Shown one piece after another: positions 1 to 64,000 of a stretch of 64,000 nucleotides of DNA (position 1 is the first letter of the stretch; each line of letters begins with the position of its first letter). Below the pieces are notes generated by a model, which was given only the letters and a program-made list of their open reading frames with translations, did not search any database and was not told the origin of the DNA. Location: the NCBI RefSeq assembly GCF_020252395.1, contig NZ_JADCDB010000010.1, positions 1 to 64,000 of the forward strand, given 5' to 3'. The translations under genes were made by a program, and so were the position numbers. Source of the stretch: Aestuariivirga sp. GTDB lineage: Bacteria; Pseudomonadota; Alphaproteobacteria; Rhizobiales; Aestuariivirgaceae.

Positions 1-1
1 C

Positions 2-562
2 CTCGCCAGCCGCGGGCTGCGCGGCGTCAAGCTGGTCATCGCCGGCGACCACAAGGGCCTGCGGGCAGCGGCGCGCCGGGTCTTCAACGCAACCCACCAG
101 CGCTGCCGGATCCACTGGATGCGGAATGCTCTGGCGCACGCCCCGGCCAAGCAGCGCACCGCCGTCGCGGCGATATTGAAGACCATCTTCGCTCGGGAGA
201 CCAAGGCCGGGGCTGAAGCGCAGTGGAGGATCGTCGCCGATGCCCTTCGCGAGAAGCAGCCCAAGCCCGGCGCCCTGATGGACGCCTCCCGCGACGATGT
301 GCTGGCCTGCATGTCCTTCCCACGCGAGCACTGGCCACAGATCGCGTCGGCAAACCCGCTTAAGCGGGTGAACCGCGAGGTGAAGCGGCGAGCCGACGTC
401 ATCGGCATCTTTCCCAACGACGAGGCCATCGTCCGGCTGGCCGGCGCACTGATGCCGGAGACCAATGACGAATGGACCGTGGCCCGGCCTTACATGTCAC
501 TTGAAACGCTCGCCCGCATCACCGGGAATACAAACGTCAGGCTGCCCGCCGTGGCCGCCTGA
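2..562 (+). CDS. IS256-family transposase, C-terminal part (5' end outside window)
   Basis: Open frame from window start; reads ...GLRGVKLVIAGDHKGLRAAARRVFNATHQRCRIHWMRNAL... and NPLKRVNREVKRRADVIGIFPNDEAIVRL, typical of IS256/MULE-type transposases. Confidence 0.85.
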   Translation, partial: LASRGLRGVKLVIAGDHKGLRAAARRVFNATHQRCRIHWMRNALAHAPAKQRTAVAAILKTIFARETKAGAEAQWRIVADALREKQPKPGALMDASRDDVLACMSFPREHWPQIASANPLKRVNREVKRRADVIGIFPNDEAIVRLAGALMPETNDEWTVARPYMSLETLARITGNTNVRLPAVAA

Positions 563-587
563 TCAAGCTCGGACCTCTTCGAAGGCC

Positions 588-616
588 GGCGCTCTTACAC
601 CACGCCGTGGGACACT
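588..616. repeat. Probable terminal inverted repeat (right end) of the IS256-family element
   Basis: ctcttacaccacgccgtgggacactatc just after the transposase stop resembles IS256-type ends; left end not in window so not verified. Confidence 0.45.
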
Positions 617-634
617 ATCTTCTTAATCTCCGCC

Positions 635-1831
635 TCACCCGTTGAACACCTCCGCCACCGGCACCACTGCGTGGCCGCCATAGCCGTTGAACCTGGTCGA
701 GGTTGCGATGCCGTAGGCGCCGAGTGTGCCGAATTCGATAAAGTCCTCGTCACGGATGCCGGCTGGCAAGTCAAGCTTGGCCGGCAGAACGTCGAGGGGG
801 TCGCAGGTGGGGCCGAAGACTTTCCACGGCTTGGTGGGGCCTTCCAGCACCTTGCCGCCGCGGATAACGCGGCAGGGCGGCTGCAGCTCCGGCGCCTGCA
901 TGAACTCCATGAGGCCGCCATAGATGCCGTCATTGAGGAAAATGTCGTCGCCGTCCGAGCACACCAGCTTGACGCGCGTCAGCAGCGACATGCAATTGGC
1001 GGCGAGGCCGCGGCCCGGCTCGCATTCGAGCGCCGGTTCCATGCCCTTGCCGAAACAGCGGGTGGTGGCTCCGGCAATGAGCGTGAAGAAATTGTCGAGC
1101 AATGCGGGTTTGCTCAGCGGATAGCTAGCTGGGAAGCCCCCACCCACATTGAGCTTGCCGATCTGCACGCCCGATGCCTTGGCGATGCGGTGCGCGGCCT
1201 CGATGTGGCGGACATAGACATTGGGATCGCGCGACTGCGAACCGGGGTGGAAGGTCATGACGGGAACATAGCCGCGGCGCTGGATGTCCTGCAGCAGGCC
1301 GGCGGCAATGTGCTCGGGCGCCCCGAACTTGGTGGAAAAGTCATGCGCGGAGGAGGCACGGTCGCGCGGCAGCACGAAGCGCACCGCCAGTTCGACCGAA
1401 CGGTCGTCGCCCACGATGGCCGCGATCTTGGCCACTTCCTCGCGCGCATCCACGGCGAAGCGGCGGCAGCCATAGCGGCTATAGGCGTTGAGGATCTCGC
1501 GGCGCGACTTGACGGGGTTATGGTAGTGGAAATGGGCCGACGGCTGGATCGCATGGACCAGCGCCATCTCCTGAACCGACGCAACGTCCCAGTGGGTGAG
1601 GCCCGCCTCGTCCAGCGCGGCAACGACCTCGCGGGAGGGATTGGACTTGACGGCGAAGCTGACGGCGCCAGGAAAGCCCGCAGTGAATAGCGCAAGCCTG
1701 GCCTTGAGGCGCTCGGCGCTGAAGCAGAAGACGGCCTCTTCCGGCTGCATGACCGCGGCCACCGCCGCGGCATCGGCGTAAGTGGGGCCGGGCACCACGT
1801 TCAGGGCAATGCTTGCAGCAGTCTTGGCCAT
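635..1831 (-). CDS. Type III PLP-dependent ornithine/lysine/diaminopimelate decarboxylase
   Basis: FAVKSNPSREVV (PLP lysine), FHPGSQ, NVGGGFP, EPGRG, FGPTCDPLDVL motifs. Confidence 0.9.
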   Translation of the reverse strand: MAKTAASIALNVVPGPTYADAAAVAAVMQPEEAVFCFSAERLKARLALFTAGFPGAVSFAVKSNPSREVVAALDEAGLTHWDVASVQEMALVHAIQPSAHFHYHNPVKSRREILNAYSRYGCRRFAVDAREEVAKIAAIVGDDRSVELAVRFVLPRDRASSAHDFSTKFGAPEHIAAGLLQDIQRRGYVPVMTFHPGSQSRDPNVYVRHIEAAHRIAKASGVQIGKLNVGGGFPASYPLSKPALLDNFFTLIAGATTRCFGKGMEPALECEPGRGLAANCMSLLTRVKLVCSDGDDIFLNDGIYGGLMEFMQAPELQPPCRVIRGGKVLEGPTKPWKVFGPTCDPLDVLPAKLDLPAGIRDEDFIEFGTLGAYGIATSTRFNGYGGHAVVPVAEVFNG

Positions 1832-1892
1832 CGAAACCTCCGACAGAACAGGGGAAAACGTGAGCGCAACAGATAACTTGCGGTGTCGTTGG

Positions 1893-1921
1893 TTTACACA
1901 CGGCGTTGTGCTGAATTATGA
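1893..1921 (+). promoter_or_regulatory. Candidate sigma70-type promoter for the Lrp-family gene (TTTACA-N17-TTATGA)
   Basis: Hexamers and 17-bp spacer read directly; lies in divergent intergenic region. Confidence 0.4.
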
Positions 1922-1964
1922 CGGGTGAGTCGTCATTCCGACGAGAGCGGGCCTCATATCGCCG

Positions 1965-2402
1965 ATGGTACAGATCACCCCCAAGGATGAGGAGCTGATT
2001 GCCCTGCTGAAGGTCGATTCGCGCGAGCCTGTGGCGTCGCTCGCCCGCAAGCTGGGCCTGTCGCGCACCACGGTGCAGGACCGGCTGAAGCGGCTGGAGG
2101 AGACGGGCGTCATTGCCGCCTATTCGATCCGCCTGTCACGCGAGCTGGACCAGGGTGGCATGCGAGCCTTCGTCACCTTTTCGGTGGAGCCGCGGCGGCA
2201 GATCGAGGTGGGGCGCCAGCTCGCCAGGTTTCCGCAGATCGAGACCTTGCACACGCTCAGCGGAAAATTCGACCTGATCGCGCAGGTCAAGACCGGGTCA
2301 TCCGAGGCCATGGACAAGCTGATTGACGAGATCGGCCAGATCCCCGGCATCACGCGGATCGAAACCTCGGTCATCTTGTCGACAAAGCTTGATCGCAGAT
2401 AG
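1965..2402 (+). CDS. Lrp/AsnC family transcriptional regulator
   Basis: N-terminal HTH (DSREPVASLARKLGLSRTTVQDRLKRLEETGVI) plus RAM domain. Confidence 0.9.
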   Translation: MVQITPKDEELIALLKVDSREPVASLARKLGLSRTTVQDRLKRLEETGVIAAYSIRLSRELDQGGMRAFVTFSVEPRRQIEVGRQLARFPQIETLHTLSGKFDLIAQVKTGSSEAMDKLIDEIGQIPGITRIETSVILSTKLDRR

Positions 2403-2429
2403 GGCGCTGAAAGCGCCACAAGGAGTCAC

Positions 2430-3839
2430 ATGCGTTTCGTTCCCGTCATCGCTTCCGCCCTTATGCTGGTGCTCGGCGGTCCGCTTGCCCAGGCCGCCAG
2501 CAAGGCCGTGCCGGCGTCCGCCGCCGCGGTGCAGCTGAGTTTCGCGCCGGTCGTCAAGACCACCGCCCCCGCCGTGGTCAATGTCTATTCGCAGCGCAAG
2601 CTGGTGGAAGACCAGGGCGGCAACGGCTTCATGCAGGACCCGTTCTTCCGCCGCTTCTTCGGCGATGGCGGCAGCTTCGGCCGCCCGCGCGAGCGCGTTG
2701 CCAATTCGCTGGGCTCCGGCGTGATCGTCGATCCGAATGGGCTGATCGTCACCAACAACCACGTGATCGCCAATGCGACCGACATCAAGGTGGCGCTCGC
2801 TGACAAGCGCGAATTCGAGGCCAAGGTCCTGATCGCCGACGAGCGCACCGACCTTGCCGTGCTGAAGATCGAGGTGCCGGACGAGCTGCTGCCGGCCCTG
2901 GCGTTGGCCGATTCCGATGCACTCGAAGTGGGCGACCTGGTTCTTGCCATCGGCAATCCCTTCGGTGTCGGCCAGACTGTGACGAGCGGCATCATCTCGG
3001 CGCTGGCGCGCACGCGGGTGGGCGTGAGCGACTACCAGTTCTTCATCCAGACTGACGCCGCCATCAACCCGGGCAATTCGGGCGGTGCGCTGGTCAACAT
3101 GCGGGGTGAACTGGTGGGCATCAACACGGCAATCTTCTCGCGCTCGGGCGGGTCCATCGGCATCGGCTTTGCAATCCCCACCAACATGGTAAAGACAGTG
3201 GTGGCCACCGCCGAGAACGGCGGGGTGGCCATCAAGCGCCCCTGGCTCGGCGCCGAGCTGCAGGATGTCTCGCCCGACATCGCCACGTCTCTCGGCATGG
3301 CGCGGCCGGAGGGCGCGCTGATCGTCAGCCTGCACCCCGACAGCCCGCTCGCAAAGGCAGGCCTCAAGCGCGGCGACATCGTGCTGGCGCTGGAGGGAAA
3401 GCCCGTAGAGACCGCGCAGGAACTCGGTTACCGCGCCGCCACGGCCTCGATCGGCGCCACCATCATCGTCGAATACCGGCGCAAGGGCGACCGCAAGGAA
3501 ACCCAGGTCACGATGATCGCCGCGCCCGAAACGGTGAAGCGCGACGACACGGCGATCGGAGGTGCAAATCCGTTCACCGGCGCCACCGTGGCCAATCTTT
3601 CTCCTGCCGTCGCGGATGAGCTGGGCCTGCCGGCCGATGCCGAAGGCGTGGTTGTCACCAAGATCGACACGGCGCCGGCGCTGCGTTTCTTCAAGCGGGG
3701 CGACATCGTGCTGGAGGTGAATGGCGCCAAGATCGACAGTGTCGGCGCGCTCAACGCCGCCCTGGCGGATGACAGCAACCTGTGGCGCATTGCCATCAAC
3801 CGCGGCGGCCGGGTGGTGAAAATGGCCATCGGCGGCTGA
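2430..3839 (+). CDS. HtrA/DegP-DegQ family periplasmic serine protease with PDZ domains
   Basis: Signal peptide, catalytic TNNHVI, DLAVLK, NPGNSGGAL motifs. Confidence 0.93.
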   Translation: MRFVPVIASALMLVLGGPLAQAASKAVPASAAAVQLSFAPVVKTTAPAVVNVYSQRKLVEDQGGNGFMQDPFFRRFFGDGGSFGRPRERVANSLGSGVIVDPNGLIVTNNHVIANATDIKVALADKREFEAKVLIADERTDLAVLKIEVPDELLPALALADSDALEVGDLVLAIGNPFGVGQTVTSGIISALARTRVGVSDYQFFIQTDAAINPGNSGGALVNMRGELVGINTAIFSRSGGSIGIGFAIPTNMVKTVVATAENGGVAIKRPWLGAELQDVSPDIATSLGMARPEGALIVSLHPDSPLAKAGLKRGDIVLALEGKPVETAQELGYRAATASIGATIIVEYRRKGDRKETQVTMIAAPETVKRDDTAIGGANPFTGATVANLSPAVADELGLPADAEGVVVTKIDTAPALRFFKRGDIVLEVNGAKIDSVGALNAALADDSNLWRIAINRGGRVVKMAIGG

Positions 3840-5149
3840 TGACGAACCTCTTCGACTCCGCCGGCCCCGGCAAGGACGCACCCCGCCCCCTGGCGGACCG
3901 GCTGCGCCCGCAGAAGCTGGCAGATGTCGTGGGGCAGGACCATCTGGTGGGACCCGGCGGGGTGATCACAAAGATGCTGGCCGCGGGCCGCATCCCCTCC
4001 ATCATACTGTGGGGGCCGCCCGGCACGGGGAAGACGACCGTCGCGCGGCTCCTCGCCGGCGAGACGGGGCTGGCCTTCATGCAGATCTCGGCGATCTTCT
4101 CCGGCGTCGCGGATTTGAAGAAGGTCTTCGAGCAGGCGCGCATCCGGCGGGAGCAGGGGCGGGGCACGCTCCTGTTCGTCGATGAAATCCACCGCTTCAA
4201 CAAGTCTCAGCAGGATTCATTTCTTCCTTATGCCGAGGACGGCACCATCATCCTCGTCGGCGCCACGACGGAGAACCCGAGCTTCGAGTTGAACGGCGCT
4301 TTGCTCTCCCGCGCCCGGGTGCTGGTGCTGAACCGGCTGGACAATGACGCGATGCAGGCGCTGATCCGCCGTGCGGAAATGTTCGAACGCCGCCCGCTCC
4401 CCGCCGATCCTGCCGCGCGCGAGGCGATGACCGGCATGGCCGATGGCGACGGGCGCTATTTGCTCAACATGCTGGAGGCAGTGTTCGCCGCCGTGCCGGA
4501 AGACGGCGAGGCGCTGAACCCGGAGGCGCTGGCGCGCACCTTGCAGAAGCGCATGCCGCTCTATGACAAGGCGGCGGACGGTCACTACAATCTGATCTCG
4601 GCGCTGCACAAGTCGGTTCGTGGATCGGACCCTGATGCGGCCCTCTATTATCTCGCCCGCATGCTGACAGCGGGGGAGGACCCGCTCTTCATCGTGCGCC
4701 GCGTGGTGCGGATGGCGATCGAGGACGTGGGGCTCGCAGACCCCGAGGCCGTTCACCAGGCGCTGGCAGCAAAGGAGGCCTATGACTTCCTCGGCAGCCC
4801 CGAAGGCGAACTGGCGATCGCACAGGCAGTTGTCTATGTGGCGACGGCGCCCAAGTCGAATGCCGTCTACAATGGTTACAAGACGGCAACGGAACGGGCC
4901 AGGCAAACGGGCTCCCTGATGCCGCCCAAGATCATCCTCAACGCGCCGACCAAGCTGATGAAAGCTCAAGAGTATGGCGCGGGCTACCGCTATGACCACG
5001 ACCAGCCGGATGCCTTCTCCGGGCAGAACTATTTCCCGGATGTGCTTGGGCGGGAGAAATACTATGACCCCGTGGAGCGCGGCTTCGAGCGCGAGGTGAA
5101 GCGCCGGCTGGACTATTGGGCGAAGCTCCGGAAGGAGCGGGGCGGCTAG
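3839..5149 (+). CDS. rarA: Replication-associated recombination protein A (AAA ATPase)
   Basis: RPQKLADVVGQDHL, GPPGTGKTT, DEIHRFNKSQQD; start overlaps htrA stop (TGATG). Confidence 0.93.
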   Translation: MTNLFDSAGPGKDAPRPLADRLRPQKLADVVGQDHLVGPGGVITKMLAAGRIPSIILWGPPGTGKTTVARLLAGETGLAFMQISAIFSGVADLKKVFEQARIRREQGRGTLLFVDEIHRFNKSQQDSFLPYAEDGTIILVGATTENPSFELNGALLSRARVLVLNRLDNDAMQALIRRAEMFERRPLPADPAAREAMTGMADGDGRYLLNMLEAVFAAVPEDGEALNPEALARTLQKRMPLYDKAADGHYNLISALHKSVRGSDPDAALYYLARMLTAGEDPLFIVRRVVRMAIEDVGLADPEAVHQALAAKEAYDFLGSPEGELAIAQAVVYVATAPKSNAVYNGYKTATERARQTGSLMPPKIILNAPTKLMKAQEYGAGYRYDHDQPDAFSGQNYFPDVLGREKYYDPVERGFEREVKRRLDYWAKLRKERGG

Positions 5150-5272
5150 CGGCGTTTCCCTCCGCCTTGTGGGCAGGGATTAAGAGTGGGGATCCCCGGG
5201 CTTAGGTCTTCGAAAACTGGACTCTGTTCAACCGGCGACATACCCTCGGGGCTCCCTTCCCCCTCCCTCCCG

Positions 5273-5299
5273 CCACGAGGGGGATGGGAACCCTCGTGG
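5273..5299. repeat. Intergenic 9-bp perfect inverted repeat (CCACGAGGG-N9-CCCTCGTGG)
   Basis: Read directly; no T-run follows. Confidence 0.6.
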
Positions 5300-5366
5300 A
5301 TTCACTTGACTGCCCGATGCTTTTGAGTAGCGGAAGAAGCCATGAAGGCGTTCCCGGCTAAGCTCG

Positions 5367-5386
5367 ATGCCAGCTTTCGCTGGCAT
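5367..5386. repeat. Short REP-like hairpin ATGCCAGC-TTTC-GCTGGCAT
   Basis: Perfect 8-bp stem; produces spurious MPAFAGI/MPAKAGI ORF starts on both strands. Confidence 0.7.
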
Positions 5387-5429
5387 AACGGCTTGGAGTG
5401 GGGTTAGTCTCTGCATTAACTTCGAGGGC

Positions 5430-6713
5430 ATGATGATCGATCTGCTGATAAGAAACGCGGTTCTGCCCGATGGGCGCCAGGTGGATATTGCCTGCGTGGG
5501 TGGCAAGATCGCGGAGGTCTCGCCATCGATCACGGCTGAAGCGCGCGGCGCCATTGATGCGAAGGGCTATCTCGTGTCGCCGCCCTTCATCGACGCACAT
5601 TTCCACATGGATGCGACGCTGTCGCTCGGGCTTCCGCGCTACAACCAGTCCGGCACGCTGCTCGAGGGCATCAGGTTGTGGGGCGAGCTGAAGCCGCTGC
5701 TGACGCATGAGGCGGTGATCGAGCGCGCCATGCGTTATTGCGACCTCGCGGCGAGCCAAGGCCTGCTCGCCATCCGCACCCATGTGGATGTCTGCGATGA
5801 CCGGCTGCTCTGCGTCGAGGCGCTGCTCGAAGTCCGGAAGCGCATCAAGCCCTATATCGACCTGCAGCTCGTGGCCTTCCCGCAGGATGGCTTCTACCGC
5901 GATCCTCATGCGAAGAAGAACCTGCTGCGGGCACTCGACATGGGCGTCGATGTCGTCGGCGGCATTCCGCATGGCGAGCGCACCATGGCCGATGGTGCGC
6001 GCAGCATGGCCGAACTGTGTGAGATCGCGGCGGCGCGCGGGCTCCTCGTCGACATTCACTGTGACGAGACGGACGATCCGCTGTCGCGCCACGTCGAGGC
6101 GCTCGTCTACGAGACGCAGCGGCTGGGGCTGCAGGGGCGCGTGGCCGGCTCGCACCTCACCTCCATGCATTCGATGGACAATTACTATGCCTCGAAGCTG
6201 ATCGGGCTGATGGCGGAGGCAGAGCTCCATGCAACGCCCAACCCGCTCATCAACATCACGCTGCAGGGCCGCCACGACACCTACCCCAAGCGCCGCGGCA
6301 TGACGCGCGTGCCGGAGCTGCGCGCGGCAGGGATCAATATCTCCTTCGGGCATGATTGCGTGATGGATCCGTGGTATCCCCTCGGCCAGGGCGACATGCT
6401 GGAGGCGGCCTCCATGGGCATCCATGTGGGGTTGATGACGAGCCCGGAGCAGATGCGCTGGGCTTTCGATGCGGTGACGGTGAACCCGGCCAAGGCGCTG
6501 CACCTCGAAGGCTATGGCCTCGAGAAGGGCTGCAACGCGGATTTCGTGGTGCTGCAGGCAAAGACCCCCGTGGAGGCGCTGCGGCTCAAGGCCAACCGGC
6601 TGAAGGTTGTGAAGGGCGGCAAGGTGATCGCCGAAACGCCGGAGCGGGTGAGCACGCTGCATCTCGATGGACGGCCGGGCACGGTGAACGGGGCGGATTA
6701 CGCGCCGAAGTGA
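5430..6713 (+). CDS. Cytosine-deaminase-like amidohydrolase
   Basis: FIDAHFHMDATLSLG, DIHCDETDDP, GSHLTSMH, ISFGHDCVMDPWYPLG motifs of the CodA-type amidohydrolase family; start at ATG 5430 or 5433. Confidence 0.8.
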   Translation: MMIDLLIRNAVLPDGRQVDIACVGGKIAEVSPSITAEARGAIDAKGYLVSPPFIDAHFHMDATLSLGLPRYNQSGTLLEGIRLWGELKPLLTHEAVIERAMRYCDLAASQGLLAIRTHVDVCDDRLLCVEALLEVRKRIKPYIDLQLVAFPQDGFYRDPHAKKNLLRALDMGVDVVGGIPHGERTMADGARSMAELCEIAAARGLLVDIHCDETDDPLSRHVEALVYETQRLGLQGRVAGSHLTSMHSMDNYYASKLIGLMAEAELHATPNPLINITLQGRHDTYPKRRGMTRVPELRAAGINISFGHDCVMDPWYPLGQGDMLEAASMGIHVGLMTSPEQMRWAFDAVTVNPAKALHLEGYGLEKGCNADFVVLQAKTPVEALRLKANRLKVVKGGKVIAETPERVSTLHLDGRPGTVNGADYAPK

Positions 6714-6718
6714 CGGAC

Positions 6719-7345
6719 TTAACGGCGCGGCTGCAACCCCTCCACGAACAGCCGGGTCAACGTTTCCTCGGCCTTGTCCATCAGGTCCGGCGGGTTGCCG
6801 GTGACGGCGCTCACCTGAGCGTCGAAATCGGCGTAGTGTTGGGTGGTGGCCCAGATGGCGAAGATCAGGTGGTGGGGGTCGACAGCGTTGAGCCGGCCTT
6901 GCGTGATCCAGCCCTGGATGATGGCGGCCTTCTCGTCCACCAGGTCCTTCAGCGGGCCCTTGAGATAGGCGCCGATGGCGGTTGCCCCGTGCAGGATCTC
7001 GTTGGCGAAGAGGCGCGAGGCCTTTGGGTTGTCGCGGGAGAGGCGGATCTTGGCGCGGATGTAGCAGGTGATTTCCGCGATCGGCTCGCCGGCGGCATCG
7101 AGGCTGCGCAAGGGCTCCAGCCAGTCGTGCAATGTGTGCTCCAGCACGGCGACGTAGATGTCTTCCTTACGGCGGAAATAATAGAGCAGATTGGGCTTGG
7201 ACAGGCCGCAGCGGGTGGCGATCTGGTCCACCGTGGCGCCGCGGAAGCCGTAAGCCGAGAACACTTCCAGCGCGGCTTTGAGGATCAGCTCCTCGTTCTG
7301 GGCCTGGATGCGGGTTTTCCGGGTGATTGCCGTGGCTTCTCCCAT
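6719..7345 (-). CDS. rutR: TetR family regulator, RutR-like
   Basis: TetR HTH (AYGFRGATVDQIATRCGLSKPNLLYYFRRKEDIY) and RutR-like C-terminal domain; RutR-like box upstream. Confidence 0.75.
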   Translation of the reverse strand: MGEATAITRKTRIQAQNEELILKAALEVFSAYGFRGATVDQIATRCGLSKPNLLYYFRRKEDIYVAVLEHTLHDWLEPLRSLDAAGEPIAEITCYIRAKIRLSRDNPKASRLFANEILHGATAIGAYLKGPLKDLVDEKAAIIQGWITQGRLNAVDPHHLIFAIWATTQHYADFDAQVSAVTGNPPDLMDKAEETLTRLFVEGLQPRR

Positions 7346-7364
7346 GTCAACACCTTGTTAATTC

Positions 7365-7380
7365 TTGATCACTTGGTCAA
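7365..7380. promoter_or_regulatory. Candidate RutR operator TTGATCACTTGGTCAA
   Basis: One mismatch from E. coli RutR consensus TTGACCANNTGGTCAA; in the divergent region between the RutR-like gene and the ABC operon. Confidence 0.7.
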
Positions 7381-7430
7381 GAGCGGTTAGCCTTCGCACA
7401 AGCAACAATAAACCTGAGGGAGGAGCGGAG

Positions 7431-8207
7431 TTGGCGGGGCCCGTGATTTCGGCACGCGAGCTGAGCCTCGTTTTCCAGACGGCGGACGCGCCGGTCTATG
7501 CGCTGTCCAAGGTCAATCTGGAGGTGGAGGACGGCGATTTCGTCTCCTTCATCGGCCCCTCGGGCTGCGGCAAGACCACGCTGCTGCGCGTCATCGCCGA
7601 TCTTGAGCAGGCCACCTCCGGCTCCATCACCGTCAATGGCATGACCCCGCAGGAGGCACGGCTTAAGCGCGCCTATGGCTATGTGTTCCAAGCGCCCGCC
7701 CTTTATCCCTGGCGCACGGTGGAGCGCAATGTCGGGCTGCCGCTGGAGATCATGGGCCTCGACCACGCGGTCGAGCGCATTGCGCGGAACCTTGAACTCG
7801 TGAACCTCAAGGGCTTCGAGAAGAAGTTCCCCTGGCAGTTGTCGGGCGGCATGCAGCAGCGCGTCTCCATCGCCCGCGCGCTGGCCTTCGACCCCAAGCT
7901 GCTGCTGATGGACGAGCCCTTCGGCGCGCTCGACGAGATCGTGCGCGACAAGCTGAACCAGCAGCTGCTCGAACTCTGGGACCGCACCAAGAAGACCGTG
8001 GTCTTCGTCACCCATTCCATTCCGGAAGCCGTGTTCCTCTCGACGAAGATCGTGGTGATGAGCCCGCGCCCCGGCCGCATCATCGACGTGATCGAAACCA
8101 ACCTGCCGGGGAACCGCACGCTGGACATTCGCGAGACGCCAGAATTCCTCGCCCTTGCGCACCGCGTGCGCGAGGGGCTGAAGGCCGGGCATTCCTATGA
8201 GGACTGA
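7431..8207 (+). CDS. ABC transporter ATP-binding protein (NitT/TauT/SsuB type)
   Basis: GPSGCGKTTLL, LSGGMQQR, LLMDEPFGALD, VTHS; start likely TTG 7431 after GGAGG-like SD, because the longer ORF start at 7365 overlaps the RutR box. Confidence 0.88.
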   Translation: MAGPVISARELSLVFQTADAPVYALSKVNLEVEDGDFVSFIGPSGCGKTTLLRVIADLEQATSGSITVNGMTPQEARLKRAYGYVFQAPALYPWRTVERNVGLPLEIMGLDHAVERIARNLELVNLKGFEKKFPWQLSGGMQQRVSIARALAFDPKLLLMDEPFGALDEIVRDKLNQQLLELWDRTKKTVVFVTHSIPEAVFLSTKIVVMSPRPGRIIDVIETNLPGNRTLDIRETPEFLALAHRVREGLKAGHSYED

Positions 8208-9110
8208 GTGAGCGCCGCACCCGCCATCGCTGCAAAGCCTGTTGCGAGGGAATCCGGCAATGCGCTGCCGGTGACGGCCGTTTGCCTGTGCATCCTGCTC
8301 GTGTGGTATGCCGCCGCCATCCCGATGAATTGGGTGGTGACGGGGCCGAAGATCGAAGCCGCCGGCGGCGGACTTTCCGGCATTCTCGCCTTCTCGTGGA
8401 ACGAGGCGCGGCCCGTGCTGCCCGCTCCACATCAAATCGCGCAGGAGCTGTGGAAGAGCGTATTCACGGTGGCGCCGTGGATGCCCAAATCGCTGCTCTA
8501 TCACAGCTGGGTGACGCTTTCCTCCACGCTTCTGGGCTTCGTGCTGGGCTCGCTCCTGGGCGTGGCGCTGGCCATTGCCATCGTGCATTCGACGTTCCTG
8601 GCCAAGAGCCTGATGCCGTGGATCATCGCCTCCCAGACCATTCCCATTCTGGCGATTGCGCCGATGGTGATCGTGGTGCTGGGCTCGCTGGGTTTCACCG
8701 GGCTCGTGCCGAAGTCGCTGATCTCGATGTATCTCTGCTTCTTCCCCGTCACCATCGGCATGGTGAAGGGGCTCATGTCGCCTGAGACAACGCAGCTCGA
8801 CCTCATGCGCACTTACAATGCCTCGACAAGCCAAGTGCTGTGGAAGCTGCGTTTTCCCGCTTCCGTGCCCTTCTTGTTCACCTCGCTGAAGGTGGCGGTG
8901 GCCATCGCGCTCACCGGCGCCATTGTGGGCGAATTGCCGACGGGGGCCATCGCGGGCATCGGCGCCAGGCTGCTGCAGGGCTCCTATTACGGGCAGACGG
9001 TGCAGATCTGGGCGGCGCTGTTCATGGGCTCCTTCCTCGCCGCCGCGCTCGTGTGGCTGGTGGGCGTTGCCGAGCGCGTCACGCTCCGGCGCATGGGGGT
9101 GAAGCCATGA
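8208..9110 (+). CDS. ABC transporter permease (NitT/TauT type)
   Basis: Multi-TM BPD_transp_1-like protein; adjacent to ATPase and second permease. Confidence 0.85.
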   Translation: MSAAPAIAAKPVARESGNALPVTAVCLCILLVWYAAAIPMNWVVTGPKIEAAGGGLSGILAFSWNEARPVLPAPHQIAQELWKSVFTVAPWMPKSLLYHSWVTLSSTLLGFVLGSLLGVALAIAIVHSTFLAKSLMPWIIASQTIPILAIAPMVIVVLGSLGFTGLVPKSLISMYLCFFPVTIGMVKGLMSPETTQLDLMRTYNASTSQVLWKLRFPASVPFLFTSLKVAVAIALTGAIVGELPTGAIAGIGARLLQGSYYGQTVQIWAALFMGSFLAAALVWLVGVAERVTLRRMGVKP

Positions 9111-9877
9111 TCCGCTCGCGCATCACAGACATTCTCTACCCCGCGGTGTTCGGCATCGGCGTGCTGATCTTGTGGGAGCTAATCGTCCGGGGTTTCGGCG
9201 TGCCCGCCGTGTTGCTGCCCGCACCCTCCGGCATATGGGCCAAGCTCATCGCATCGCTGCCCATCCTGTGGGTGGACTTCGTGCAGACGGTGATCCGCGC
9301 GGTCATCCCCGGCTGGATCATCGGCTCGCTGTCGGGCTTCCTGGTGGCGCTCTTGTGCGACCGTATTCCCTTTCTCCGGCGCGGGTTGCTGCCGCTGGGC
9401 AATCTGGTGGCGGCGCTGCCCATCGTCGGCGTGGCGCCCATCCTCGTCATGTGGTTCGGCTTCGACTGGCCGTCCAAAGCGGCGATGGTCGTGGTCATGA
9501 CCTTCTTCCCCATGCTGGTGAACGCGGTGGCGGGGCTTCAGGCTTCGGGCCACCTCGAGCGCGACCTGATGCGCAGCTATGGCGCCTCCTGGTGGCAGAC
9601 GCTGGTGAAGCTCAGGCTTCCCGCCGCCATGCCGTTCATTTTCAATGCGCTGAAAATCAATTCCACCCTGGCCATGATCGGCGCCATCGTTGCCGAATTC
9701 TTTGGCACGCCCATCGTCGGCATGGGCTTCCGCATCTCGACAGAAGTTGGCAGACTGGGGCTGGACATGGTCTGGGCCGAGATCGCGGTGGCTGCCATCA
9801 CGGGTTCGGCTTTCTACGGTCTCCTGGTGTTCCTCGAACGCCGGGTGACCTTCTGGCATCCGTCCTACCGAAAGTAG
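9107..9877 (+). CDS. ABC transporter permease (NitT/TauT type)
   Basis: Multi-TM protein with EAA-like loop; ATGA overlap with preceding permease. Confidence 0.88.
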   Translation: MIRSRITDILYPAVFGIGVLILWELIVRGFGVPAVLLPAPSGIWAKLIASLPILWVDFVQTVIRAVIPGWIIGSLSGFLVALLCDRIPFLRRGLLPLGNLVAALPIVGVAPILVMWFGFDWPSKAAMVVVMTFFPMLVNAVAGLQASGHLERDLMRSYGASWWQTLVKLRLPAAMPFIFNALKINSTLAMIGAIVAEFFGTPIVGMGFRISTEVGRLGLDMVWAEIAVAAITGSAFYGLLVFLERRVTFWHPSYRK

Positions 9878-9913
9878 GCGGCAACGTTGAGCAAACTGGA
9901 GGAGACAGGGACA

Positions 9914-10906
9914 ATGAAGAAATTTCTGATGGCCGCAGCCGCCGCAGGCGTGCTGCTGGCGAGCGGTTCGGCTGCCATGGCCGAGGCCGTGAAACTGCAG
10001 CTGAAGTGGGTGACGCAGGCGCAGTTTGCCGGTTACTACGTGGCCGCCGCCAAGGGTTATTACAAGGACGCAGGGCTCGAGGTGACCATCATGCCGGGCG
10101 GCCCCGACATCAACCCGCAGCAGGTGCTGGCCGGCGGCGGCGCTGACGTGGTCGTCGACTGGATGCCGTCCGCGCTTGCCACGCGCGAGAAGGGTTCACC
10201 CGTCGTCAACATCGCGCAGCCCTTCAAGCGCTCAGGGATGATGCTCACCTGCCGCGTCGACACCGGCATCAAGACCCCGGCCGACTTCAAGGGCAAGACG
10301 CTGGGCGTGTGGTTCTTCGGCAATGAATATCCCTTCCTGTCGTGGATGAGCCAGCTGGGCCTTTCCACCAATGGCGGCCCCGATGGCGTCACCGTCATCA
10401 AGCAGGGCTTCAATGTCGATCCGCTGCTGCAAAAGCAGGCCGACTGCATCTCGACCATGACCTACAACGAATACTGGCAGCTGATCGAGGCCGGCATGAA
10501 GCCGGAGGAGCTCATCACCTTCAAGTATGAGGACCAGGGTGTGGCGACGCTTGAGGACGGCCTCTACGTGCTCGAGGACAAGCTGAAGGACCCGGCCTTC
10601 GTCGAGACCATGGCCAAGTTCGTCAAGGCGTCGATGAAGGGCTGGGACTATGCCCGCGCCAATGGCGACGAAGCGGCCCAGATCGTTCTCGACAACGACG
10701 CGTCTGGCGCCCAGACCATCGATCACCAGAAGCGCATGATGGGAGAGGTGAACAAGCTCACCGAAGGCTCCGACGGCACGCTGGACGTGGCCGCCGCCGG
10801 GCGCACGGTGGAAACCCTGATGAAGGGCGGCTCCGACCCGGTCATCACCAAGAAGCCGGAAGGCGCGTGGACCTCGGTCGTCACCGACAAGGCCAAGGGC
10901 ATGTAA
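9914..10906 (+). CDS. ABC transporter substrate-binding protein (NMT1/THI5-like)
   Basis: Signal peptide then KLQLKWVTQAQFAGYYVAAAKGYYKDAGLEVTI, characteristic NMT1/THI5 start. Confidence 0.9.
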   Translation: MKKFLMAAAAAGVLLASGSAAMAEAVKLQLKWVTQAQFAGYYVAAAKGYYKDAGLEVTIMPGGPDINPQQVLAGGGADVVVDWMPSALATREKGSPVVNIAQPFKRSGMMLTCRVDTGIKTPADFKGKTLGVWFFGNEYPFLSWMSQLGLSTNGGPDGVTVIKQGFNVDPLLQKQADCISTMTYNEYWQLIEAGMKPEELITFKYEDQGVATLEDGLYVLEDKLKDPAFVETMAKFVKASMKGWDYARANGDEAAQIVLDNDASGAQTIDHQKRMMGEVNKLTEGSDGTLDVAAAGRTVETLMKGGSDPVITKKPEGAWTSVVTDKAKGM

Positions 10907-10912
10907 CAATCA

Positions 10913-10945
10913 GGGGCCTTCTCCTTCACCAGAGGGGGCCCTTTT
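10913..10945 (+). terminator. Candidate intrinsic terminator after the substrate-binding protein gene
   Basis: aggggcc ... ggccctt stem (one G-T pair) followed by ttcttt. Confidence 0.45.
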
Positions 10946-10974
10946 CTTTCCGTTCGTCCAAGGAGACTTGAGCC

Positions 10975-12429
10975 ATGAGCACACTCATCCGCGGCGGCAC
11001 CGTCGTGAACCATGATCTTTCGCAGCGCGCCGACGTGCTGATCGACGGCGGCAAGATTGTTGCCGTTGGCGAGAAGCTGGAAGCGCCGGCGGGCGCCGAG
11101 ATCGTGGATGCGGGCGGCTGCTATGTCATGCCGGGTGGCATCGATCCGCACACCCACATGGAACTGATGTTCATGGGCAAGGTCTCGGCGGACGATTTCG
11201 AGTGGGGCACCAAGGCGGGCCTCTCCGGCGGCACGACGATGATCGTCGACTTCTGCATTCCCGCACCGGGCGAATCCATGCTCGCCGCCTACCAGGCCTG
11301 GCGCCACAAGGCCGAGAAGGCTTGTGCTGATTATTCCTTCCACATGGCGGTGACGCAGTGGTCGCCGATGATCCACGACGAGATGGAAACCGTCGTCAGG
11401 ACCTATGGCATCAACACCTTCAAGCACTTCATGGCCTACAAGGGGGCCTTGATGGTGAATGACGACGAGCTCTACAATTCCTTCCGCCGCTGCGCGCAGC
11501 TGGGAGCGCTTCCGCTGGTCCATGCCGAGAATGGCGATGTCGTCGCGCGCATGCAGGCCGATCTGCTCGCCCGCGGCGTCACCGGCCCCGAGGGCCACAG
11601 CTATTCGCGCCCGCCGGAAGTGGAGGGCGAGGCGGCGAACCGCGCCATCATGATCGCCGACATGGCGGGCTGCCCGCTCTACATCGTGCATGTGTCCTGC
11701 GAGCAGACGCATGATGCCATCCGCCGCGCCAAGCAGGCCGGCCAGCGCGTGTTCGGCGAGCCGCTGGTGCAGTATCTCGTGCTCGACGACTCGGAGTATC
11801 AGAACAAGGACTGGGACTATGCCGCGGGCCGCGTGATGAGCCCCCCTTTCCGCAACAAGAAGCACCAGGATTCGCTGTGGGCGGGGCTGCAGTCCGGCAC
11901 GCTGTCGGTCGTCGCCACCGACCACTGCTCCTTCACCATCGCACAGAAGCGCAATGGGCTCGGCGACTTCACCAAGATCCCCAACGGCACGGGCGGCCTT
12001 GAGGACCGCTTGCCGGTTTTGTGGAACGCCGGCGTCAACACCGGCCGCCTCACCAAGGAGGAGTTCGTCGCGGCGACGTCGACCAACATCGCGCGCATCC
12101 TCAACATGTATCCCAAGAAGGGTGCGGTGCGGGTAGGGTCCGATGCCGATCTCGTCATCTGGGACCCGAAGGCCACCAAGACGATCACGGCGAAGAAGCA
12201 GATCTCGCGCATCGAATACAATGTCTTCGAGGGTTACACCTGCACCGGCGTGCCGCGCACGGTGTTCTCGCGCGGGCGCATCGCTTGGGCTGAGGGCGAC
12301 ATGCGCGCCAAGCCCGGCGACGGCGAATTCGTGCGCCGCGAGCCCAATGCGCCGGTCAACGTCGCCAACGCCATCTGGAAGGGCCTGACGCAACCCAAGC
12401 CCGTGGCGCGGCCCGATATCGTGCCGTGA
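10975..12429 (+). CDS. hydA: Dihydropyrimidinase (D-hydantoinase)
   Basis: GGIDPHTHMELMFMG, YKGALMV, VHAENGD, ATDHCSF motifs. Confidence 0.92.
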   Translation: MSTLIRGGTVVNHDLSQRADVLIDGGKIVAVGEKLEAPAGAEIVDAGGCYVMPGGIDPHTHMELMFMGKVSADDFEWGTKAGLSGGTTMIVDFCIPAPGESMLAAYQAWRHKAEKACADYSFHMAVTQWSPMIHDEMETVVRTYGINTFKHFMAYKGALMVNDDELYNSFRRCAQLGALPLVHAENGDVVARMQADLLARGVTGPEGHSYSRPPEVEGEAANRAIMIADMAGCPLYIVHVSCEQTHDAIRRAKQAGQRVFGEPLVQYLVLDDSEYQNKDWDYAAGRVMSPPFRNKKHQDSLWAGLQSGTLSVVATDHCSFTIAQKRNGLGDFTKIPNGTGGLEDRLPVLWNAGVNTGRLTKEEFVAATSTNIARILNMYPKKGAVRVGSDADLVIWDPKATKTITAKKQISRIEYNVFEGYTCTGVPRTVFSRGRIAWAEGDMRAKPGDGEFVRREPNAPVNVANAIWKGLTQPKPVARPDIVP

Positions 12430-12484
12430 CAGCCTGAGCGTGTAATGGCACTGTTCGGGACCGATTCGAAACGGGGAGCCTGAT

Positions 12485-13282
12485 ATGCGGCGGATCGTGC
12501 TTTGCCTTTTCCTGATGCTGGGGATTGCGGCGCCGGCACGCGCGGCGCCTTCCTGCGGCAAGACGGGGGCGGGCTTCGAGGCCTGGAAGGCGTCCTATGC
12601 GGCGGAGGCCCGCGCCCAGGGCATTGGCCCCGAGGGCCTCGCGGCGCTGGCGGGCACGAGCTATGCCACGGCCACCATCAAGGCCGACCGCGGCATGCAT
12701 TCCTTCAAGCTCGATCTCGATGCCTTCATGGAGAAGCGCGGGGCCGCCACCATCATCGCCCAGGGCAAGAAGAAGAAGGCGCAGCACGCCGCCCTCTTCA
12801 AGAAGATCGAGAAGACATATGGCGTGCCGGCAGGCCCGATCATCGCCATCTGGGGCATGGAGACGGCCTTCGGCGCCTACATGGGCCGGCAGAACACCAT
12901 CTCGGCCGTTGCAACACTCGCCTATGACTGCCGGAGGCCGGATTATTTCCGCGAGCAGCTGATCGCCGCCTTGCAGCTCATCGACAATGGCACGCTGTCG
13001 GCCTCCTCCACCGGCGCCATGCATGGCGAGGTGGGGCAGACGCAGTTTCTGCCCAGGAACGTGCTGCTCTATGGCTCCTCGCTCGATGGCCCCGGCATGG
13101 ACCTCAACGGCAAGGCCGATGCGCTGGCCTCCACCGCCAATTTCCTGCGCGGCCATGGCTGGCAGCCGGGCCTCGGCTACCGCCCGGGCGAGCCCAATTT
13201 CGTGGCGCTGCAGGGCTGGAACGCAGCAAGCGTCTACCAGCAGGCGCTCGCCATCATGGGCAACGAGATCGACGGCAACTGA
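12485..13282 (+). CDS. Lytic murein transglycosylase (MltB/SltB-like)
   Basis: Signal peptide; IAIWGMETAFGAYMG, GAMHGEVGQTQFLPRN motifs. Confidence 0.85.
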   Translation: MRRIVLCLFLMLGIAAPARAAPSCGKTGAGFEAWKASYAAEARAQGIGPEGLAALAGTSYATATIKADRGMHSFKLDLDAFMEKRGAATIIAQGKKKKAQHAALFKKIEKTYGVPAGPIIAIWGMETAFGAYMGRQNTISAVATLAYDCRRPDYFREQLIAALQLIDNGTLSASSTGAMHGEVGQTQFLPRNVLLYGSSLDGPGMDLNGKADALASTANFLRGHGWQPGLGYRPGEPNFVALQGWNAASVYQQALAIMGNEIDGN

Positions 13283-13524
13283 TGTTCAAGAACGAACAGA
13301 AGCATCCCTTCTACAAGCCGCTCTGGGTGCGCGTGGCGATGGTGATTTCCATCTTGTTCTGGCTCGGCTTCGAGATGTGGCAGGCGGCGGCCGGCCGCGG
13401 CTCCGGCCTGTGGCTGGCGCTGGCCGCGGGCATGCTCGGATATGCGGTCTATACCTTCTTCATCACATGGCCCAAGGACGGGCCCAAGGACGCGCCGGGG
13501 GATGACGGGCCCCCAAGTGCCTGA
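13282..13524 (+). CDS. Small membrane protein of unknown function
   Basis: 80 aa with two hydrophobic stretches; start overlaps the preceding stop. Confidence 0.6.
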   Translation: MFKNEQKHPFYKPLWVRVAMVISILFWLGFEMWQAAAGRGSGLWLALAAGMLGYAVYTFFITWPKDGPKDAPGDDGPPSA

Positions 13525-13580
13525 TAGCGTGCCGCGCCTCGCCAGGGCCGGGCTGCGCTTTTGATTTCACGGAGTTCGTC

Positions 13581-14825
13581 ATGACATCGAAAACCAACCT
13601 CACCATCAATCCGCAGCGCCTGTGGGACTCGCTCATGGGCACCGCCAAGTTCGGCGGTACGCCCAAGGGCGGCATCAAGCGTCTCACGGTTTCGGACGAA
13701 GACAGACAAGTGCGCGACTGGTTCAAGGCCGAGTGCGAGACGCTGGGCTGCACGGTGGAGGTGGACGAGGTCGGCAACATGTTCGCCACGCGTCCCGGCA
13801 AGCGCAAGGACATTGCTCCCATCGCCATGGGCTCGCACTTGGACACGCAGCCGACGGGCGGCAAGTTCGACGGCGTGCTTGGCGTGCTGGGCGCGCTGGA
13901 GGCCATGCGTACCCTGGCCGACATGGGTTACGAGACCAATGCCCCCATCATGATCGTCAACTGGACCAACGAGGAAGGCTCGCGCTTCGCGCCCGCCATG
14001 CTGTGCTCCGGCGTCTATGCGGGCGTGTTCACCACCGGCTTCGCTTATAGCCGCGAGGACCGGCAGGGCATCAAGCTGGGCGATGAGCTGGAGCGCATCG
14101 GCTACAAAGGCAAGCACAAGGCGGGCGACATCAAGTTCCAGGCCATGTTCGAATTGCACATCGAGCAGGGGCCGGTCCTCGAAGCCGAGAACAAGATGAT
14201 CGGCGTCGTCACGGGCGTGCAGGGCATGCGCTGGTATGAGGTGACGGTGCGGGGGCAGGAGTCGCACACGGGCGCCACGCCGATGGGCCTGCGCAAGAAT
14301 GCGCTGCTGGGCGCCTCGCGCATGATCGAGGCGATCCACCAGGTGGGCATGAACCACCTGCCGGGCGTTGCCTCCGTGGGCCTCATCGAGAACCGGCCCA
14401 ACAGCCGCAACGTGGTGCCGGGCGAAGTCTTCTTCACCGTCGACCTGCGTCATCCGGACGAGAAGGTGCTGGACAAGATGGAGGCTGAGTATCAAGCGGC
14501 ACTGCCGAAGATCGCCGCCGGGCTCGGCCTCGATCTTGAGGAAAAGCGCATCTGGATCTCGCCGGCGGTGAAGTTCGCCCCGAACCTCATCGAGTGCGTG
14601 CGCGAGGGCGCGAAGCAGGCCGGCCTCACCATGCGCGAAATGGCCTCGGGCGCTGGCCATGACGCGGCCTATATCGCGCGCGTGGCGCCCACCACCATGA
14701 TCTTCGTGCCCTGCCTCGGCGGTATCTCGCACAATGAGGCGGAGTCGACGACGCTCGAGGAATGCGGCGCCGGTTCGCAGGTGCTGCTCAACGCGGTTCT
14801 CGCATACGACGGCAAGCTGGCGTGA
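13581..14825 (+). CDS. Zn-dependent hydrolase, hydantoinase/carbamoylase family (beta-ureidopropionase / N-carbamoyl-L-amino-acid hydrolase, M20)
   Basis: GSHLDTQPTGGKFDGVLGVL, NEEGSRFAP, ELHIEQGPVLE, GHDAAYIA motifs. Confidence 0.88.
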   Translation: MTSKTNLTINPQRLWDSLMGTAKFGGTPKGGIKRLTVSDEDRQVRDWFKAECETLGCTVEVDEVGNMFATRPGKRKDIAPIAMGSHLDTQPTGGKFDGVLGVLGALEAMRTLADMGYETNAPIMIVNWTNEEGSRFAPAMLCSGVYAGVFTTGFAYSREDRQGIKLGDELERIGYKGKHKAGDIKFQAMFELHIEQGPVLEAENKMIGVVTGVQGMRWYEVTVRGQESHTGATPMGLRKNALLGASRMIEAIHQVGMNHLPGVASVGLIENRPNSRNVVPGEVFFTVDLRHPDEKVLDKMEAEYQAALPKIAAGLGLDLEEKRIWISPAVKFAPNLIECVREGAKQAGLTMREMASGAGHDAAYIARVAPTTMIFVPCLGGISHNEAESTTLEECGAGSQVLLNAVLAYDGKLA

Positions 14826-16315
14826 GGAACGACATTGCGGCGCGGGCGCGCGAGGTTGCGCTCACGCTCACCTCATGGCCCTCCGTCACCGGTTCCGCCG
14901 GTGAAGCGGCCTATGCGGAGAAGCTGGCGCGCTTTCTCGGTCATTTCGACACGGTGTGGACAGCGCCCATCCCCAACGATGCGCGCAGCAATGTCTTCGC
15001 GCTGAAGCGTGGGCGCGGCCGCAAGACCATTGTGCTCACCGGTCACTTCGACGTGGTGCCGGCCGATGATTATGGCGCGCTGGAGCCCCTGGCCTTCAAC
15101 GCCGGGCGCCTGCTGCCGGAGATCGTGGCGCGCCTGCGCAAGACGGGCGAGAACCCGCTGGCGCTGGCCGATTTCGAGAGTGGCGAGTTCCTGCCCGGCC
15201 GCGGGCTTCTGGACATGAAGGCGGGCCTTGCCGCCGGCATTGCCGCGATGGAGGCCTATTCGGGCGATGCCAGCCTGTTGTTCCTCGGCGTCGCGGACGA
15301 GGAGGAGCGTTCGGCGGGGGCGCGCGCCGCCGCTCCGCTCCTGCCGCGGGTTGCGAAGGATCATGACCTCGATATTGCGCTGGTCATCAACCTCGATGCG
15401 ATCTCGGATCAGGGTGATGGCGCGGTGGGCCGCAGCGTGGCGCTGGGCTCGGTCGGCAAGCAGCTCATCACCGCCTTCGTCACCGGCAAGGAGGCGCATG
15501 CCTGCTATCCGCAGGATGGCGCGAATGCCGCCTATCTCGCGGCGGAGCTGCTGACTGAATTCGAGCTGGCGCCCGAGCTGGCCGAACAGAGCGGTTCCGA
15601 GATTGCCGCACCGCCCACGGCACTCCATGCCAAGGACCTGAAGTCGGGATACAACGTCACCACGCCCGCACAGAGCTGGCTCTACTGGAACACGCTGCAG
15701 CACCGGCGCCCGGCGGATGAGGTGTTCGGCATCTCGCTGATGCTGGCCCGCCGCGCCATGGCGCGTGCTGCCGGCAAGCTCTCCCGCGACATTCCGGTGA
15801 TGAGCTATGCCGAGCTCAGCAGCCGCGTGCCGCATCACGATGTGAAGCACATCGCCGCCGAGGTGGCGGCACATGAAGGCCTCGACCTTCCGGAACGCGC
15901 CAAGCTGGTGACCGCGGCCGTGTGGCAGGCCTCGGGGCTGACGGGCCCCGCGGTGGTGATGGGCTTCGGCTCCATTCCCTATCCGGCGGTATCGCTGTCG
16001 GATGCGGTATTGGAGGATGTGATCGTGACGGCCTGTGCCGCGCACGAGGTGGGGAGCCTGCGCTATTTTCCCGGCATTTCGGACATGAGCTTCTTAGGCG
16101 AGGCCTCGGGCGACCTTTCCGCTTGTGCCGCCAACACGCCGATCTGGGGCACGGGCTTCACCATGCCCGGGTCTGCGGGTTATCCCTGCATCAATATCGG
16201 GCCCTGGGGGCGGGATTACCATCACTGGCTCGAGCGGCTCAATGCCCCCTATGCCTTCGAGACGCTTCCCCGTGTGCTGCTGGCCGTGATTGAAGCGGTG
16301 GCCAAAGGCCGCTAA
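14822..16315 (+). CDS. M20-family peptidase/deacylase (RocB-like)
   Basis: GHFDVVP, RGLLDMKAGLAAGI, DEEERSAGA; GTG start with GTGA overlap to the preceding gene. Confidence 0.8.
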   Translation: MRNDIAARAREVALTLTSWPSVTGSAGEAAYAEKLARFLGHFDTVWTAPIPNDARSNVFALKRGRGRKTIVLTGHFDVVPADDYGALEPLAFNAGRLLPEIVARLRKTGENPLALADFESGEFLPGRGLLDMKAGLAAGIAAMEAYSGDASLLFLGVADEEERSAGARAAAPLLPRVAKDHDLDIALVINLDAISDQGDGAVGRSVALGSVGKQLITAFVTGKEAHACYPQDGANAAYLAAELLTEFELAPELAEQSGSEIAAPPTALHAKDLKSGYNVTTPAQSWLYWNTLQHRRPADEVFGISLMLARRAMARAAGKLSRDIPVMSYAELSSRVPHHDVKHIAAEVAAHEGLDLPERAKLVTAAVWQASGLTGPAVVMGFGSIPYPAVSLSDAVLEDVIVTACAAHEVGSLRYFPGISDMSFLGEASGDLSACAANTPIWGTGFTMPGSAGYPCINIGPWGRDYHHWLERLNAPYAFETLPRVLLAVIEAVAKGR

Positions 16316-16345
16316 ACACCACTCATTCCAAAGGAGAAAGAGACA

Positions 16346-16699
16346 ATGTCACTGAAGCGTATCGGACCCGGCAAGCGCATGAGCTCCGCCGTCATCCACG
16401 GCAACAAGGTCTATCTCGCCGGCTTCACGCCGGACGCGGCGCTTGGCAAGTCGGTGGCCGAGCAGACCAAGGACGTGCTTACCCAGATCGATGCGACCCT
16501 CAAGGAAGCTGGCGCCGACAAGACCAAGATCATCAAGGCCAATATCTGGCTCACCAACATCGCCACCTTCGCCGAAATGAATTCGGTGTGGGACGCCTGG
16601 GTGGTCCCCGGCCAGACCCCGGCCCGCGCCACGGTCGAAGCCAAGCTCGCCGCCCCCGGCATCGACGTCGAGATCATGGTCGAGGCGGCGCTGGACTAA
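16346..16699 (+). CDS. RidA (YjgF/YER057c/UK114) family protein
   Basis: Small RidA fold protein: YLAGFTPDAALGKSVAEQTKDVLTQIDATLKEAGADKTKIIKANIWL. Confidence 0.9.
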   Translation: MSLKRIGPGKRMSSAVIHGNKVYLAGFTPDAALGKSVAEQTKDVLTQIDATLKEAGADKTKIIKANIWLTNIATFAEMNSVWDAWVVPGQTPARATVEAKLAAPGIDVEIMVEAALD

Positions 16700-18040
16700 C
16701 TATCGAGAATCTTCCCACCCGTACCAAACATAGGCCCCCTTCAGATAAAGCGGCCGGAAGGCGGGCAGGGGAAAGCGTGACAGGCGGCGCGTGAGCACGG
16801 GCGACAGCTCGTCCCGCGCCGTCTTCTTTGTGAGCAGGCGCGCCACCGCGCGGCCGCTCCATGAGCCCATGGCCACGCCGTTGCCGTGATAGGCGATGGC
16901 GGTCCATACGGTCTTCTTCTCGTCGAGTGCACCGACATAGGGCACGAGGTCATGGCTCAAGCAGACGAAGCCACGCCAGTAATGCGTGATCTCCACCTCA
17001 GCCCAGGCCGGGAAAAGTTCTGCGAAAGCCTTGAGGAGCACGGGTCGATATGCATCGCCGCCGCTGTCAGAGGCATCGGTGCCGCCGCGGCCGCCGAACA
17101 GGAAGCGGCCATTGGGCAGCAGGCGGAAGTAATGCAGCAGCCTGCGCGAGTCATAGGACGGGACGTCCGACGTCCAGCCTTGGGCGCGGCGCTCCTCATC
17201 GGTCAGCGGGCGGGTGACGATGACGCTGGAGAGCGCGGGCATGATGCGGCCCGCATGGCGCTTCGAGACATCCTCCGGCGTATAGCCATTGGTGGCGACG
17301 ATGACCTGCTTCGCTTTCAGCAGGCCCTCGCGCGTGTGCAGGCGGTGGCCGTCAGCGAGTTCCTCCCAGCGGATGAGCTGCGAGCGGCCATGGATTTTCG
17401 CACCCGCCGTCGCCGCGGTGCGGGCGAGGCCGCGCACGTAGTTGAGCGGATGCACGCCGAAGCCCACCTTGCCCTTGAGGCCCGCGAAGAAACCAGGGCC
17501 ATCAAGGCCCTGGCGCTTGAGGTCCTCTTTCGACAGGAATTCCGTCTCGTCGCCGAAGGTCTGCTTCAGGTAGGCCTGCTCGTCGCGCAGCTCCTGGACG
17601 CGGCTCGGCAGGTGGGCGAGCGTTACCTCGCCATCCGCCGTCGCCCAGGCATCGATGCCGTAATGCTGGAGGTTGTCGCGCACCAGCGCCACGGACTGCC
17701 GCATCGTGTCATAGAACTGCTGCGCGGCCTCGAGCCCGTAGCGGCGGATCATGGTGGGGTAGGACAGCTTGTGCGAGCCCACGCAGGCAAAACCGCCATT
17801 GCGGCCCGACGCGCCCCAGCCGACCTGGCCCGCCTCCAGCACGCGGACGTCCACGCCCTGCTGGGCCAGTTCGAGGGCTGCCGAAAGCCCGGTGAAGCCC
17901 GCGCCGATGACGGCCACCTCGCAGGTCTCGTCGCCCTTCAGGCGCGGGGTGCCGATGTCCAGCGGATCGGCGGAGGCCTCCCAGTAGCTGTCAACGGCGC
18001 GGTCGAATTTGAAGGCATGCGGATGGGTTGTGGAAGCCAT
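16700..18040 (-). CDS. FAD-dependent amine oxidoreductase (DAO family, PuuB-like)
   Basis: CEVAVIGAGFTGLSAALELAQQGVDVRVLEA dinucleotide-binding motif, GRNGG, C-terminal GNGVAMG. Confidence 0.85.
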   Translation of the reverse strand: MASTTHPHAFKFDRAVDSYWEASADPLDIGTPRLKGDETCEVAVIGAGFTGLSAALELAQQGVDVRVLEAGQVGWGASGRNGGFACVGSHKLSYPTMIRRYGLEAAQQFYDTMRQSVALVRDNLQHYGIDAWATADGEVTLAHLPSRVQELRDEQAYLKQTFGDETEFLSKEDLKRQGLDGPGFFAGLKGKVGFGVHPLNYVRGLARTAATAGAKIHGRSQLIRWEELADGHRLHTREGLLKAKQVIVATNGYTPEDVSKRHAGRIMPALSSVIVTRPLTDEERRAQGWTSDVPSYDSRRLLHYFRLLPNGRFLFGGRGGTDASDSGGDAYRPVLLKAFAELFPAWAEVEITHYWRGFVCLSHDLVPYVGALDEKKTVWTAIAYHGNGVAMGSWSGRAVARLLTKKTARDELSPVLTRRLSRFPLPAFRPLYLKGAYVWYGWEDSR

Positions 18041-18090
18041 GGTGAAGCCTTGCTAGCATTGAGCGGACACAAGATCAAAAGGGCGGGACC

Positions 18091-19338
18091 ATGAAGGCAC
18101 TGGTGCTGGGGGCGGGGATCGTAGGCGTCACCACGGCCTATGAGTTGAACCGCGATGGCCACGAGGTGACGGTGATCGACCGGGAGCCGGAGCCCGCCAA
18201 TTTCACCTCCTTCTCCAATGCCGGCCTGTTTGCACCGGGCCATGCTTACGCTTGGTCATCGCCCGCCGCACCGAAGATCCTGCTGCGCTCCCTCTGGCGG
18301 GGCGACCAGGCGCTGCGCTTCAAGTTCTCGACCGACCCGCGCTTCTGGAAATGGATGTGGCGCTTCTGGGGAGAATGCACGGCCGAGCGTGCCGCGCTCA
18401 ACACGACTCGCAAGGTGAAGCTTTGCAATTACTCGCTCGATGTCTTCCACGACACCGTGAAGCGGACGGGCGTGGAGTATGACGGGCGAACCGGAGGCCT
18501 CATTTATCTCTACCGCTCGGAAGCGGCCTTGAAGGCGGCCTCGGCCAAGTCGCGTATTCTCTCCGACAATGGCTGCCGCATCAAGACGCTGGACCGCGAT
18601 GGCGTGGCGGCGCGCGACCCGGCGCTGGCCCCGGTGAAGGACAAGTTCGCCGGCGCCCTCTATGCGCCGGGCGACGAGAGCGGCGATTGCCGCAAGTTCT
18701 CCCAGAATATGGCGGCCTGGCTGAAGGGGCAGGGCGTCACCTTCAAATACAACACCACCATCACCGGCTTCGACAAGCAGGGTGACCGCATCGCCGCCGT
18801 CATGACCGACAAGGGGCGGGAGACGGCGGACGTGATGGTGCTCTGCCTCGGCGTCTATTCACCCCATCTGGCACGCGAGCTGGGGCATGACCTCGCTGTC
18901 TATCCGGTGAAGGGCTATGCCATCACTGCCCCCATGGCCGGGCGCAACAACCCGCCCACCATCGGCGGCGTGGATGAGGAGACGCTCGTCGCCTACGCGC
19001 CCCTGGGCGACCGGGTGCGGGTGACGGCGACGGCGGAATTCTCGGGCTATGGCCGGACCCACAGGCCGCAGGATTTCGACACGATGCTCGCCACCATGAA
19101 GACGCTGTTCCCCGACGGCGCGGACTGGAGCAAGGCTAGCTTCTGGGCCGGCCTCAGGCCCATGACGCCCGAGGGCACGCCCATCCTCGGCCCCTCGCGC
19201 ATGAAGAACCTGTGGTTCAACACCGGCCAGGGCCACATGGGCTGGACCATGAGCCATGGCGCCGCCCGCATCACGGCCGACCTGGTGGCCGGAAAGCGCC
19301 CCGCCATCGCCTTGGACGGCATGACTGCCGTTGCGTAA
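18091..19338 (+). CDS. dadA: D-amino acid dehydrogenase-like FAD oxidoreductase
   Basis: MKALVLGAGIVGVTTAYELNRDGHEVTVIDRE, SFSNAGLFAPGHAYAWSSP, GLRPMTPEGTPILG, TGQGHMGWTMS. Confidence 0.88.
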   Translation: MKALVLGAGIVGVTTAYELNRDGHEVTVIDREPEPANFTSFSNAGLFAPGHAYAWSSPAAPKILLRSLWRGDQALRFKFSTDPRFWKWMWRFWGECTAERAALNTTRKVKLCNYSLDVFHDTVKRTGVEYDGRTGGLIYLYRSEAALKAASAKSRILSDNGCRIKTLDRDGVAARDPALAPVKDKFAGALYAPGDESGDCRKFSQNMAAWLKGQGVTFKYNTTITGFDKQGDRIAAVMTDKGRETADVMVLCLGVYSPHLARELGHDLAVYPVKGYAITAPMAGRNNPPTIGGVDEETLVAYAPLGDRVRVTATAEFSGYGRTHRPQDFDTMLATMKTLFPDGADWSKASFWAGLRPMTPEGTPILGPSRMKNLWFNTGQGHMGWTMSHGAARITADLVAGKRPAIALDGMTAVA

Positions 19339-19410
19339 GCTTGAACACATTCTCGCCCCTTTTCGGCCTATGGTGCCCCGCCAACGAAAACAGTCAGGGC
19401 GTGTAGGGGA

Positions 19411-19869
19411 ATGAAGCAAATGCGATGGGCCGCGGTTGCGGCATTTGCCATTCTCTCAGGCGCCTGCGCCTCCCAGGCGGAGGCCGCCGCTCAGACCGGC
19501 AAGGCGTCCTACTACAAGTCCGGCCATCGCACCGCCAGCGGCGAGCGCTTCAATGCCGCCGACTACACTGCCGCCCACCGCACGCTGCCCTTCGGCACCC
19601 GGGTGCTGGTCACCAACCTCAAGACCGGCCAGTCGGTCATCGTCCGCGTTAATGACCGCGGGCCTTTCATCAAGAACCGCATCATCGATGTCAGCTACAG
19701 CGCCGCCAAGTTGCTGGGAATGATCGGTGCGGGTGTGGCCACGGTGAAGATCGTGCCGCTGCAGAAGATCGCGGAGACGCCGGCAGCCGCCCCGGCGGCA
19801 ATGACGGCGCCCGCAGCACCCGCCGAAGCGGTTGTGGAGAATGCCGGGCAGGTCTTTTCGCTGCGCTGA
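19411..19869 (+). CDS. RlpA-like septal ring lytic transglycosylase family (DPBB fold)
   Basis: GKASYYKSGHRTASGERFNAADYTAAHRTLPFGTRVLVTNLKTGQSVIVRVNDRGPF. Confidence 0.9.
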   Translation: MKQMRWAAVAAFAILSGACASQAEAAAQTGKASYYKSGHRTASGERFNAADYTAAHRTLPFGTRVLVTNLKTGQSVIVRVNDRGPFIKNRIIDVSYSAAKLLGMIGAGVATVKIVPLQKIAETPAAAPAAMTAPAAPAEAVVENAGQVFSLR

Positions 19870-19977
19870 TGCGCCGGTGAATTGCGATTTCCTATCCTTC
19901 ATCCTGCGATAATCTATGTCTGAGACGCCTGAGGCGCTGGCATGGTCCAGCGCTGCGTTTCGCGGGGAGGTGACGGA

Positions 19978-22080
19978 ATGGACAATAGCTCGAACCCAAC
20001 CGGCGGCGCCAGGCTGCGCGACCCGCGCTATGACATCCTGTTCGAGCCGGTCAGGATCGGACCCGTCACCGCCAAGAACCGCTTCTACCAGGTGCCGCAT
20101 TGCAATGGCGGCGGCTACCGCGACCCGTCTGCCGCCGCCGAGATGCGGCGGGTGAAGTCGGAGGGCGGCTGGGGCGTCATCTTCACCGAGCAGGTGGAGA
20201 TTCACCATAGCTCCGAGATCACCCCCTTCATCGAACTCCGCATCTGGGACGAAGACGACATGCCGGGGCTGGCCAAGATGGCCGATGCCATTCATTCCAA
20301 CGGCGCGCTGGCGGGGATCGAGCTGGCTTACTCCGGCGCCAATGGCCCGAACCTTTATACGCGCGAGGTGCCGCTGGCACCGTCCCACACGCCGATCCTC
20401 ACCTTCACGTCGGACCCCGTCCAGGCGCGCGCCATGGACAGGCAAGATATCCGCAATCTCCGCCACTGGCACAAGCTGGCCTACAGGCGGGCGAAGCGTG
20501 CGGGCTATGACATCCTCTGCCTCTATGGCGCGCATGGCTTTGGCGTGATCCAGCATTTCCTGTCGCCGCGCACCAACCAGCGGACCGATGAATATGGCGG
20601 TTCGCTGGAGAACCGCTCGCGCCTGCTGAAGGAACTGATTTCGGACGCGCGCGACGAGGTGGGCGGCGCCTGCGCCATCGCGGTGCGGCTGTCGCTCGAC
20701 GAGCTCGCCGGCGAGCAGGGCTTTTCCAATGCGCAGCTGCGCGACATGGTGGCGATGCATGCGGAGCTCCCCGACCTGTGGGACTTCGCCCATGGCACCT
20801 GGGAAGCCTGTTCCGGCACTTCGCGCTTCAAGCCGGAAGGCGCGCAGGAGGATCTGATCCGGGGCTTAAAACAGCTGACGCCGAGGCCCGTCGTCGGTGT
20901 CGGCCGCTTCACATCGGCCGACATGATGGTGCGGCAGGTAAAGCAGGGCCTGATGGATTTCATCGGCGCGGCGCGGCCCTCGATCGCGGACCCGTTCCTG
21001 CCGAAGAAGATCGACGAAGGCCGGATCGAGGACATCCGCGAATGCATCGGCTGCAATATCTGCGTGACGGGGGACATGACCATGTCGCTCTCCCGCTGCA
21101 CGCAGAACTCCTCCTTCATGGAGGAATGGCGCAAGGGCTGGCATCCGGAGCGGATCAAGACAAAGCAGTCGGACGCCAAGGTGCTGGTGGTGGGCGCGGG
21201 GCCCGCGGGCCTTTCCGCCGCGCACAAGGTGGGCCTGCGTGGCTATGAGGTGGCGCTGGCGGAAGCGACGGTCGAACTGGGTGGCCGCGTCACGCGCGAG
21301 AGCAAGCTCCCCGGCCTCAGCGCCTGGGCCCGCGTGCGCGACTACCGCCATGGCCAGATCGCGAAGATGACCAACGTGAACATCTATCGCTACTCCGCGC
21401 TGACGGCGGACGATGTGCTGGGCTTCGGCTTCCAACATGTCGCCATCGCCACCGGCGCGCGCTGGCGGCGCGACGGTATCGCGCGTTACAACCTGCTGCC
21501 CATCGCCATCGCGGAGTTCATGCCGGTGTTCACGCCGGATGACCTGATGGCAGGCTCGCTGCCCGCGGGCGAGGTGGTGGTCTATGACGACGACCACTAT
21601 TATATGGGCAGCGTGCTGGCGGAGCTTCTGGTGCAGAAGGGCTGCAAGGTGACTTTCGTGACGCCAGCCTCACGCGTGGCGGAGTGGAGCTTCAACACGC
21701 TGGAGCAGGGCGCCATCCAGGCGCGCCTGCTGGAGATCGGCGTGAACGTGTGGGTAACGCGCGGCCTGTCGTCAGTCGAGGGCGACGGGGTGATGGTGGC
21801 CTGTACCTATACAGGAAAGTCCGAACGCATCGGCTGCGATGCGGTGGTGATGGTCACGGCGCGGCTCCCCGAAGATGGGCTGTTCCTGGCGCTCAAGGCG
21901 CGCGAAGCGGAATGGGCCGACAACGGCATCGCCTCGCTGAAGCTGATCGGTGATGCCAATGCGCCCGCCGCCATTGCCTGGGCCACCTATGCAGGCCACC
22001 GCTATGCCGAGGAGCTGGAGGCCGCACCCATCGGTGACGCGCTGCCGTTCCGCCGCGAAGTTGCCCGATTGAAGGATTGA
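19978..22080 (+). CDS. Old-yellow-enzyme/trimethylamine-dehydrogenase type FMN/4Fe-4S oxidoreductase
   Basis: TIM-barrel OYE domain, CIGCNICVTGDMTMSLSRC cluster motif, then KVLVVGAGPAGLSAAHKVGLRGYEV FAD/NAD domain. Confidence 0.85.
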   Translation: MDNSSNPTGGARLRDPRYDILFEPVRIGPVTAKNRFYQVPHCNGGGYRDPSAAAEMRRVKSEGGWGVIFTEQVEIHHSSEITPFIELRIWDEDDMPGLAKMADAIHSNGALAGIELAYSGANGPNLYTREVPLAPSHTPILTFTSDPVQARAMDRQDIRNLRHWHKLAYRRAKRAGYDILCLYGAHGFGVIQHFLSPRTNQRTDEYGGSLENRSRLLKELISDARDEVGGACAIAVRLSLDELAGEQGFSNAQLRDMVAMHAELPDLWDFAHGTWEACSGTSRFKPEGAQEDLIRGLKQLTPRPVVGVGRFTSADMMVRQVKQGLMDFIGAARPSIADPFLPKKIDEGRIEDIRECIGCNICVTGDMTMSLSRCTQNSSFMEEWRKGWHPERIKTKQSDAKVLVVGAGPAGLSAAHKVGLRGYEVALAEATVELGGRVTRESKLPGLSAWARVRDYRHGQIAKMTNVNIYRYSALTADDVLGFGFQHVAIATGARWRRDGIARYNLLPIAIAEFMPVFTPDDLMAGSLPAGEVVVYDDDHYYMGSVLAELLVQKGCKVTFVTPASRVAEWSFNTLEQGAIQARLLEIGVNVWVTRGLSSVEGDGVMVACTYTGKSERIGCDAVVMVTARLPEDGLFLALKAREAEWADNGIASLKLIGDANAPAAIAWATYAGHRYAEELEAAPIGDALPFRREVARLKD

Positions 22081-22085
22081 ATGAC

Positions 22086-22973
22086 ATGACGAAGCTCACC
22101 GCCGCCATCACCCAGATGGCCTCCGGGAACGACTGGGCGAAGAACTGCGACAAGGCCGAGCGCCTGGTGCGCGAGGCCGCCGCCAAGGGCGCCGGGCTCA
22201 TCCTGCTGCAGGAGCTGTTCGACGGCGATTATTTCTGCATCGAGCAGCACGCGCATTTCCTGAAACAGGCGCATGAGATCGACCGCCACCCGACGGTGAA
22301 GCGCTTCGCCGCGCTGGCGAAGGAGCTGGGCGTGGTGCTGCCCGTCAGCGTCTTCGAGCGCGCCGGCAATGCGCATTACAACACGACAGTCATCGTCGAT
22401 GCCGATGGGCGCGAGCTTGGCATCTACCGCAAGAGCCACATCCCCGATGGCCGCGGCTATCAGGAGAAATTCTATTTCTCGCCCGGCGATACCGGTTTCA
22501 GGGTGTGGGACACGGCAGCGGGCAGGATTGGGCTCGGCATCTGCTGGGACCAGTGGTTCCCCGAAGCAGCGCGCGCCATGGCGCTGATGGGGGCGGACAT
22601 CCTGCTCTATCCCACCGCCATCGGCTCCGAGCCGCCGAACCCGGATTATGATTCCTCCACCCACTGGCAGAATGTGATGCGCGGCCACGCGGCCGCCAAC
22701 ATCATGCCGCTGCTCGCCTCGAACCGGGTGGGCCGCGAGACCGCCCCCGATGGCCGCTTCGACATCTTCTATGGCCGCTCCTTCATCGCCGACCATCAGG
22801 GCGAGAAGCTCGAAGAGATGGACCGCACGGAAGAGGGCGTGCGCGTAGCGAGCTTCGACCTCGCGGAGATCGGCGAGCTGCGCCGCTCCTGGGGCGTGTT
22901 CCGCGACCGGCGGCCCGAGCTCTATGGCGCGCTCATGACGCTCGATGGCAAGACGAAGAGCGCGGCGACTTAA
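22086..22973 (+). CDS. aguB: N-carbamoylputrescine amidase-like nitrilase-superfamily hydrolase
   Basis: LILLQELFDGDYFC, YRKSHIPDG, GLGICWDQWFPEAAR catalytic E/K/C motifs; alternative TTG start at 22077. Confidence 0.85.
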   Translation: MTKLTAAITQMASGNDWAKNCDKAERLVREAAAKGAGLILLQELFDGDYFCIEQHAHFLKQAHEIDRHPTVKRFAALAKELGVVLPVSVFERAGNAHYNTTVIVDADGRELGIYRKSHIPDGRGYQEKFYFSPGDTGFRVWDTAAGRIGLGICWDQWFPEAARAMALMGADILLYPTAIGSEPPNPDYDSSTHWQNVMRGHAAANIMPLLASNRVGRETAPDGRFDIFYGRSFIADHQGEKLEEMDRTEEGVRVASFDLAEIGELRRSWGVFRDRRPELYGALMTLDGKTKSAAT

Positions 22974-22993
22974 TTCCGCGGCCATCGCCCCAT

Positions 22994-23025
22994 AATCCGC
23001 CATCCCGGCGAAAGCCTAGATGACG
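22994..23025. repeat. REP-like dispersed element, degenerate copy
   Basis: tccgccatcccggcgaaagcctagatgacg; resembles GTCATcCCGGCGAAAgCcGGGATgAC elements. Confidence 0.5.
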
Positions 23026-23634
23026 CTAGGGAATTTCATACAATATCTCGTTCCGCCGCAGGAACCCGGGCGTGAAGGGATCGTTATAATAGGCAAAGGT
23101 GGGCGCGCCCACCGGCGTGATCGCGCGCGTCTTCATCCACGCCAGTAACTGGGCGTTTTTCCCGGTGAATAGCGTGTCTGACCACCAGCCGCTGAAGCGG
23201 ATGGCCACGCGGCGGGCGGGCGGCACCACCACAAGCTTCACGTCCGAGGCCGCGGGCTTCGGCAGGCTGGCGAGGGTGTAGCCTGACGGCATGATGAAGC
23301 GTATAGTCCACGCATTGCCCGCCTCGCTCTGGGTTACGGGCGCGGTCATGGCAATTTTTCCGCCGCCGCGGTCGGAGGCGAAGATATAGCGCGCCAGCGG
23401 ACCAAAGCCTGCCCGCACCGCTTGGTCGCGGGTCCCGGAGCGGGTGACTTCGGCAACGGTCAGCGCCGGGTAGTCGCGGATTTCTATCGGGCCGTCGGCC
23501 TCGATCACCGCGTATCGCGCGATCTCCACGTTGCGGGTCTGGACATACCAGAAGCCGGCGAGGCCGATGACGGCGGCGACCAGCGCTAGGGCGAGGATGA
23601 TGAACATGCGGTAGGCCTTGCGGGGGAGGGTCAT
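23026..23634 (-). CDS. SOUL family heme-binding protein
   Basis: N-terminal [43 protein letters not shown] 23634 preferred over the longer ORF. Confidence 0.85.
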
Positions 23635-23825
23635 GCCGTGAGAACGTAAATGAGTTGGTGATGGATGTCTTGCACATCGCATTACCCTTTCTCCCTCTCC
23701 CCCGCGCGCGTGGCGGAGTGTGGAAAGATTCACCGGCATCGCGGGAAACTGATAGAGCGGTTGTGGACAGCAAGCCGCAGTCGAGTCTAGCATTGGAAAA
23801 AAACGCTCACCGCATGGGAGGAAAC

Positions 23826-24875
23826 ATGGCGGGCAAGAATAGTTTTCCCAAGCTTCACAATGCGATGTGGCCTGGGCTCGTGGGCAAGGGGCCCGATTCG
23901 GAGCCGCCTATCGATCTTGACACCATGATCGCCCTGACTGCCAAAGCGGATGTCGATGGCGTGAAGTTCGACGGCATCGACATCTTCCATGCTGCGCCGC
24001 ACACCAACATTGATTTTACCGATGACGAGGCGAAGCAGCTGGCTGACAAGGCCCTCCGCCACGGGCTGGCCATCGGCTCCATCGTGGCGCCGGTCTGGCC
24101 GCCGGTGGGTGGCGGCTCGGCCATGGGCTCGGCCGAAGACCGCAAGAAGTTCGTGGCCAATGTGCGCAAATCCTGCGAGCTGGGCAGAAGGCTGCGCGAA
24201 CTGGGCGTGCGCAACTATGGCGTGATCCGCATCGATTCGGCGTCAAGCCCGGCCGATTGGGCCAAGGACCCCGCCGGCAACACCAAGCTCATCGCCCAGA
24301 CCTGGCGCGAGGCCTGCGACGTGGCGAAGGATTATGGCGAGCGGCTGGCCGCCGAGGGCGAAATCTGCTGGGGCGGCATGCACAGCTGGAAGGCGGTGCT
24401 CGACACCATGGAGCAGACGGACCGCCCCGGCATCATCGGCTTCCAGGCCGATATGGCGCATACGCTGCTCTACACCATGGGCTACAACGCGCCGGAAGCC
24501 GCGCTGCTGCCCGAAGGCTTCGACTGGAAGGACCAGGCGGCGCTCGACGCCGCCCTCGTCCGGATGACGGATATTCTGAGGCCGTGGACCATCGATTTCC
24601 ACGTCGCCCAGAACGACGGCACGGTGAAGGGCATGGGCTATCACGACAAGACCGGCCGCCACTGCATGGTGACGGACCCCAACGGGCGGCTCGACATCAC
24701 CAAGCATGCCGGGCTGTGGCTGCGCAACACGGACGGCTCGCTCACCAAGGCCATGAAGCACATCTGCTGGGATGGCTGCATGTTCCCCAACGAGGTGATG
24801 ATGAAGCAGCAGACCTGGAACGACATCCTCGGCGTGATGATCAAGGTGCGCGACGCGCACGGCTGGGAGGGCTGA
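23826..24875 (+). CDS. TIM-barrel protein (xylose isomerase-like sugar phosphate isomerase/epimerase family)
   Basis: AP-endonuclease-2-like TIM barrel sequence; GGAGG SD before ATG 23826. Confidence 0.8.
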
Positions 24876-24879
24876 TCCG

Positions 24880-26022
24880 ATGGCGAAGAAGACGCTCAAC
24901 ATCGGCATGGTGGGCTATGGTTTCATGGGCCGCACCCATTCCAACGCCTTCGCGCAAGCGCCGCATTTTTTCGATCTCGGCTACACGCCGGTGCTGAAGA
25001 CGATTTGCGCCCGCAACGCCGATAGAGCCAAGGCCTTCGCGGAGCAATGGGGCTATGAGTCGTCCGTCACCGACTGGCGCAAGCTCATCGACGACAAATC
25101 GATCGGCCTGATCGACATCGCCAGCCCCAATGATACGCATATGGAGATCGCCATCGCGGCGGCACAGGCCGGCAAGATGGTGATGTGCGAAAAGCCGCTC
25201 GGCCGCTCGGCCGCCGAAAGCGCCAAGATGGTGGAGGCCGTGGAGCGCGCGGGCGTTGCCAACATGGTGTGGTACAACTACCGCCGCGTGCCCGCCGTGA
25301 CGCTGGCCAAGCAGCTGATCGACGAAGGCCGCCTGGGCAAGATCTTCCATTACCGTGCGAAGTTCCTGCAGGACTGGACGATCTCGAAGGACCTGCCGCA
25401 GGGCGGCCAGGGCCTGTGGCGGCTCGATGTGGGGGTCGCGGGTTCGGGGGTCACCGGCGATCTCCTCGCCCATTGCATCGACACGGCCATGTGGCTCAAC
25501 GGCGGCATCTCCTCGGTCACCGGCATGACCGAGACCTTCATCAAGGAGCGCCACCACAACATCACCGGCAAGACGGAGAAGGTGGAGATCGACGACGCGA
25601 GCCTGTTCCTCGCCCGCTTCGACAACGGCTCGCTCGCCAGCTTCGAGGCCACCCGCTATGCCCGCGGCCACAAGGCGCTTTACACGCTGGAGATCAACGG
25701 CGAGCACGCCTCGATCTTCTGGGACCTGCATGATTTGCACCGGCTCCAGTATTTCGACCACCGCGACGAGGGCCGCACCCGCGGCTGGCGCTCGGTGCAC
25801 ATCACTGATGGCGACCACCCCTATATGAACAAGTGGTGGGTGCCCGGCCTGCAGATCGGCTACGAGCACACCTTTATCCACCAGGCAGCGGATTTCATCG
25901 AAGGGCTTACCTCCGGAAAACCCGCCGCACCGACCTTCCGCGATGCCCTCGCCACCGATCTGGTGACCGATGCGGTGCTCAAGTCGGCCAGGACCGGGCA
26001 GTGGGAAAGCGCCAAGGGCTGA
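24880..26022 (+). CDS. Gfo/Idh/MocA family oxidoreductase
   Basis: [18 protein letters not shown] Rossmann motif, [12 protein letters not shown]. Confidence 0.92.
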
Positions 26023-26030
26023 CGCCTCAG

Positions 26031-26098
26031 CTTGCACCGAGTTTAGGCAGTAACTGCAAGCGCGACAGCTTTTGCAAGCTCTGAAAGGCGTCTTGCAA
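26031..26098. promoter_or_regulatory. Cluster of four TTGCAAG-type half-sites upstream of the sugar ABC operon
   Basis: CTTGCA 26031, CTGCAAG 26054, TTGCAAG 26072, CTTGCAA 26092; last two form perfect IR TTGCAAG-N13-CTTGCAA. Confidence 0.5.
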
Positions 26099-26164
26099 AT
26101 CGTCCGGGACAGGTTAGTCTCCCGCCAAAGAAGAGCCCTCAGGGCCGCTGAACAGGGAATGGGA

Positions 26165-27256
<1,092 letters not shown>

Positions 27257-27304
27257 CGCCAAGCGGCCAGAAGCCTAACGGTTAACCATGGGAGGAAACC
27301 TGAC

Positions 27305-28735
27305 ATGACCGTAGTGACGAAGATGAAAGGGTTCGCGGCCGCCGCAGGCCTCGCCGCGACCCTGCTGACCGGAGGGGCGAGCTACGCCCTTGCGGAAGAA
27401 GTGACGCTGACGATGGCGGTGCCGGATTGGCCGCCAACCCGCATCATGAAGAAGTTCTTCGACGAGCAGTACAAGCCGCCATCCGGCAACAAAGTGAAGC
27501 TCGACGTCGATTTCATTCCGTGGCCCGACTTCTACACGCGCGTCAACGCGTCGCTGACGTCCGGCGAACAGAAGTACAACTTCATTGTCTCTGACTCGCA
27601 GTGGCTGGGCGCCTTCGTCGAAGGCGGCTACTACCGCAAGATCAACGACCTTCTCGACGCCGACCCGGACTTCAAGAAGACGCTGATGAGCGTGCACCCC
27701 GCACCTCTCGCGGCCTATTCGACTTACCCCTACAAGTCGGAGAACTATTACGGCTTCCCGCAGTTCCCGGACGTTCTCGTGACCTTTGGCCGCAAGGACA
27801 TCCTGTGCAACGAGGAAGAGCAGAAGAACTTCCAGGCCAAATACGGCAAGAAGCTGCCCTGCACCGGCGAAGAAATCGACGCCATGACCTGGGACGACTT
27901 CAAGAACGTTGGCGAGTTCTTCCGCAGGAAGAAGGGCGAGATGCTGGCCGGCGCGCCGGCCGAGGACGATTTCTACGGAATCGCCTTCCAGGCCGGCAAG
28001 GGCTACGACTTCTCGTCGATGCAGATCAACGGCTTCATCTGGCAGATGGGCGGCAACATCTGGGATGAAACCCAGGCGCCGGCCGGCCAGGCCGAAGGCG
28101 TGGTCAATTCGCCGCAGGCTGTCGCGGCTCTCGAGAAGTATTTGAGCCTCCTGGAGTACATGCCGCCCGTCGCCAAGACCGGCACCATGGACATCTTCAA
28201 GTCGGACGAACTGTTCCGCGAAGGCAAGGTCGCGATGAACATCGACTGGATTGGCCTTGGCGAAGCCTCGCTCGATCCGAAGTCGTCCAAGGTCTCGGAC
28301 AAGCTGGTGTTCGGCCAGATGCCGGGCACCATGGTCGACGGCAAGAACGTGAAGTGGTCCAACATCGGCGGCCAGCCCTTCGTGCTGACCACCTGGACGA
28401 CGCCGGAGCAGACCAAGGAAGCCGTGGACTTCGTGAAGTGGTGGCTGTCTGACGACATCCAGCATCAGTTCGCGGCGAGCGGAGGCCAGTCGGCCGTGAA
28501 GTCGGTCTATGAGGATCCGAAATACGTGACCTACCGTCCGTGGAACCGCGCCTGGGCCCCGCAGCTCGACTGGCAGAAGGACGTATGGCACGTGCCGCAG
28601 TTCTTCGAGCTCCTGACGCAGCAGCAGGACCAGTTCGATCTTGCCATCACCGGCAAGCAGGACGCCAAGACCACGCTGGATAACATCGCCAAGTTCCAGC
28701 AGGACCTTCTGAAAAACGCCGGCCTCATCCAGTAA
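27305..28735 (+). CDS. ABC sugar transporter extracellular substrate-binding protein
   Basis: Signal peptide; family 1 solute-binding protein-like sequence between ATPase and permease genes. Confidence 0.88.
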   Translation: MTVVTKMKGFAAAAGLAATLLTGGASYALAEEVTLTMAVPDWPPTRIMKKFFDEQYKPPSGNKVKLDVDFIPWPDFYTRVNASLTSGEQKYNFIVSDSQWLGAFVEGGYYRKINDLLDADPDFKKTLMSVHPAPLAAYSTYPYKSENYYGFPQFPDVLVTFGRKDILCNEEEQKNFQAKYGKKLPCTGEEIDAMTWDDFKNVGEFFRRKKGEMLAGAPAEDDFYGIAFQAGKGYDFSSMQINGFIWQMGGNIWDETQAPAGQAEGVVNSPQAVAALEKYLSLLEYMPPVAKTGTMDIFKSDELFREGKVAMNIDWIGLGEASLDPKSSKVSDKLVFGQMPGTMVDGKNVKWSNIGGQPFVLTTWTTPEQTKEAVDFVKWWLSDDIQHQFAASGGQSAVKSVYEDPKYVTYRPWNRAWAPQLDWQKDVWHVPQFFELLTQQQDQFDLAITGKQDAKTTLDNIAKFQQDLLKNAGLIQ

Positions 28736-28749
28736 CACACATCAACCCC

Positions 28750-28785
28750 GGGTGCGGGGATGCTTGTCCCCGCACCCTTCTTGTC
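28750..28785 (+). terminator. Strong intra-operon hairpin after the substrate-binding protein gene
   Basis: GGGTGCGGGGA-N6-TCCCCGCACCC perfect 11-bp stem followed by ttcttgtctctt. Confidence 0.7.
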
Positions 28786-28805
28786 TCTTCCGGAATTCGG
28801 TGCCG

Positions 28806-29867
28806 ATGACCTCCACGACAGCGACAGCTTCGCCGCCAGCCCTCATGCGCCTGTCTCCTGACAACTGGAAGCTGGCCATACTGGCCGGACTCGCCGTGTC
28901 GGCGGCCGCGGTCATCGCGCTGCCGGCCTCCGCTTCCTTCTGGATCATCGGCGCCGTGGCGGCCATGATAGCCGCCGCCTTCGTGGTCAATGCCTATCGC
29001 CGCAAATATTATGGCGGCCTGCTCGTCGCACCGGCCATCGCCGTGCTCTTCGTCATGAACATCTTCCCGCTGCTGTGGTCGCTGGGGCTCTCCTTCTATG
29101 CCTATCAGTCGAACCAGCAGTCGATCCGTTTCGTAGGTCTCGCGAATTACATCAAAGTGCTGACCAACGACATCATGGCGCCCGCCAACTGGGGGGCGCT
29201 GGTCAACACCGCGATGTTCGTCGTTCTCACGGTGACGGCGCAGATGGTGGTGGGCTTCCTGCTCGCCATGCTCTTTGCCAAGCAGTTTCCGCTACGCAAG
29301 TATCTGCTTATCCTCGTGCTGACGCCGATGATGCTCTCCGTCGTCGCTTCGGGCGTGTTCTTCACCTATTACTATGACCCGACCTTTGGCATCCTCAGCT
29401 ATGTGGTGAATGCCATCACCGGCGGGCAGTTCATCCTGATGAGCACCAAGGTGGGCGCCGTCACCGGCATCGTCTTCGCCGATGCCTGGATGTGGTCGCC
29501 CTTCGTCATGCTGCTCGTGCTGGCAGGGCTCGTCTCCGTTCCAAAGTATCTCTATGAGGCCGCCGCCATCGACCGCGTGTCCAAGTGGCGGCAGTTCTGG
29601 ACCATCACCTTCCCCTATATTCGCGGCCTCCTGATGCTGGCGCTGCTGTTCCGCACCATCGAGGCCTTCAAGCTTGCCGACCTCGTCATCCTGCTTACCA
29701 AGGGCGGCAATGACACGATGACGATCTCCTATCATCTCATCCGCATCGCCAACGAGCAGAACAAGACGTCCGAAGGCGCGGCACTCTCCTATCTCATGCT
29801 GTTCATGGTCATCGTGTTGACCAACCTCTATCTCTACATCGCCAATCGCCGCAGCCAGGGAGCCTGA
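28806..29867 (+). CDS. ABC sugar transporter permease
   Basis: Multi-TM; EAAAIDRVSKWRQFWTITFPYI EAA motif; ATG 28806 preferred since ORF start 28752 lies in the hairpin. Confidence 0.9.
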   Translation: MTSTTATASPPALMRLSPDNWKLAILAGLAVSAAAVIALPASASFWIIGAVAAMIAAAFVVNAYRRKYYGGLLVAPAIAVLFVMNIFPLLWSLGLSFYAYQSNQQSIRFVGLANYIKVLTNDIMAPANWGALVNTAMFVVLTVTAQMVVGFLLAMLFAKQFPLRKYLLILVLTPMMLSVVASGVFFTYYYDPTFGILSYVVNAITGGQFILMSTKVGAVTGIVFADAWMWSPFVMLLVLAGLVSVPKYLYEAAAIDRVSKWRQFWTITFPYIRGLLMLALLFRTIEAFKLADLVILLTKGGNDTMTISYHLIRIANEQNKTSEGAALSYLMLFMVIVLTNLYLYIANRRSQGA

Positions 29868-29870
29868 GCC

Positions 29871-30815
29871 ATGGCCGAACACAACTCCATCTGGGAAGCG
29901 CTGGGCTTCCGCAAGGCGAGCGGCGTGGGCGAGGCGGGCTGGGGCCGCACGCTGATCGTCGCCATCGTGTCCTTCATCTACTTCCTGCCGGTGCTGTTCA
30001 TTATCTTCACTGCCTTCAAGCCGCAGGATGCCGCGCTCTCTGTGCCGCCGACGCTCTCGCCCACCTCGCTGTTCGGCCTGATCCCCGGCCAGTTCGTATT
30101 CACGCCGACTCTGGAGAATTTCGGCTCGGTGTTCATGCGCTCGATGACAGCAGGCGGCGCGCCGGAGCCCACCGGCTTCGACCGCTATTTCTTCAACTCC
30201 ATCGTGATTGCCTCGTCGTCGGTGCTCCTGGCCCTGGTGATAGGCACGCTCGCCGCCTTCGGCTTCTCGCGCTATCCGCTGAAGGGCAACGACACCTATC
30301 TCTTCATCATCCTGACGACGCGCATGCTGCCGGCGATCGTCGTCATCATCCCGGTGATCCTGATGTTCCGCGTGGTGGGCCTGTCGGGGTCCTACACCGG
30401 CATCATCCTGCTCTACACGGCTTTCAACCTTGCCTTCACCATCTGGATGATGAAGAGCTTCTTCGACGAGCTGTCGCTCGATGTCGAAGACGCAGCAAGA
30501 ATCGACGGCTCGTCGGACACCAGGGTGTTCTTCAAGATCGCGCTCCCCCAAGTGATTGCGGGGCTTGCCGCCACCTTCGTCTTCGGCCTCATCCTCACCT
30601 GGAACGAGTTTCTCTTCGCACTGCTCCTCTCGGGTCCTGATACGCGCACCGTGCCGGTGGCCATGAACCAGGCCGTCTCGTCCGGTGGCCGCGGCACCGA
30701 CTGGACGCTGCTGGCGGCCATCGAAACCCTGTTCCTCATCCCCGTCTTTCTCGTCACCTTCTTCCTGCAGAACCACCTGCTCAGAGGCGTCACTTTCGGA
30801 ACCGTAAAGCGCTGA
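29871..30815 (+). CDS. ABC sugar transporter permease
   Basis: Multi-TM; EDAARIDGSSDTRVFFKIALPQ EAA motif. Confidence 0.92.
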   Translation: MAEHNSIWEALGFRKASGVGEAGWGRTLIVAIVSFIYFLPVLFIIFTAFKPQDAALSVPPTLSPTSLFGLIPGQFVFTPTLENFGSVFMRSMTAGGAPEPTGFDRYFFNSIVIASSSVLLALVIGTLAAFGFSRYPLKGNDTYLFIILTTRMLPAIVVIIPVILMFRVVGLSGSYTGIILLYTAFNLAFTIWMMKSFFDELSLDVEDAARIDGSSDTRVFFKIALPQVIAGLAATFVFGLILTWNEFLFALLLSGPDTRTVPVAMNQAVSSGGRGTDWTLLAAIETLFLIPVFLVTFFLQNHLLRGVTFGTVKR

Positions 30816-30816
30816 C

Positions 30817-31905
30817 ATGCCGACCATCGAAATCCGAAAAGTCACCAAGCAATTCGGCGCCTTCACGGCTGTGAAGGACGCCGACCTGAAGGTCGAGGCC
30901 GGCGAGGTGGTCTGTCTCCTCGGCCCCTCGGGCTGCGGCAAGACGACGACGCTGCGCATGATCGCCGGCCTCGAGCGCGCCACCAGCGGAGACGTCATCA
31001 TCGCCGGCCAGCGCATGAACGAGTTGACCCCGCAAGAGCGTGACATCGCCATGGTGTTCCAGTTCTACGCGCTGTATCCGGCGCTCAGCGTGGGCCAGAA
31101 CATCGCCATGCCGCTTCACTACGAGAATCTCTCGAAGCCGGAATCCGATGCCCGCGTCATGAAGGTCGCGCAGATCATGCACCTCACCGAGGTGCTGGAC
31201 CGCATGCCGAACCAGATTTCGGAGGGTGAAAAGCAACGCCTCGCGGTGGCCCGTGCCATCGTGCGCGATCCCAACTGCTTCCTCTTCGATGAGCCGCTGT
31301 CGCGCCTCGACGTGGAGCTTCGCCATTCCATGCGCGGCCAGATCAAGGAGGTGCTGACCGGCCTCTCCAAGGCCACCGTCATCGTCACGCATGACCAGCT
31401 CGAGGCCCTCACCATGGCCAGCCGCATCGCCATCATGAAGGACGGCGTGATCGAGCAGGTGGGCACGCCGCACGAGGTCTTCGCCAAGCCCGTCAACGTC
31501 TTCGTCGCCAGCTTCATCGGCACTCCGCAGATGAACCTGGTCGAAGCGGACCTGCAAAGCTTCGGTGGCGGCAACGCGAATGTCGTGCTGGCCGGGCAGC
31601 CGCTCAGCATCGCGGCCGATCCTGCCGTGTCGCGGCTGAAGCCGTCGAAAGTCACCGTCGGCATCCGGCCGCGCGCCTTCACCACGGCGCAGGAGAAGGC
31701 GGACGACACCATCGCGGCCCAGGCCGAGCTGATCGAACCGATGGGAGCCGAGACGCTGATTCACGCCCGCACCTTGTCCGGAGGCGATATTCGCGTGGTG
31801 GTGCCGCGCGACAAGCGGGTGAAGGTGGGCGAGGCGCTGCACCTCAAGCCCGATCCGCGGCAGACGCATTTCTTCGGCGAGGACGGCAAGGCGGTGCGCA
31901 CATGA
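30817..31905 (+). CDS. ABC transporter ATP-binding protein, CUT1/UgpC-like (NBD2; degenerate signature ISEGE)
   Basis: GPSGCGKTT, VFQFYALYP, ISEGEKQR in place of LSGGQ, FLFDEPLSRLD, VTHDQLEA intact. Confidence 0.92.
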   Translation: MPTIEIRKVTKQFGAFTAVKDADLKVEAGEVVCLLGPSGCGKTTTLRMIAGLERATSGDVIIAGQRMNELTPQERDIAMVFQFYALYPALSVGQNIAMPLHYENLSKPESDARVMKVAQIMHLTEVLDRMPNQISEGEKQRLAVARAIVRDPNCFLFDEPLSRLDVELRHSMRGQIKEVLTGLSKATVIVTHDQLEALTMASRIAIMKDGVIEQVGTPHEVFAKPVNVFVASFIGTPQMNLVEADLQSFGGGNANVVLAGQPLSIAADPAVSRLKPSKVTVGIRPRAFTTAQEKADDTIAAQAELIEPMGAETLIHARTLSGGDIRVVVPRDKRVKVGEALHLKPDPRQTHFFGEDGKAVRT

Positions 31906-32342
31906 GCAACCAGGACCAGGGCATGACGCGGCAAGGCGCGCTGCGGCTCGAATTCTTCATCATCGGGCTTGGCATCTTCGCGCTGCTCCTGATCTTCCAG
32001 CCCTTCAGCCTGCAGCTTTTCGCCGCTGGCAGCGTGCTCGTTGTCATCGCCGGGTTGATCAACAACCTTCTGCCCATGGCGCAGCCCGGTGTCAGGGTGC
32101 GGAGCGTCGTCACCGTCGGCATGGTGGTGGCGATGATCTTCTGCATTGTGCTGCTGATCTCGATCGGTGCAGCACACCTCTATGGCGCCTTCTTCCTTAA
32201 ACCGCCGGACCCCAACACGCTGGCGGGCAAGGCGCAGTTGGCCGCGGCGCCCTTCTGGCGCCAGCCTCTGGTGTGGGGCATCGCCGCCGTGGCGGCCGTG
32301 CTGGCGCTGGCCATCGCCGCGATGAACAAGGCGCGGAACTGA
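31902..32342 (+). CDS. Uncharacterised multi-TM membrane protein in the sugar ABC operon
   Basis: 146 aa, about four hydrophobic segments; ATGA overlap with NBD2 gene. Confidence 0.75.
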   Translation: MSNQDQGMTRQGALRLEFFIIGLGIFALLLIFQPFSLQLFAAGSVLVVIAGLINNLLPMAQPGVRVRSVVTVGMVVAMIFCIVLLISIGAAHLYGAFFLKPPDPNTLAGKAQLAAAPFWRQPLVWGIAAVAAVLALAIAAMNKARN

Positions 32343-32376
32343 ATTGGCGCAAGATGAAGAACCGGAAGATCAAGCG

Positions 32377-33069
32377 ATGAGATTTCAAGGCAGGCGCGCG
32401 GTCGTCACCGGCGGCCTCTCGGGCATCGGCGAAGCGGTTGCCAGGCGGATCGAGGCTGAGGGCGGCAAGGTCGCCGTGTGGGACATGCAGGGCGGCATCA
32501 AGACCGATATTGCGAACTGGGACTCGGTCGAGGCCGCCGCGGCAGAAACCGTGCGCCAGCTGGGCGGCATCGATGTCTTGGTGAACAGTGCTGGAATCGC
32601 AGGGCCCACAGCCACCGTGACGGAACTCAAGATCGAGGATTGGCACCGCACCATCGCCATCAACCTCAACGGCACATTCTTCACCAACCGCGCCGTGGTG
32701 CCGCACATGCTGGCGGGCAATTACGGCCGCATCGTCAACATCGCCTCGATCGCCGGCAAGGAGGGCAATCCCAACGCCTCGGCCTATTCCGCCTCCAAGG
32801 CGGCGGTCATCGGCTTCACCAAGTCGCTGGCCAAGGAACTGGCCAAGACCAACATCACCGTCAACAGCGTGACGCCCGCGGCGGTGCGGACCCCGATCTT
32901 CGACCAGATCCCGCAGAGCCATGTCGACTTCATGCTCTCCAAGATCCCCATGGGCCGCCTCGGCAAGGTGGACGAGGTGGCCAGCCTCGTCTGCTGGCTG
33001 GCCAGCGAGGAATGCTCCTTCTCGACGGGCGCCGTGTTCGACGTCTCAGGCGGCCGCGCCACCTATTGA
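32377..33069 (+). CDS. SDR family oxidoreductase
   Basis: VVTGGLSGIGEAVA, NSAG, YSASKAA motifs. Confidence 0.92.
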   Translation: MRFQGRRAVVTGGLSGIGEAVARRIEAEGGKVAVWDMQGGIKTDIANWDSVEAAAAETVRQLGGIDVLVNSAGIAGPTATVTELKIEDWHRTIAINLNGTFFTNRAVVPHMLAGNYGRIVNIASIAGKEGNPNASAYSASKAAVIGFTKSLAKELAKTNITVNSVTPAAVRTPIFDQIPQSHVDFMLSKIPMGRLGKVDEVASLVCWLASEECSFSTGAVFDVSGGRATY

Positions 33070-33091
33070 GGCAGGCCACCGTGCCGGGCCT

Positions 33092-33862
33092 TCATATCGC
33101 CGTATACCCGCCGTCGATCAGCAGGTCATGGCCGCAGATCATGCCCGATGCGGGGGAGGCGAGGAACAGGATGGCGTCCGCCACTTCCACGGGCTTGCCG
33201 AAGCGGCCGCCGGGGATCTTGGCTTTCATCGGATCGCCCTTCTCGGGCTGGCCCCAGACCTGCTCGCCCATGGGGGTGAGGATCACCGTGGGGCACACCG
33301 TGTTGATCTGGATGTTGTGTTTGGCCCATTCCGACGTCATCACCTTGGTCAGCATGTTGAGGCCGCCCTTCGAGGCGCAATAGGCGCCATGCGCATCGAG
33401 CCCGATCACGCCGGCCTGGGACGAGACATTGACGATCTTGCCCCATTTCTGGGCGATCATCTGCGGCGCCAGCTCGCGGGCGAGCAGGAAGGGCGCGCGG
33501 AGGTTCACCGCCATGGTGGCGTCCCAGTCCTCGGCCTTGGCATCGAGCAGCATGTCGACCAGTGCGATTCCTGCGTTGTTGACGAGTATATCGATGACGC
33601 CGAAGGCGGCCAGCGCCTGCCGCGCGGCTTGCACGGGGCCATCGGCGGTTGCCATGTCGGCGGAGATCGTGACACAGCGGCGGCCCATGGCCTCCACGGC
33701 GGCCTTCACCTCCGCCAGGCCCGCGGCGTCGCGGCCCACTGCCGCGATGTCGGCCCCGGCATCGGCCAGCACCTTGGCTGCCGCGAGGCCGATGCCCTTG
33801 GTGGCCCCCGTCACCAGCGCACGCCGGCCCGTGAGTTCGAATCTTTTTGTCCAGTCGCCCAT
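33092..33862 (-). CDS. SDR family oxidoreductase
   Basis: ALVTGATKGIGLAAA, NNAG, YCASKGG motifs. Confidence 0.92.
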   Translation of the reverse strand: MGDWTKRFELTGRRALVTGATKGIGLAAAKVLADAGADIAAVGRDAAGLAEVKAAVEAMGRRCVTISADMATADGPVQAARQALAAFGVIDILVNNAGIALVDMLLDAKAEDWDATMAVNLRAPFLLARELAPQMIAQKWGKIVNVSSQAGVIGLDAHGAYCASKGGLNMLTKVMTSEWAKHNIQINTVCPTVILTPMGEQVWGQPEKGDPMKAKIPGGRFGKPVEVADAILFLASPASGMICGHDLLIDGGYTAI

Positions 33863-33922
33863 TGTCTCTCCTCCGGATTTTCGCGATCTTTGCTAGGAAT
33901 CGGCGAGGGAGGCAAGAAGGCC

Positions 33923-34252
33923 ATGCAGAGAATGGGACGGGTCATCAGGCTCAAGGCTGAGATCGTTCCGGAATACAAGCGCATCCACGCGGCGGTCTGG
34001 CCCGAGGTGCTGAAGGCGATCCGTGACTCGAACATCCGCAACTATACAATCTTCCTCAAGGAGCCGGAAAACCTGCTCTTCGCCTATTGGGAATATCACG
34101 GGACCGACTTCGGCGCCGACATGAAGAGGATGGCGGACGCGCCGCGCATGAAGGAGTGGTGGACCATCACCGACCCGATGCAGATTCCCTTCGAGACGCG
34201 CAAAGAGGGCGAGTGGTGGGCGGAGATGGAGGACGTGTTCCACACGGATTGA
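33923..34252 (+). CDS. L-rhamnose mutarotase-like protein
   Basis: RVIRLKAEIVPEYKRIHAAVWPEVLKAIRDSNIRNYTIF...MKEWWTITDPMQIP typical RhaM. Confidence 0.85.
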   Translation: MQRMGRVIRLKAEIVPEYKRIHAAVWPEVLKAIRDSNIRNYTIFLKEPENLLFAYWEYHGTDFGADMKRMADAPRMKEWWTITDPMQIPFETRKEGEWWAEMEDVFHTD

Positions 34253-34255
34253 CCA

Positions 34256-34290
34256 GTCCTTCTCCCGTTGCTTCGCAACGGGAGAAGGAC
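34256..34290. repeat. Perfect 16-bp-stem palindrome between convergent genes
   Basis: GTCCTTCTCCCGTTGC-TTC-GCAACGGGAGAAGGAC; may act as bidirectional terminator but lacks T-run. Confidence 0.8.
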
Positions 34291-34298
34291 CCGATGCT

Positions 34299-35228
34299 CT
34301 ATTTCTTCCGCTTCTTCCCAAAGAAGTTCCGCTCCAGTTCGGCAAAGGCCCGCTGGTAGACATTCTGCTCGGTGCGCGGGATCAGCATCACGTCGTCCTC
34401 AGGGCTTGCCACCCAGTCACCCGTCCAGACGGCGAAGGTGGTGTTGTCCGCCGTCACCGGCCAGAGGCGGGGCCCGGAAACATAGTTCATCCAAGGGATC
34501 TCGCACTTGGTGATGCGGTAGGAGAAGCTGCGCGTGATGTCATCGAGGTGGAGGAGTTCCTCGTTGATGTGCCCCTCGCCGAAGTAGAAGTCGCGCACAC
34601 CCGAGACCTTGTCGGAGCGGTGGCGCTTCAGCATGTGCATCTTGGTGATCTCGCCATGCCAGCCGCCCATGCCGGCAAAGTCGCGCATCACTTTCCACAC
34701 ACCGTCCACCGGCGCCTTTATGACGCGCGAGGTCCACACCTTGTTGGGCTGGAAGCCCTTCCAGCGCTCCGCACCCGCGGGCTTTTGCGGCTTGGTCTTG
34801 GCGATCAGGGCGGCGAGCGACTTGAAGTTGCCGGCGAAAACGTCTTTGGAAATGATCTTCTGGTACTTGCCCTCATCCCCCGGGGCCTCGTCGAATGTCG
34901 CTTCCCACTCGGCGAAGGTCTGGCCGGTATGGGTGACGGGATAGAGCCTAAGTGTCGCGAGATAGTTCTGCACCGGAAACGCTGGCGTCTCGAAGTTATA
35001 GCTGAAGCAGCGCTTCGCATCGTCCAGCATGAGCAGCCGCTCGCGCACATGGGCGCCATCGGCGAGGTGGAAGGAGCGGATGCAGCCCACCACGTCCGCG
35101 TCGAGGCCCTTCTCGATTGCCGAGCGCTTCACCGCGGTCCAGTTCGGAAGGCCGTTGAAGTCGCGCACGATGGACCAGACGGTTTCGACTGGGGCTTTGA
35201 GGATGATCGAGGCATAGGCGCGGGCCAT
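34299..35228 (-). CDS. Tandem SRPBCC (START/Bet v1-like) double-domain protein
   Basis: Two similar halves, each with ILKAPVETVWSIVRDFNGLPNW / VIKAPVDGVWKVMRDFAGMGGW pattern. Confidence 0.8.
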   Translation of the reverse strand: MARAYASIILKAPVETVWSIVRDFNGLPNWTAVKRSAIEKGLDADVVGCIRSFHLADGAHVRERLLMLDDAKRCFSYNFETPAFPVQNYLATLRLYPVTHTGQTFAEWEATFDEAPGDEGKYQKIISKDVFAGNFKSLAALIAKTKPQKPAGAERWKGFQPNKVWTSRVIKAPVDGVWKVMRDFAGMGGWHGEITKMHMLKRHRSDKVSGVRDFYFGEGHINEELLHLDDITRSFSYRITKCEIPWMNYVSGPRLWPVTADNTTFAVWTGDWVASPEDDVMLIPRTEQNVYQRAFAELERNFFGKKRKK

Positions 35229-35229
35229 A

Positions 35230-36432
35230 TCAGGCTCCTCTGGTGATGCTGCGGAAGGCGTGGACGCAGGCCTCGGCGAAAGCCGGGTCGTTGATGTGGG
35301 CGCCGACTTCGATGAGTTGGCGGTGGGGCGCGGGCTGCCAGGCCGCGCGGATCGCGCCGAACAGCGCCTGATCGGCTTGCGGATCGTGGAAGGGCTTGCC
35401 CGGCGCATCGATGGCGGAGACGCCGCCGAGCGGCAGCAGGAAGCGCACCGGGCCCTCCATACGGTTGATGCGCCCGGCGATCCACCGGCCGATGGCTGCA
35501 TTCTCCGGCGCCGTGGTGCGCATCAGCGTCACCTGGGCATTGTGGACATAGAGGTTTCGCGCAGCGAACTGCGCCGGCACCGTCTCCCGCCCGCCGAAGT
35601 TCACCATGTCGCAGGCCCCCACCGATCCCACCCAGGGAATGCGGCGGCGGATCGCGGCGCCAAAACGATCCTCCGTACACGGCAGAACGCCGCCGAAGAG
35701 ATGGTCCGCCACCTCCGTCGTGGTGATGTCGAGTGCTGCCGTGATGAGCCCCGAATCGATCAGCTTCTCCAGGCACTGGCCGCCGGTGCCGGTGGCGTGG
35801 AAGACGAAGCATTCGCAGCCGTCCTCGATCAGATGCCGGATCTGCGCGATGCAGGTCGTGGTGACGCCGAACATGGTGAGGCCCACGGCACGCTTGGATT
35901 CTTCACCTGCGGGAATGCCGTTTAGCGCCATGCCTGCGGCCGCATGCGCCGCATTGCCGATCACCGTGCGGGTGATGGCGTTGAGACCGGCGACATCGGC
36001 AACCGCATGCATCATCATGATGTCGGTGGGGCCGACATAGGGCGCCACATTGCCGGATGCCATGGTGGAGACCATCAGCTTCGGCACGCCGATCGGCAGC
36101 GCCCGCATCGCCTGCGTCACCATCGATGTATTGCCGCCGCCGCCCAGCCCCAGCACCGCGCCGATGTTCTCGCGCGAGAGAAGGAAACGCCCCAGCGCCT
36201 CAGCCATCGCGGTCACCGCGCGGCCGCGATCGGCATGGCCCAGCACGGCATCGGGGCTGGAAGGGTGATGCCTCGCCACCATCTCCGGCGTCACGTCGGC
36301 CTTCGCCGTGCTCGGCGTTGTCGAGATGTCGACCAGCAGGGCAGGGGCGCCCGTTTTCCGCACCTGCTCGACCGCGTAGCGGAGTTCCGCCTCCTTGGTG
36401 TCGCAGGTGCCGATGACGTAGACCGGCTTCAC
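35230..36432 (-). CDS. Tm-1-like ATP-binding domain protein (UPF0261)
   Basis: KPVYVIGTCDTKEAELRYAVEQV, GAVLGLGGGGNTSMVTQAMRALPIGVPKLMVSTMASG. Confidence 0.88.
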   Translation of the reverse strand: MKPVYVIGTCDTKEAELRYAVEQVRKTGAPALLVDISTTPSTAKADVTPEMVARHHPSSPDAVLGHADRGRAVTAMAEALGRFLLSRENIGAVLGLGGGGNTSMVTQAMRALPIGVPKLMVSTMASGNVAPYVGPTDIMMMHAVADVAGLNAITRTVIGNAAHAAAGMALNGIPAGEESKRAVGLTMFGVTTTCIAQIRHLIEDGCECFVFHATGTGGQCLEKLIDSGLITAALDITTTEVADHLFGGVLPCTEDRFGAAIRRRIPWVGSVGACDMVNFGGRETVPAQFAARNLYVHNAQVTLMRTTAPENAAIGRWIAGRINRMEGPVRFLLPLGGVSAIDAPGKPFHDPQADQALFGAIRAAWQPAPHRQLIEVGAHINDPAFAEACVHAFRSITRGA

Positions 36433-37271
36433 GCCTTGGCCCAGCCCTGCTTCATGTTACGATAGCCCAGCTTATAGACCTCCTCCGGCGAGGGCGCGAA
36501 GTCGCGCCACACGCGCGTCGCGGCGGCCAGCGCCGGCATCGAGCGGCCAAAGGCCTCGATGGTGAGAAAGCCGTCATACTTCGACTTCTTCAGTGCCTTG
36601 TAGGTCTCGGGCCACGGCACATGGCCCTTGCCCGGCGTGCCGCGGTCATTCTCGGAGATGTGGACGTGCACCATGTGCTTCGCGATGGTTTTGATCGCGC
36701 CCACCGGGTCCTTCTCCTCGATGTTGGAATGGAAAGTATCATACATGCCCTGGATGTGGGGGTGATTCACCTCATCGAGGTACTCGGCAAGCTGCTGCAT
36801 CGTATTCAGGAAATAGCATTCGAAACGGTTCAGCGCCTCGAGCGCGAAGGTGACGCCCTTCTTGCCCGCATAGTCGCCCGCCTTCTTGTGGAAGGAGAGC
36901 GCGCGCTTGCGCTCCGCCGCGGTCGCGGGGTTGCCGGAGAAGAAGCCGAGCTCGGAATGCATCGGGCCGCCGAGGATCGGGGCGCCCAGCGCGGCGGAAC
37001 AGTCCACCGTCCACTTTGCATAGTCCAATGCGGCGGCCTGGCTGGCCTTGTCCGGCGAGATCGGGTTCTTGCCCTGGATGACGCTCACCACCGTGCGTTC
37101 CAGCCCGATCTTCTCCAACAGCGCACCGAGCCTCGCATAGTGATCGGGCGTTCCCTCGAACATCGGAATCTCGACGCCGTCATACCCGGTCTTTTTCAAG
37201 GCGCGCAAAATAGGCTCATGCGCAAGCGTGACATGCGGCGTCCACAGCAGAAGATTGAATCCCAGCTTCAT
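36429..37271 (-). CDS. TIM-barrel sugar epimerase/isomerase (D-tagatose/psicose 3-epimerase-like)
   Basis: MKLGFNLLLWTPHVTLAHEPILRALKKTGYDGVEIPMF...DTFHSNIEEKD...VHVHISENDRGTPGKGHV. Confidence 0.85.
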   Translation of the reverse strand: MKLGFNLLLWTPHVTLAHEPILRALKKTGYDGVEIPMFEGTPDHYARLGALLEKIGLERTVVSVIQGKNPISPDKASQAAALDYAKWTVDCSAALGAPILGGPMHSELGFFSGNPATAAERKRALSFHKKAGDYAGKKGVTFALEALNRFECYFLNTMQQLAEYLDEVNHPHIQGMYDTFHSNIEEKDPVGAIKTIAKHMVHVHISENDRGTPGKGHVPWPETYKALKKSKYDGFLTIEAFGRSMPALAAATRVWRDFAPSPEEVYKLGYRNMKQGWAKA

Positions 37272-37453
37272 CCGGCGTGCCCTCCCAAGCACGGACTGCA
37301 GGACAAACCGTCCCGGTCCTCTTGTCAATTCCCGATCTGCGTCTTGCAGTGAGGAGGACCGCCGGTGAACAAGCCGCGCGGGCCCGCTTTCCCTGTGACC
37401 TGCCGCGCATGATGCATGCGCCGGTGAAGCAGCTGGCGGGATGGGCGGAAGGC

Positions 37454-38161
37454 TTATCCGAACAGCACCGCGCCGGTTTCCACCAGCGTGCGGAGGCCGA
37501 TGCCGACGGCGAAGACGCCGGCCAGCGCCTGAAAGCTGCGCGTCGCCCAGGTGAGCGTCACGGCGGTCAAGGACAGCGGCACGGCGATGACGGTGGAGAA
37601 GATCGCCATGCCGGCGATCGAGCCAAGCCCGAACAGCAGCATGAAGGCGACGCCGAGCGGAATGCTGGGTGCGGTCGAGGCGGCGAGCGCCACCAGCGCC
37701 GCCGATCCGGCCAGCCCATGCATCATGCCGATGGAGAGGCTGCGCTTCCAGCCACCGGCAGGATGTGGGTGGGCATGGTGGCTCAGCACGTGATTTTTCA
37801 CATCTCCGGCATGGCTGTGGGCATGGAAATGAGCGTTCCCGCCGTGGCGGTGGGTGTGGAAATGAACGCGGTCCCGGACAAGGATATAGAGCAGCCGCGC
37901 GCCCAGCAGCACCATCATGATGCCGACGGCGAATTCGAGGCCGCTGGCAAGCCGCTCGCTGAGGGTCAGTTCGAGGGCATAGACCGCGCCTCCGAAGGCG
38001 CCGAGCATCAGCGCGTGCCCCATGCCCCACACGGCGCCGTGGCGCACGATCTGGCCGATGCCGCGCTTTTCCACCGAGATGGTGGAGACGGCGGCAATGT
38101 GATCTGGCTCCAGTGCGTGCTGAAGGCCGAGAAGGAAGCCGAAGAAAACCCAAGTGATCAT
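37454..38161 (-). CDS. Ni/Co transporter-like membrane protein with His-rich loop
   Basis: GLQHALEPDHIAAVST (HX4DH-like), cytoplasmic His-rich stretch HFHTHRHGGNAHFHAHSHAGDVKNHVLSHHAHPHP. Confidence 0.7.
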   Translation of the reverse strand: MITWVFFGFLLGLQHALEPDHIAAVSTISVEKRGIGQIVRHGAVWGMGHALMLGAFGGAVYALELTLSERLASGLEFAVGIMMVLLGARLLYILVRDRVHFHTHRHGGNAHFHAHSHAGDVKNHVLSHHAHPHPAGGWKRSLSIGMMHGLAGSAALVALAASTAPSIPLGVAFMLLFGLGSIAGMAIFSTVIAVPLSLTAVTLTWATRSFQALAGVFAVGIGLRTLVETGAVLFG

Positions 38162-38224
38162 GGGAAAGCTATAGACCGCCCGCCGCCCCGGTGCGAGGGT
38201 TGTTTGCGGCAGGCTTCCCCTCAC

Positions 38225-38257
38225 TTCCGTCACCCTGGCGAGAACCGGGACGACGGA
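38225..38257. repeat. REP-like dispersed element, degenerate copy
   Basis: ttccgtcaccctggcgagaaccgggacgacgga; TCCGTC/GACGGA arms. Confidence 0.55.
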
Positions 38258-38258
38258 C

Positions 38259-39005
38259 TTATGGAGTGAGATGACACCCCGGCTTGCGGTGGCCTGACAC
38301 ATATTCGTCGATCAGCTGGCGAAAGCGCGTGGGGCCGAAGCTGGGGAAGTGGCCGCCATGGATGATCGAAACGGGGAGCGCGCGCAGGCGGTTGAGTGTT
38401 TCGGCATAGGTCTGAACATCGGAGTGATAGGCATCGTCGATCAGCGGGCCGTCATAGACGATGTCGCCGGCGAGGAAGGTGCCGGTCCTCCGCTCGAACA
38501 GGCCGATGCCGCCGGGTGAATGGCCCGGAGTATGGACGACTTCGAAGGCGCGGTCGCCGAGGTCGATGATGTCGCCCGCTTCGAGGATGCGCTCTGCCTT
38601 GGCGGGCTTCACATGGTATTTCGCCTGGTCCCAGCCCTCGGGCTGGCAGATGAACATCTCGTCGGTGGCGTAGTGGGCGAGGATGAGATCGTTTCGTGGA
38701 TCGGCGAGAATTGCGGCCTCCGCGGAATGAACAGCACAGTGGCCGAACTCGTGATGGCAGCCGATGTGGTCGAAGTGGGTGTGGCTCGCCACGCAGGCGA
38801 GCTCACGCTCCGAGACCAGCGGCACGTGGGCGCGCAGGCTGAAATGGCCAAGGCCAGAATCGAACAGCAGGTCGCGGTCGCGGCCGCGCACATGCCAGAT
38901 GTTGCAGCGGAAGAAGGGCTTGATCCACGGCTCGTGGATCAGCGTCACGCCATCGGCGAAGGGGAGCGTTTCGTACCACTGGCCGGCGCTGATGCGGAGT
39001 TCCAT
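38259..39005 (-). CDS. MBL-fold metallo-hydrolase
   Basis: ASHTHFDHIGCHHEF, TPGHSPGGIGLFERRTGTFLAGDIVYDG. Confidence 0.9.
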   Translation of the reverse strand: MELRISAGQWYETLPFADGVTLIHEPWIKPFFRCNIWHVRGRDRDLLFDSGLGHFSLRAHVPLVSERELACVASHTHFDHIGCHHEFGHCAVHSAEAAILADPRNDLILAHYATDEMFICQPEGWDQAKYHVKPAKAERILEAGDIIDLGDRAFEVVHTPGHSPGGIGLFERRTGTFLAGDIVYDGPLIDDAYHSDVQTYAETLNRLRALPVSIIHGGHFPSFGPTRFRQLIDEYVSGHRKPGCHLTP

Positions 39006-39008
39006 GGC

Positions 39009-40013
39009 TCAGTCCTTGAGCATGATCACGTGGCCAGGGTCGATGGCGAGCGACACCGTCTCGCCGGGCGTCACTTTCGTTCCGGCGGGAAGCCTGGCGA
39101 GGAGGTCGACGCCGTTTACCCGTGCGGTGACGCGCTTGAAGCTGCCCTGGTAGACGACGTCGGTCACGTTGCCTTGCAGCGTGCCCCCGATGAAAACGTG
39201 CTCGGGGCGGATCGCCACCTCTCTCGCGTCCGGCGCGGCGGGGAAGCGGCCCAAGGCCGTGTCGATCACGCCGTCCCGCACCGTGCCCGGCACGATGGTG
39301 CTCTCCCCCATGAAGGTGGCGGTGAAGCGGGTCGCGGGCTGCGCATAGACGCGCTCGGGCGCGCCCTGGTCTTCGATCCTGCCGTGGTTCATCACGACCA
39401 GATGGCCGGCGAGCGCCATGGCCTCTTCCTGGTCATGCGTGACATGGATGAAGGCAGTTCCGACACGCTTCTGGATGGCCTTGAGTTCGTCCTGCATCTG
39501 GCGGCGAAGCTTGAGGTCGAGCGCACCCAAGGGCTCGTCGAGCAGCAATACGGCGGGCTCGACGATGAGGGCGCGGGCCAGCGCCACGCGCTGGCGCTGG
39601 CCGCCCGAGAGCTGGTGTGGCTTCCGCTCGAAGGCGGCGGCGAGGCCCACGACATCGAGCATGGCGCGCGCCTTGGCGTCGCGCTCCGCCTTCGCCACAC
39701 CCTTCATGCGCAGGCCGAAGCCGACGTTGCCGCCGATCGTCATGTGCGGGAACAGAGCATAGTCCTGGAACACCGTGGCGGTGGGGCGCTTCGCCGGGGC
39801 CGTGGCGGTGCAGTCCCGGCCTTCGATCAGTACACGGCCTTTTTCTGGCGCTAGGAATCCGCCGAGGATGGAGAGCAGCGTGGTCTTGCCGGATCCCGAG
39901 GGACCGAGCAGCACCGTGTAGCTGTTGGGTTCGAGGGCGAGGGAGACGTCATCGAGCACCTTCGTGGGGCCGAAGCTGTGGGAGACGTGCTGGATGGAAA
40001 CGAGGTCCGTCAT
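39009..40013 (-). CDS. ABC transporter ATP-binding protein (PotA-like)
   Basis: GPSGSGKTTLL, LSGGQRQR, LLLDEPLGALD, VTHDQEEA; TOBE-like C-terminus. Confidence 0.9.
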   Translation of the reverse strand: MTDLVSIQHVSHSFGPTKVLDDVSLALEPNSYTVLLGPSGSGKTTLLSILGGFLAPEKGRVLIEGRDCTATAPAKRPTATVFQDYALFPHMTIGGNVGFGLRMKGVAKAERDAKARAMLDVVGLAAAFERKPHQLSGGQRQRVALARALIVEPAVLLLDEPLGALDLKLRRQMQDELKAIQKRVGTAFIHVTHDQEEAMALAGHLVVMNHGRIEDQGAPERVYAQPATRFTATFMGESTIVPGTVRDGVIDTALGRFPAAPDAREVAIRPEHVFIGGTLQGNVTDVVYQGSFKRVTARVNGVDLLARLPAGTKVTPGETVSLAIDPGHVIMLKD

Positions 40014-40783
40014 TGCGGGCGCTTTCGGAAGGCGCCGAGTTCGAAGACGATGGCGAGGATGATGGAGACGCCGAAGACCATGGCGCCGACCGCGTTGGTC
40101 TTGGGGTTGAGCCCCGCGCGCAGCAGGTTCCAGATCTCGACGGGAAGTGTCGTCTCGAAGCGGGTCAGCAGGAAGGAGATGACGAACTCGTCCCACGAGA
40201 AGGTCATGGAGAGGAAGAAGGCGGCAAAGAGGGCGGGCCACATCATGGGCGCAGTGACGAGCAGCAGCACCTTCGCCTCGCCGGCGCCCAAGTCGCGCGC
40301 GGCGCGCTCGATATTGGCCTGGTGCTCGCCCAGCTGGCTGTAGATGATGGCGAAGCAGAGCGGCAGGTTAATCACCACATGACCGATGCCCGCGGCGAGC
40401 AGCGATTTCGGCAGGCCGATCCAGTTGAAGAAGATCAGGAGACCCATGCCGATAATGAGGTAGCTGACCGTGAGCGGTAAAGTGATCAGCCCACGGAGGA
40501 AGGCGGAGGCGGGCAAATGGAAGCGGGCGAAACCCCAGGCGGAGAGGAAGCCCAAGAGCGTGGCGAGGCCTGAGGTGGTGAGCGCCACCAGCACCGAATT
40601 GCCGAGCCCCGCGGTGAGGCGCGCGTCGCCCAGCACCGCCGCATACCAGCGCAAGCTCGGGCCGTTGAAGGGCGGGATGGGGAAGAGCGTGCCCTGGAAG
40701 GAGAAGAGCACCAGCACGGCGACGGGCAGGAAGATGAAGCCGTAGAGGAGGAGAGCGTAGATCGTGGCAAGGACGCGGGTCAT
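40010..40783 (-). CDS. ABC transporter permease (PotC-like)
   Basis: Multi-TM; ERAARDLGAGEAKVLLLVTAPMM EAA motif. Confidence 0.88.
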   Translation of the reverse strand: MTRVLATIYALLLYGFIFLPVAVLVLFSFQGTLFPIPPFNGPSLRWYAAVLGDARLTAGLGNSVLVALTTSGLATLLGFLSAWGFARFHLPASAFLRGLITLPLTVSYLIIGMGLLIFFNWIGLPKSLLAAGIGHVVINLPLCFAIIYSQLGEHQANIERAARDLGAGEAKVLLLVTAPMMWPALFAAFFLSMTFSWDEFVISFLLTRFETTLPVEIWNLLRAGLNPKTNAVGAMVFGVSIILAIVFELGAFRKRPQ

Positions 40784-41622
40784 CACGCCCTCTCGATCTT
40801 CAGCCAGCGGGCGCAGGCGAGATAGGCGACGGTGACGACCGCCATGAGGATGAGCGACAAGGCCGAGGCCGAAGCGAAGTCGCCGCGCCGGCCGATCTGC
40901 ATCATGATCAGCTGCGGCATGAGGAGCTCGTTGTTGCCCCCCAGGATCTGCGGCGTGATGTAATCGCCGATGGCCAGCACGAAGGTGAGGAAGGCGCCGA
41001 CCATGATGCCGGGCAGCGTCAAGGGCAGGATGACATGGATGAAGCTCTGGAGGCCTGAGGCGCCGAGGTCGACCGCGGCCTTGCGGTAATTGGGCGAGAG
41101 CTGCTTGAGGTTCGCGAAGATCGTCAGTGTAAGGAGCATCACGAAGAAGTGGACGAAGCCTATCACCGTGCCGGCGCGGGTGTTGGCAAGTTGGACCGGC
41201 TCGCTGAGCAGCCCCAGGTTCACGAGGGCGGAATTGACCACGCCCTTCTCCGCCAGCACCAGAAGCCAGGAATAGGAGCGTACCACATAGGAGGTCCAGA
41301 ACGGCAGCACCGCCAGCATCAGCGCCAGGCGCTGCCAGCGCTCCGGCACGATGAAGGCGAGGATCCAGGCGAAGGGATAGGCCAGCAGCACTGAGATCAC
41401 GGTGACGATGGCCGTCACTTCCAGCGAGTTGACCAGCGCCAGCCAGTAGCTGGGGCTGGTGAAGAACTGCGTGTATGCCGCAAGGCTCAAGCCCTCACCC
41501 GCCTTTGGGTGAAGGCTCATCACCGCCATGGCGATGAAGGGCACGACGAAGAAGACCAGCGTCCACAGCAATGCCGGTGTGACGCTGGCCCAGCCGATGC
41601 GTTGCGACGAGGCCCGGTTCAC
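40783..41622 (-). CDS. ABC transporter permease (PotB-like)
   Basis: Multi-TM; RKAAVDLGASGLQSFIHVILPL EAA motif; GTG start. Confidence 0.88.
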   Translation of the reverse strand: MNRASSQRIGWASVTPALLWTLVFFVVPFIAMAVMSLHPKAGEGLSLAAYTQFFTSPSYWLALVNSLEVTAIVTVISVLLAYPFAWILAFIVPERWQRLALMLAVLPFWTSYVVRSYSWLLVLAEKGVVNSALVNLGLLSEPVQLANTRAGTVIGFVHFFVMLLTLTIFANLKQLSPNYRKAAVDLGASGLQSFIHVILPLTLPGIMVGAFLTFVLAIGDYITPQILGGNNELLMPQLIMMQIGRRGDFASASALSLILMAVVTVAYLACARWLKIERA

Positions 41623-42683
41623 TGGCCCTGGATCATCTCGGTCCAGAGGTCCTGCATCTTCTTGTCGAGGTCTTCCGACGGGGCCGGATATTCCTGGGCG
41701 CGCTTCAGGAAGCCGGGCTGTTCGTCAAAGCGCAGGATCTTCTTCTGGTCATCGTCGAGCGCCGCCTTGGCATTGGCGGGCATGCCCCAGTAACAGGAGG
41801 AGGTGGCGAGCCGCGCCTGGCCCTCAGGGCTCAGGATATACTGGATGAACTTCAGCGCCGCGTCCTTGTTCTTCGAGTCCTTGAACATGGCGAGCGACTG
41901 CGACCAGAGCACGGCCCCTTCCTTGGGGATCGAGAAGTCGAGGTTCGGATTCTCCTTGGCGATGCCGGCCGTCACCCATTCGCCGCCGCCGATCAGGATG
42001 TCGGCCTCGCCGGTGGCGAGTGCGGTCTGGCTTGCCACCACGTCGGTCACCGCCTTGGCATTGGCCTTCATCTTTTGCAGGACGTCCTTGATGGCGGGCA
42101 GGTCGGCCTCGGTGAGCTCCGAAGTCTTCTTGCCGATCGCCATGGCGGCGAGGCCCATCACCGGGAGGTAGTAATCATAGATGGCGACGCGGCCCTTGTA
42201 CTTGCCGGTCGTCAGTACACCGAGGGTCTGCATGCCGGCCTCGTCCACCTTGGACTTGTTGAAGCCGATGGTGTTGTAGCCGAACTTCTCGGTGATGCCG
42301 TAGCGCTTGCCGCCGATCACCGCGTGCTGGTTCATCAGCACCTCGGGGAAGATGTCAGCCATGGGGAGCTTGTCCTCCGGCAGCGGCTCGAACAGCCCAC
42401 GCTCCACGCCGCGGCGGACGTCCACCGTGTCGATCACCATCACGTCCCAGTCTCCGGGCTGGGATTGGTCGACGATGGCGAGGCCGGCTCCTGTGCCTTC
42501 GAATTCCTTGACATTGACCTTGATGCCGGTGGCATCCTCGAAGGGCTTCAGCAAATTGGGGTCCGCATGGTCGCACCACACAAGGGCGTTGAGATCCTGG
42601 GCCGAGGCAGCCGCATGAGAGCCGATGAGGGCGAGCGCGGCAAGCGAAGCGCCGAAGAGACGGCGCGTGAGACGGTTGGTCAT
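41619..42683 (-). CDS. ABC transporter substrate-binding protein (polyamine/PotD-like)
   Basis: Signal peptide; LNALVWCDHADPNLLKPFEDATGIKVNVKEFEGTG. Confidence 0.88.
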   Translation of the reverse strand: MTNRLTRRLFGASLAALALIGSHAAASAQDLNALVWCDHADPNLLKPFEDATGIKVNVKEFEGTGAGLAIVDQSQPGDWDVMVIDTVDVRRGVERGLFEPLPEDKLPMADIFPEVLMNQHAVIGGKRYGITEKFGYNTIGFNKSKVDEAGMQTLGVLTTGKYKGRVAIYDYYLPVMGLAAMAIGKKTSELTEADLPAIKDVLQKMKANAKAVTDVVASQTALATGEADILIGGGEWVTAGIAKENPNLDFSIPKEGAVLWSQSLAMFKDSKNKDAALKFIQYILSPEGQARLATSSCYWGMPANAKAALDDDQKKILRFDEQPGFLKRAQEYPAPSEDLDKKMQDLWTEMIQGQ

Positions 42684-42711
42684 ATGGCGTTTCTCCCTGA
42701 ATACCGAAAAA

Positions 42712-42737
42712 TTGAACCAATTACAAAGTTGAGTCAA
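42712..42737. promoter_or_regulatory. Two TTGANNCAA-like boxes in potD-like/tetR divergent region
   Basis: TTGAACCAA 42712-42720 and TTGAGTCAA 42729-42737, 17 bp apart. Confidence 0.4.
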
Positions 42738-42763
42738 ATCCAATAATCGTGCAGTCTGCTTCG

Positions 42764-43393
42764 ATGTCAGGCTTGCGCGAGAGACAGAAGGCCATCCGCC
42801 ACGACCGGATCGTGGAGGCTGCAACACGCCTCTTTCGCCAGCAGGGTTACGAGACGGTGAAGATGGAGGCAATCGCCGCCGCCGCCGAGGTTTCGATCGG
42901 AACGATTTACAATTATTACCGGAACAAGGGCGACCTGTTGGTGGCCATCGTCTCGCTCGAGGTCGAGGAGGTGCTGCGCCAGGGGGAAGAGGTGATCGCC
43001 CACCCGCCCGCCAGTGCCGAAGCCGCGGTCGATGGCCTGGTGGGAGGCTATGTGGAGCACTCCCTGCACTATCTCTCGAAGGAGATGTGGCGGCAGGCCA
43101 TGGCGATCTCGACGACACAGCCGGAAAGTCCCTTCGGCGAGACTTACGCCGCGCTCGATGTCGCCCTGGCGCAGCAGACCTGCGCCTTGATCGAAAAGCT
43201 CCAGCTCCTGGGGCTCCTGCACCAGACCGCCGACGCCCGGGGCCTCGGCGAGGTCATCTTTAATAACACCAACATGAACTTCATCGTGTTCGTGAAGGAC
43301 GAGAAGATGACCCTTACGGAACTCCGCAGCCACCTCCGCCGCCAGCACCGGGCCGTACTGGCGGGTTTCCGGAAGGTGGCTGCGGGGACCTGA
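42764..43393 (+). CDS. TetR family transcriptional regulator
   Basis: HDRIVEAATRLFRQQGYETVKMEAIAAAAEVSIGTIYNYYRNKGDLLVAIV. Confidence 0.9.
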   Translation: MSGLRERQKAIRHDRIVEAATRLFRQQGYETVKMEAIAAAAEVSIGTIYNYYRNKGDLLVAIVSLEVEEVLRQGEEVIAHPPASAEAAVDGLVGGYVEHSLHYLSKEMWRQAMAISTTQPESPFGETYAALDVALAQQTCALIEKLQLLGLLHQTADARGLGEVIFNNTNMNFIVFVKDEKMTLTELRSHLRRQHRAVLAGFRKVAAGT

Positions 43394-43428
43394 ATTCCGG
43401 GTATTTTCGTATATTAGGTAATTAGTCC

Positions 43429-43457
43429 TTGACAGCGCGCGCTGGATCGGGTATAAA
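43429..43457 (+). promoter_or_regulatory. Near-consensus sigma70 promoter TTGACA-N17-TATAAA for the aminotransferase
   Basis: Hexamers and 17-bp spacing read directly. Confidence 0.75.
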
Positions 43458-43490
43458 GGGGTATTCTCGATAAGTGGGTTTCCCCTACCT

Positions 43491-43537
43491 CCCGTCATCG
43501 CGGCGAAAGATGGGATAACGGGCTTCAGGGATCCCTG
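43491..43537. repeat. REP-like element plus CAGGGATCCCTG palindrome in aminotransferase leader
   Basis: cccgtcatcgcggcgaaagatgggataacggg followed by perfect 12-bp palindrome at 43526-43537. Confidence 0.6.
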
Positions 43538-43622
43538 GCCCAAGCAACGGGGAAAGCTGGTGCATTTCCATGGGGACCCGGTTTCTGCTATCACCGACCA
43601 TCGCTCTGAGGAGATTTGACCG

Positions 43623-44981
43623 ATGAACAAGCCCGTGAACCTGGAAGGCGCTGCCAGCTGGGAACCCTCGCCCAATAATCTTGAGCCGTTCTGGATGGGC
43701 TTCACGCCCAACCGCGCCTTCAAGAAGCGCCCGCGCATGATCGCCCGGGCCAAGGACATGCATTATTACGACATGACCGGCCGCCCGATCCTCGACGGGT
43801 CCGCCGGCCTCTGGTGCTCCAACGCCGGCCACTGCCGCGCGCCGATCGTCAACGCCATTCAGAAGGCGGCCGCCGAGCTCGACTTCGCGCCGACCTTCCA
43901 GTTCGGCCACCCCAAGGTGTTCGAACTGGCCTCCAGGCTCGCCACCATGGCGCCGGGCGACCTGAACTATGCTTTTTTCTGCAACTCGGGTTCGGAGGCC
44001 GCCGACACGGCGCTCAAGATCGCGCTGGCCTATCACCGTGCCAATGGCGAGGCGAGCCGCACCCGCCTGATCGGCCGCGAGCGCGGCTATCACGGCGTGA
44101 ACTTTGGCGGCATTTCGGTGGGCGGCATGGTCGCCAACCGCAAGTGGTTCGGCGCGATGCTGGCCGGTGTCGACCACCTGCCGCATACCTATAACCGCAA
44201 GGAACAGGCCTTCACCAAGGGCGAGCCGGAGTGGGGCGTGCACCTCGCCGACGAGCTTGAGCGTCTCGTCGCGCTGCACGACGCCTCGACCATTGCCGCA
44301 GTGATTGTGGAGCCGATGGCAGGCTCGACCGGCGTGCTGCCGCCGCCCAAGGGCTACCTGAAGCGCCTGCGCGAGATCTGCACCAAGCACGGCATCCTGC
44401 TGATTTTCGACGAGGTCATCACCGGCTTCGGACGGCTGGGCCATGCCTTCGCGGCGGAGCGCTTTGGTGTCACCCCGGACATCCTGACCTTCGCCAAGGG
44501 CGTGACGTCGGGCACCGTGCCGATGGGCGGCTGCATGGTGCGCCAGGGCATCTACGACAAGTTCATGAACGGCCCGGACCATGTGATCGAGCTGTTCCAC
44601 GGCTATACCTATACCGGCCACCCGATGGCCGCTGCTGCCGGTGTCGCCACCATGGACCTCTATCGCGACGAGAAGCTGTTCGAGAATGCCCGGAAGCTCG
44701 AGAACGTCTGGGCGGATGCCGCCTTCACGCTCAAGGGCCATCCGATGGTGGAGGACATCCGCACGCTGGGCCTGGTCGCCGCCATCGACCTCAAGCCGGT
44801 CGAGGGTTCGCCGGGTCTTCGTGCCTACAAAGCCATGGAGAACGGCTTCCATGACGTGGGCATGCTGGTCCGTATCACGGCGGATACGATCGCACTCTCG
44901 CCGCCGCTGATCATCAACGAGAACCAGATCGACGAGATCTTCTCCGATAAGATGCCGAAGATCCTGGCCTCCGTGGCCTGA
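43623..44981 (+). CDS. Class III PLP aminotransferase (omega-amino acid/diamine-pyruvate type)
   Basis: NSGSEAADTALKIALAYHR, LLIFDEVITGFGRLGHAFAAERFGVTPDILTFAKGVTSG. Confidence 0.92.
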   Translation: MNKPVNLEGAASWEPSPNNLEPFWMGFTPNRAFKKRPRMIARAKDMHYYDMTGRPILDGSAGLWCSNAGHCRAPIVNAIQKAAAELDFAPTFQFGHPKVFELASRLATMAPGDLNYAFFCNSGSEAADTALKIALAYHRANGEASRTRLIGRERGYHGVNFGGISVGGMVANRKWFGAMLAGVDHLPHTYNRKEQAFTKGEPEWGVHLADELERLVALHDASTIAAVIVEPMAGSTGVLPPPKGYLKRLREICTKHGILLIFDEVITGFGRLGHAFAAERFGVTPDILTFAKGVTSGTVPMGGCMVRQGIYDKFMNGPDHVIELFHGYTYTGHPMAAAAGVATMDLYRDEKLFENARKLENVWADAAFTLKGHPMVEDIRTLGLVAAIDLKPVEGSPGLRAYKAMENGFHDVGMLVRITADTIALSPPLIINENQIDEIFSDKMPKILASVA

Positions 44982-45007
44982 TCGAAACGACTTTTACCGC
45001 AATTGCG

Positions 45008-45039
45008 AAGGCCAGAGGGCTGCTCCTCCGGCCTTTTTT
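45008..45039 (+). terminator. Intrinsic terminator after the aminotransferase
   Basis: aaggccagagg-gctgct-cctccggcctt followed by T-run (one mismatch in stem). Confidence 0.8.
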
Positions 45040-45082
45040 GCGTGGAACAGCGGAAAACGGGGCTTCCCGGAAGGGACGATTC

Positions 45083-46405
45083 ATGCGAATCTATAAGCAG
45101 TTGCCCGGAATCATGACCGAATCATCGCCGGGCGGGACACGTGACGGGGTAAGGGGTCGAGGCAGAATGTCACGCCACATGGCGCCGGTGATGTTGGGGC
45201 TCACCGCCTTTCCACTCGCTGCGATCGGCATCGCAGCCTACCTCGTCGGGTCCGCCGGGCCGCAGTCGATGGCCGTGGCGGGGGCCATCCTGCTTCTGTC
45301 TTGCTGCATCTTGCTAGCCGTCACGGTGGCGGTGGTGAAGCTGCAGCGCCATGACGAATGGCTCTGGTCGCAGCAGGATTCACTGCGCGAACTGGCCGCC
45401 AAGTCCGAGGATCTCGCAACACGTCTGGAAAGCGTGGAACAGGCGCACGCCGACACGGGGACGACCGCCCAGCTCGCCGCGGTGGCGCGTGACATGAAGA
45501 TGTTGCGCCGCGAGCTCCATGATTATGCCGGCGCCCAGCCGGCGTGGCGGCATTTTGGCCCGGAAGCCGAGCCTGCGGCCGCCGGCCCGCAGCCGCAATG
45601 GCGGCCTTATGGCGAGGTGGCCGAGCCTCCGGCCGCCGCCGCGCCGCCGCCCAAGCCGGCCAAGGCCGCGGGCCGAGAGGAGCTGACGCTGCTGCTCGAG
45701 CCGGTGGTGGAGCTGGCTTCGGGTTCGACCAGCCATTACCGCACCATGGTGGGCTTGACCGATTCCAGCGGCAAGCCGATCGGCCATGACGATCTCATCC
45801 TGAAGGCCGACCAGGGCGGCATGCGCCCCGCGCTCGACCTGCGTATGGTGAAGATGGTGGCCCCGGTGCTGCGCCGCCTGCGCAACCGCAATCCCGGGCT
45901 TCGCATCTTCGTGCCGGTGGGCAAGGAAACGCTTGGCGCGCCCCTGGAAGCGGCCAAGATCCTGGCGCTGCTGCAGAAGGATGGCGACGTGGCGCAAGGC
46001 ATCGTGTTCGAATTCGCCCAGCAGGATTTGGGGGCCCTTGACGCAGCGGGGATCGAGAACCTGGCGAAGCTCGCCCGCAACGGCGCCACGCTGGCGCTGC
46101 GCGAGGTCTATCTGGGCGGGCTGGACCTGACGGCACTGCGCCAGCTTGGCGTGCGCTTCCTGTCCTTCCCGCCGCATGCGGTGGATGCGGGCAACGGCCC
46201 CAATGCCGCCTGGGCCGATTTCGTCAAGCAGGCGAACGCCCGGCAGATTCAGGTGATCGTGGGCGGCGTGAAGACGCCCCAGCAGGCCGCCGCCGCAGGC
46301 CGCGCCGCGCGTTTCGGCCATGGCCCCTTCTTCGCTCCGCCGCGAAAGGTGAAGCCCGATGCCGGCATTGCGGCCCCGGCCGCGCGCACGGCCAACGCCG
46401 CCTGA
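45083..46405 (+). CDS. Membrane protein with degenerate EAL domain (TipF-like)
   Basis: N-terminal TM pair, coiled-coil, proline-rich linker, then EAL-fold-like LLLEPVVELASGSTSHYRTMVGL... without catalytic EAL residues. Confidence 0.7.
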   Translation: MRIYKQLPGIMTESSPGGTRDGVRGRGRMSRHMAPVMLGLTAFPLAAIGIAAYLVGSAGPQSMAVAGAILLLSCCILLAVTVAVVKLQRHDEWLWSQQDSLRELAAKSEDLATRLESVEQAHADTGTTAQLAAVARDMKMLRRELHDYAGAQPAWRHFGPEAEPAAAGPQPQWRPYGEVAEPPAAAAPPPKPAKAAGREELTLLLEPVVELASGSTSHYRTMVGLTDSSGKPIGHDDLILKADQGGMRPALDLRMVKMVAPVLRRLRNRNPGLRIFVPVGKETLGAPLEAAKILALLQKDGDVAQGIVFEFAQQDLGALDAAGIENLAKLARNGATLALREVYLGGLDLTALRQLGVRFLSFPPHAVDAGNGPNAAWADFVKQANARQIQVIVGGVKTPQQAAAAGRAARFGHGPFFAPPRKVKPDAGIAAPAARTANAA

Positions 46406-46421
46406 CGGCAGGCCGCCGGTC

Positions 46422-47249
46422 ATGCGGGAATTTTCCGACGCCTATCCCATATGGTTCTGCGACATCTGGGGCGTGGTGCACAATGGCGTGGCGCCTTTTC
46501 CCATCACGGTGGCGGCGCTGAAGCGGCACCGCGCCAGGGGCGGCGCCGTCATTCTCGTCACCAATTCGCCGCGCAGCAATCTGGGTGTGGAGAGGCAGCT
46601 CATCGAAATCGGCGTCGACCCTGCCTCGCACGACCGCATCGTAACCTCGGGCGATGTCACGCAGGTGCTGATGAAGCTGCATGGGGACCGGGGCGTTTAT
46701 CACGTGGGCGCCGCCCGCGACCTGTCGATCTACGAGGGCACAGGGGTGGCGCGCGTCGGCCTCGACGCGGCCGAGGCCGTGCTGTGCACGGGGCTGTTCG
46801 ACGATCTCAACGACAGGCTTGAGGATTACCAGCCGCTGCTCGATGACATGAAGCGGCGCGGCCTTGCCATGATCTGCGCCAACCCCGACAAGATCGTGAA
46901 GAAGGGCGACCGCATCCTCTATTGCGCGGGCAAACTCGCCGAGATGTACCAGGCGCGGGGCGGCGAGGTGCTGATGGCGGGCAAGCCCTTCGCGCCGATC
47001 TATGACCTCGCGCTGGCCGAGGCCCGGCGTATCACGGGCAAGGACATCGGCCGGGCCGAGATCCTGGCGATTGGCGACGGGCCGGAGACCGATATCCGCG
47101 GCGCTGCCGACTATGGCCTCGACGCGCTGCTTGTTGCAGAAGGGGTGACGGATGCGGGCGAGGGGCTGCATGTGGCGGAGGCGCGGGTGCTGAACGCCGT
47201 GCCGCACGCCCGCATCGTGGCCACCGTCCATGACCTGTCGTGGGTTTGA
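46422..47249 (+). CDS. HAD-superfamily hydrolase (TIGR01459-like, NagD-type)
   Basis: WFCDIWGVVHNGVAPFP, ILVTNSPRSN, ILAIGDGPETDIRGA. Confidence 0.88.
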   Translation: MREFSDAYPIWFCDIWGVVHNGVAPFPITVAALKRHRARGGAVILVTNSPRSNLGVERQLIEIGVDPASHDRIVTSGDVTQVLMKLHGDRGVYHVGAARDLSIYEGTGVARVGLDAAEAVLCTGLFDDLNDRLEDYQPLLDDMKRRGLAMICANPDKIVKKGDRILYCAGKLAEMYQARGGEVLMAGKPFAPIYDLALAEARRITGKDIGRAEILAIGDGPETDIRGAADYGLDALLVAEGVTDAGEGLHVAEARVLNAVPHARIVATVHDLSWV

Positions 47250-47261
47250 TAAGGGACCGGA

Positions 47262-48263
47262 ATGCAACTGATCGCGGGCCTGTCGCCGGTTCCTGAAGCC
47301 TGCCGCCGCGGCGTCGCCGCTGTCGGAAATTTCGACGGCGTGCACCGCGGCCACCAGACGCTGCTGGCGCAAGCGGCGGCGGAGGGCGCGCGGCTGGGCC
47401 TGCCCTGGGGTGTCGTCAGCTTCGAGCCGCATCCGAGGAGCTTTTTTAGGCCGGACGAGCCGGTGTTCCGGCTTACCCCGGGGCCGCTGAAAGCCCGGCT
47501 CGTTGCGGCGCTGGGCGCCTCCTTCCTGGCGGTGCTGGATTTCGACAGGGCGCTGTCGGAATTGCCGCCGGAGGACTTCGTGCGGCTGCACCTGGTGGAG
47601 CGGCTGGCGGTCAAGCATGTGGTGATGGGTTACGACTTCCACTTCGGCAAGGGCCGCAAGGGCAGCCCCGCCACCATGACGGAGCTGGGCGCGAAATTCG
47701 GTTTCGGCGTCACAATCGTCGAACAGGTGACGGACGAGGGCGGCCAGCATTCGCCCTTCTCGTCGAGCAACATCCGCCAGGCGTTGCGCCACGGCCATGT
47801 GGAAACGGCGGCGCGCGAGCTTGGCTATCGCTGGAGCGTGCTGGGCGAGGTGGTGAAGGGCGACCAGCGCGGGCGGACCATCGGATTTCCCACGCTGAAC
47901 ATTGTGCTCGACAAGGGGGCCGACCCCTATCGCGGCATCTATGCGGTCAGGGTGCGCGATGCGCAGACGCCCGCTGCCCCAGTGTGGCAGGGGGCAGGAT
48001 ATTTCGGCAACCGGCCGACCTTCGACACGGGGCGCACCTTCCTCGAAGTCTATCTCATCGGCTTCGAGGGCGATCTCTATGGCCGCCAGCTGTTCGTCGA
48101 GTTCATTGACCTCATTCGCGGCGACAAGCGCTTCGCGTCCATCGATGAACTGGTCACGCAGATGAAGATGGACTGCGATGCGGCGGTGAAGAGGCTCAGC
48201 GCGCCGGACGATGCCATGCTGGCCTTCCCGCTCGGGCGGCTGCAGGCGGAGGGAAAAATCTGA
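47262..48263 (+). CDS. ribF: Bifunctional riboflavin kinase/FAD synthetase
   Basis: VGNFDGVHRGHQTLL, VMGYDFHFGKGRKG, SSSNIRQAL, RTIGFPTLN. Confidence 0.95.
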   Translation: MQLIAGLSPVPEACRRGVAAVGNFDGVHRGHQTLLAQAAAEGARLGLPWGVVSFEPHPRSFFRPDEPVFRLTPGPLKARLVAALGASFLAVLDFDRALSELPPEDFVRLHLVERLAVKHVVMGYDFHFGKGRKGSPATMTELGAKFGFGVTIVEQVTDEGGQHSPFSSSNIRQALRHGHVETAARELGYRWSVLGEVVKGDQRGRTIGFPTLNIVLDKGADPYRGIYAVRVRDAQTPAAPVWQGAGYFGNRPTFDTGRTFLEVYLIGFEGDLYGRQLFVEFIDLIRGDKRFASIDELVTQMKMDCDAAVKRLSAPDDAMLAFPLGRLQAEGKI

Positions 48264-48326
48264 ACCCCCTTTGCTCGTCACACCGGCGCTCGCCGTCTGC
48301 CTCGGCCTGATCCCCGCATTGGGCCA

Positions 48327-48374
48327 GAGCATGATCCACGAAAGTGGAACCGCTTTTGCGATAAGATCATGCTC
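48327..48374. repeat. Dispersed palindromic repeat (GAGCATGATC ... GATCATGCTC)
   Basis: Perfect 10-bp terminal inverted repeats; interior acgaaagtggaaccgcttttgcgataa resembles a repeat common in Hyphomicrobiales genomes. Confidence 0.75.
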
Positions 48375-48377
48375 AAG

Positions 48378-48491
48378 CTATTGATCTGGCGCATGCTCCA
48401 TGGCCAGCATCATGCAGCCGCCGGAGGCCACGAAGGAGCCCATGGAAACGACCATGGCGAGAATGGCGCGGAGATTGCCGGAACGGGTCAT
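48378..48491 (-). pseudogene. Truncated N-terminus of an EamA/DMT-type transporter
   Basis: 37 aa MTRSGNLRAILAMVVSMGSFVASGGCMMLAMEHAPDQ resembles first TM of EamA proteins, then stop 3 bp from the palindromic repeat. Confidence 0.55.
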
Positions 48492-48519
48492 TGGCCCAGC
48501 CTGCCGCCGGCCCCGCTCC

Positions 48520-48771
48520 TCAGTCCGCCTTCTGCGTGGACGGGTCGAGCAGGCGGTGCAGGTGGACGATGAAATAGCGCATCTGGGCGTTGTCCAGGGT
48601 CTCGCGCGCCTTGGCCAGCCAGGCCTGATGGGCCTCGGCATAATTGGGGTAGAAGCCCACCACGTCGAGCTTGTGGAGGTCCTTGAAGGTCACCGACTTC
48701 ACGTCGTCGAGCTCGCCCCCGAACACCAGGTGGAGAAGCTGCTGTCCGGGCTTGGGCGTGCTCTTCGTCAT
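48520..48771 (-). CDS. DUF4170 family small protein
   Basis: LLHLVFGGELDDVKSVTFKDLHKLDVVGFYPNYAEAHQAWLAKARETLDNAQMRYFIVHLHRLLDP. Confidence 0.85.
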   Translation of the reverse strand: MTKSTPKPGQQLLHLVFGGELDDVKSVTFKDLHKLDVVGFYPNYAEAHQAWLAKARETLDNAQMRYFIVHLHRLLDPSTQKAD

Positions 48772-49553
48772 GGGGTCCTCTGGCTGTTCAGGGCGTCGAT
48801 CAGCGCCGCATGGCGCTTCGCACCTGCAGCAACGAGGCCTTGCTGCCATGGCTGGGCGCGGTTGTAAATGTATCCTTCGCCGGATGTGCCGGAGACGCGG
48901 CCGCCCGCCTCAGCGACCAGCAATTCGCCCGCCGCCAGGTCCCAGTCATTGCGATTGCCGATGGAAACGGCCGCGGCGACGCGGCCCGCGGCGACATGGG
49001 CAAGCCGCAGCTGCAGGGGAAGCGCGCCAGAAGGGTCGGCCGAGATACCGAGATGGGCGAGGCCCGCCAAAGCCTTGCGGTTGCCGGCGATGCGGGCGCC
49101 TTCGAGCGCGGCCTGATCCCGCATCGACAGGCGGGCGCCGTTGAGGGTTGTGCCTTCGCCCAAGGCGGCGACGAAGAATTCGTCATGGCGCGGCGTGTAC
49201 ACGGCGGCGAGCACCGGGCGGCCGTTGACGGCCAAGGCCGCCGCCACACACCACTCCGCGCGGCCTTCGAGGAAGGCGCGGGTGCCGTCGATGGGGTCGA
49301 TGATCCACAGCCGGTCCCGCGCCATGCGGGCCCGGGGGTCGTCGGGCGTTTCTTCCGACAGCCAGCCGTCGCCTGGCCTTGCGGCGCGCAGGCGCCGCTC
49401 GAACAGCGCGTTGATGGCGAGGTCGCCCTCGGTGACATGGCTGCCGTCGGGCTTGGTCCAATGTTTCAAGTTTTTATTCCGACCAAGCGAGAGCCCGAGC
49501 TCACCCGCCTCGCGCACCACATCGGCGAGAAGCTCCGCGTCAGACACCGGCAA
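48768..49553 (-). CDS. cysQ: 3'(2'),5'-bisphosphate nucleotidase / inositol monophosphatase family (CysQ-like)
   Basis: LSEETPDD, IDPIDGTRAFLEGRAEWCV, WDLAAGELLVAEAGG motifs. Confidence 0.85.
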   Translation of the reverse strand: MPVSDAELLADVVREAGELGLSLGRNKNLKHWTKPDGSHVTEGDLAINALFERRLRAARPGDGWLSEETPDDPRARMARDRLWIIDPIDGTRAFLEGRAEWCVAAALAVNGRPVLAAVYTPRHDEFFVAALGEGTTLNGARLSMRDQAALEGARIAGNRKALAGLAHLGISADPSGALPLQLRLAHVAAGRVAAAVSIGNRNDWDLAAGELLVAEAGGRVSGTSGEGYIYNRAQPWQQGLVAAGAKRHAALIDALNSQRTP

Positions 49554-50862
49554 TGGTGAGGCCTTCGACCAGGCAGTTGGGGGCGGACACCGGGGAGCGG
49601 AATTCGAGGTTGGAAGCCGGGCGGACGGTCTTGAACATGTCCTTCAGGTTTCCGGCGATGGTGATCTCGCTCACCGCAAAGGTCAGCTCGCCGTTTTCGA
49701 TCCAGAAGCCGGACGCGCCGCGGCTGTAGTCGCCCGTCACGTTGTTGATCGAGGCGCCGATGAGCTCGGTGACATAGAGGCCCTGCTTCAGCGACTTGAT
49801 CTGCTCCTCCGGCGTTTCCGCGCCGGCGGGCAGGAAGACATTGGACGTGGACGGCCCGCCGCGCGAGCCCTGGCCGGTGGGCGGAAGGCCCAGCTGGCGC
49901 GCCGAGCGCAGGTCGAGGAACCAACCCGTGAGCACGCCATCCTCGATGAGGTTGCGGCGGTGGCAGGCAAGGCCCTCGCCGTCGAAGGGGCGCGAGCCGT
50001 GGCCGCGCAGCATATGCGGGTCCTCGGTGATGGTGATGTGCGACCCGAAAATCTGCTGGCCCAGCGCATCCTTGAGGAAGGACGTGCCGCGCGCGATGGC
50101 GGCGCCATTGATGGCGCCAAGCAAATGGCCGATGAGGCCCGAGGCGACGCGGCGGTCATAGATCACCGGCACGGATTGCGACTTCACTTTGCGCGGGTTG
50201 AGGCGTTCGACCGCCCGCCCGCCCGCGCTGCGGCCGATCACCTCCGGATCGCGCAGATCGGCGAAGTGGATGGCAGAGGAATAATCATAGTCGCGCTGCA
50301 TGCCGAGGCCCTCGCCGGCAATCGCCGACATGGAAACACTCACGCCGGTGCGCGTGTAGCCTTGCGCGAAGCCGTTGGAGATGACGATGCCCACCGAGGT
50401 CTCGGAGCGCGAGGCGCCAGCGCCTGAGGATTTGGTGACGCCCTTGACGGCCAGCCCCGCCGACTCGGCGCGTTTCGCCAGCTCTTCGAGCTTCGCGGGA
50501 TCGGGCAGGTCATTGGCGGCGAGGTCGAGTTCGGGGATGTCGGTGGCGAGCTGGCCAGGGTCCGCGATGCCGGCATAGGGATCGGGCGGAGCGAGCTTCG
50601 CCATGCGCAGCGCATTTTCAGCCAGGCGGTGGATCGCCTCCCTCGTCAGCACGCTGCCCGAGATCGATGAGGAGGATTTTCCGGCAAAGACTTTGAGCGA
50701 AATGTCGCGTGCCTCCGCCTGCTCCAGCTTCTCGATCTTGCCGTCGAGCACGGAGATTTCGGTGGAGCGGCCGTCGGCGGCCGCGGCGTGCGCGGCATCG
50801 GCGCCGAGTTTGCGGGCGTGGGCCACGGCCTCGCCGGCCAGGGCAATGAGATCGTCAATCAT
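49540..50862 (-). CDS. pmbA: TldE/PmbA family protein
   Basis: PmbA-like sequence lacking HExxxH; TSNVFLPAGAETPEEQIKSLKQGLYVTELIG. Confidence 0.92.
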   Translation of the reverse strand: MIDDLIALAGEAVAHARKLGADAAHAAAADGRSTEISVLDGKIEKLEQAEARDISLKVFAGKSSSSISGSVLTREAIHRLAENALRMAKLAPPDPYAGIADPGQLATDIPELDLAANDLPDPAKLEELAKRAESAGLAVKGVTKSSGAGASRSETSVGIVISNGFAQGYTRTGVSVSMSAIAGEGLGMQRDYDYSSAIHFADLRDPEVIGRSAGGRAVERLNPRKVKSQSVPVIYDRRVASGLIGHLLGAINGAAIARGTSFLKDALGQQIFGSHITITEDPHMLRGHGSRPFDGEGLACHRRNLIEDGVLTGWFLDLRSARQLGLPPTGQGSRGGPSTSNVFLPAGAETPEEQIKSLKQGLYVTELIGASINNVTGDYSRGASGFWIENGELTFAVSEITIAGNLKDMFKTVRPASNLEFRSPVSAPNCLVEGLTIAGV

Positions 50863-51797
50863 GTGAGGAGCGAATCCAGAAGAAAGCCGGAGGTGATGAT
50901 GAGGCCGAATATGCGGTTCGAGCGGAATAGTTCAAGGCAGCGCGCGCCATTGTCAGGCTCAAAACGGGCGAGCTGCCAGGCCGCCTGCAGCGCAGCGGCG
51001 GCCACGCCAATATGGGCGATGAGGCCGGCGCCCGCCACCCAGGCCGCGGCGTCGATCAGGACAATGGCCAGCGTGAAGAACAGGGCAAGCCACCGGATCG
51101 ACTTGTCGCCGAACTTGAGCGCCGTGGATTTCACGCCGATCAGCGCATCGTCCTCCTTGTCCTGGTGGGCATAGATCGTGTCATAGGCCAGCGTCCAGCT
51201 GATGCCGCCGGCATAGAGGAGGAGGGGCGCCAGCGACAGCGACCCGTGAGTCGCCGCCCAGCCCACCAGTGCCCCCCAGTTGAAGGCCAGCCCCAGCACC
51301 GCCTGCGGCCAGTAGGTGATGCGCTTCATGAAGGGGTAGACCGCGACAATGAGAAGCGAGGCCGCCCCCGTGGCCACGGTGAACCCGTTGAACTGTAGCA
51401 GCACGGCAAGGCCCAGGAGGCAGAGCAGCACGAGAAAAGCCAGCGCCTGCGTTACACTCACCTGGCCTGCCGGGATGGGCCGCAATCTGGTGCGCTCCAC
51501 GCGGCCGTCGAAGTTGCGGTCGGCGATGTCGTTCAGGGTGCAGCCCGCGCCGCGCATGATGATGGCGCCGATCAGGAAGAGCGCGGCATACCAGAGGTTC
51601 GGCACGCCGCCGCCCTGGGCGATTTGCCCGAGCGTCAGGCCCCACCAGCAGGGGAGCAGCAAGAGCCACCAGCCGATGGGCCGTTCGAGCCGCATCAGCC
51701 GGGCATAGGGCCTGAGCGCACCGGGCAACAGGCGGTCGGCCCAATGGTCCGGCAGCGCGTCCGCAATGCGGGGTTCGGGGTGGCTGGTCTCGCTCAT
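50859..51797 (-). CDS. ubiA: 4-hydroxybenzoate octaprenyltransferase
   Basis: NDIADRNFDGRVERTRLRPIPAG, YDTIYAHQDKEDDALIGVKSTAL prenyltransferase motifs. Confidence 0.93.
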   Translation of the reverse strand: MSETSHPEPRIADALPDHWADRLLPGALRPYARLMRLERPIGWWLLLLPCWWGLTLGQIAQGGGVPNLWYAALFLIGAIIMRGAGCTLNDIADRNFDGRVERTRLRPIPAGQVSVTQALAFLVLLCLLGLAVLLQFNGFTVATGAASLLIVAVYPFMKRITYWPQAVLGLAFNWGALVGWAATHGSLSLAPLLLYAGGISWTLAYDTIYAHQDKEDDALIGVKSTALKFGDKSIRWLALFFTLAIVLIDAAAWVAGAGLIAHIGVAAAALQAAWQLARFEPDNGARCLELFRSNRIFGLIITSGFLLDSLLT

Positions 51798-51822
51798 GGC
51801 GGCGGTGTACACCGGGACCCTC

Positions 51823-52557
51823 ATGAAGACCACCCCTCGCCTCCACCTCGATGCCGGGCTTGAAACCCGGCGGGAGATCGCTCTCGGCCGGGAGCAGGCG
51901 CACTATCTTGCGGGCGTTCTGCGGCTCTCCGCGGGCGATCCCATTTCGGTGTTCAACGCGCGCGACGGGGAGTGGCTGGCCTATCTCACGGAGGCAACGA
52001 AGAAGGGTGTCCGGATCCGCTGCGAGCGGCAGGTTTCAGCCGTCACGCCGCCACCGGATATCGACTATTGCTTCGCGCCGCTGAAGCATGCGCGCCTCGA
52101 CTATGTTGTGCAGAAGGCGACCGAGCTGGGGGCACGCCGGCTGCGCCCCGTCATCACCCAGCGCACCATCGCGGAGCGGGTGAACCTCGATCGCATGAAG
52201 GCCAATGTCATCGAAGCGGCCGAGCAATGCAACCTCGTGTTTGTGCCGGAGGTGCATGAGCCGGTGACGCTGCCGAAGCTGCTGCGCGGCTGGGAGACGG
52301 ACCGGGCACTCGTTTATTGCGACGAGACGGCGGCCATCGCCAACCCCATCGACGCGCTGCGCCAGCTCCGCGCGCCGGCTGCGGTGCTGATCGGGCCCGA
52401 GGGCGGATTCACGGATGAGGAGAAGGCGCTGCTCACATCGCTGCCCTTCGTCACGGCGATTTCACTGGGCCCCCGCATCATGCGGGCGGACACGGCGGCG
52501 GTGGCGGCGTTGACGCTGGTGCAGGCCGTGCTGGGCGACTGGCATCGCAAGCCCTGA
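51823..52557 (+). CDS. rsmE: 16S rRNA (uracil-1498-N3)-methyltransferase
   Basis: HYLAGVLRLSAGDPI, QKATELGARRLRPVITQRT, LIGPEGGFTDEE, LGPRIMRADTA. Confidence 0.93.
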   Translation: MKTTPRLHLDAGLETRREIALGREQAHYLAGVLRLSAGDPISVFNARDGEWLAYLTEATKKGVRIRCERQVSAVTPPPDIDYCFAPLKHARLDYVVQKATELGARRLRPVITQRTIAERVNLDRMKANVIEAAEQCNLVFVPEVHEPVTLPKLLRGWETDRALVYCDETAAIANPIDALRQLRAPAAVLIGPEGGFTDEEKALLTSLPFVTAISLGPRIMRADTAAVAALTLVQAVLGDWHRKP

Positions 52558-52638
52558 TGGGCCCATTCCGAATCTTCGCTTGCCGGATGGAGGCGGGCCG
52601 CCTACATCCTCGGACACAATTTTGACAGGATCGAACCG

Positions 52639-54021
52639 TTGAGCGGACCCGCCCCCGACACGCCCAAAGCGCGCATGCCCATCGAGACCAAGGCCCAGCT
52701 CATCGAGGAACTGGCTTCGGGCTCGAAGCCGAAGAGCGCATGGAAGATCGGCACCGAGCACGAGAAGTTCCCCTTCCTCACCGACACGCTGAAGCCCGTG
52801 CCCTATCACGGCCCCCGCTCCATCGAGGCGCTGCTTGACGGGCTGAAGGACCGCTATGGCTGGACCGGCGTCTATGAGGGCGAGAACATCATCGCGCTGT
52901 CGGACCCCAAGGGGCTGGGCAACGTGTCGCTCGAACCGGGCGGCCAGTTCGAACTCTCGGGGGCACCCCTCGATACCGTGCATGAGACCTGCGAGGAGGT
53001 GCATGAGCATTTGACCCAGGTGCGCGAGGTGGGCGACAGGCTGGGCATCGGTTTCCTTGGGCTGGGCGCCTCGCCGCTGTGGGGCCTCGCCGAAACGCCG
53101 GTCATGCCCAAGGGCCGCTATGGCATCATGGCGCCCTACATGGACAAGGTGGGCACGAAGGGCCGCGACATGATGTTCCGCACCTGCACGGTGCAGGTGA
53201 ACCTCGATTTCGCCTCGGAAGCCGACATGGTGAAGAAGCTCCGCGTGTCGCTGGCGCTGCAGCCCGTCGCCACGGCGCTGTTCGCCAATTCGCCCTTCCT
53301 CGACGGCAAGCCCAACGGATTCCTGTCCTATCGTTCGGAAGTCTGGCGCGACACTGACAATGCGCGTGCCGGCATGCTGCCCTTCGCCTTCGAGGATGGT
53401 TTCGGCTTCGAGCGCTATGTGGATTATGCACTCGACGTGCCGATGTATTTCGTCATGCGCGACGGCCAATACATCAACACCGCGGGCGAGAGCTTCCGCG
53501 CCTTCCTCGATGGCCGGTTGCCGCAGCTTCCCGGCGAGAAGCCGGTGATGAAGGATTGGGCCGATCACCTCACCACTATCTTTCCCGAGGTGCGGCTCAA
53601 GAAATACCTCGAGCAGCGGGGTGCGGATTCCGGCCCGTGGCGGAGGCTCTGCGCGCTCCCCGCGCTGTGGGTCGGGCTGCTCTATGAGCAGGCCTCGCTC
53701 GATGCGGCGTGGGACCTCGTGAAGGACTGGACGGCGGAAGAGCGTCAGACGCTGCGCGATGACGTGCCGCGGCAGGCGCTGCACGCAACGATCCGTGGAC
53801 GGAAGGTTCAGCATATCGCCGGGGACGTGCTGAAGATCGCCCGCGCCGGTCTTGAGGCGCGGGGGCAGCAGGGCTGCAAGGGCAGGACGGAAGCGGCCTT
53901 CCTCGACCCGCTCGACGAGATCGCCCAGAGCGGCAAGACGGCGGCCGAGAACCTGCTCGCGCTCTACAACGGCCACTGGCGCCAGGACGTGACGAGAGTG
54001 TTCCGCGACTTCGCCTATTGA
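52639..54021 (+). CDS. gshA: Glutamate-cysteine ligase (plant/alphaproteobacterial type)
   Basis: WKIGTEHEKFPF, LEPGGQFELSGAPLDTVHET, MDKVGTKGRDMMFRTCTVQVNLDF; start TTG 52639 or ATG 52675. Confidence 0.93.
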   Translation: MSGPAPDTPKARMPIETKAQLIEELASGSKPKSAWKIGTEHEKFPFLTDTLKPVPYHGPRSIEALLDGLKDRYGWTGVYEGENIIALSDPKGLGNVSLEPGGQFELSGAPLDTVHETCEEVHEHLTQVREVGDRLGIGFLGLGASPLWGLAETPVMPKGRYGIMAPYMDKVGTKGRDMMFRTCTVQVNLDFASEADMVKKLRVSLALQPVATALFANSPFLDGKPNGFLSYRSEVWRDTDNARAGMLPFAFEDGFGFERYVDYALDVPMYFVMRDGQYINTAGESFRAFLDGRLPQLPGEKPVMKDWADHLTTIFPEVRLKKYLEQRGADSGPWRRLCALPALWVGLLYEQASLDAAWDLVKDWTAEERQTLRDDVPRQALHATIRGRKVQHIAGDVLKIARAGLEARGQQGCKGRTEAAFLDPLDEIAQSGKTAAENLLALYNGHWRQDVTRVFRDFAY

Positions 54022-54031
54022 GTGCCGCCGC

Positions 54032-54913
54032 TCACTCCGCCGCCATCATACCCACATTGAAGTTGCCCAGGCTTTCGGCCACGTGGCGGACGAGAGCTTC
54101 CACGGCGGAGCTGCCGCGGCCGGGCTTTCTCATCAGGCCGATTTCGAAGGAGCCGAGCGGCGGGAAGCCGTCCTTCTCGGTGAGCACACGCATGCCGGGG
54201 CGCACGCAAAGTTCGGGAACGGCGCCCACCGCGAGGCCGGATTGCACCGCGGCGTTCACGGCATTGGAGTTGGCGCTGGAATAGGCGACGCGGTATTTGC
54301 GGCCAATCTTCTCCAGCGCCGCGAGCACAGTGGCGCGCCACTCGCAGCCGCCATGCGAGACGGCGAGCGGCATGACCTCCAGCAGATGCGTCGAATGCCG
54401 TGCCGAGGTGACCCAGACGAGCGGCTCGCGCCGCACCGGCTCATCGGTCTGGACATTGCAGCCGAAGGTGACGAGCGCCAGGTCCAATTCGCCGCGCCTG
54501 GTGCGTTCGAAAAGGACGGAGGTGTTAAGGCAGTCGACATCCACCGTCACCAGCGGGTGGGTGCGGGCAAAGCGGGCGAGGATTTCGGGCAGGAAGCGGT
54601 CGGCATAATCGTCCGGCGTGCCGAAGCGCACCGTGCCGGTGAGTTCCGGGCGCTTGAAAGTGGCCACTGCCTCATCGTTCAGCGCCACCAGCCGCCGCGC
54701 ATATTCCACCAACCGCTCGCCATCGGGCGTGAAGCGGCTGGCGCGGCCATCACGCGCGAAGAGCGGGCGGCTCAGCAGTTCCTCCAGCCGCTTCATCTGC
54801 ATGGAAACGGCGGACTGGGTCTTGTTCACCTCCTCGGCGGCACGGGTGAAGCTGCCAGTGTCCGAAATGGCGAGAAAGGTCTTCAAGAGGTCGATGTCGA
54901 GGTTCGGGATCAT
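54032..54913 (-). CDS. LysR family transcriptional regulator
   Basis: DLLKTFLAISDTGSFTRAAEEVNKTQSAVSMQMKRLEELLSRPLFARDG HTH. Confidence 0.92.
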   Translation of the reverse strand: MIPNLDIDLLKTFLAISDTGSFTRAAEEVNKTQSAVSMQMKRLEELLSRPLFARDGRASRFTPDGERLVEYARRLVALNDEAVATFKRPELTGTVRFGTPDDYADRFLPEILARFARTHPLVTVDVDCLNTSVLFERTRRGELDLALVTFGCNVQTDEPVRREPLVWVTSARHSTHLLEVMPLAVSHGGCEWRATVLAALEKIGRKYRVAYSSANSNAVNAAVQSGLAVGAVPELCVRPGMRVLTEKDGFPPLGSFEIGLMRKPGRGSSAVEALVRHVAESLGNFNVGMMAAE

Positions 54914-54923
54914 GGCAAAACCC

Positions 54924-54938
54924 ATCACTGATCGTGAT
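54924..54938. promoter_or_regulatory. Candidate LysR-type box ATCAC-N5-GTGAT (ATC-N9-GAT)
   Basis: Palindrome directly upstream of LysR gene, divergent from DUF1127 gene. Confidence 0.5.
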
Positions 54939-55078
54939 TGATACTATAAAATACATTCGTTGGATAAATCAATAGCCCGCGTGCATTCTTCAACCATCGC
55001 AAGACGAATGCGGGCTCCCGGGAGGAGCCAGACGGCGGAAGGGGAATGGTCCTCTCCGTCAACGAGGAGGACTGTGCC

Positions 55079-55330
55079 ATGAATGACTATGCCCAGCATC
55101 GTGCCGAAGCCGCGGAAGCAACCGGAAGCCTGGCGCTGCTGTGGAACCTGATCCGCAACTGGCGCGCCCGCCGGGCGGTTGCCCGGCTCGACACGCTGGA
55201 CGACTTCCTGCTCGACGACATCGGCGTCACCCGCTCGGAGGTGCGCTGGGCCGCGGGCCTGCCGCTCAGCGTCAATGCCGCGTTGGAGCTGGAAGAACAG
55301 GCCAACCGCCGCCGCCGGCGTGGGCCGTGA
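55079..55330 (+). CDS. DUF1127 domain small protein
   Basis: RARRAVARLDTLDDFLLDDIGVTRSEVRW. Confidence 0.88.
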   Translation: MNDYAQHRAEAAEATGSLALLWNLIRNWRARRAVARLDTLDDFLLDDIGVTRSEVRWAAGLPLSVNAALELEEQANRRRRRGP

Positions 55331-55336
55331 ACGGGC

Positions 55337-56692
55337 TCATCGCGCGGCTCCCGTCTCGCTTCGCCCGACAATCCTATAGGCAGTGATCACCGATGCGATG
55401 CCGAAGATAACGGAGCCGAGCGCGGTTCCCGCCAGCAGCCCCTCCGGGCCGCCCATGCGCGCCCCGATGATGGCGAAGGGAATGGTGCCAAGCGTTGCCT
55501 TGGCCCAGTTGAACCAGCTCGACAGCGTGGGGCGGCCAAGGTTGTTGAAGGCGGCATTGGCCACGAACTGCCCGCCCGCGAAGGCCCAGCTGATGCCGAT
55601 GAAGGTGCAGAAGAAAACCACGAGATCGCGCGAGCGGCCGGCCGCGTTGAAGGCCTCGGCGATCTGGTGGCGGAACAGGAAGAGCAGGAGCGAGGTGAGG
55701 AGCGTGTAAACTGCCGAGAAAATCAGCCCGTCGGTGAGTGTCCGGCGCACCCGGTCATGGCGCTTGGCGCCATAGTTCTGGCCGATGATGGGCCCGACCG
55801 AACCGGCGAGCGAGAAGATGATGCCGAAGGCCACCGGAACGAGCCGCCCGACGATCGCGAAGCCCGCCACCGATTCATCGCCGAAGGGCGCGATCTCATA
55901 GGTGATGTAGGCATTGGCGAAGGGTTGCGCGAGCTGCGTGAGGATGGCCGGGAAGGCGATGGCCCAGAGCGGCGGGAAATCGCGCTTCAGGCCTGAGAGC
56001 CGGAACGGGTTGATGTATCGGTGCACCCGCACCACGCCATGGAGCCCGATGCCGAAAGACACGATATAGCCCAGCACGGTGGCCGCCGCCGCGCCCTGGA
56101 TGCCCCAGCCGAAACCGAAGATGAAGACGGGGTCGGCGCAGGCCGTGACGATGGCCGTGGACAGCGTGATGTACATGGCGCGCCGCGCGTCGCCCAGGCC
56201 GCGGAGGATGAAGGAACACGAGATCGCCCCGGCGATCAGCACATAACCGGGCGACAGCGTCCAGATGAAGAGCTGGGCCAGCCGCCGCGCCTCGCCATGG
56301 GCGCCGAGCAGCGAGAGCAGCGCGCCGCTCCCCAAGTCGATGGCGAGCGTGATGAGCGACGCGGTGATGAGCGCGAACATCAGCGCGCTGGTGGCAAATT
56401 GCTTTGCCCGTACCTGGTCGCCCGCGCCGACGTTGCGCGCCACGAGCGCCGCCGCGGCGATGCCGCAGCCGATCGACACCGACAGGTTCGAGAACACGAT
56501 GGTGCCGGCATAGCCGATGGCCGCCGTCACTTCCGTGTCGTTCAGAAGCGACAGGAAGAACAGGTCGACGAGGTCGACCATGAACAGCGCCATCAGGCCC
56601 ACCGCACCCGTCAGCGTCATCACCACCACATGGCGCATGGTGGAGCCGGTGACGAAGGGTGCGGTGCGTTTGTCCCCGGCCGCGTGGCTCAT
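55337..56692 (-). CDS. MATE family efflux transporter
   Basis: Twelve-TM MATE-like protein; FLSLLNDTEVTAAIGYAGTI, NYGAKRHDRVRRTL. Confidence 0.92.
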   Translation of the reverse strand: MSHAAGDKRTAPFVTGSTMRHVVVMTLTGAVGLMALFMVDLVDLFFLSLLNDTEVTAAIGYAGTIVFSNLSVSIGCGIAAAALVARNVGAGDQVRAKQFATSALMFALITASLITLAIDLGSGALLSLLGAHGEARRLAQLFIWTLSPGYVLIAGAISCSFILRGLGDARRAMYITLSTAIVTACADPVFIFGFGWGIQGAAAATVLGYIVSFGIGLHGVVRVHRYINPFRLSGLKRDFPPLWAIAFPAILTQLAQPFANAYITYEIAPFGDESVAGFAIVGRLVPVAFGIIFSLAGSVGPIIGQNYGAKRHDRVRRTLTDGLIFSAVYTLLTSLLLFLFRHQIAEAFNAAGRSRDLVVFFCTFIGISWAFAGGQFVANAAFNNLGRPTLSSWFNWAKATLGTIPFAIIGARMGGPEGLLAGTALGSVIFGIASVITAYRIVGRSETGAAR

Positions 56693-57300
56693 GCGGCAAG
56701 GCCCATGACGCGCACGTCCGGCACCAGCTGTTCGTGGCTGACGAAGTGATGGGCCGCGAGGCCCGCCAGGCGCGCGCCCGTCACGTTCGACTTCTTGTCG
56801 TCGATGAACCAGCAGCGGGCGGGGTCTGTGCCCATGCGTTCCATGAGCTTCAGGAAGCTCCTGGGGTCCGGCTTCTTCAGGCCGAACTCGAAGGAATGGT
56901 AATGCTCGGCGAAGATATCGGTACAGGCCGGGAAGAGTTCGGAGAGGGCGGCCTTGGTGAGCGGGCCGTTGTTGGAATAGATGGCGATTCGCACCTGGCC
57001 GCCGATCGACTTCGCCAGCCCCAGCATGTCGGGCCAGGGCGTCATCGCCTCGCGCCGCGCCTCCACCCATTGCGCACGCGTCAGCGCAACGCCGATGCGC
57101 TGGCCAAATTCGCGGAGATAATCATCCGGATCGGGATAGCCGCCGGTGTCGGCGGCATCCTCGAAGCCCGAGTCCCAGATGGCGGCGCGGATGTCGCGCG
57201 GCGTCTGGCCGGTGATGCGGGCAAGCGCCCTCAGCCTGCGCCCAAGGTCGTAGCGGCACAGCACGTCGTCCATGTCGAAGATGACGGCCTCGGGCTTCAT
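56689..57300 (-). CDS. HAD family hydrolase
   Basis: AVIFDMDDVLCRYD, IYSNNGP, KPDPRSFLKLMERM, WFIDDKKSN. Confidence 0.92.
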   Translation of the reverse strand: MKPEAVIFDMDDVLCRYDLGRRLRALARITGQTPRDIRAAIWDSGFEDAADTGGYPDPDDYLREFGQRIGVALTRAQWVEARREAMTPWPDMLGLAKSIGGQVRIAIYSNNGPLTKAALSELFPACTDIFAEHYHSFEFGLKKPDPRSFLKLMERMGTDPARCWFIDDKKSNVTGARLAGLAAHHFVSHEQLVPDVRVMGLAA

Positions 57301-57308
57301 TGCGTTAT

Positions 57309-58736
57309 TCAGGCAGCCGTGCCGCCGACGGTGAGCCGGTCGATGCGCAAGCTCGGCTGGCCGACGCCGACGGGCACGCCCTGGCCCTGCTTGCCGCAGG
57401 TGCCGACGCCGGAATCGAGCGCCATGTCGTTGCCGACCATGGAGATGCGGGTGAGCGCATCGGCGCCCGCGCCAATCAGGGTGGCGCCCTTCACCGGCAT
57501 GGTGATCTTGCCGTCCTCGATCAGGTAGGCCTCGGTACAGGAGAACACGAACTTGCCCGAGGTGATGTCCACCTGGCCGCCACCGAAAGACTTGGCAAAG
57601 AGGCCGCGCTTGATCGAGCGCTGAATTTCCTCCGGCTCCCTTTCGCCCGACAGCATGTAGGTGTTGGTCATGCGCGGCATGGGCGCATGGGCATAGGACT
57701 GGCGGCGGCCATTGCCGGTGGGAGCAACACCCATGAGGCGGGCATTCATCCGGTCCTGCATCAGGCCGACCAGAATGCCGTCCTCGATCAGCGTGGTGCA
57801 GTTCGAGGGCGTGCCCTCGTCGTCGATGGTGATCGAGCCGCGCCGGTTGGCGATGGTGCCGTCATCGACGATGGTGACACCCTTGGACGCCACCCGCTGG
57901 CCCTGCATGCCGGTGAAGACGGATGTCTTCTTGCGGTGGAAGTCACCTTCAAGGCCGTGGCCCACCGCCTCATGCAGCAGAATGCCGGGCCAGCCGGGGC
58001 CGAGCAGCACATCCATCTCGCCCGCAGGCGCGGGCCGCGCCTCAAGCGAAACCAGGCTCTGGCGCAGCGCCTCCTGCGTGGCGGCCATCCAGACATCGTC
58101 GGTGAAATAGGACAGCGGCTCGCCGCGGCCGCCAAGGCCATGGCTGCCCTGGCCCTGCTCCTTGCCGTCGGAGGAGACCACCGACACGTTGAAGCGCACC
58201 AGCGGGCGCACATCGCGGTAGCTGGACCCGTCGCCGCGCAGGATTTCCACCGCCTGCCAGTCCGCCGCCATGGAGACCGACACCTGCTTCACCCGCGGGT
58301 CGAGGCTGCGGGCATAGGCATCGACTTTCTGCAGGAGCGCGATTTTTTCGGGAAAGCCCATCGCCTCGGACGGGTTGGTGTCGGCATAGAGCTTGCGGTT
58401 GGTGCGCTCCGGCGCCACGGCGTGGACGATATTGCCGTCCGCCGCCACGCTGCGGCACACTTCGGCCGCCCGGCGCAGCGCGGCAATCGACAGGTCGGTC
58501 GCATGGGCATAGGCCGCGGTTTCGCCGCGCACGGCGCGCAGGCCGAAGCCCTGGCTTTCATCGAAGCTCGCCGATTTCAGCTTGCCGTCGTCCCAGACCA
58601 GGCTCTCGGTCTGGCGCTTCTCGACGAAGAGTTCGCCATCCTCCGCACCTTTCAGCGTATCGGCGACGAGGCTTTCGGCCTCGGCACGGCTGAAATCATC
58701 GGAGTCGAAAAGGGAAACGGGGGCATTGGCGGGCAC
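57309..58736 (-). CDS. tldD: Metalloprotease TldD
   Basis: ILLHEAVGHGLEGDFHRKKTSVF (HExxxH), TYMLSGEREPEEIQRSIKRGLFAKSFGGGQVDITSGKFVFSCTEAYLIEDG; GTG start. Confidence 0.93.
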   Translation of the reverse strand: MPANAPVSLFDSDDFSRAEAESLVADTLKGAEDGELFVEKRQTESLVWDDGKLKSASFDESQGFGLRAVRGETAAYAHATDLSIAALRRAAEVCRSVAADGNIVHAVAPERTNRKLYADTNPSEAMGFPEKIALLQKVDAYARSLDPRVKQVSVSMAADWQAVEILRGDGSSYRDVRPLVRFNVSVVSSDGKEQGQGSHGLGGRGEPLSYFTDDVWMAATQEALRQSLVSLEARPAPAGEMDVLLGPGWPGILLHEAVGHGLEGDFHRKKTSVFTGMQGQRVASKGVTIVDDGTIANRRGSITIDDEGTPSNCTTLIEDGILVGLMQDRMNARLMGVAPTGNGRRQSYAHAPMPRMTNTYMLSGEREPEEIQRSIKRGLFAKSFGGGQVDITSGKFVFSCTEAYLIEDGKITMPVKGATLIGAGADALTRISMVGNDMALDSGVGTCGKQGQGVPVGVGQPSLRIDRLTVGGTAA

Positions 58737-58802
58737 GGGATCACCTGTGTGAGAAGCTGTCAGTGACCAAGATAGGTGAGCGGCGCACATTCCGCCACAC
58801 AT

Positions 58803-58832
58803 GAAAAGGGGCCGTTCCGGCGGAACGGCCCC
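58803..58832 (-). terminator. Intrinsic terminator of the IalB-like gene
   Basis: GGGGCCGTTCC-GCC-GGAACGGCCCC perfect 11-bp stem followed by TTTT on the minus strand. Confidence 0.8.
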
Positions 58833-58857
58833 CGTTCGATGCAGGATAAGGAGCGGA

Positions 58858-59535
58858 TCAGCCGCCGTTGCTGGCCTTGTCGAGGGCGGCAAGGGACGCC
58901 GAGAAACCATCGAGCGACAGCTTCATCGGCAGGCCGATGCCGGGCGCCTCGTAGATGATGAAGTTGGCGGCCTTGCCCTTCTTGAGCTTCGCCAGTGTGT
59001 CGGGGCTGGCTTCCGCGAAGGCCATGCAGATCTGCGGCATGCAGCGGGTGAATGGCACGCGGCCCACCGCATTGCCGTCGATCTCGAGCGCCACGCCGGT
59101 GGGCAGGAACACGCCGATGGGGGCGATCACCCGCATATTGTAAAGCTGCTTGCCGTTCTGCTTGGTGCTGACGATGACAAGCGTAAGAGAGGCCTTGGGG
59201 TTTTTCTCGCTGTTGGTGACCTGAACCATGCCGCACTGGCGGCCGCCGGGCTGGCCTTCCATCGGCGGCACGGTTTCGCACTGCACCTTCCACTGGCCGT
59301 TTTCGGCAATCAAATCGATCTTGGGGGCCTGCTGCTGGCCGGGCTGGGCCTGCTGCTGGCCGGCCTTTTTGGCGCGCGGGCCGAACTGCTGCTGGCCGCC
59401 CTGCTGGGCATCGGCGGGAGCCTGCTGATCCTGCTTCTGGGCGGCGGTGTCGTCCTGGGCGGCCGCGATGCCGGACAGCCCCAGGCCGAGCGCGAGGCCG
59501 AGGGAGGTGAGGGCGAGCAGGCGGCTCGGCTTCAT
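58858..59535 (-). CDS. Invasion-associated locus B (IalB) family protein
   Basis: Signal peptide, Gln/Pro-rich linker, then WKVQCETVPPMEGQPGGRQCGMVQV...RCMPQICMAFAEAS. Confidence 0.88.
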   Translation of the reverse strand: MKPSRLLALTSLGLALGLGLSGIAAAQDDTAAQKQDQQAPADAQQGGQQQFGPRAKKAGQQQAQPGQQQAPKIDLIAENGQWKVQCETVPPMEGQPGGRQCGMVQVTNSEKNPKASLTLVIVSTKQNGKQLYNMRVIAPIGVFLPTGVALEIDGNAVGRVPFTRCMPQICMAFAEASPDTLAKLKKGKAANFIIYEAPGIGLPMKLSLDGFSASLAALDKASNGG

Positions 59536-59821
59536 GGTGGTTCGCACGGAGTTCTACCTTCTGAAATCCCGATTCGGCGGGTTTAGCGCCGCCGTTTGGC
59601 TTAGACAACCCGCATCGACCGCAAAATCCGCTGGGGCGACGCCGGTTTTCCGGGTTGACGCCTGCTGGTTTTCGGGGGAATTGGGGCGGAATTCCGGTTG
59701 CAGCCGAAACGGGTCGCGGCACGACGTTTTGCCGCGCCTGCCCAAGTTGCGGCGGGGCGTCGAATGTGGTTCACACACACTGTTTGGAGTGGGGTCTCCA
59801 GGGACAGCTGTGGCCCCCGCA

Positions 59822-59844
59822 GCCTCGCGTGGTTTCCGCGAGGC
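59822..59844 (+). promoter_or_regulatory. Hairpin in the coxB leader
   Basis: GCCTCGCG-TGGTTTC-CGCGAGGC, perfect 8-bp stem 20 nt before ATG 59865. Confidence 0.5.
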
Positions 59845-59864
59845 GCTGATGAGAGAGGGTGACG

Positions 59865-62428
<2,564 letters not shown>

Positions 62429-62444
62429 GCCGGCTGACGACACG

Positions 62445-63401
62445 ATGACCGACATCAACGCCCAGCTCGCCGAAACCCCGGCCGCCGTATCCGGCGGACA
62501 GGGCACGGTGAGGGACTTCTTCGCGCTGCTGAAGCCGCGCGTGATGTCGCTCGTCATCTTCACCGCCTTCGTGGGGCTCATTGCGGCGCCCGGCATGCTG
62601 CACCCCTGGCTCGCCTTCGTGGCGCTGCTGGCGATCGCGGTGGGGGCGGGCGCCGCCGGCGCCCTCAATATGTGGTATGACGCCGATATCGACGCGGTGA
62701 TGAAGCGCACCGCGAAGCGCCCTGTTCCCGCCGGCGCGGTCACCCCGCCGGAAGCGCTGGGCTTCGGCATGGTGCTCGCCGCCGGCTCGGTTCTCGTGCT
62801 GGGCCTGCTCGTGAATGTGCTGGCGGGGGCGCTCCTAGCCTTTACAATCTTCTTCTACATCGCCATCTACACCATGTGGCTGAAGCGGCTGACGCCGCAG
62901 AACATCGTGATAGGCGGTGCGGCGGGCGCCTTCCCGCCCATGGTCGGCTGGGTTTCGGTGACGGGCTCGATCGACCTCGGCTCCATTGCCTTGTTCCTCA
63001 TCATCTTCACCTGGACGCCGCCCCACTTCTGGGCTCTGGCCCTGTGGAAAAAGATCAATGCGGACTACTCTCGTGCCGGTGTGCCCATGCTGCCGGTGGT
63101 GGCAGGCACTGACGAGACGCGGCGCCAGATCCTGCTCTATTCGCTTCTCCTGTTCCCCGTCACCCTGTTCCCGGCGCTGACCGGCACGGTGGGCTGGCTC
63201 TATCTCTCCGCCAGTACCGGCCTTGGCGTCATGTTCATCTGGTATGCCTGGCGCGTCTACCGTATCCGTGAGGGACAGGCGGCGGAAATCGCGTGCAAGA
63301 AGCTGTTCGGCTTCTCCACCATGTGGCTGTTCATCGTCTTTGCGCTGATCCTTGCCGAGCGGGCGGCCGGCGTTGCCAGCTTTGCGCCGGTCTTCGGATG
63401 A
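62445..63401 (+). CDS. ctaB: Protoheme IX farnesyltransferase
   Basis: [53 protein letters not shown]. Confidence 0.95.
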
Positions 63402-63559
63402 AGGATGCGATGACCAATACCCCCTTCGGCCCGGAAGACATGGCGCGCCGCAAGAAGCGCGCCATCGCCATGGCGCTTATCCTCGTGGCACTCGTGGTGC
63501 TGTTCTTCGTGACGACCGTCGTCCGCCTCGGCGGCTCTATCGCGATGCGGAGCATGTGA
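63398..63559 (+). CDS. Small single-TM protein in the cox operon (CoxF-like)
   Basis: 53 aa, one TM, overlaps ctaB stop and ctaG start. Confidence 0.75.
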
Positions 63560-64000
63560 TGAAGCAGCAGCGCAATGTCCGCGTCGTTGTGTTGTCGGCC
63601 GCCACCGTGGCGGGGATGATCGGCCTCACCTATGCCTCGGTGCCGCTCTACCGTCTGTTCTGCCAGGTTACGGGCTATGGTGGCACGGTGCAGCGCGCCG
63701 ATGCCGCGCCCGGCCAAGTGCTGGACAAAACGGTCTCGGTGCGCTTCGACGCCAACACCTCCGGCAAGCTGGACTGGGCCTTTCACCCCGTGCAGAGCGC
63801 GGTGAAGGTGAAGTTCGGGGAACAGTCCATGGCCTATTACGAGGCCATTAACCAGTCCGGCCGCACGGTCACCGGCACTGCGGTGTTCAATGTGTCGCCG
63901 CCGCAGGCCGGCGCGTACTTCAACAAGATCGAGTGCTTCTGCTTCACCGAGCAGGCGCTGAAGCCCGGCGAAAAGATCGAGATGCCCGTAATGTTCTTTG
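63559..64000 (+). CDS. ctaG: Cytochrome c oxidase assembly protein CtaG/Cox11 (truncated by window end)
   Basis: GLTYASVPLYRLFCQVTGYGGTVQ, FNVSPPQAGAYFNKIECFCFTEQALKPGEKIEMPVMFF. Confidence 0.93.
   Translation, partial: MKQQRNVRVVVLSAATVAGMIGLTYASVPLYRLFCQVTGYGGTVQRADAAPGQVLDKTVSVRFDANTSGKLDWAFHPVQSAVKVKFGEQSMAYYEAINQSGRTVTGTAVFNVSPPQAGAYFNKIECFCFTEQALKPGEKIEMPVMFF

Follow-up and report, generated by a model that had tools for sequence, protein, structure and literature searches.

UPF0261, its TBST partner and a sugar-transport locus in Aestuariivirga

Described relatives of the UPF0261 protein

The UPF0261 and TBST families are widely distributed, being found also in Haloferax, in fungi and in plants (Tm-1), but have almost no assigned chemistry. 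Their co-evolution was noted earlier (PMC5028733) and their pairing in fungi has been published (PMC8963296). To these known families and their pairing, the present analysis adds evidence of loss and replacement, a keto-sugar context and ABC-UPF0261 fusions. In plant Tm-1 and Tm-1-like proteins the two families are fused (PMC5028733), and Tm-1 inhibits tomato mosaic virus replication, whereas the genome described here carries the same two families as separate genes, with a sugar-catabolic locus as context. The acetovanillone catabolism of Novosphingobium aromaticivorans starts with MarK, a single-component kinase according to PMC13101465 (2026), which cites Hall et al. 2025. PDB entry 9MPY is Saro_1862, a UPF0261 domain protein of the same organism with bound acetovanillone. 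Given the same organism, compound and year, Saro_1862 is almost certainly MarK. Crystallographers are reportedly among the authors of the MarK study, which we counted toward this identification. The link to MarK provides a specific reaction class to test. The two-component acetovanillone kinases HpeHI and AcvAB also employ two proteins per small-molecule phosphorylation, a likeness by analogy; they were ruled out as possible UPF0261-TBST systems, their ATP-grasp and swivel domains of the rifampin-phosphotransferase type being unrelated folds (PMC12167813).

We analysed a stretch of 64,000 nucleotides from an Aestuariivirga sp. genome (contig NZ_JADCDB010000010.1, hereafter the window). Its UPF0261 gene (35230..36432, minus strand, GTG start, 400 aa) is the only one of the genome. 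The encoded protein matches both PF06792 (E 3e-60, 203.6 bits) and PF23189 (E 1e-88, 296.3 bits), well over the gathering score of 27, and its structural model (pLDDT 94.7) matches Tm-1 (3WRX) and Saro_1862 (9MPY). The N-terminal Tm-1 structures 3WRW-Y are matched with E about 1e-92. The window protein and Saro_1862 have the same UPF0261 fold at 37% identity and have in common 19 of 21 internal invariant UPF0261 positions. In the phylogeny, however, the window protein falls, as does Tm-1, into a Tm-1/TBST-linked clade (100/100 support), while Saro_1862 branches outside this clade, on a long branch; MarK/Saro_1862, described as single-component and acting on acetovanillone, belongs to a different branch of the family. 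Shared residues combined with separate clades suggest that the chemistry is likely to be common to the two proteins and the substrate is not. By analogy with Saro_1862/MarK, the window protein is most likely an ATP-dependent small-molecule kinase. The view of the preliminary description that UPF0261 proteins have no settled role in bacteria is therefore outdated, in the light of 9MPY and of what PMC13101465 reports on MarK.

A gene triplet and its missing fourth gene

The UPF0261 gene is the middle member of three adjacent, coupled genes on the minus strand (37271-34299). It is preceded by TIMx (36429..37271, ATG start, 280 aa), a ketose-3-epimerase-like TIM barrel (PF01261, E 2e-43), and followed by a gene (34299..35228, 309 aa) for a double SRPBCC protein (PF10604, E 8e-37, 127 bits), in which two SRPBCC stretches were found. 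The TGA stop of TIMx and the GTG start of UPF0261 share a 4-base overlap (GTGA, 36429-36432). The UPF0261 stop (35230-35232) is separated by a single base, at 35229, from the SRPBCC ATG at 35228. The preliminary description of three nearly fused genes was confirmed in all its coordinates. The TIMx-UPF0261 spacing lies between -4 and +8 nt in every relative measured except one (G304, +149), and the gene order is kept across about 30 species of the genus; the coupling is therefore beyond chance.

A survey of 37 genomes of the genus established that the triplet is a quartet, TIM barrel-UPF0261-TBST(PF09370)-SRPBCC, reduced by one gene. The complete order is found in 17 operons (one broken across contigs and one cut at a contig edge), in which TBST occupies the site of the 1-nt junction at 35229. 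Thirteen operons, including that of the window, have TIMx, UPF0261 and SRPBCC without TBST (TIMx of G300 being on a different contig). Exactly one TBST is present elsewhere in 12 of these 13 genomes; in the remaining one (G317, 89% complete) no TBST was found in the genome. Conversely, no second TBST was found in any genus genome with an operonic copy. Four genomes (G298, G247, G321 and G322) are without all four quartet genes. The window genome has a single TBST gene, on contig C14 (G000:C14:59352-60143, 413.6 bits), and none adjacent to or fused with UPF0261 in the window operon. A contig titled 'Rhizobium sp. Q54' (L115), possibly a misnamed metagenome bin, carries the operon of this genus at 87% identity.

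The 12 in-trans TBSTs form one clade (100/99), apart from the operonic TBSTs. The operons without TBST, by contrast, are not one clade: the TIMx+UPF+SRPBCC tree needs three changes, and monophyly was rejected (AU p 2e-46). The UPF0261-SRPBCC junctions left after the loss differ in length (+1, +9 and +15 nt), which fits separate loss events, even if the main group contains +1 as well as +9 junctions. Because TBST-containing operons are widespread outside the genus, we favour a reading in which, on the tree evidence, operonic TBST probably disappeared on three or more occasions, in genomes covered by an in-trans TBST; whole-operon transfer between species could lower this count, and the tree method is itself subject to limits. 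The genes beside the in-trans TBST vary from one related genome to another. A single TBST move together with an OiaX/OiaK operon was ruled out by these varied neighbours and by the scattered position of the TBST-less operons. On contig C14 of the window genome (L053:9302-14486), the in-trans TBST ends an operon with OiaX (above cut-off), an OiaK-like kinase and a BKACE enzyme.

The tight coupling had been read as a functional link. As the UPF0261-SRPBCC junction is a former TBST site, its tightness gives no evidence that these two proteins act directly on each other; more generally, a translationally coupled triplet can arise where a partner gene has moved elsewhere and its former neighbours have been joined. 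Conservation of the arrangement beyond close strains, proposed as a check in the preliminary description, holds for the UPF0261-SRPBCC linkage: an SRPBCC gene lies within 8 kb of UPF0261, on the same strand, in 48 of 80 named loci; these loci often have two adjacent SRPBCC genes in place of the one double protein of the window. The strict triplet, on the other hand, is found only where the operonic TBST has been lost.

TBST is the usual partner of UPF0261, being located within 3 kb of it in 71 of the 80 named loci. Of the 298 genomes examined in the order, both families are present in 96, UPF0261 only in 13, TBST only in one and neither in 188 (p 2e-62, a value that overstates independence because the genomes are related), so that the pair is present in about one third of the sampled genomes. 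In one genome of the genus (G312, 92% complete), neither UPF0261 nor TBST was found anywhere in the assembly, and TIMx and SRPBCC are directly coupled through a TAATG junction; TIMx and SRPBCC can thus act without the pair. The pattern of loss and replacement suggests that UPF0261 and TBST depend on each other.

The window UPF0261 could instead be a single-component kinase like MarK, with no need for TBST, the in-trans copy belonging to the adjacent OiaX/OiaK operon and being unrelated. MarK is indeed described as single-component (PMC13101465), several outer UPF0261 branches are without a nearby TBST, the TBST of the window genome does adjoin OiaK/OiaX genes, and G317 has no TBST at all. Yet the window protein belongs to the TBST-linked clade, an in-trans TBST accompanies all but one of the 13 TBST-less operons, only some of these genomes have OiaX/OiaK next to TBST, and G312 lost both genes together. 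We consider this alternative unlikely, and retain the reading of UPF0261 and TBST as mutually dependent.

The wider locus and its probable sugar context

D-tagatose and D-psicose (allulose) 3-epimerases have their fold and four metal-binding positions in common with TIMx, whose nearest relative in the PDB is D-tagatose 3-epimerase 8XIX (E 6e-35). TIMx residues E145, D178, H204 and E239, which we take to be the metal-binding positions of ketose 3-epimerases, are invariant in 14 sequences and align with those of solved epimerases. TIMx nevertheless differs from these enzymes in falling below the equivalog cut-off of its nearest NCBIfam, D-psicose 3-epimerase (145.7 bits against 300).

Levoglucosan catabolism is a second point of comparison, with a Gfo/Idh enzyme close to levoglucosan dehydrogenase, TIM-barrel enzymes and an ABC importer; the window has all three kinds. 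To our knowledge, UPF0261, TBST and SRPBCC proteins are not part of the published levoglucosan route. The pathway genes start about 13 kb from the triplet, at 23826, and outside the triplet all but one are on the plus strand. The ABC operon is headed by a second xylose-isomerase-like TIM barrel (TIM355, 23826..24875, ATG at 23826, 349 aa), for which no relative of known structure was found by sequence. It is followed by a levoglucosan-dehydrogenase-like Gfo/Idh oxidoreductase (24880..26022; PDB 6A3F, E 2e-84), which scores far below the equivalog cut-off of its nearest NCBI family, levoglucosan dehydrogenase NF052479 (350.3 bits against 650). Both genes were detected in the window with cluster profiles built from other bacteria: TIM355 matches a cluster found there beside UPF0261-TBST (hmmsearch E 4e-196), and the Gfo/Idh clusters with the Gfo/Idh genes that neighbour UPF0261-TBST there. 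Next come a second ABC ATPase (26072..27256, start codon uncertain), a solute-binding protein (27305..28735, PF13416/PF01547), two sugar permeases (28752..29867 and 29871..30815), a UgpC/MalK-type sugar transporter ATPase (30817..31905), a small membrane protein conserved in 11 loci and without family match (31902..32342) and a first SDR oxidoreductase (32344..33069). A second SDR oxidoreductase (33092..33862, minus strand) has the same direction as the triplet and lies beside SRPBCC in much of the genus. Between it and the triplet is a gene of the L-rhamnose-mutarotase family (RhaM, 33923..34252, start codon uncertain; PF05336, E 3e-32).

Similar gene sets recur elsewhere. In other Rhizobiales and in one Rhodobacteraceae genome, UPF0261-TBST is accompanied by a cupin, the second TIM barrel, Gfo/Idh and TIMx. 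SDR, RhaM and a CUT1-type transporter are also present in some of these loci, and Ilumatobacter keeps UPF0261-TBST-cupin-TIMx. This recurrent set (cupin, TIM barrels, Gfo/Idh, CUT1) points to a pathway acting on a sugar-like compound, probably by way of a keto-sugar. The suggested link of the triplet to the adjacent sugar-uptake operon is strengthened by the upstream Gfo/Idh and second TIM barrel (23826-26022). As for the proposal of an uncharacterised pathway acting on the product of that uptake, what we find is a catabolic unit that is conserved and neighbours a sugar ABC transporter, the triplet itself being a derived form of that unit.

An aromatic or polyketide-like substrate, with SRPBCC and UPF0261 handling a phenolic ketone as MarK does, would agree with the acetovanillone bound in 9MPY, with the hydrophobic ligands of SRPBCC folds and with the branched-chain-type transporters of other UPF0261-TBST-SRPBCC loci. 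It seems to us just as unlikely as a single-component kinase: ketose-epimerase-like TIM barrels and cupins accompany the pair in the window, the Rhizobiales, the Rhodobacteraceae and Ilumatobacter, the proteobacterial loci add RhaM, Gfo/Idh and CUT1 sugar transporters, and the annotated part of the surroundings of the triplet showed neither a carboxylase nor a CoA-ligase of the acetovanillone route. A keto-sugar substrate is therefore preferred for the window. A sugar substrate does not hold for the pair in general, however, since UPF0261-TBST is found in other bacteria beside branched-chain-type transporters, flotillin and molybdenum hydroxylases.

Candidate pathway and UPF0261 partners in other bacteria

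Stand-alone TBST is extremely conserved, about 100 of its residues being invariant across 30 sequences, and its structural model (pLDDT 81.5) resembles, after 2P10, methylisocitrate lyase and PdxS. Both are enzymes that make or break carbon-carbon bonds. The model makes TBST most likely a lyase or rearrangement enzyme, acting after phosphorylation.

We propose, with about even confidence, that the locus serves to import and break down a sugar-like compound. The CUT1-type ABC transporter would import this compound, which the levoglucosan-dehydrogenase-like Gfo/Idh and the two xylose-isomerase-like TIM barrels would oxidise and rearrange as a keto-sugar, possibly assisted by the SDR oxidoreductases and the RhaM-type mutarotase. 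UPF0261 would then phosphorylate a pathway intermediate with ATP, and TBST, a phosphoenolpyruvate-mutase/isocitrate-lyase-type TIM barrel and the putative obligate partner of UPF0261, would most likely split or rearrange the phosphorylated product, while the double SRPBCC protein may bind an intermediate. In the lineage of the window, TBST has left the operon and would be supplied in trans from contig C14. Counted against this model were the single-component character of MarK, the position of Saro_1862 outside the TBST-linked clade, the lack of TBST in G317, the varied neighbours of in-trans TBST, the non-sugar context of the pair in other bacteria and the retention of TIMx-SRPBCC without the pair in G312.

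UPF0261-TBST might also be a ligand-sensing or regulatory pair rather than a pair of catabolic enzymes, as the older Pfam name, TIM-barrel signal transduction (PMC5028733), and the fusion of TBST domains to sigma-54 activators beside UPF0261-TBST operons could indicate. We rate this slightly below the two preceding alternatives: the regulator-type TBST is an additional gene, found next to the stand-alone one, whose conservation is as expected of a catalytic site, and the UPF0261 relative Saro_1862 is very probably a catabolic kinase. Genomes of this kind commonly have overlapping genes and sugar-transport neighbours, which would agree with an ordinary sugar operon of unremarkable gene order. 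This reading is improbable: operonic TBST is repeatedly absent only with an in-trans copy, and both the co-loss in G312 and the order-level co-occurrence speak against it.

More tentatively than the pathway itself, we suggest that UPF0261 and TBST could form a widespread two-protein kinase-lyase unit acting on keto-sugars and related ketones; in many bacteria it would be coupled to import by fusion of UPF0261 to an ABC ATPase, and an in-trans TBST could replace the operonic copy. If true, this would give a metabolic function to the bacterial counterpart of plant Tm-1; the keto-sugar substrates to which the gene set points make the role of the family testable. An ABC-transporter ATPase is fused upstream of UPF0261 in 36 of 141 UPF0261 reading frames, the Pfam run being made on one of the 36, and such a fusion would suit phosphorylation on entry. 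UPF0261 frames of about 770 aa in the order were considered as UPF0261-TBST fusions; Pfam and blastp identified the 36 fused frames of the examined loci as ABC-ATPase-UPF0261, with TBST as a separate gene.

The ABC-ATPase-UPF0261 protein of L146 (5908-8172) and of 35 further loci is about 750 aa long and usually followed by TBST; these loci often have a flotillin-type protein and two SRPBCC genes, and some have molybdenum-hydroxylase genes. In L057 (14059-15972) and about 19 similar loci, the TBST domain fused to a sigma-54 activator beside UPF0261-TBST operons is probably a regulator sensing the ligand of the pathway. In a similar operon (L181:13712-15406), an SRPBCC domain is fused to a zinc-type alcohol dehydrogenase. 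The UPF0261 gene BAB2_1127 of Brucella abortus is a hit of a signature-tagged screen, and vaccine strain S19 differs here from virulent strains (PMC2364660). Finally, a divergent UPF0261 gene (L046, 7785-9020) lies directly after the gene of a RuBisCO-like protein, a second link of UPF0261 to RuBisCO-like/DUF1537 genes.
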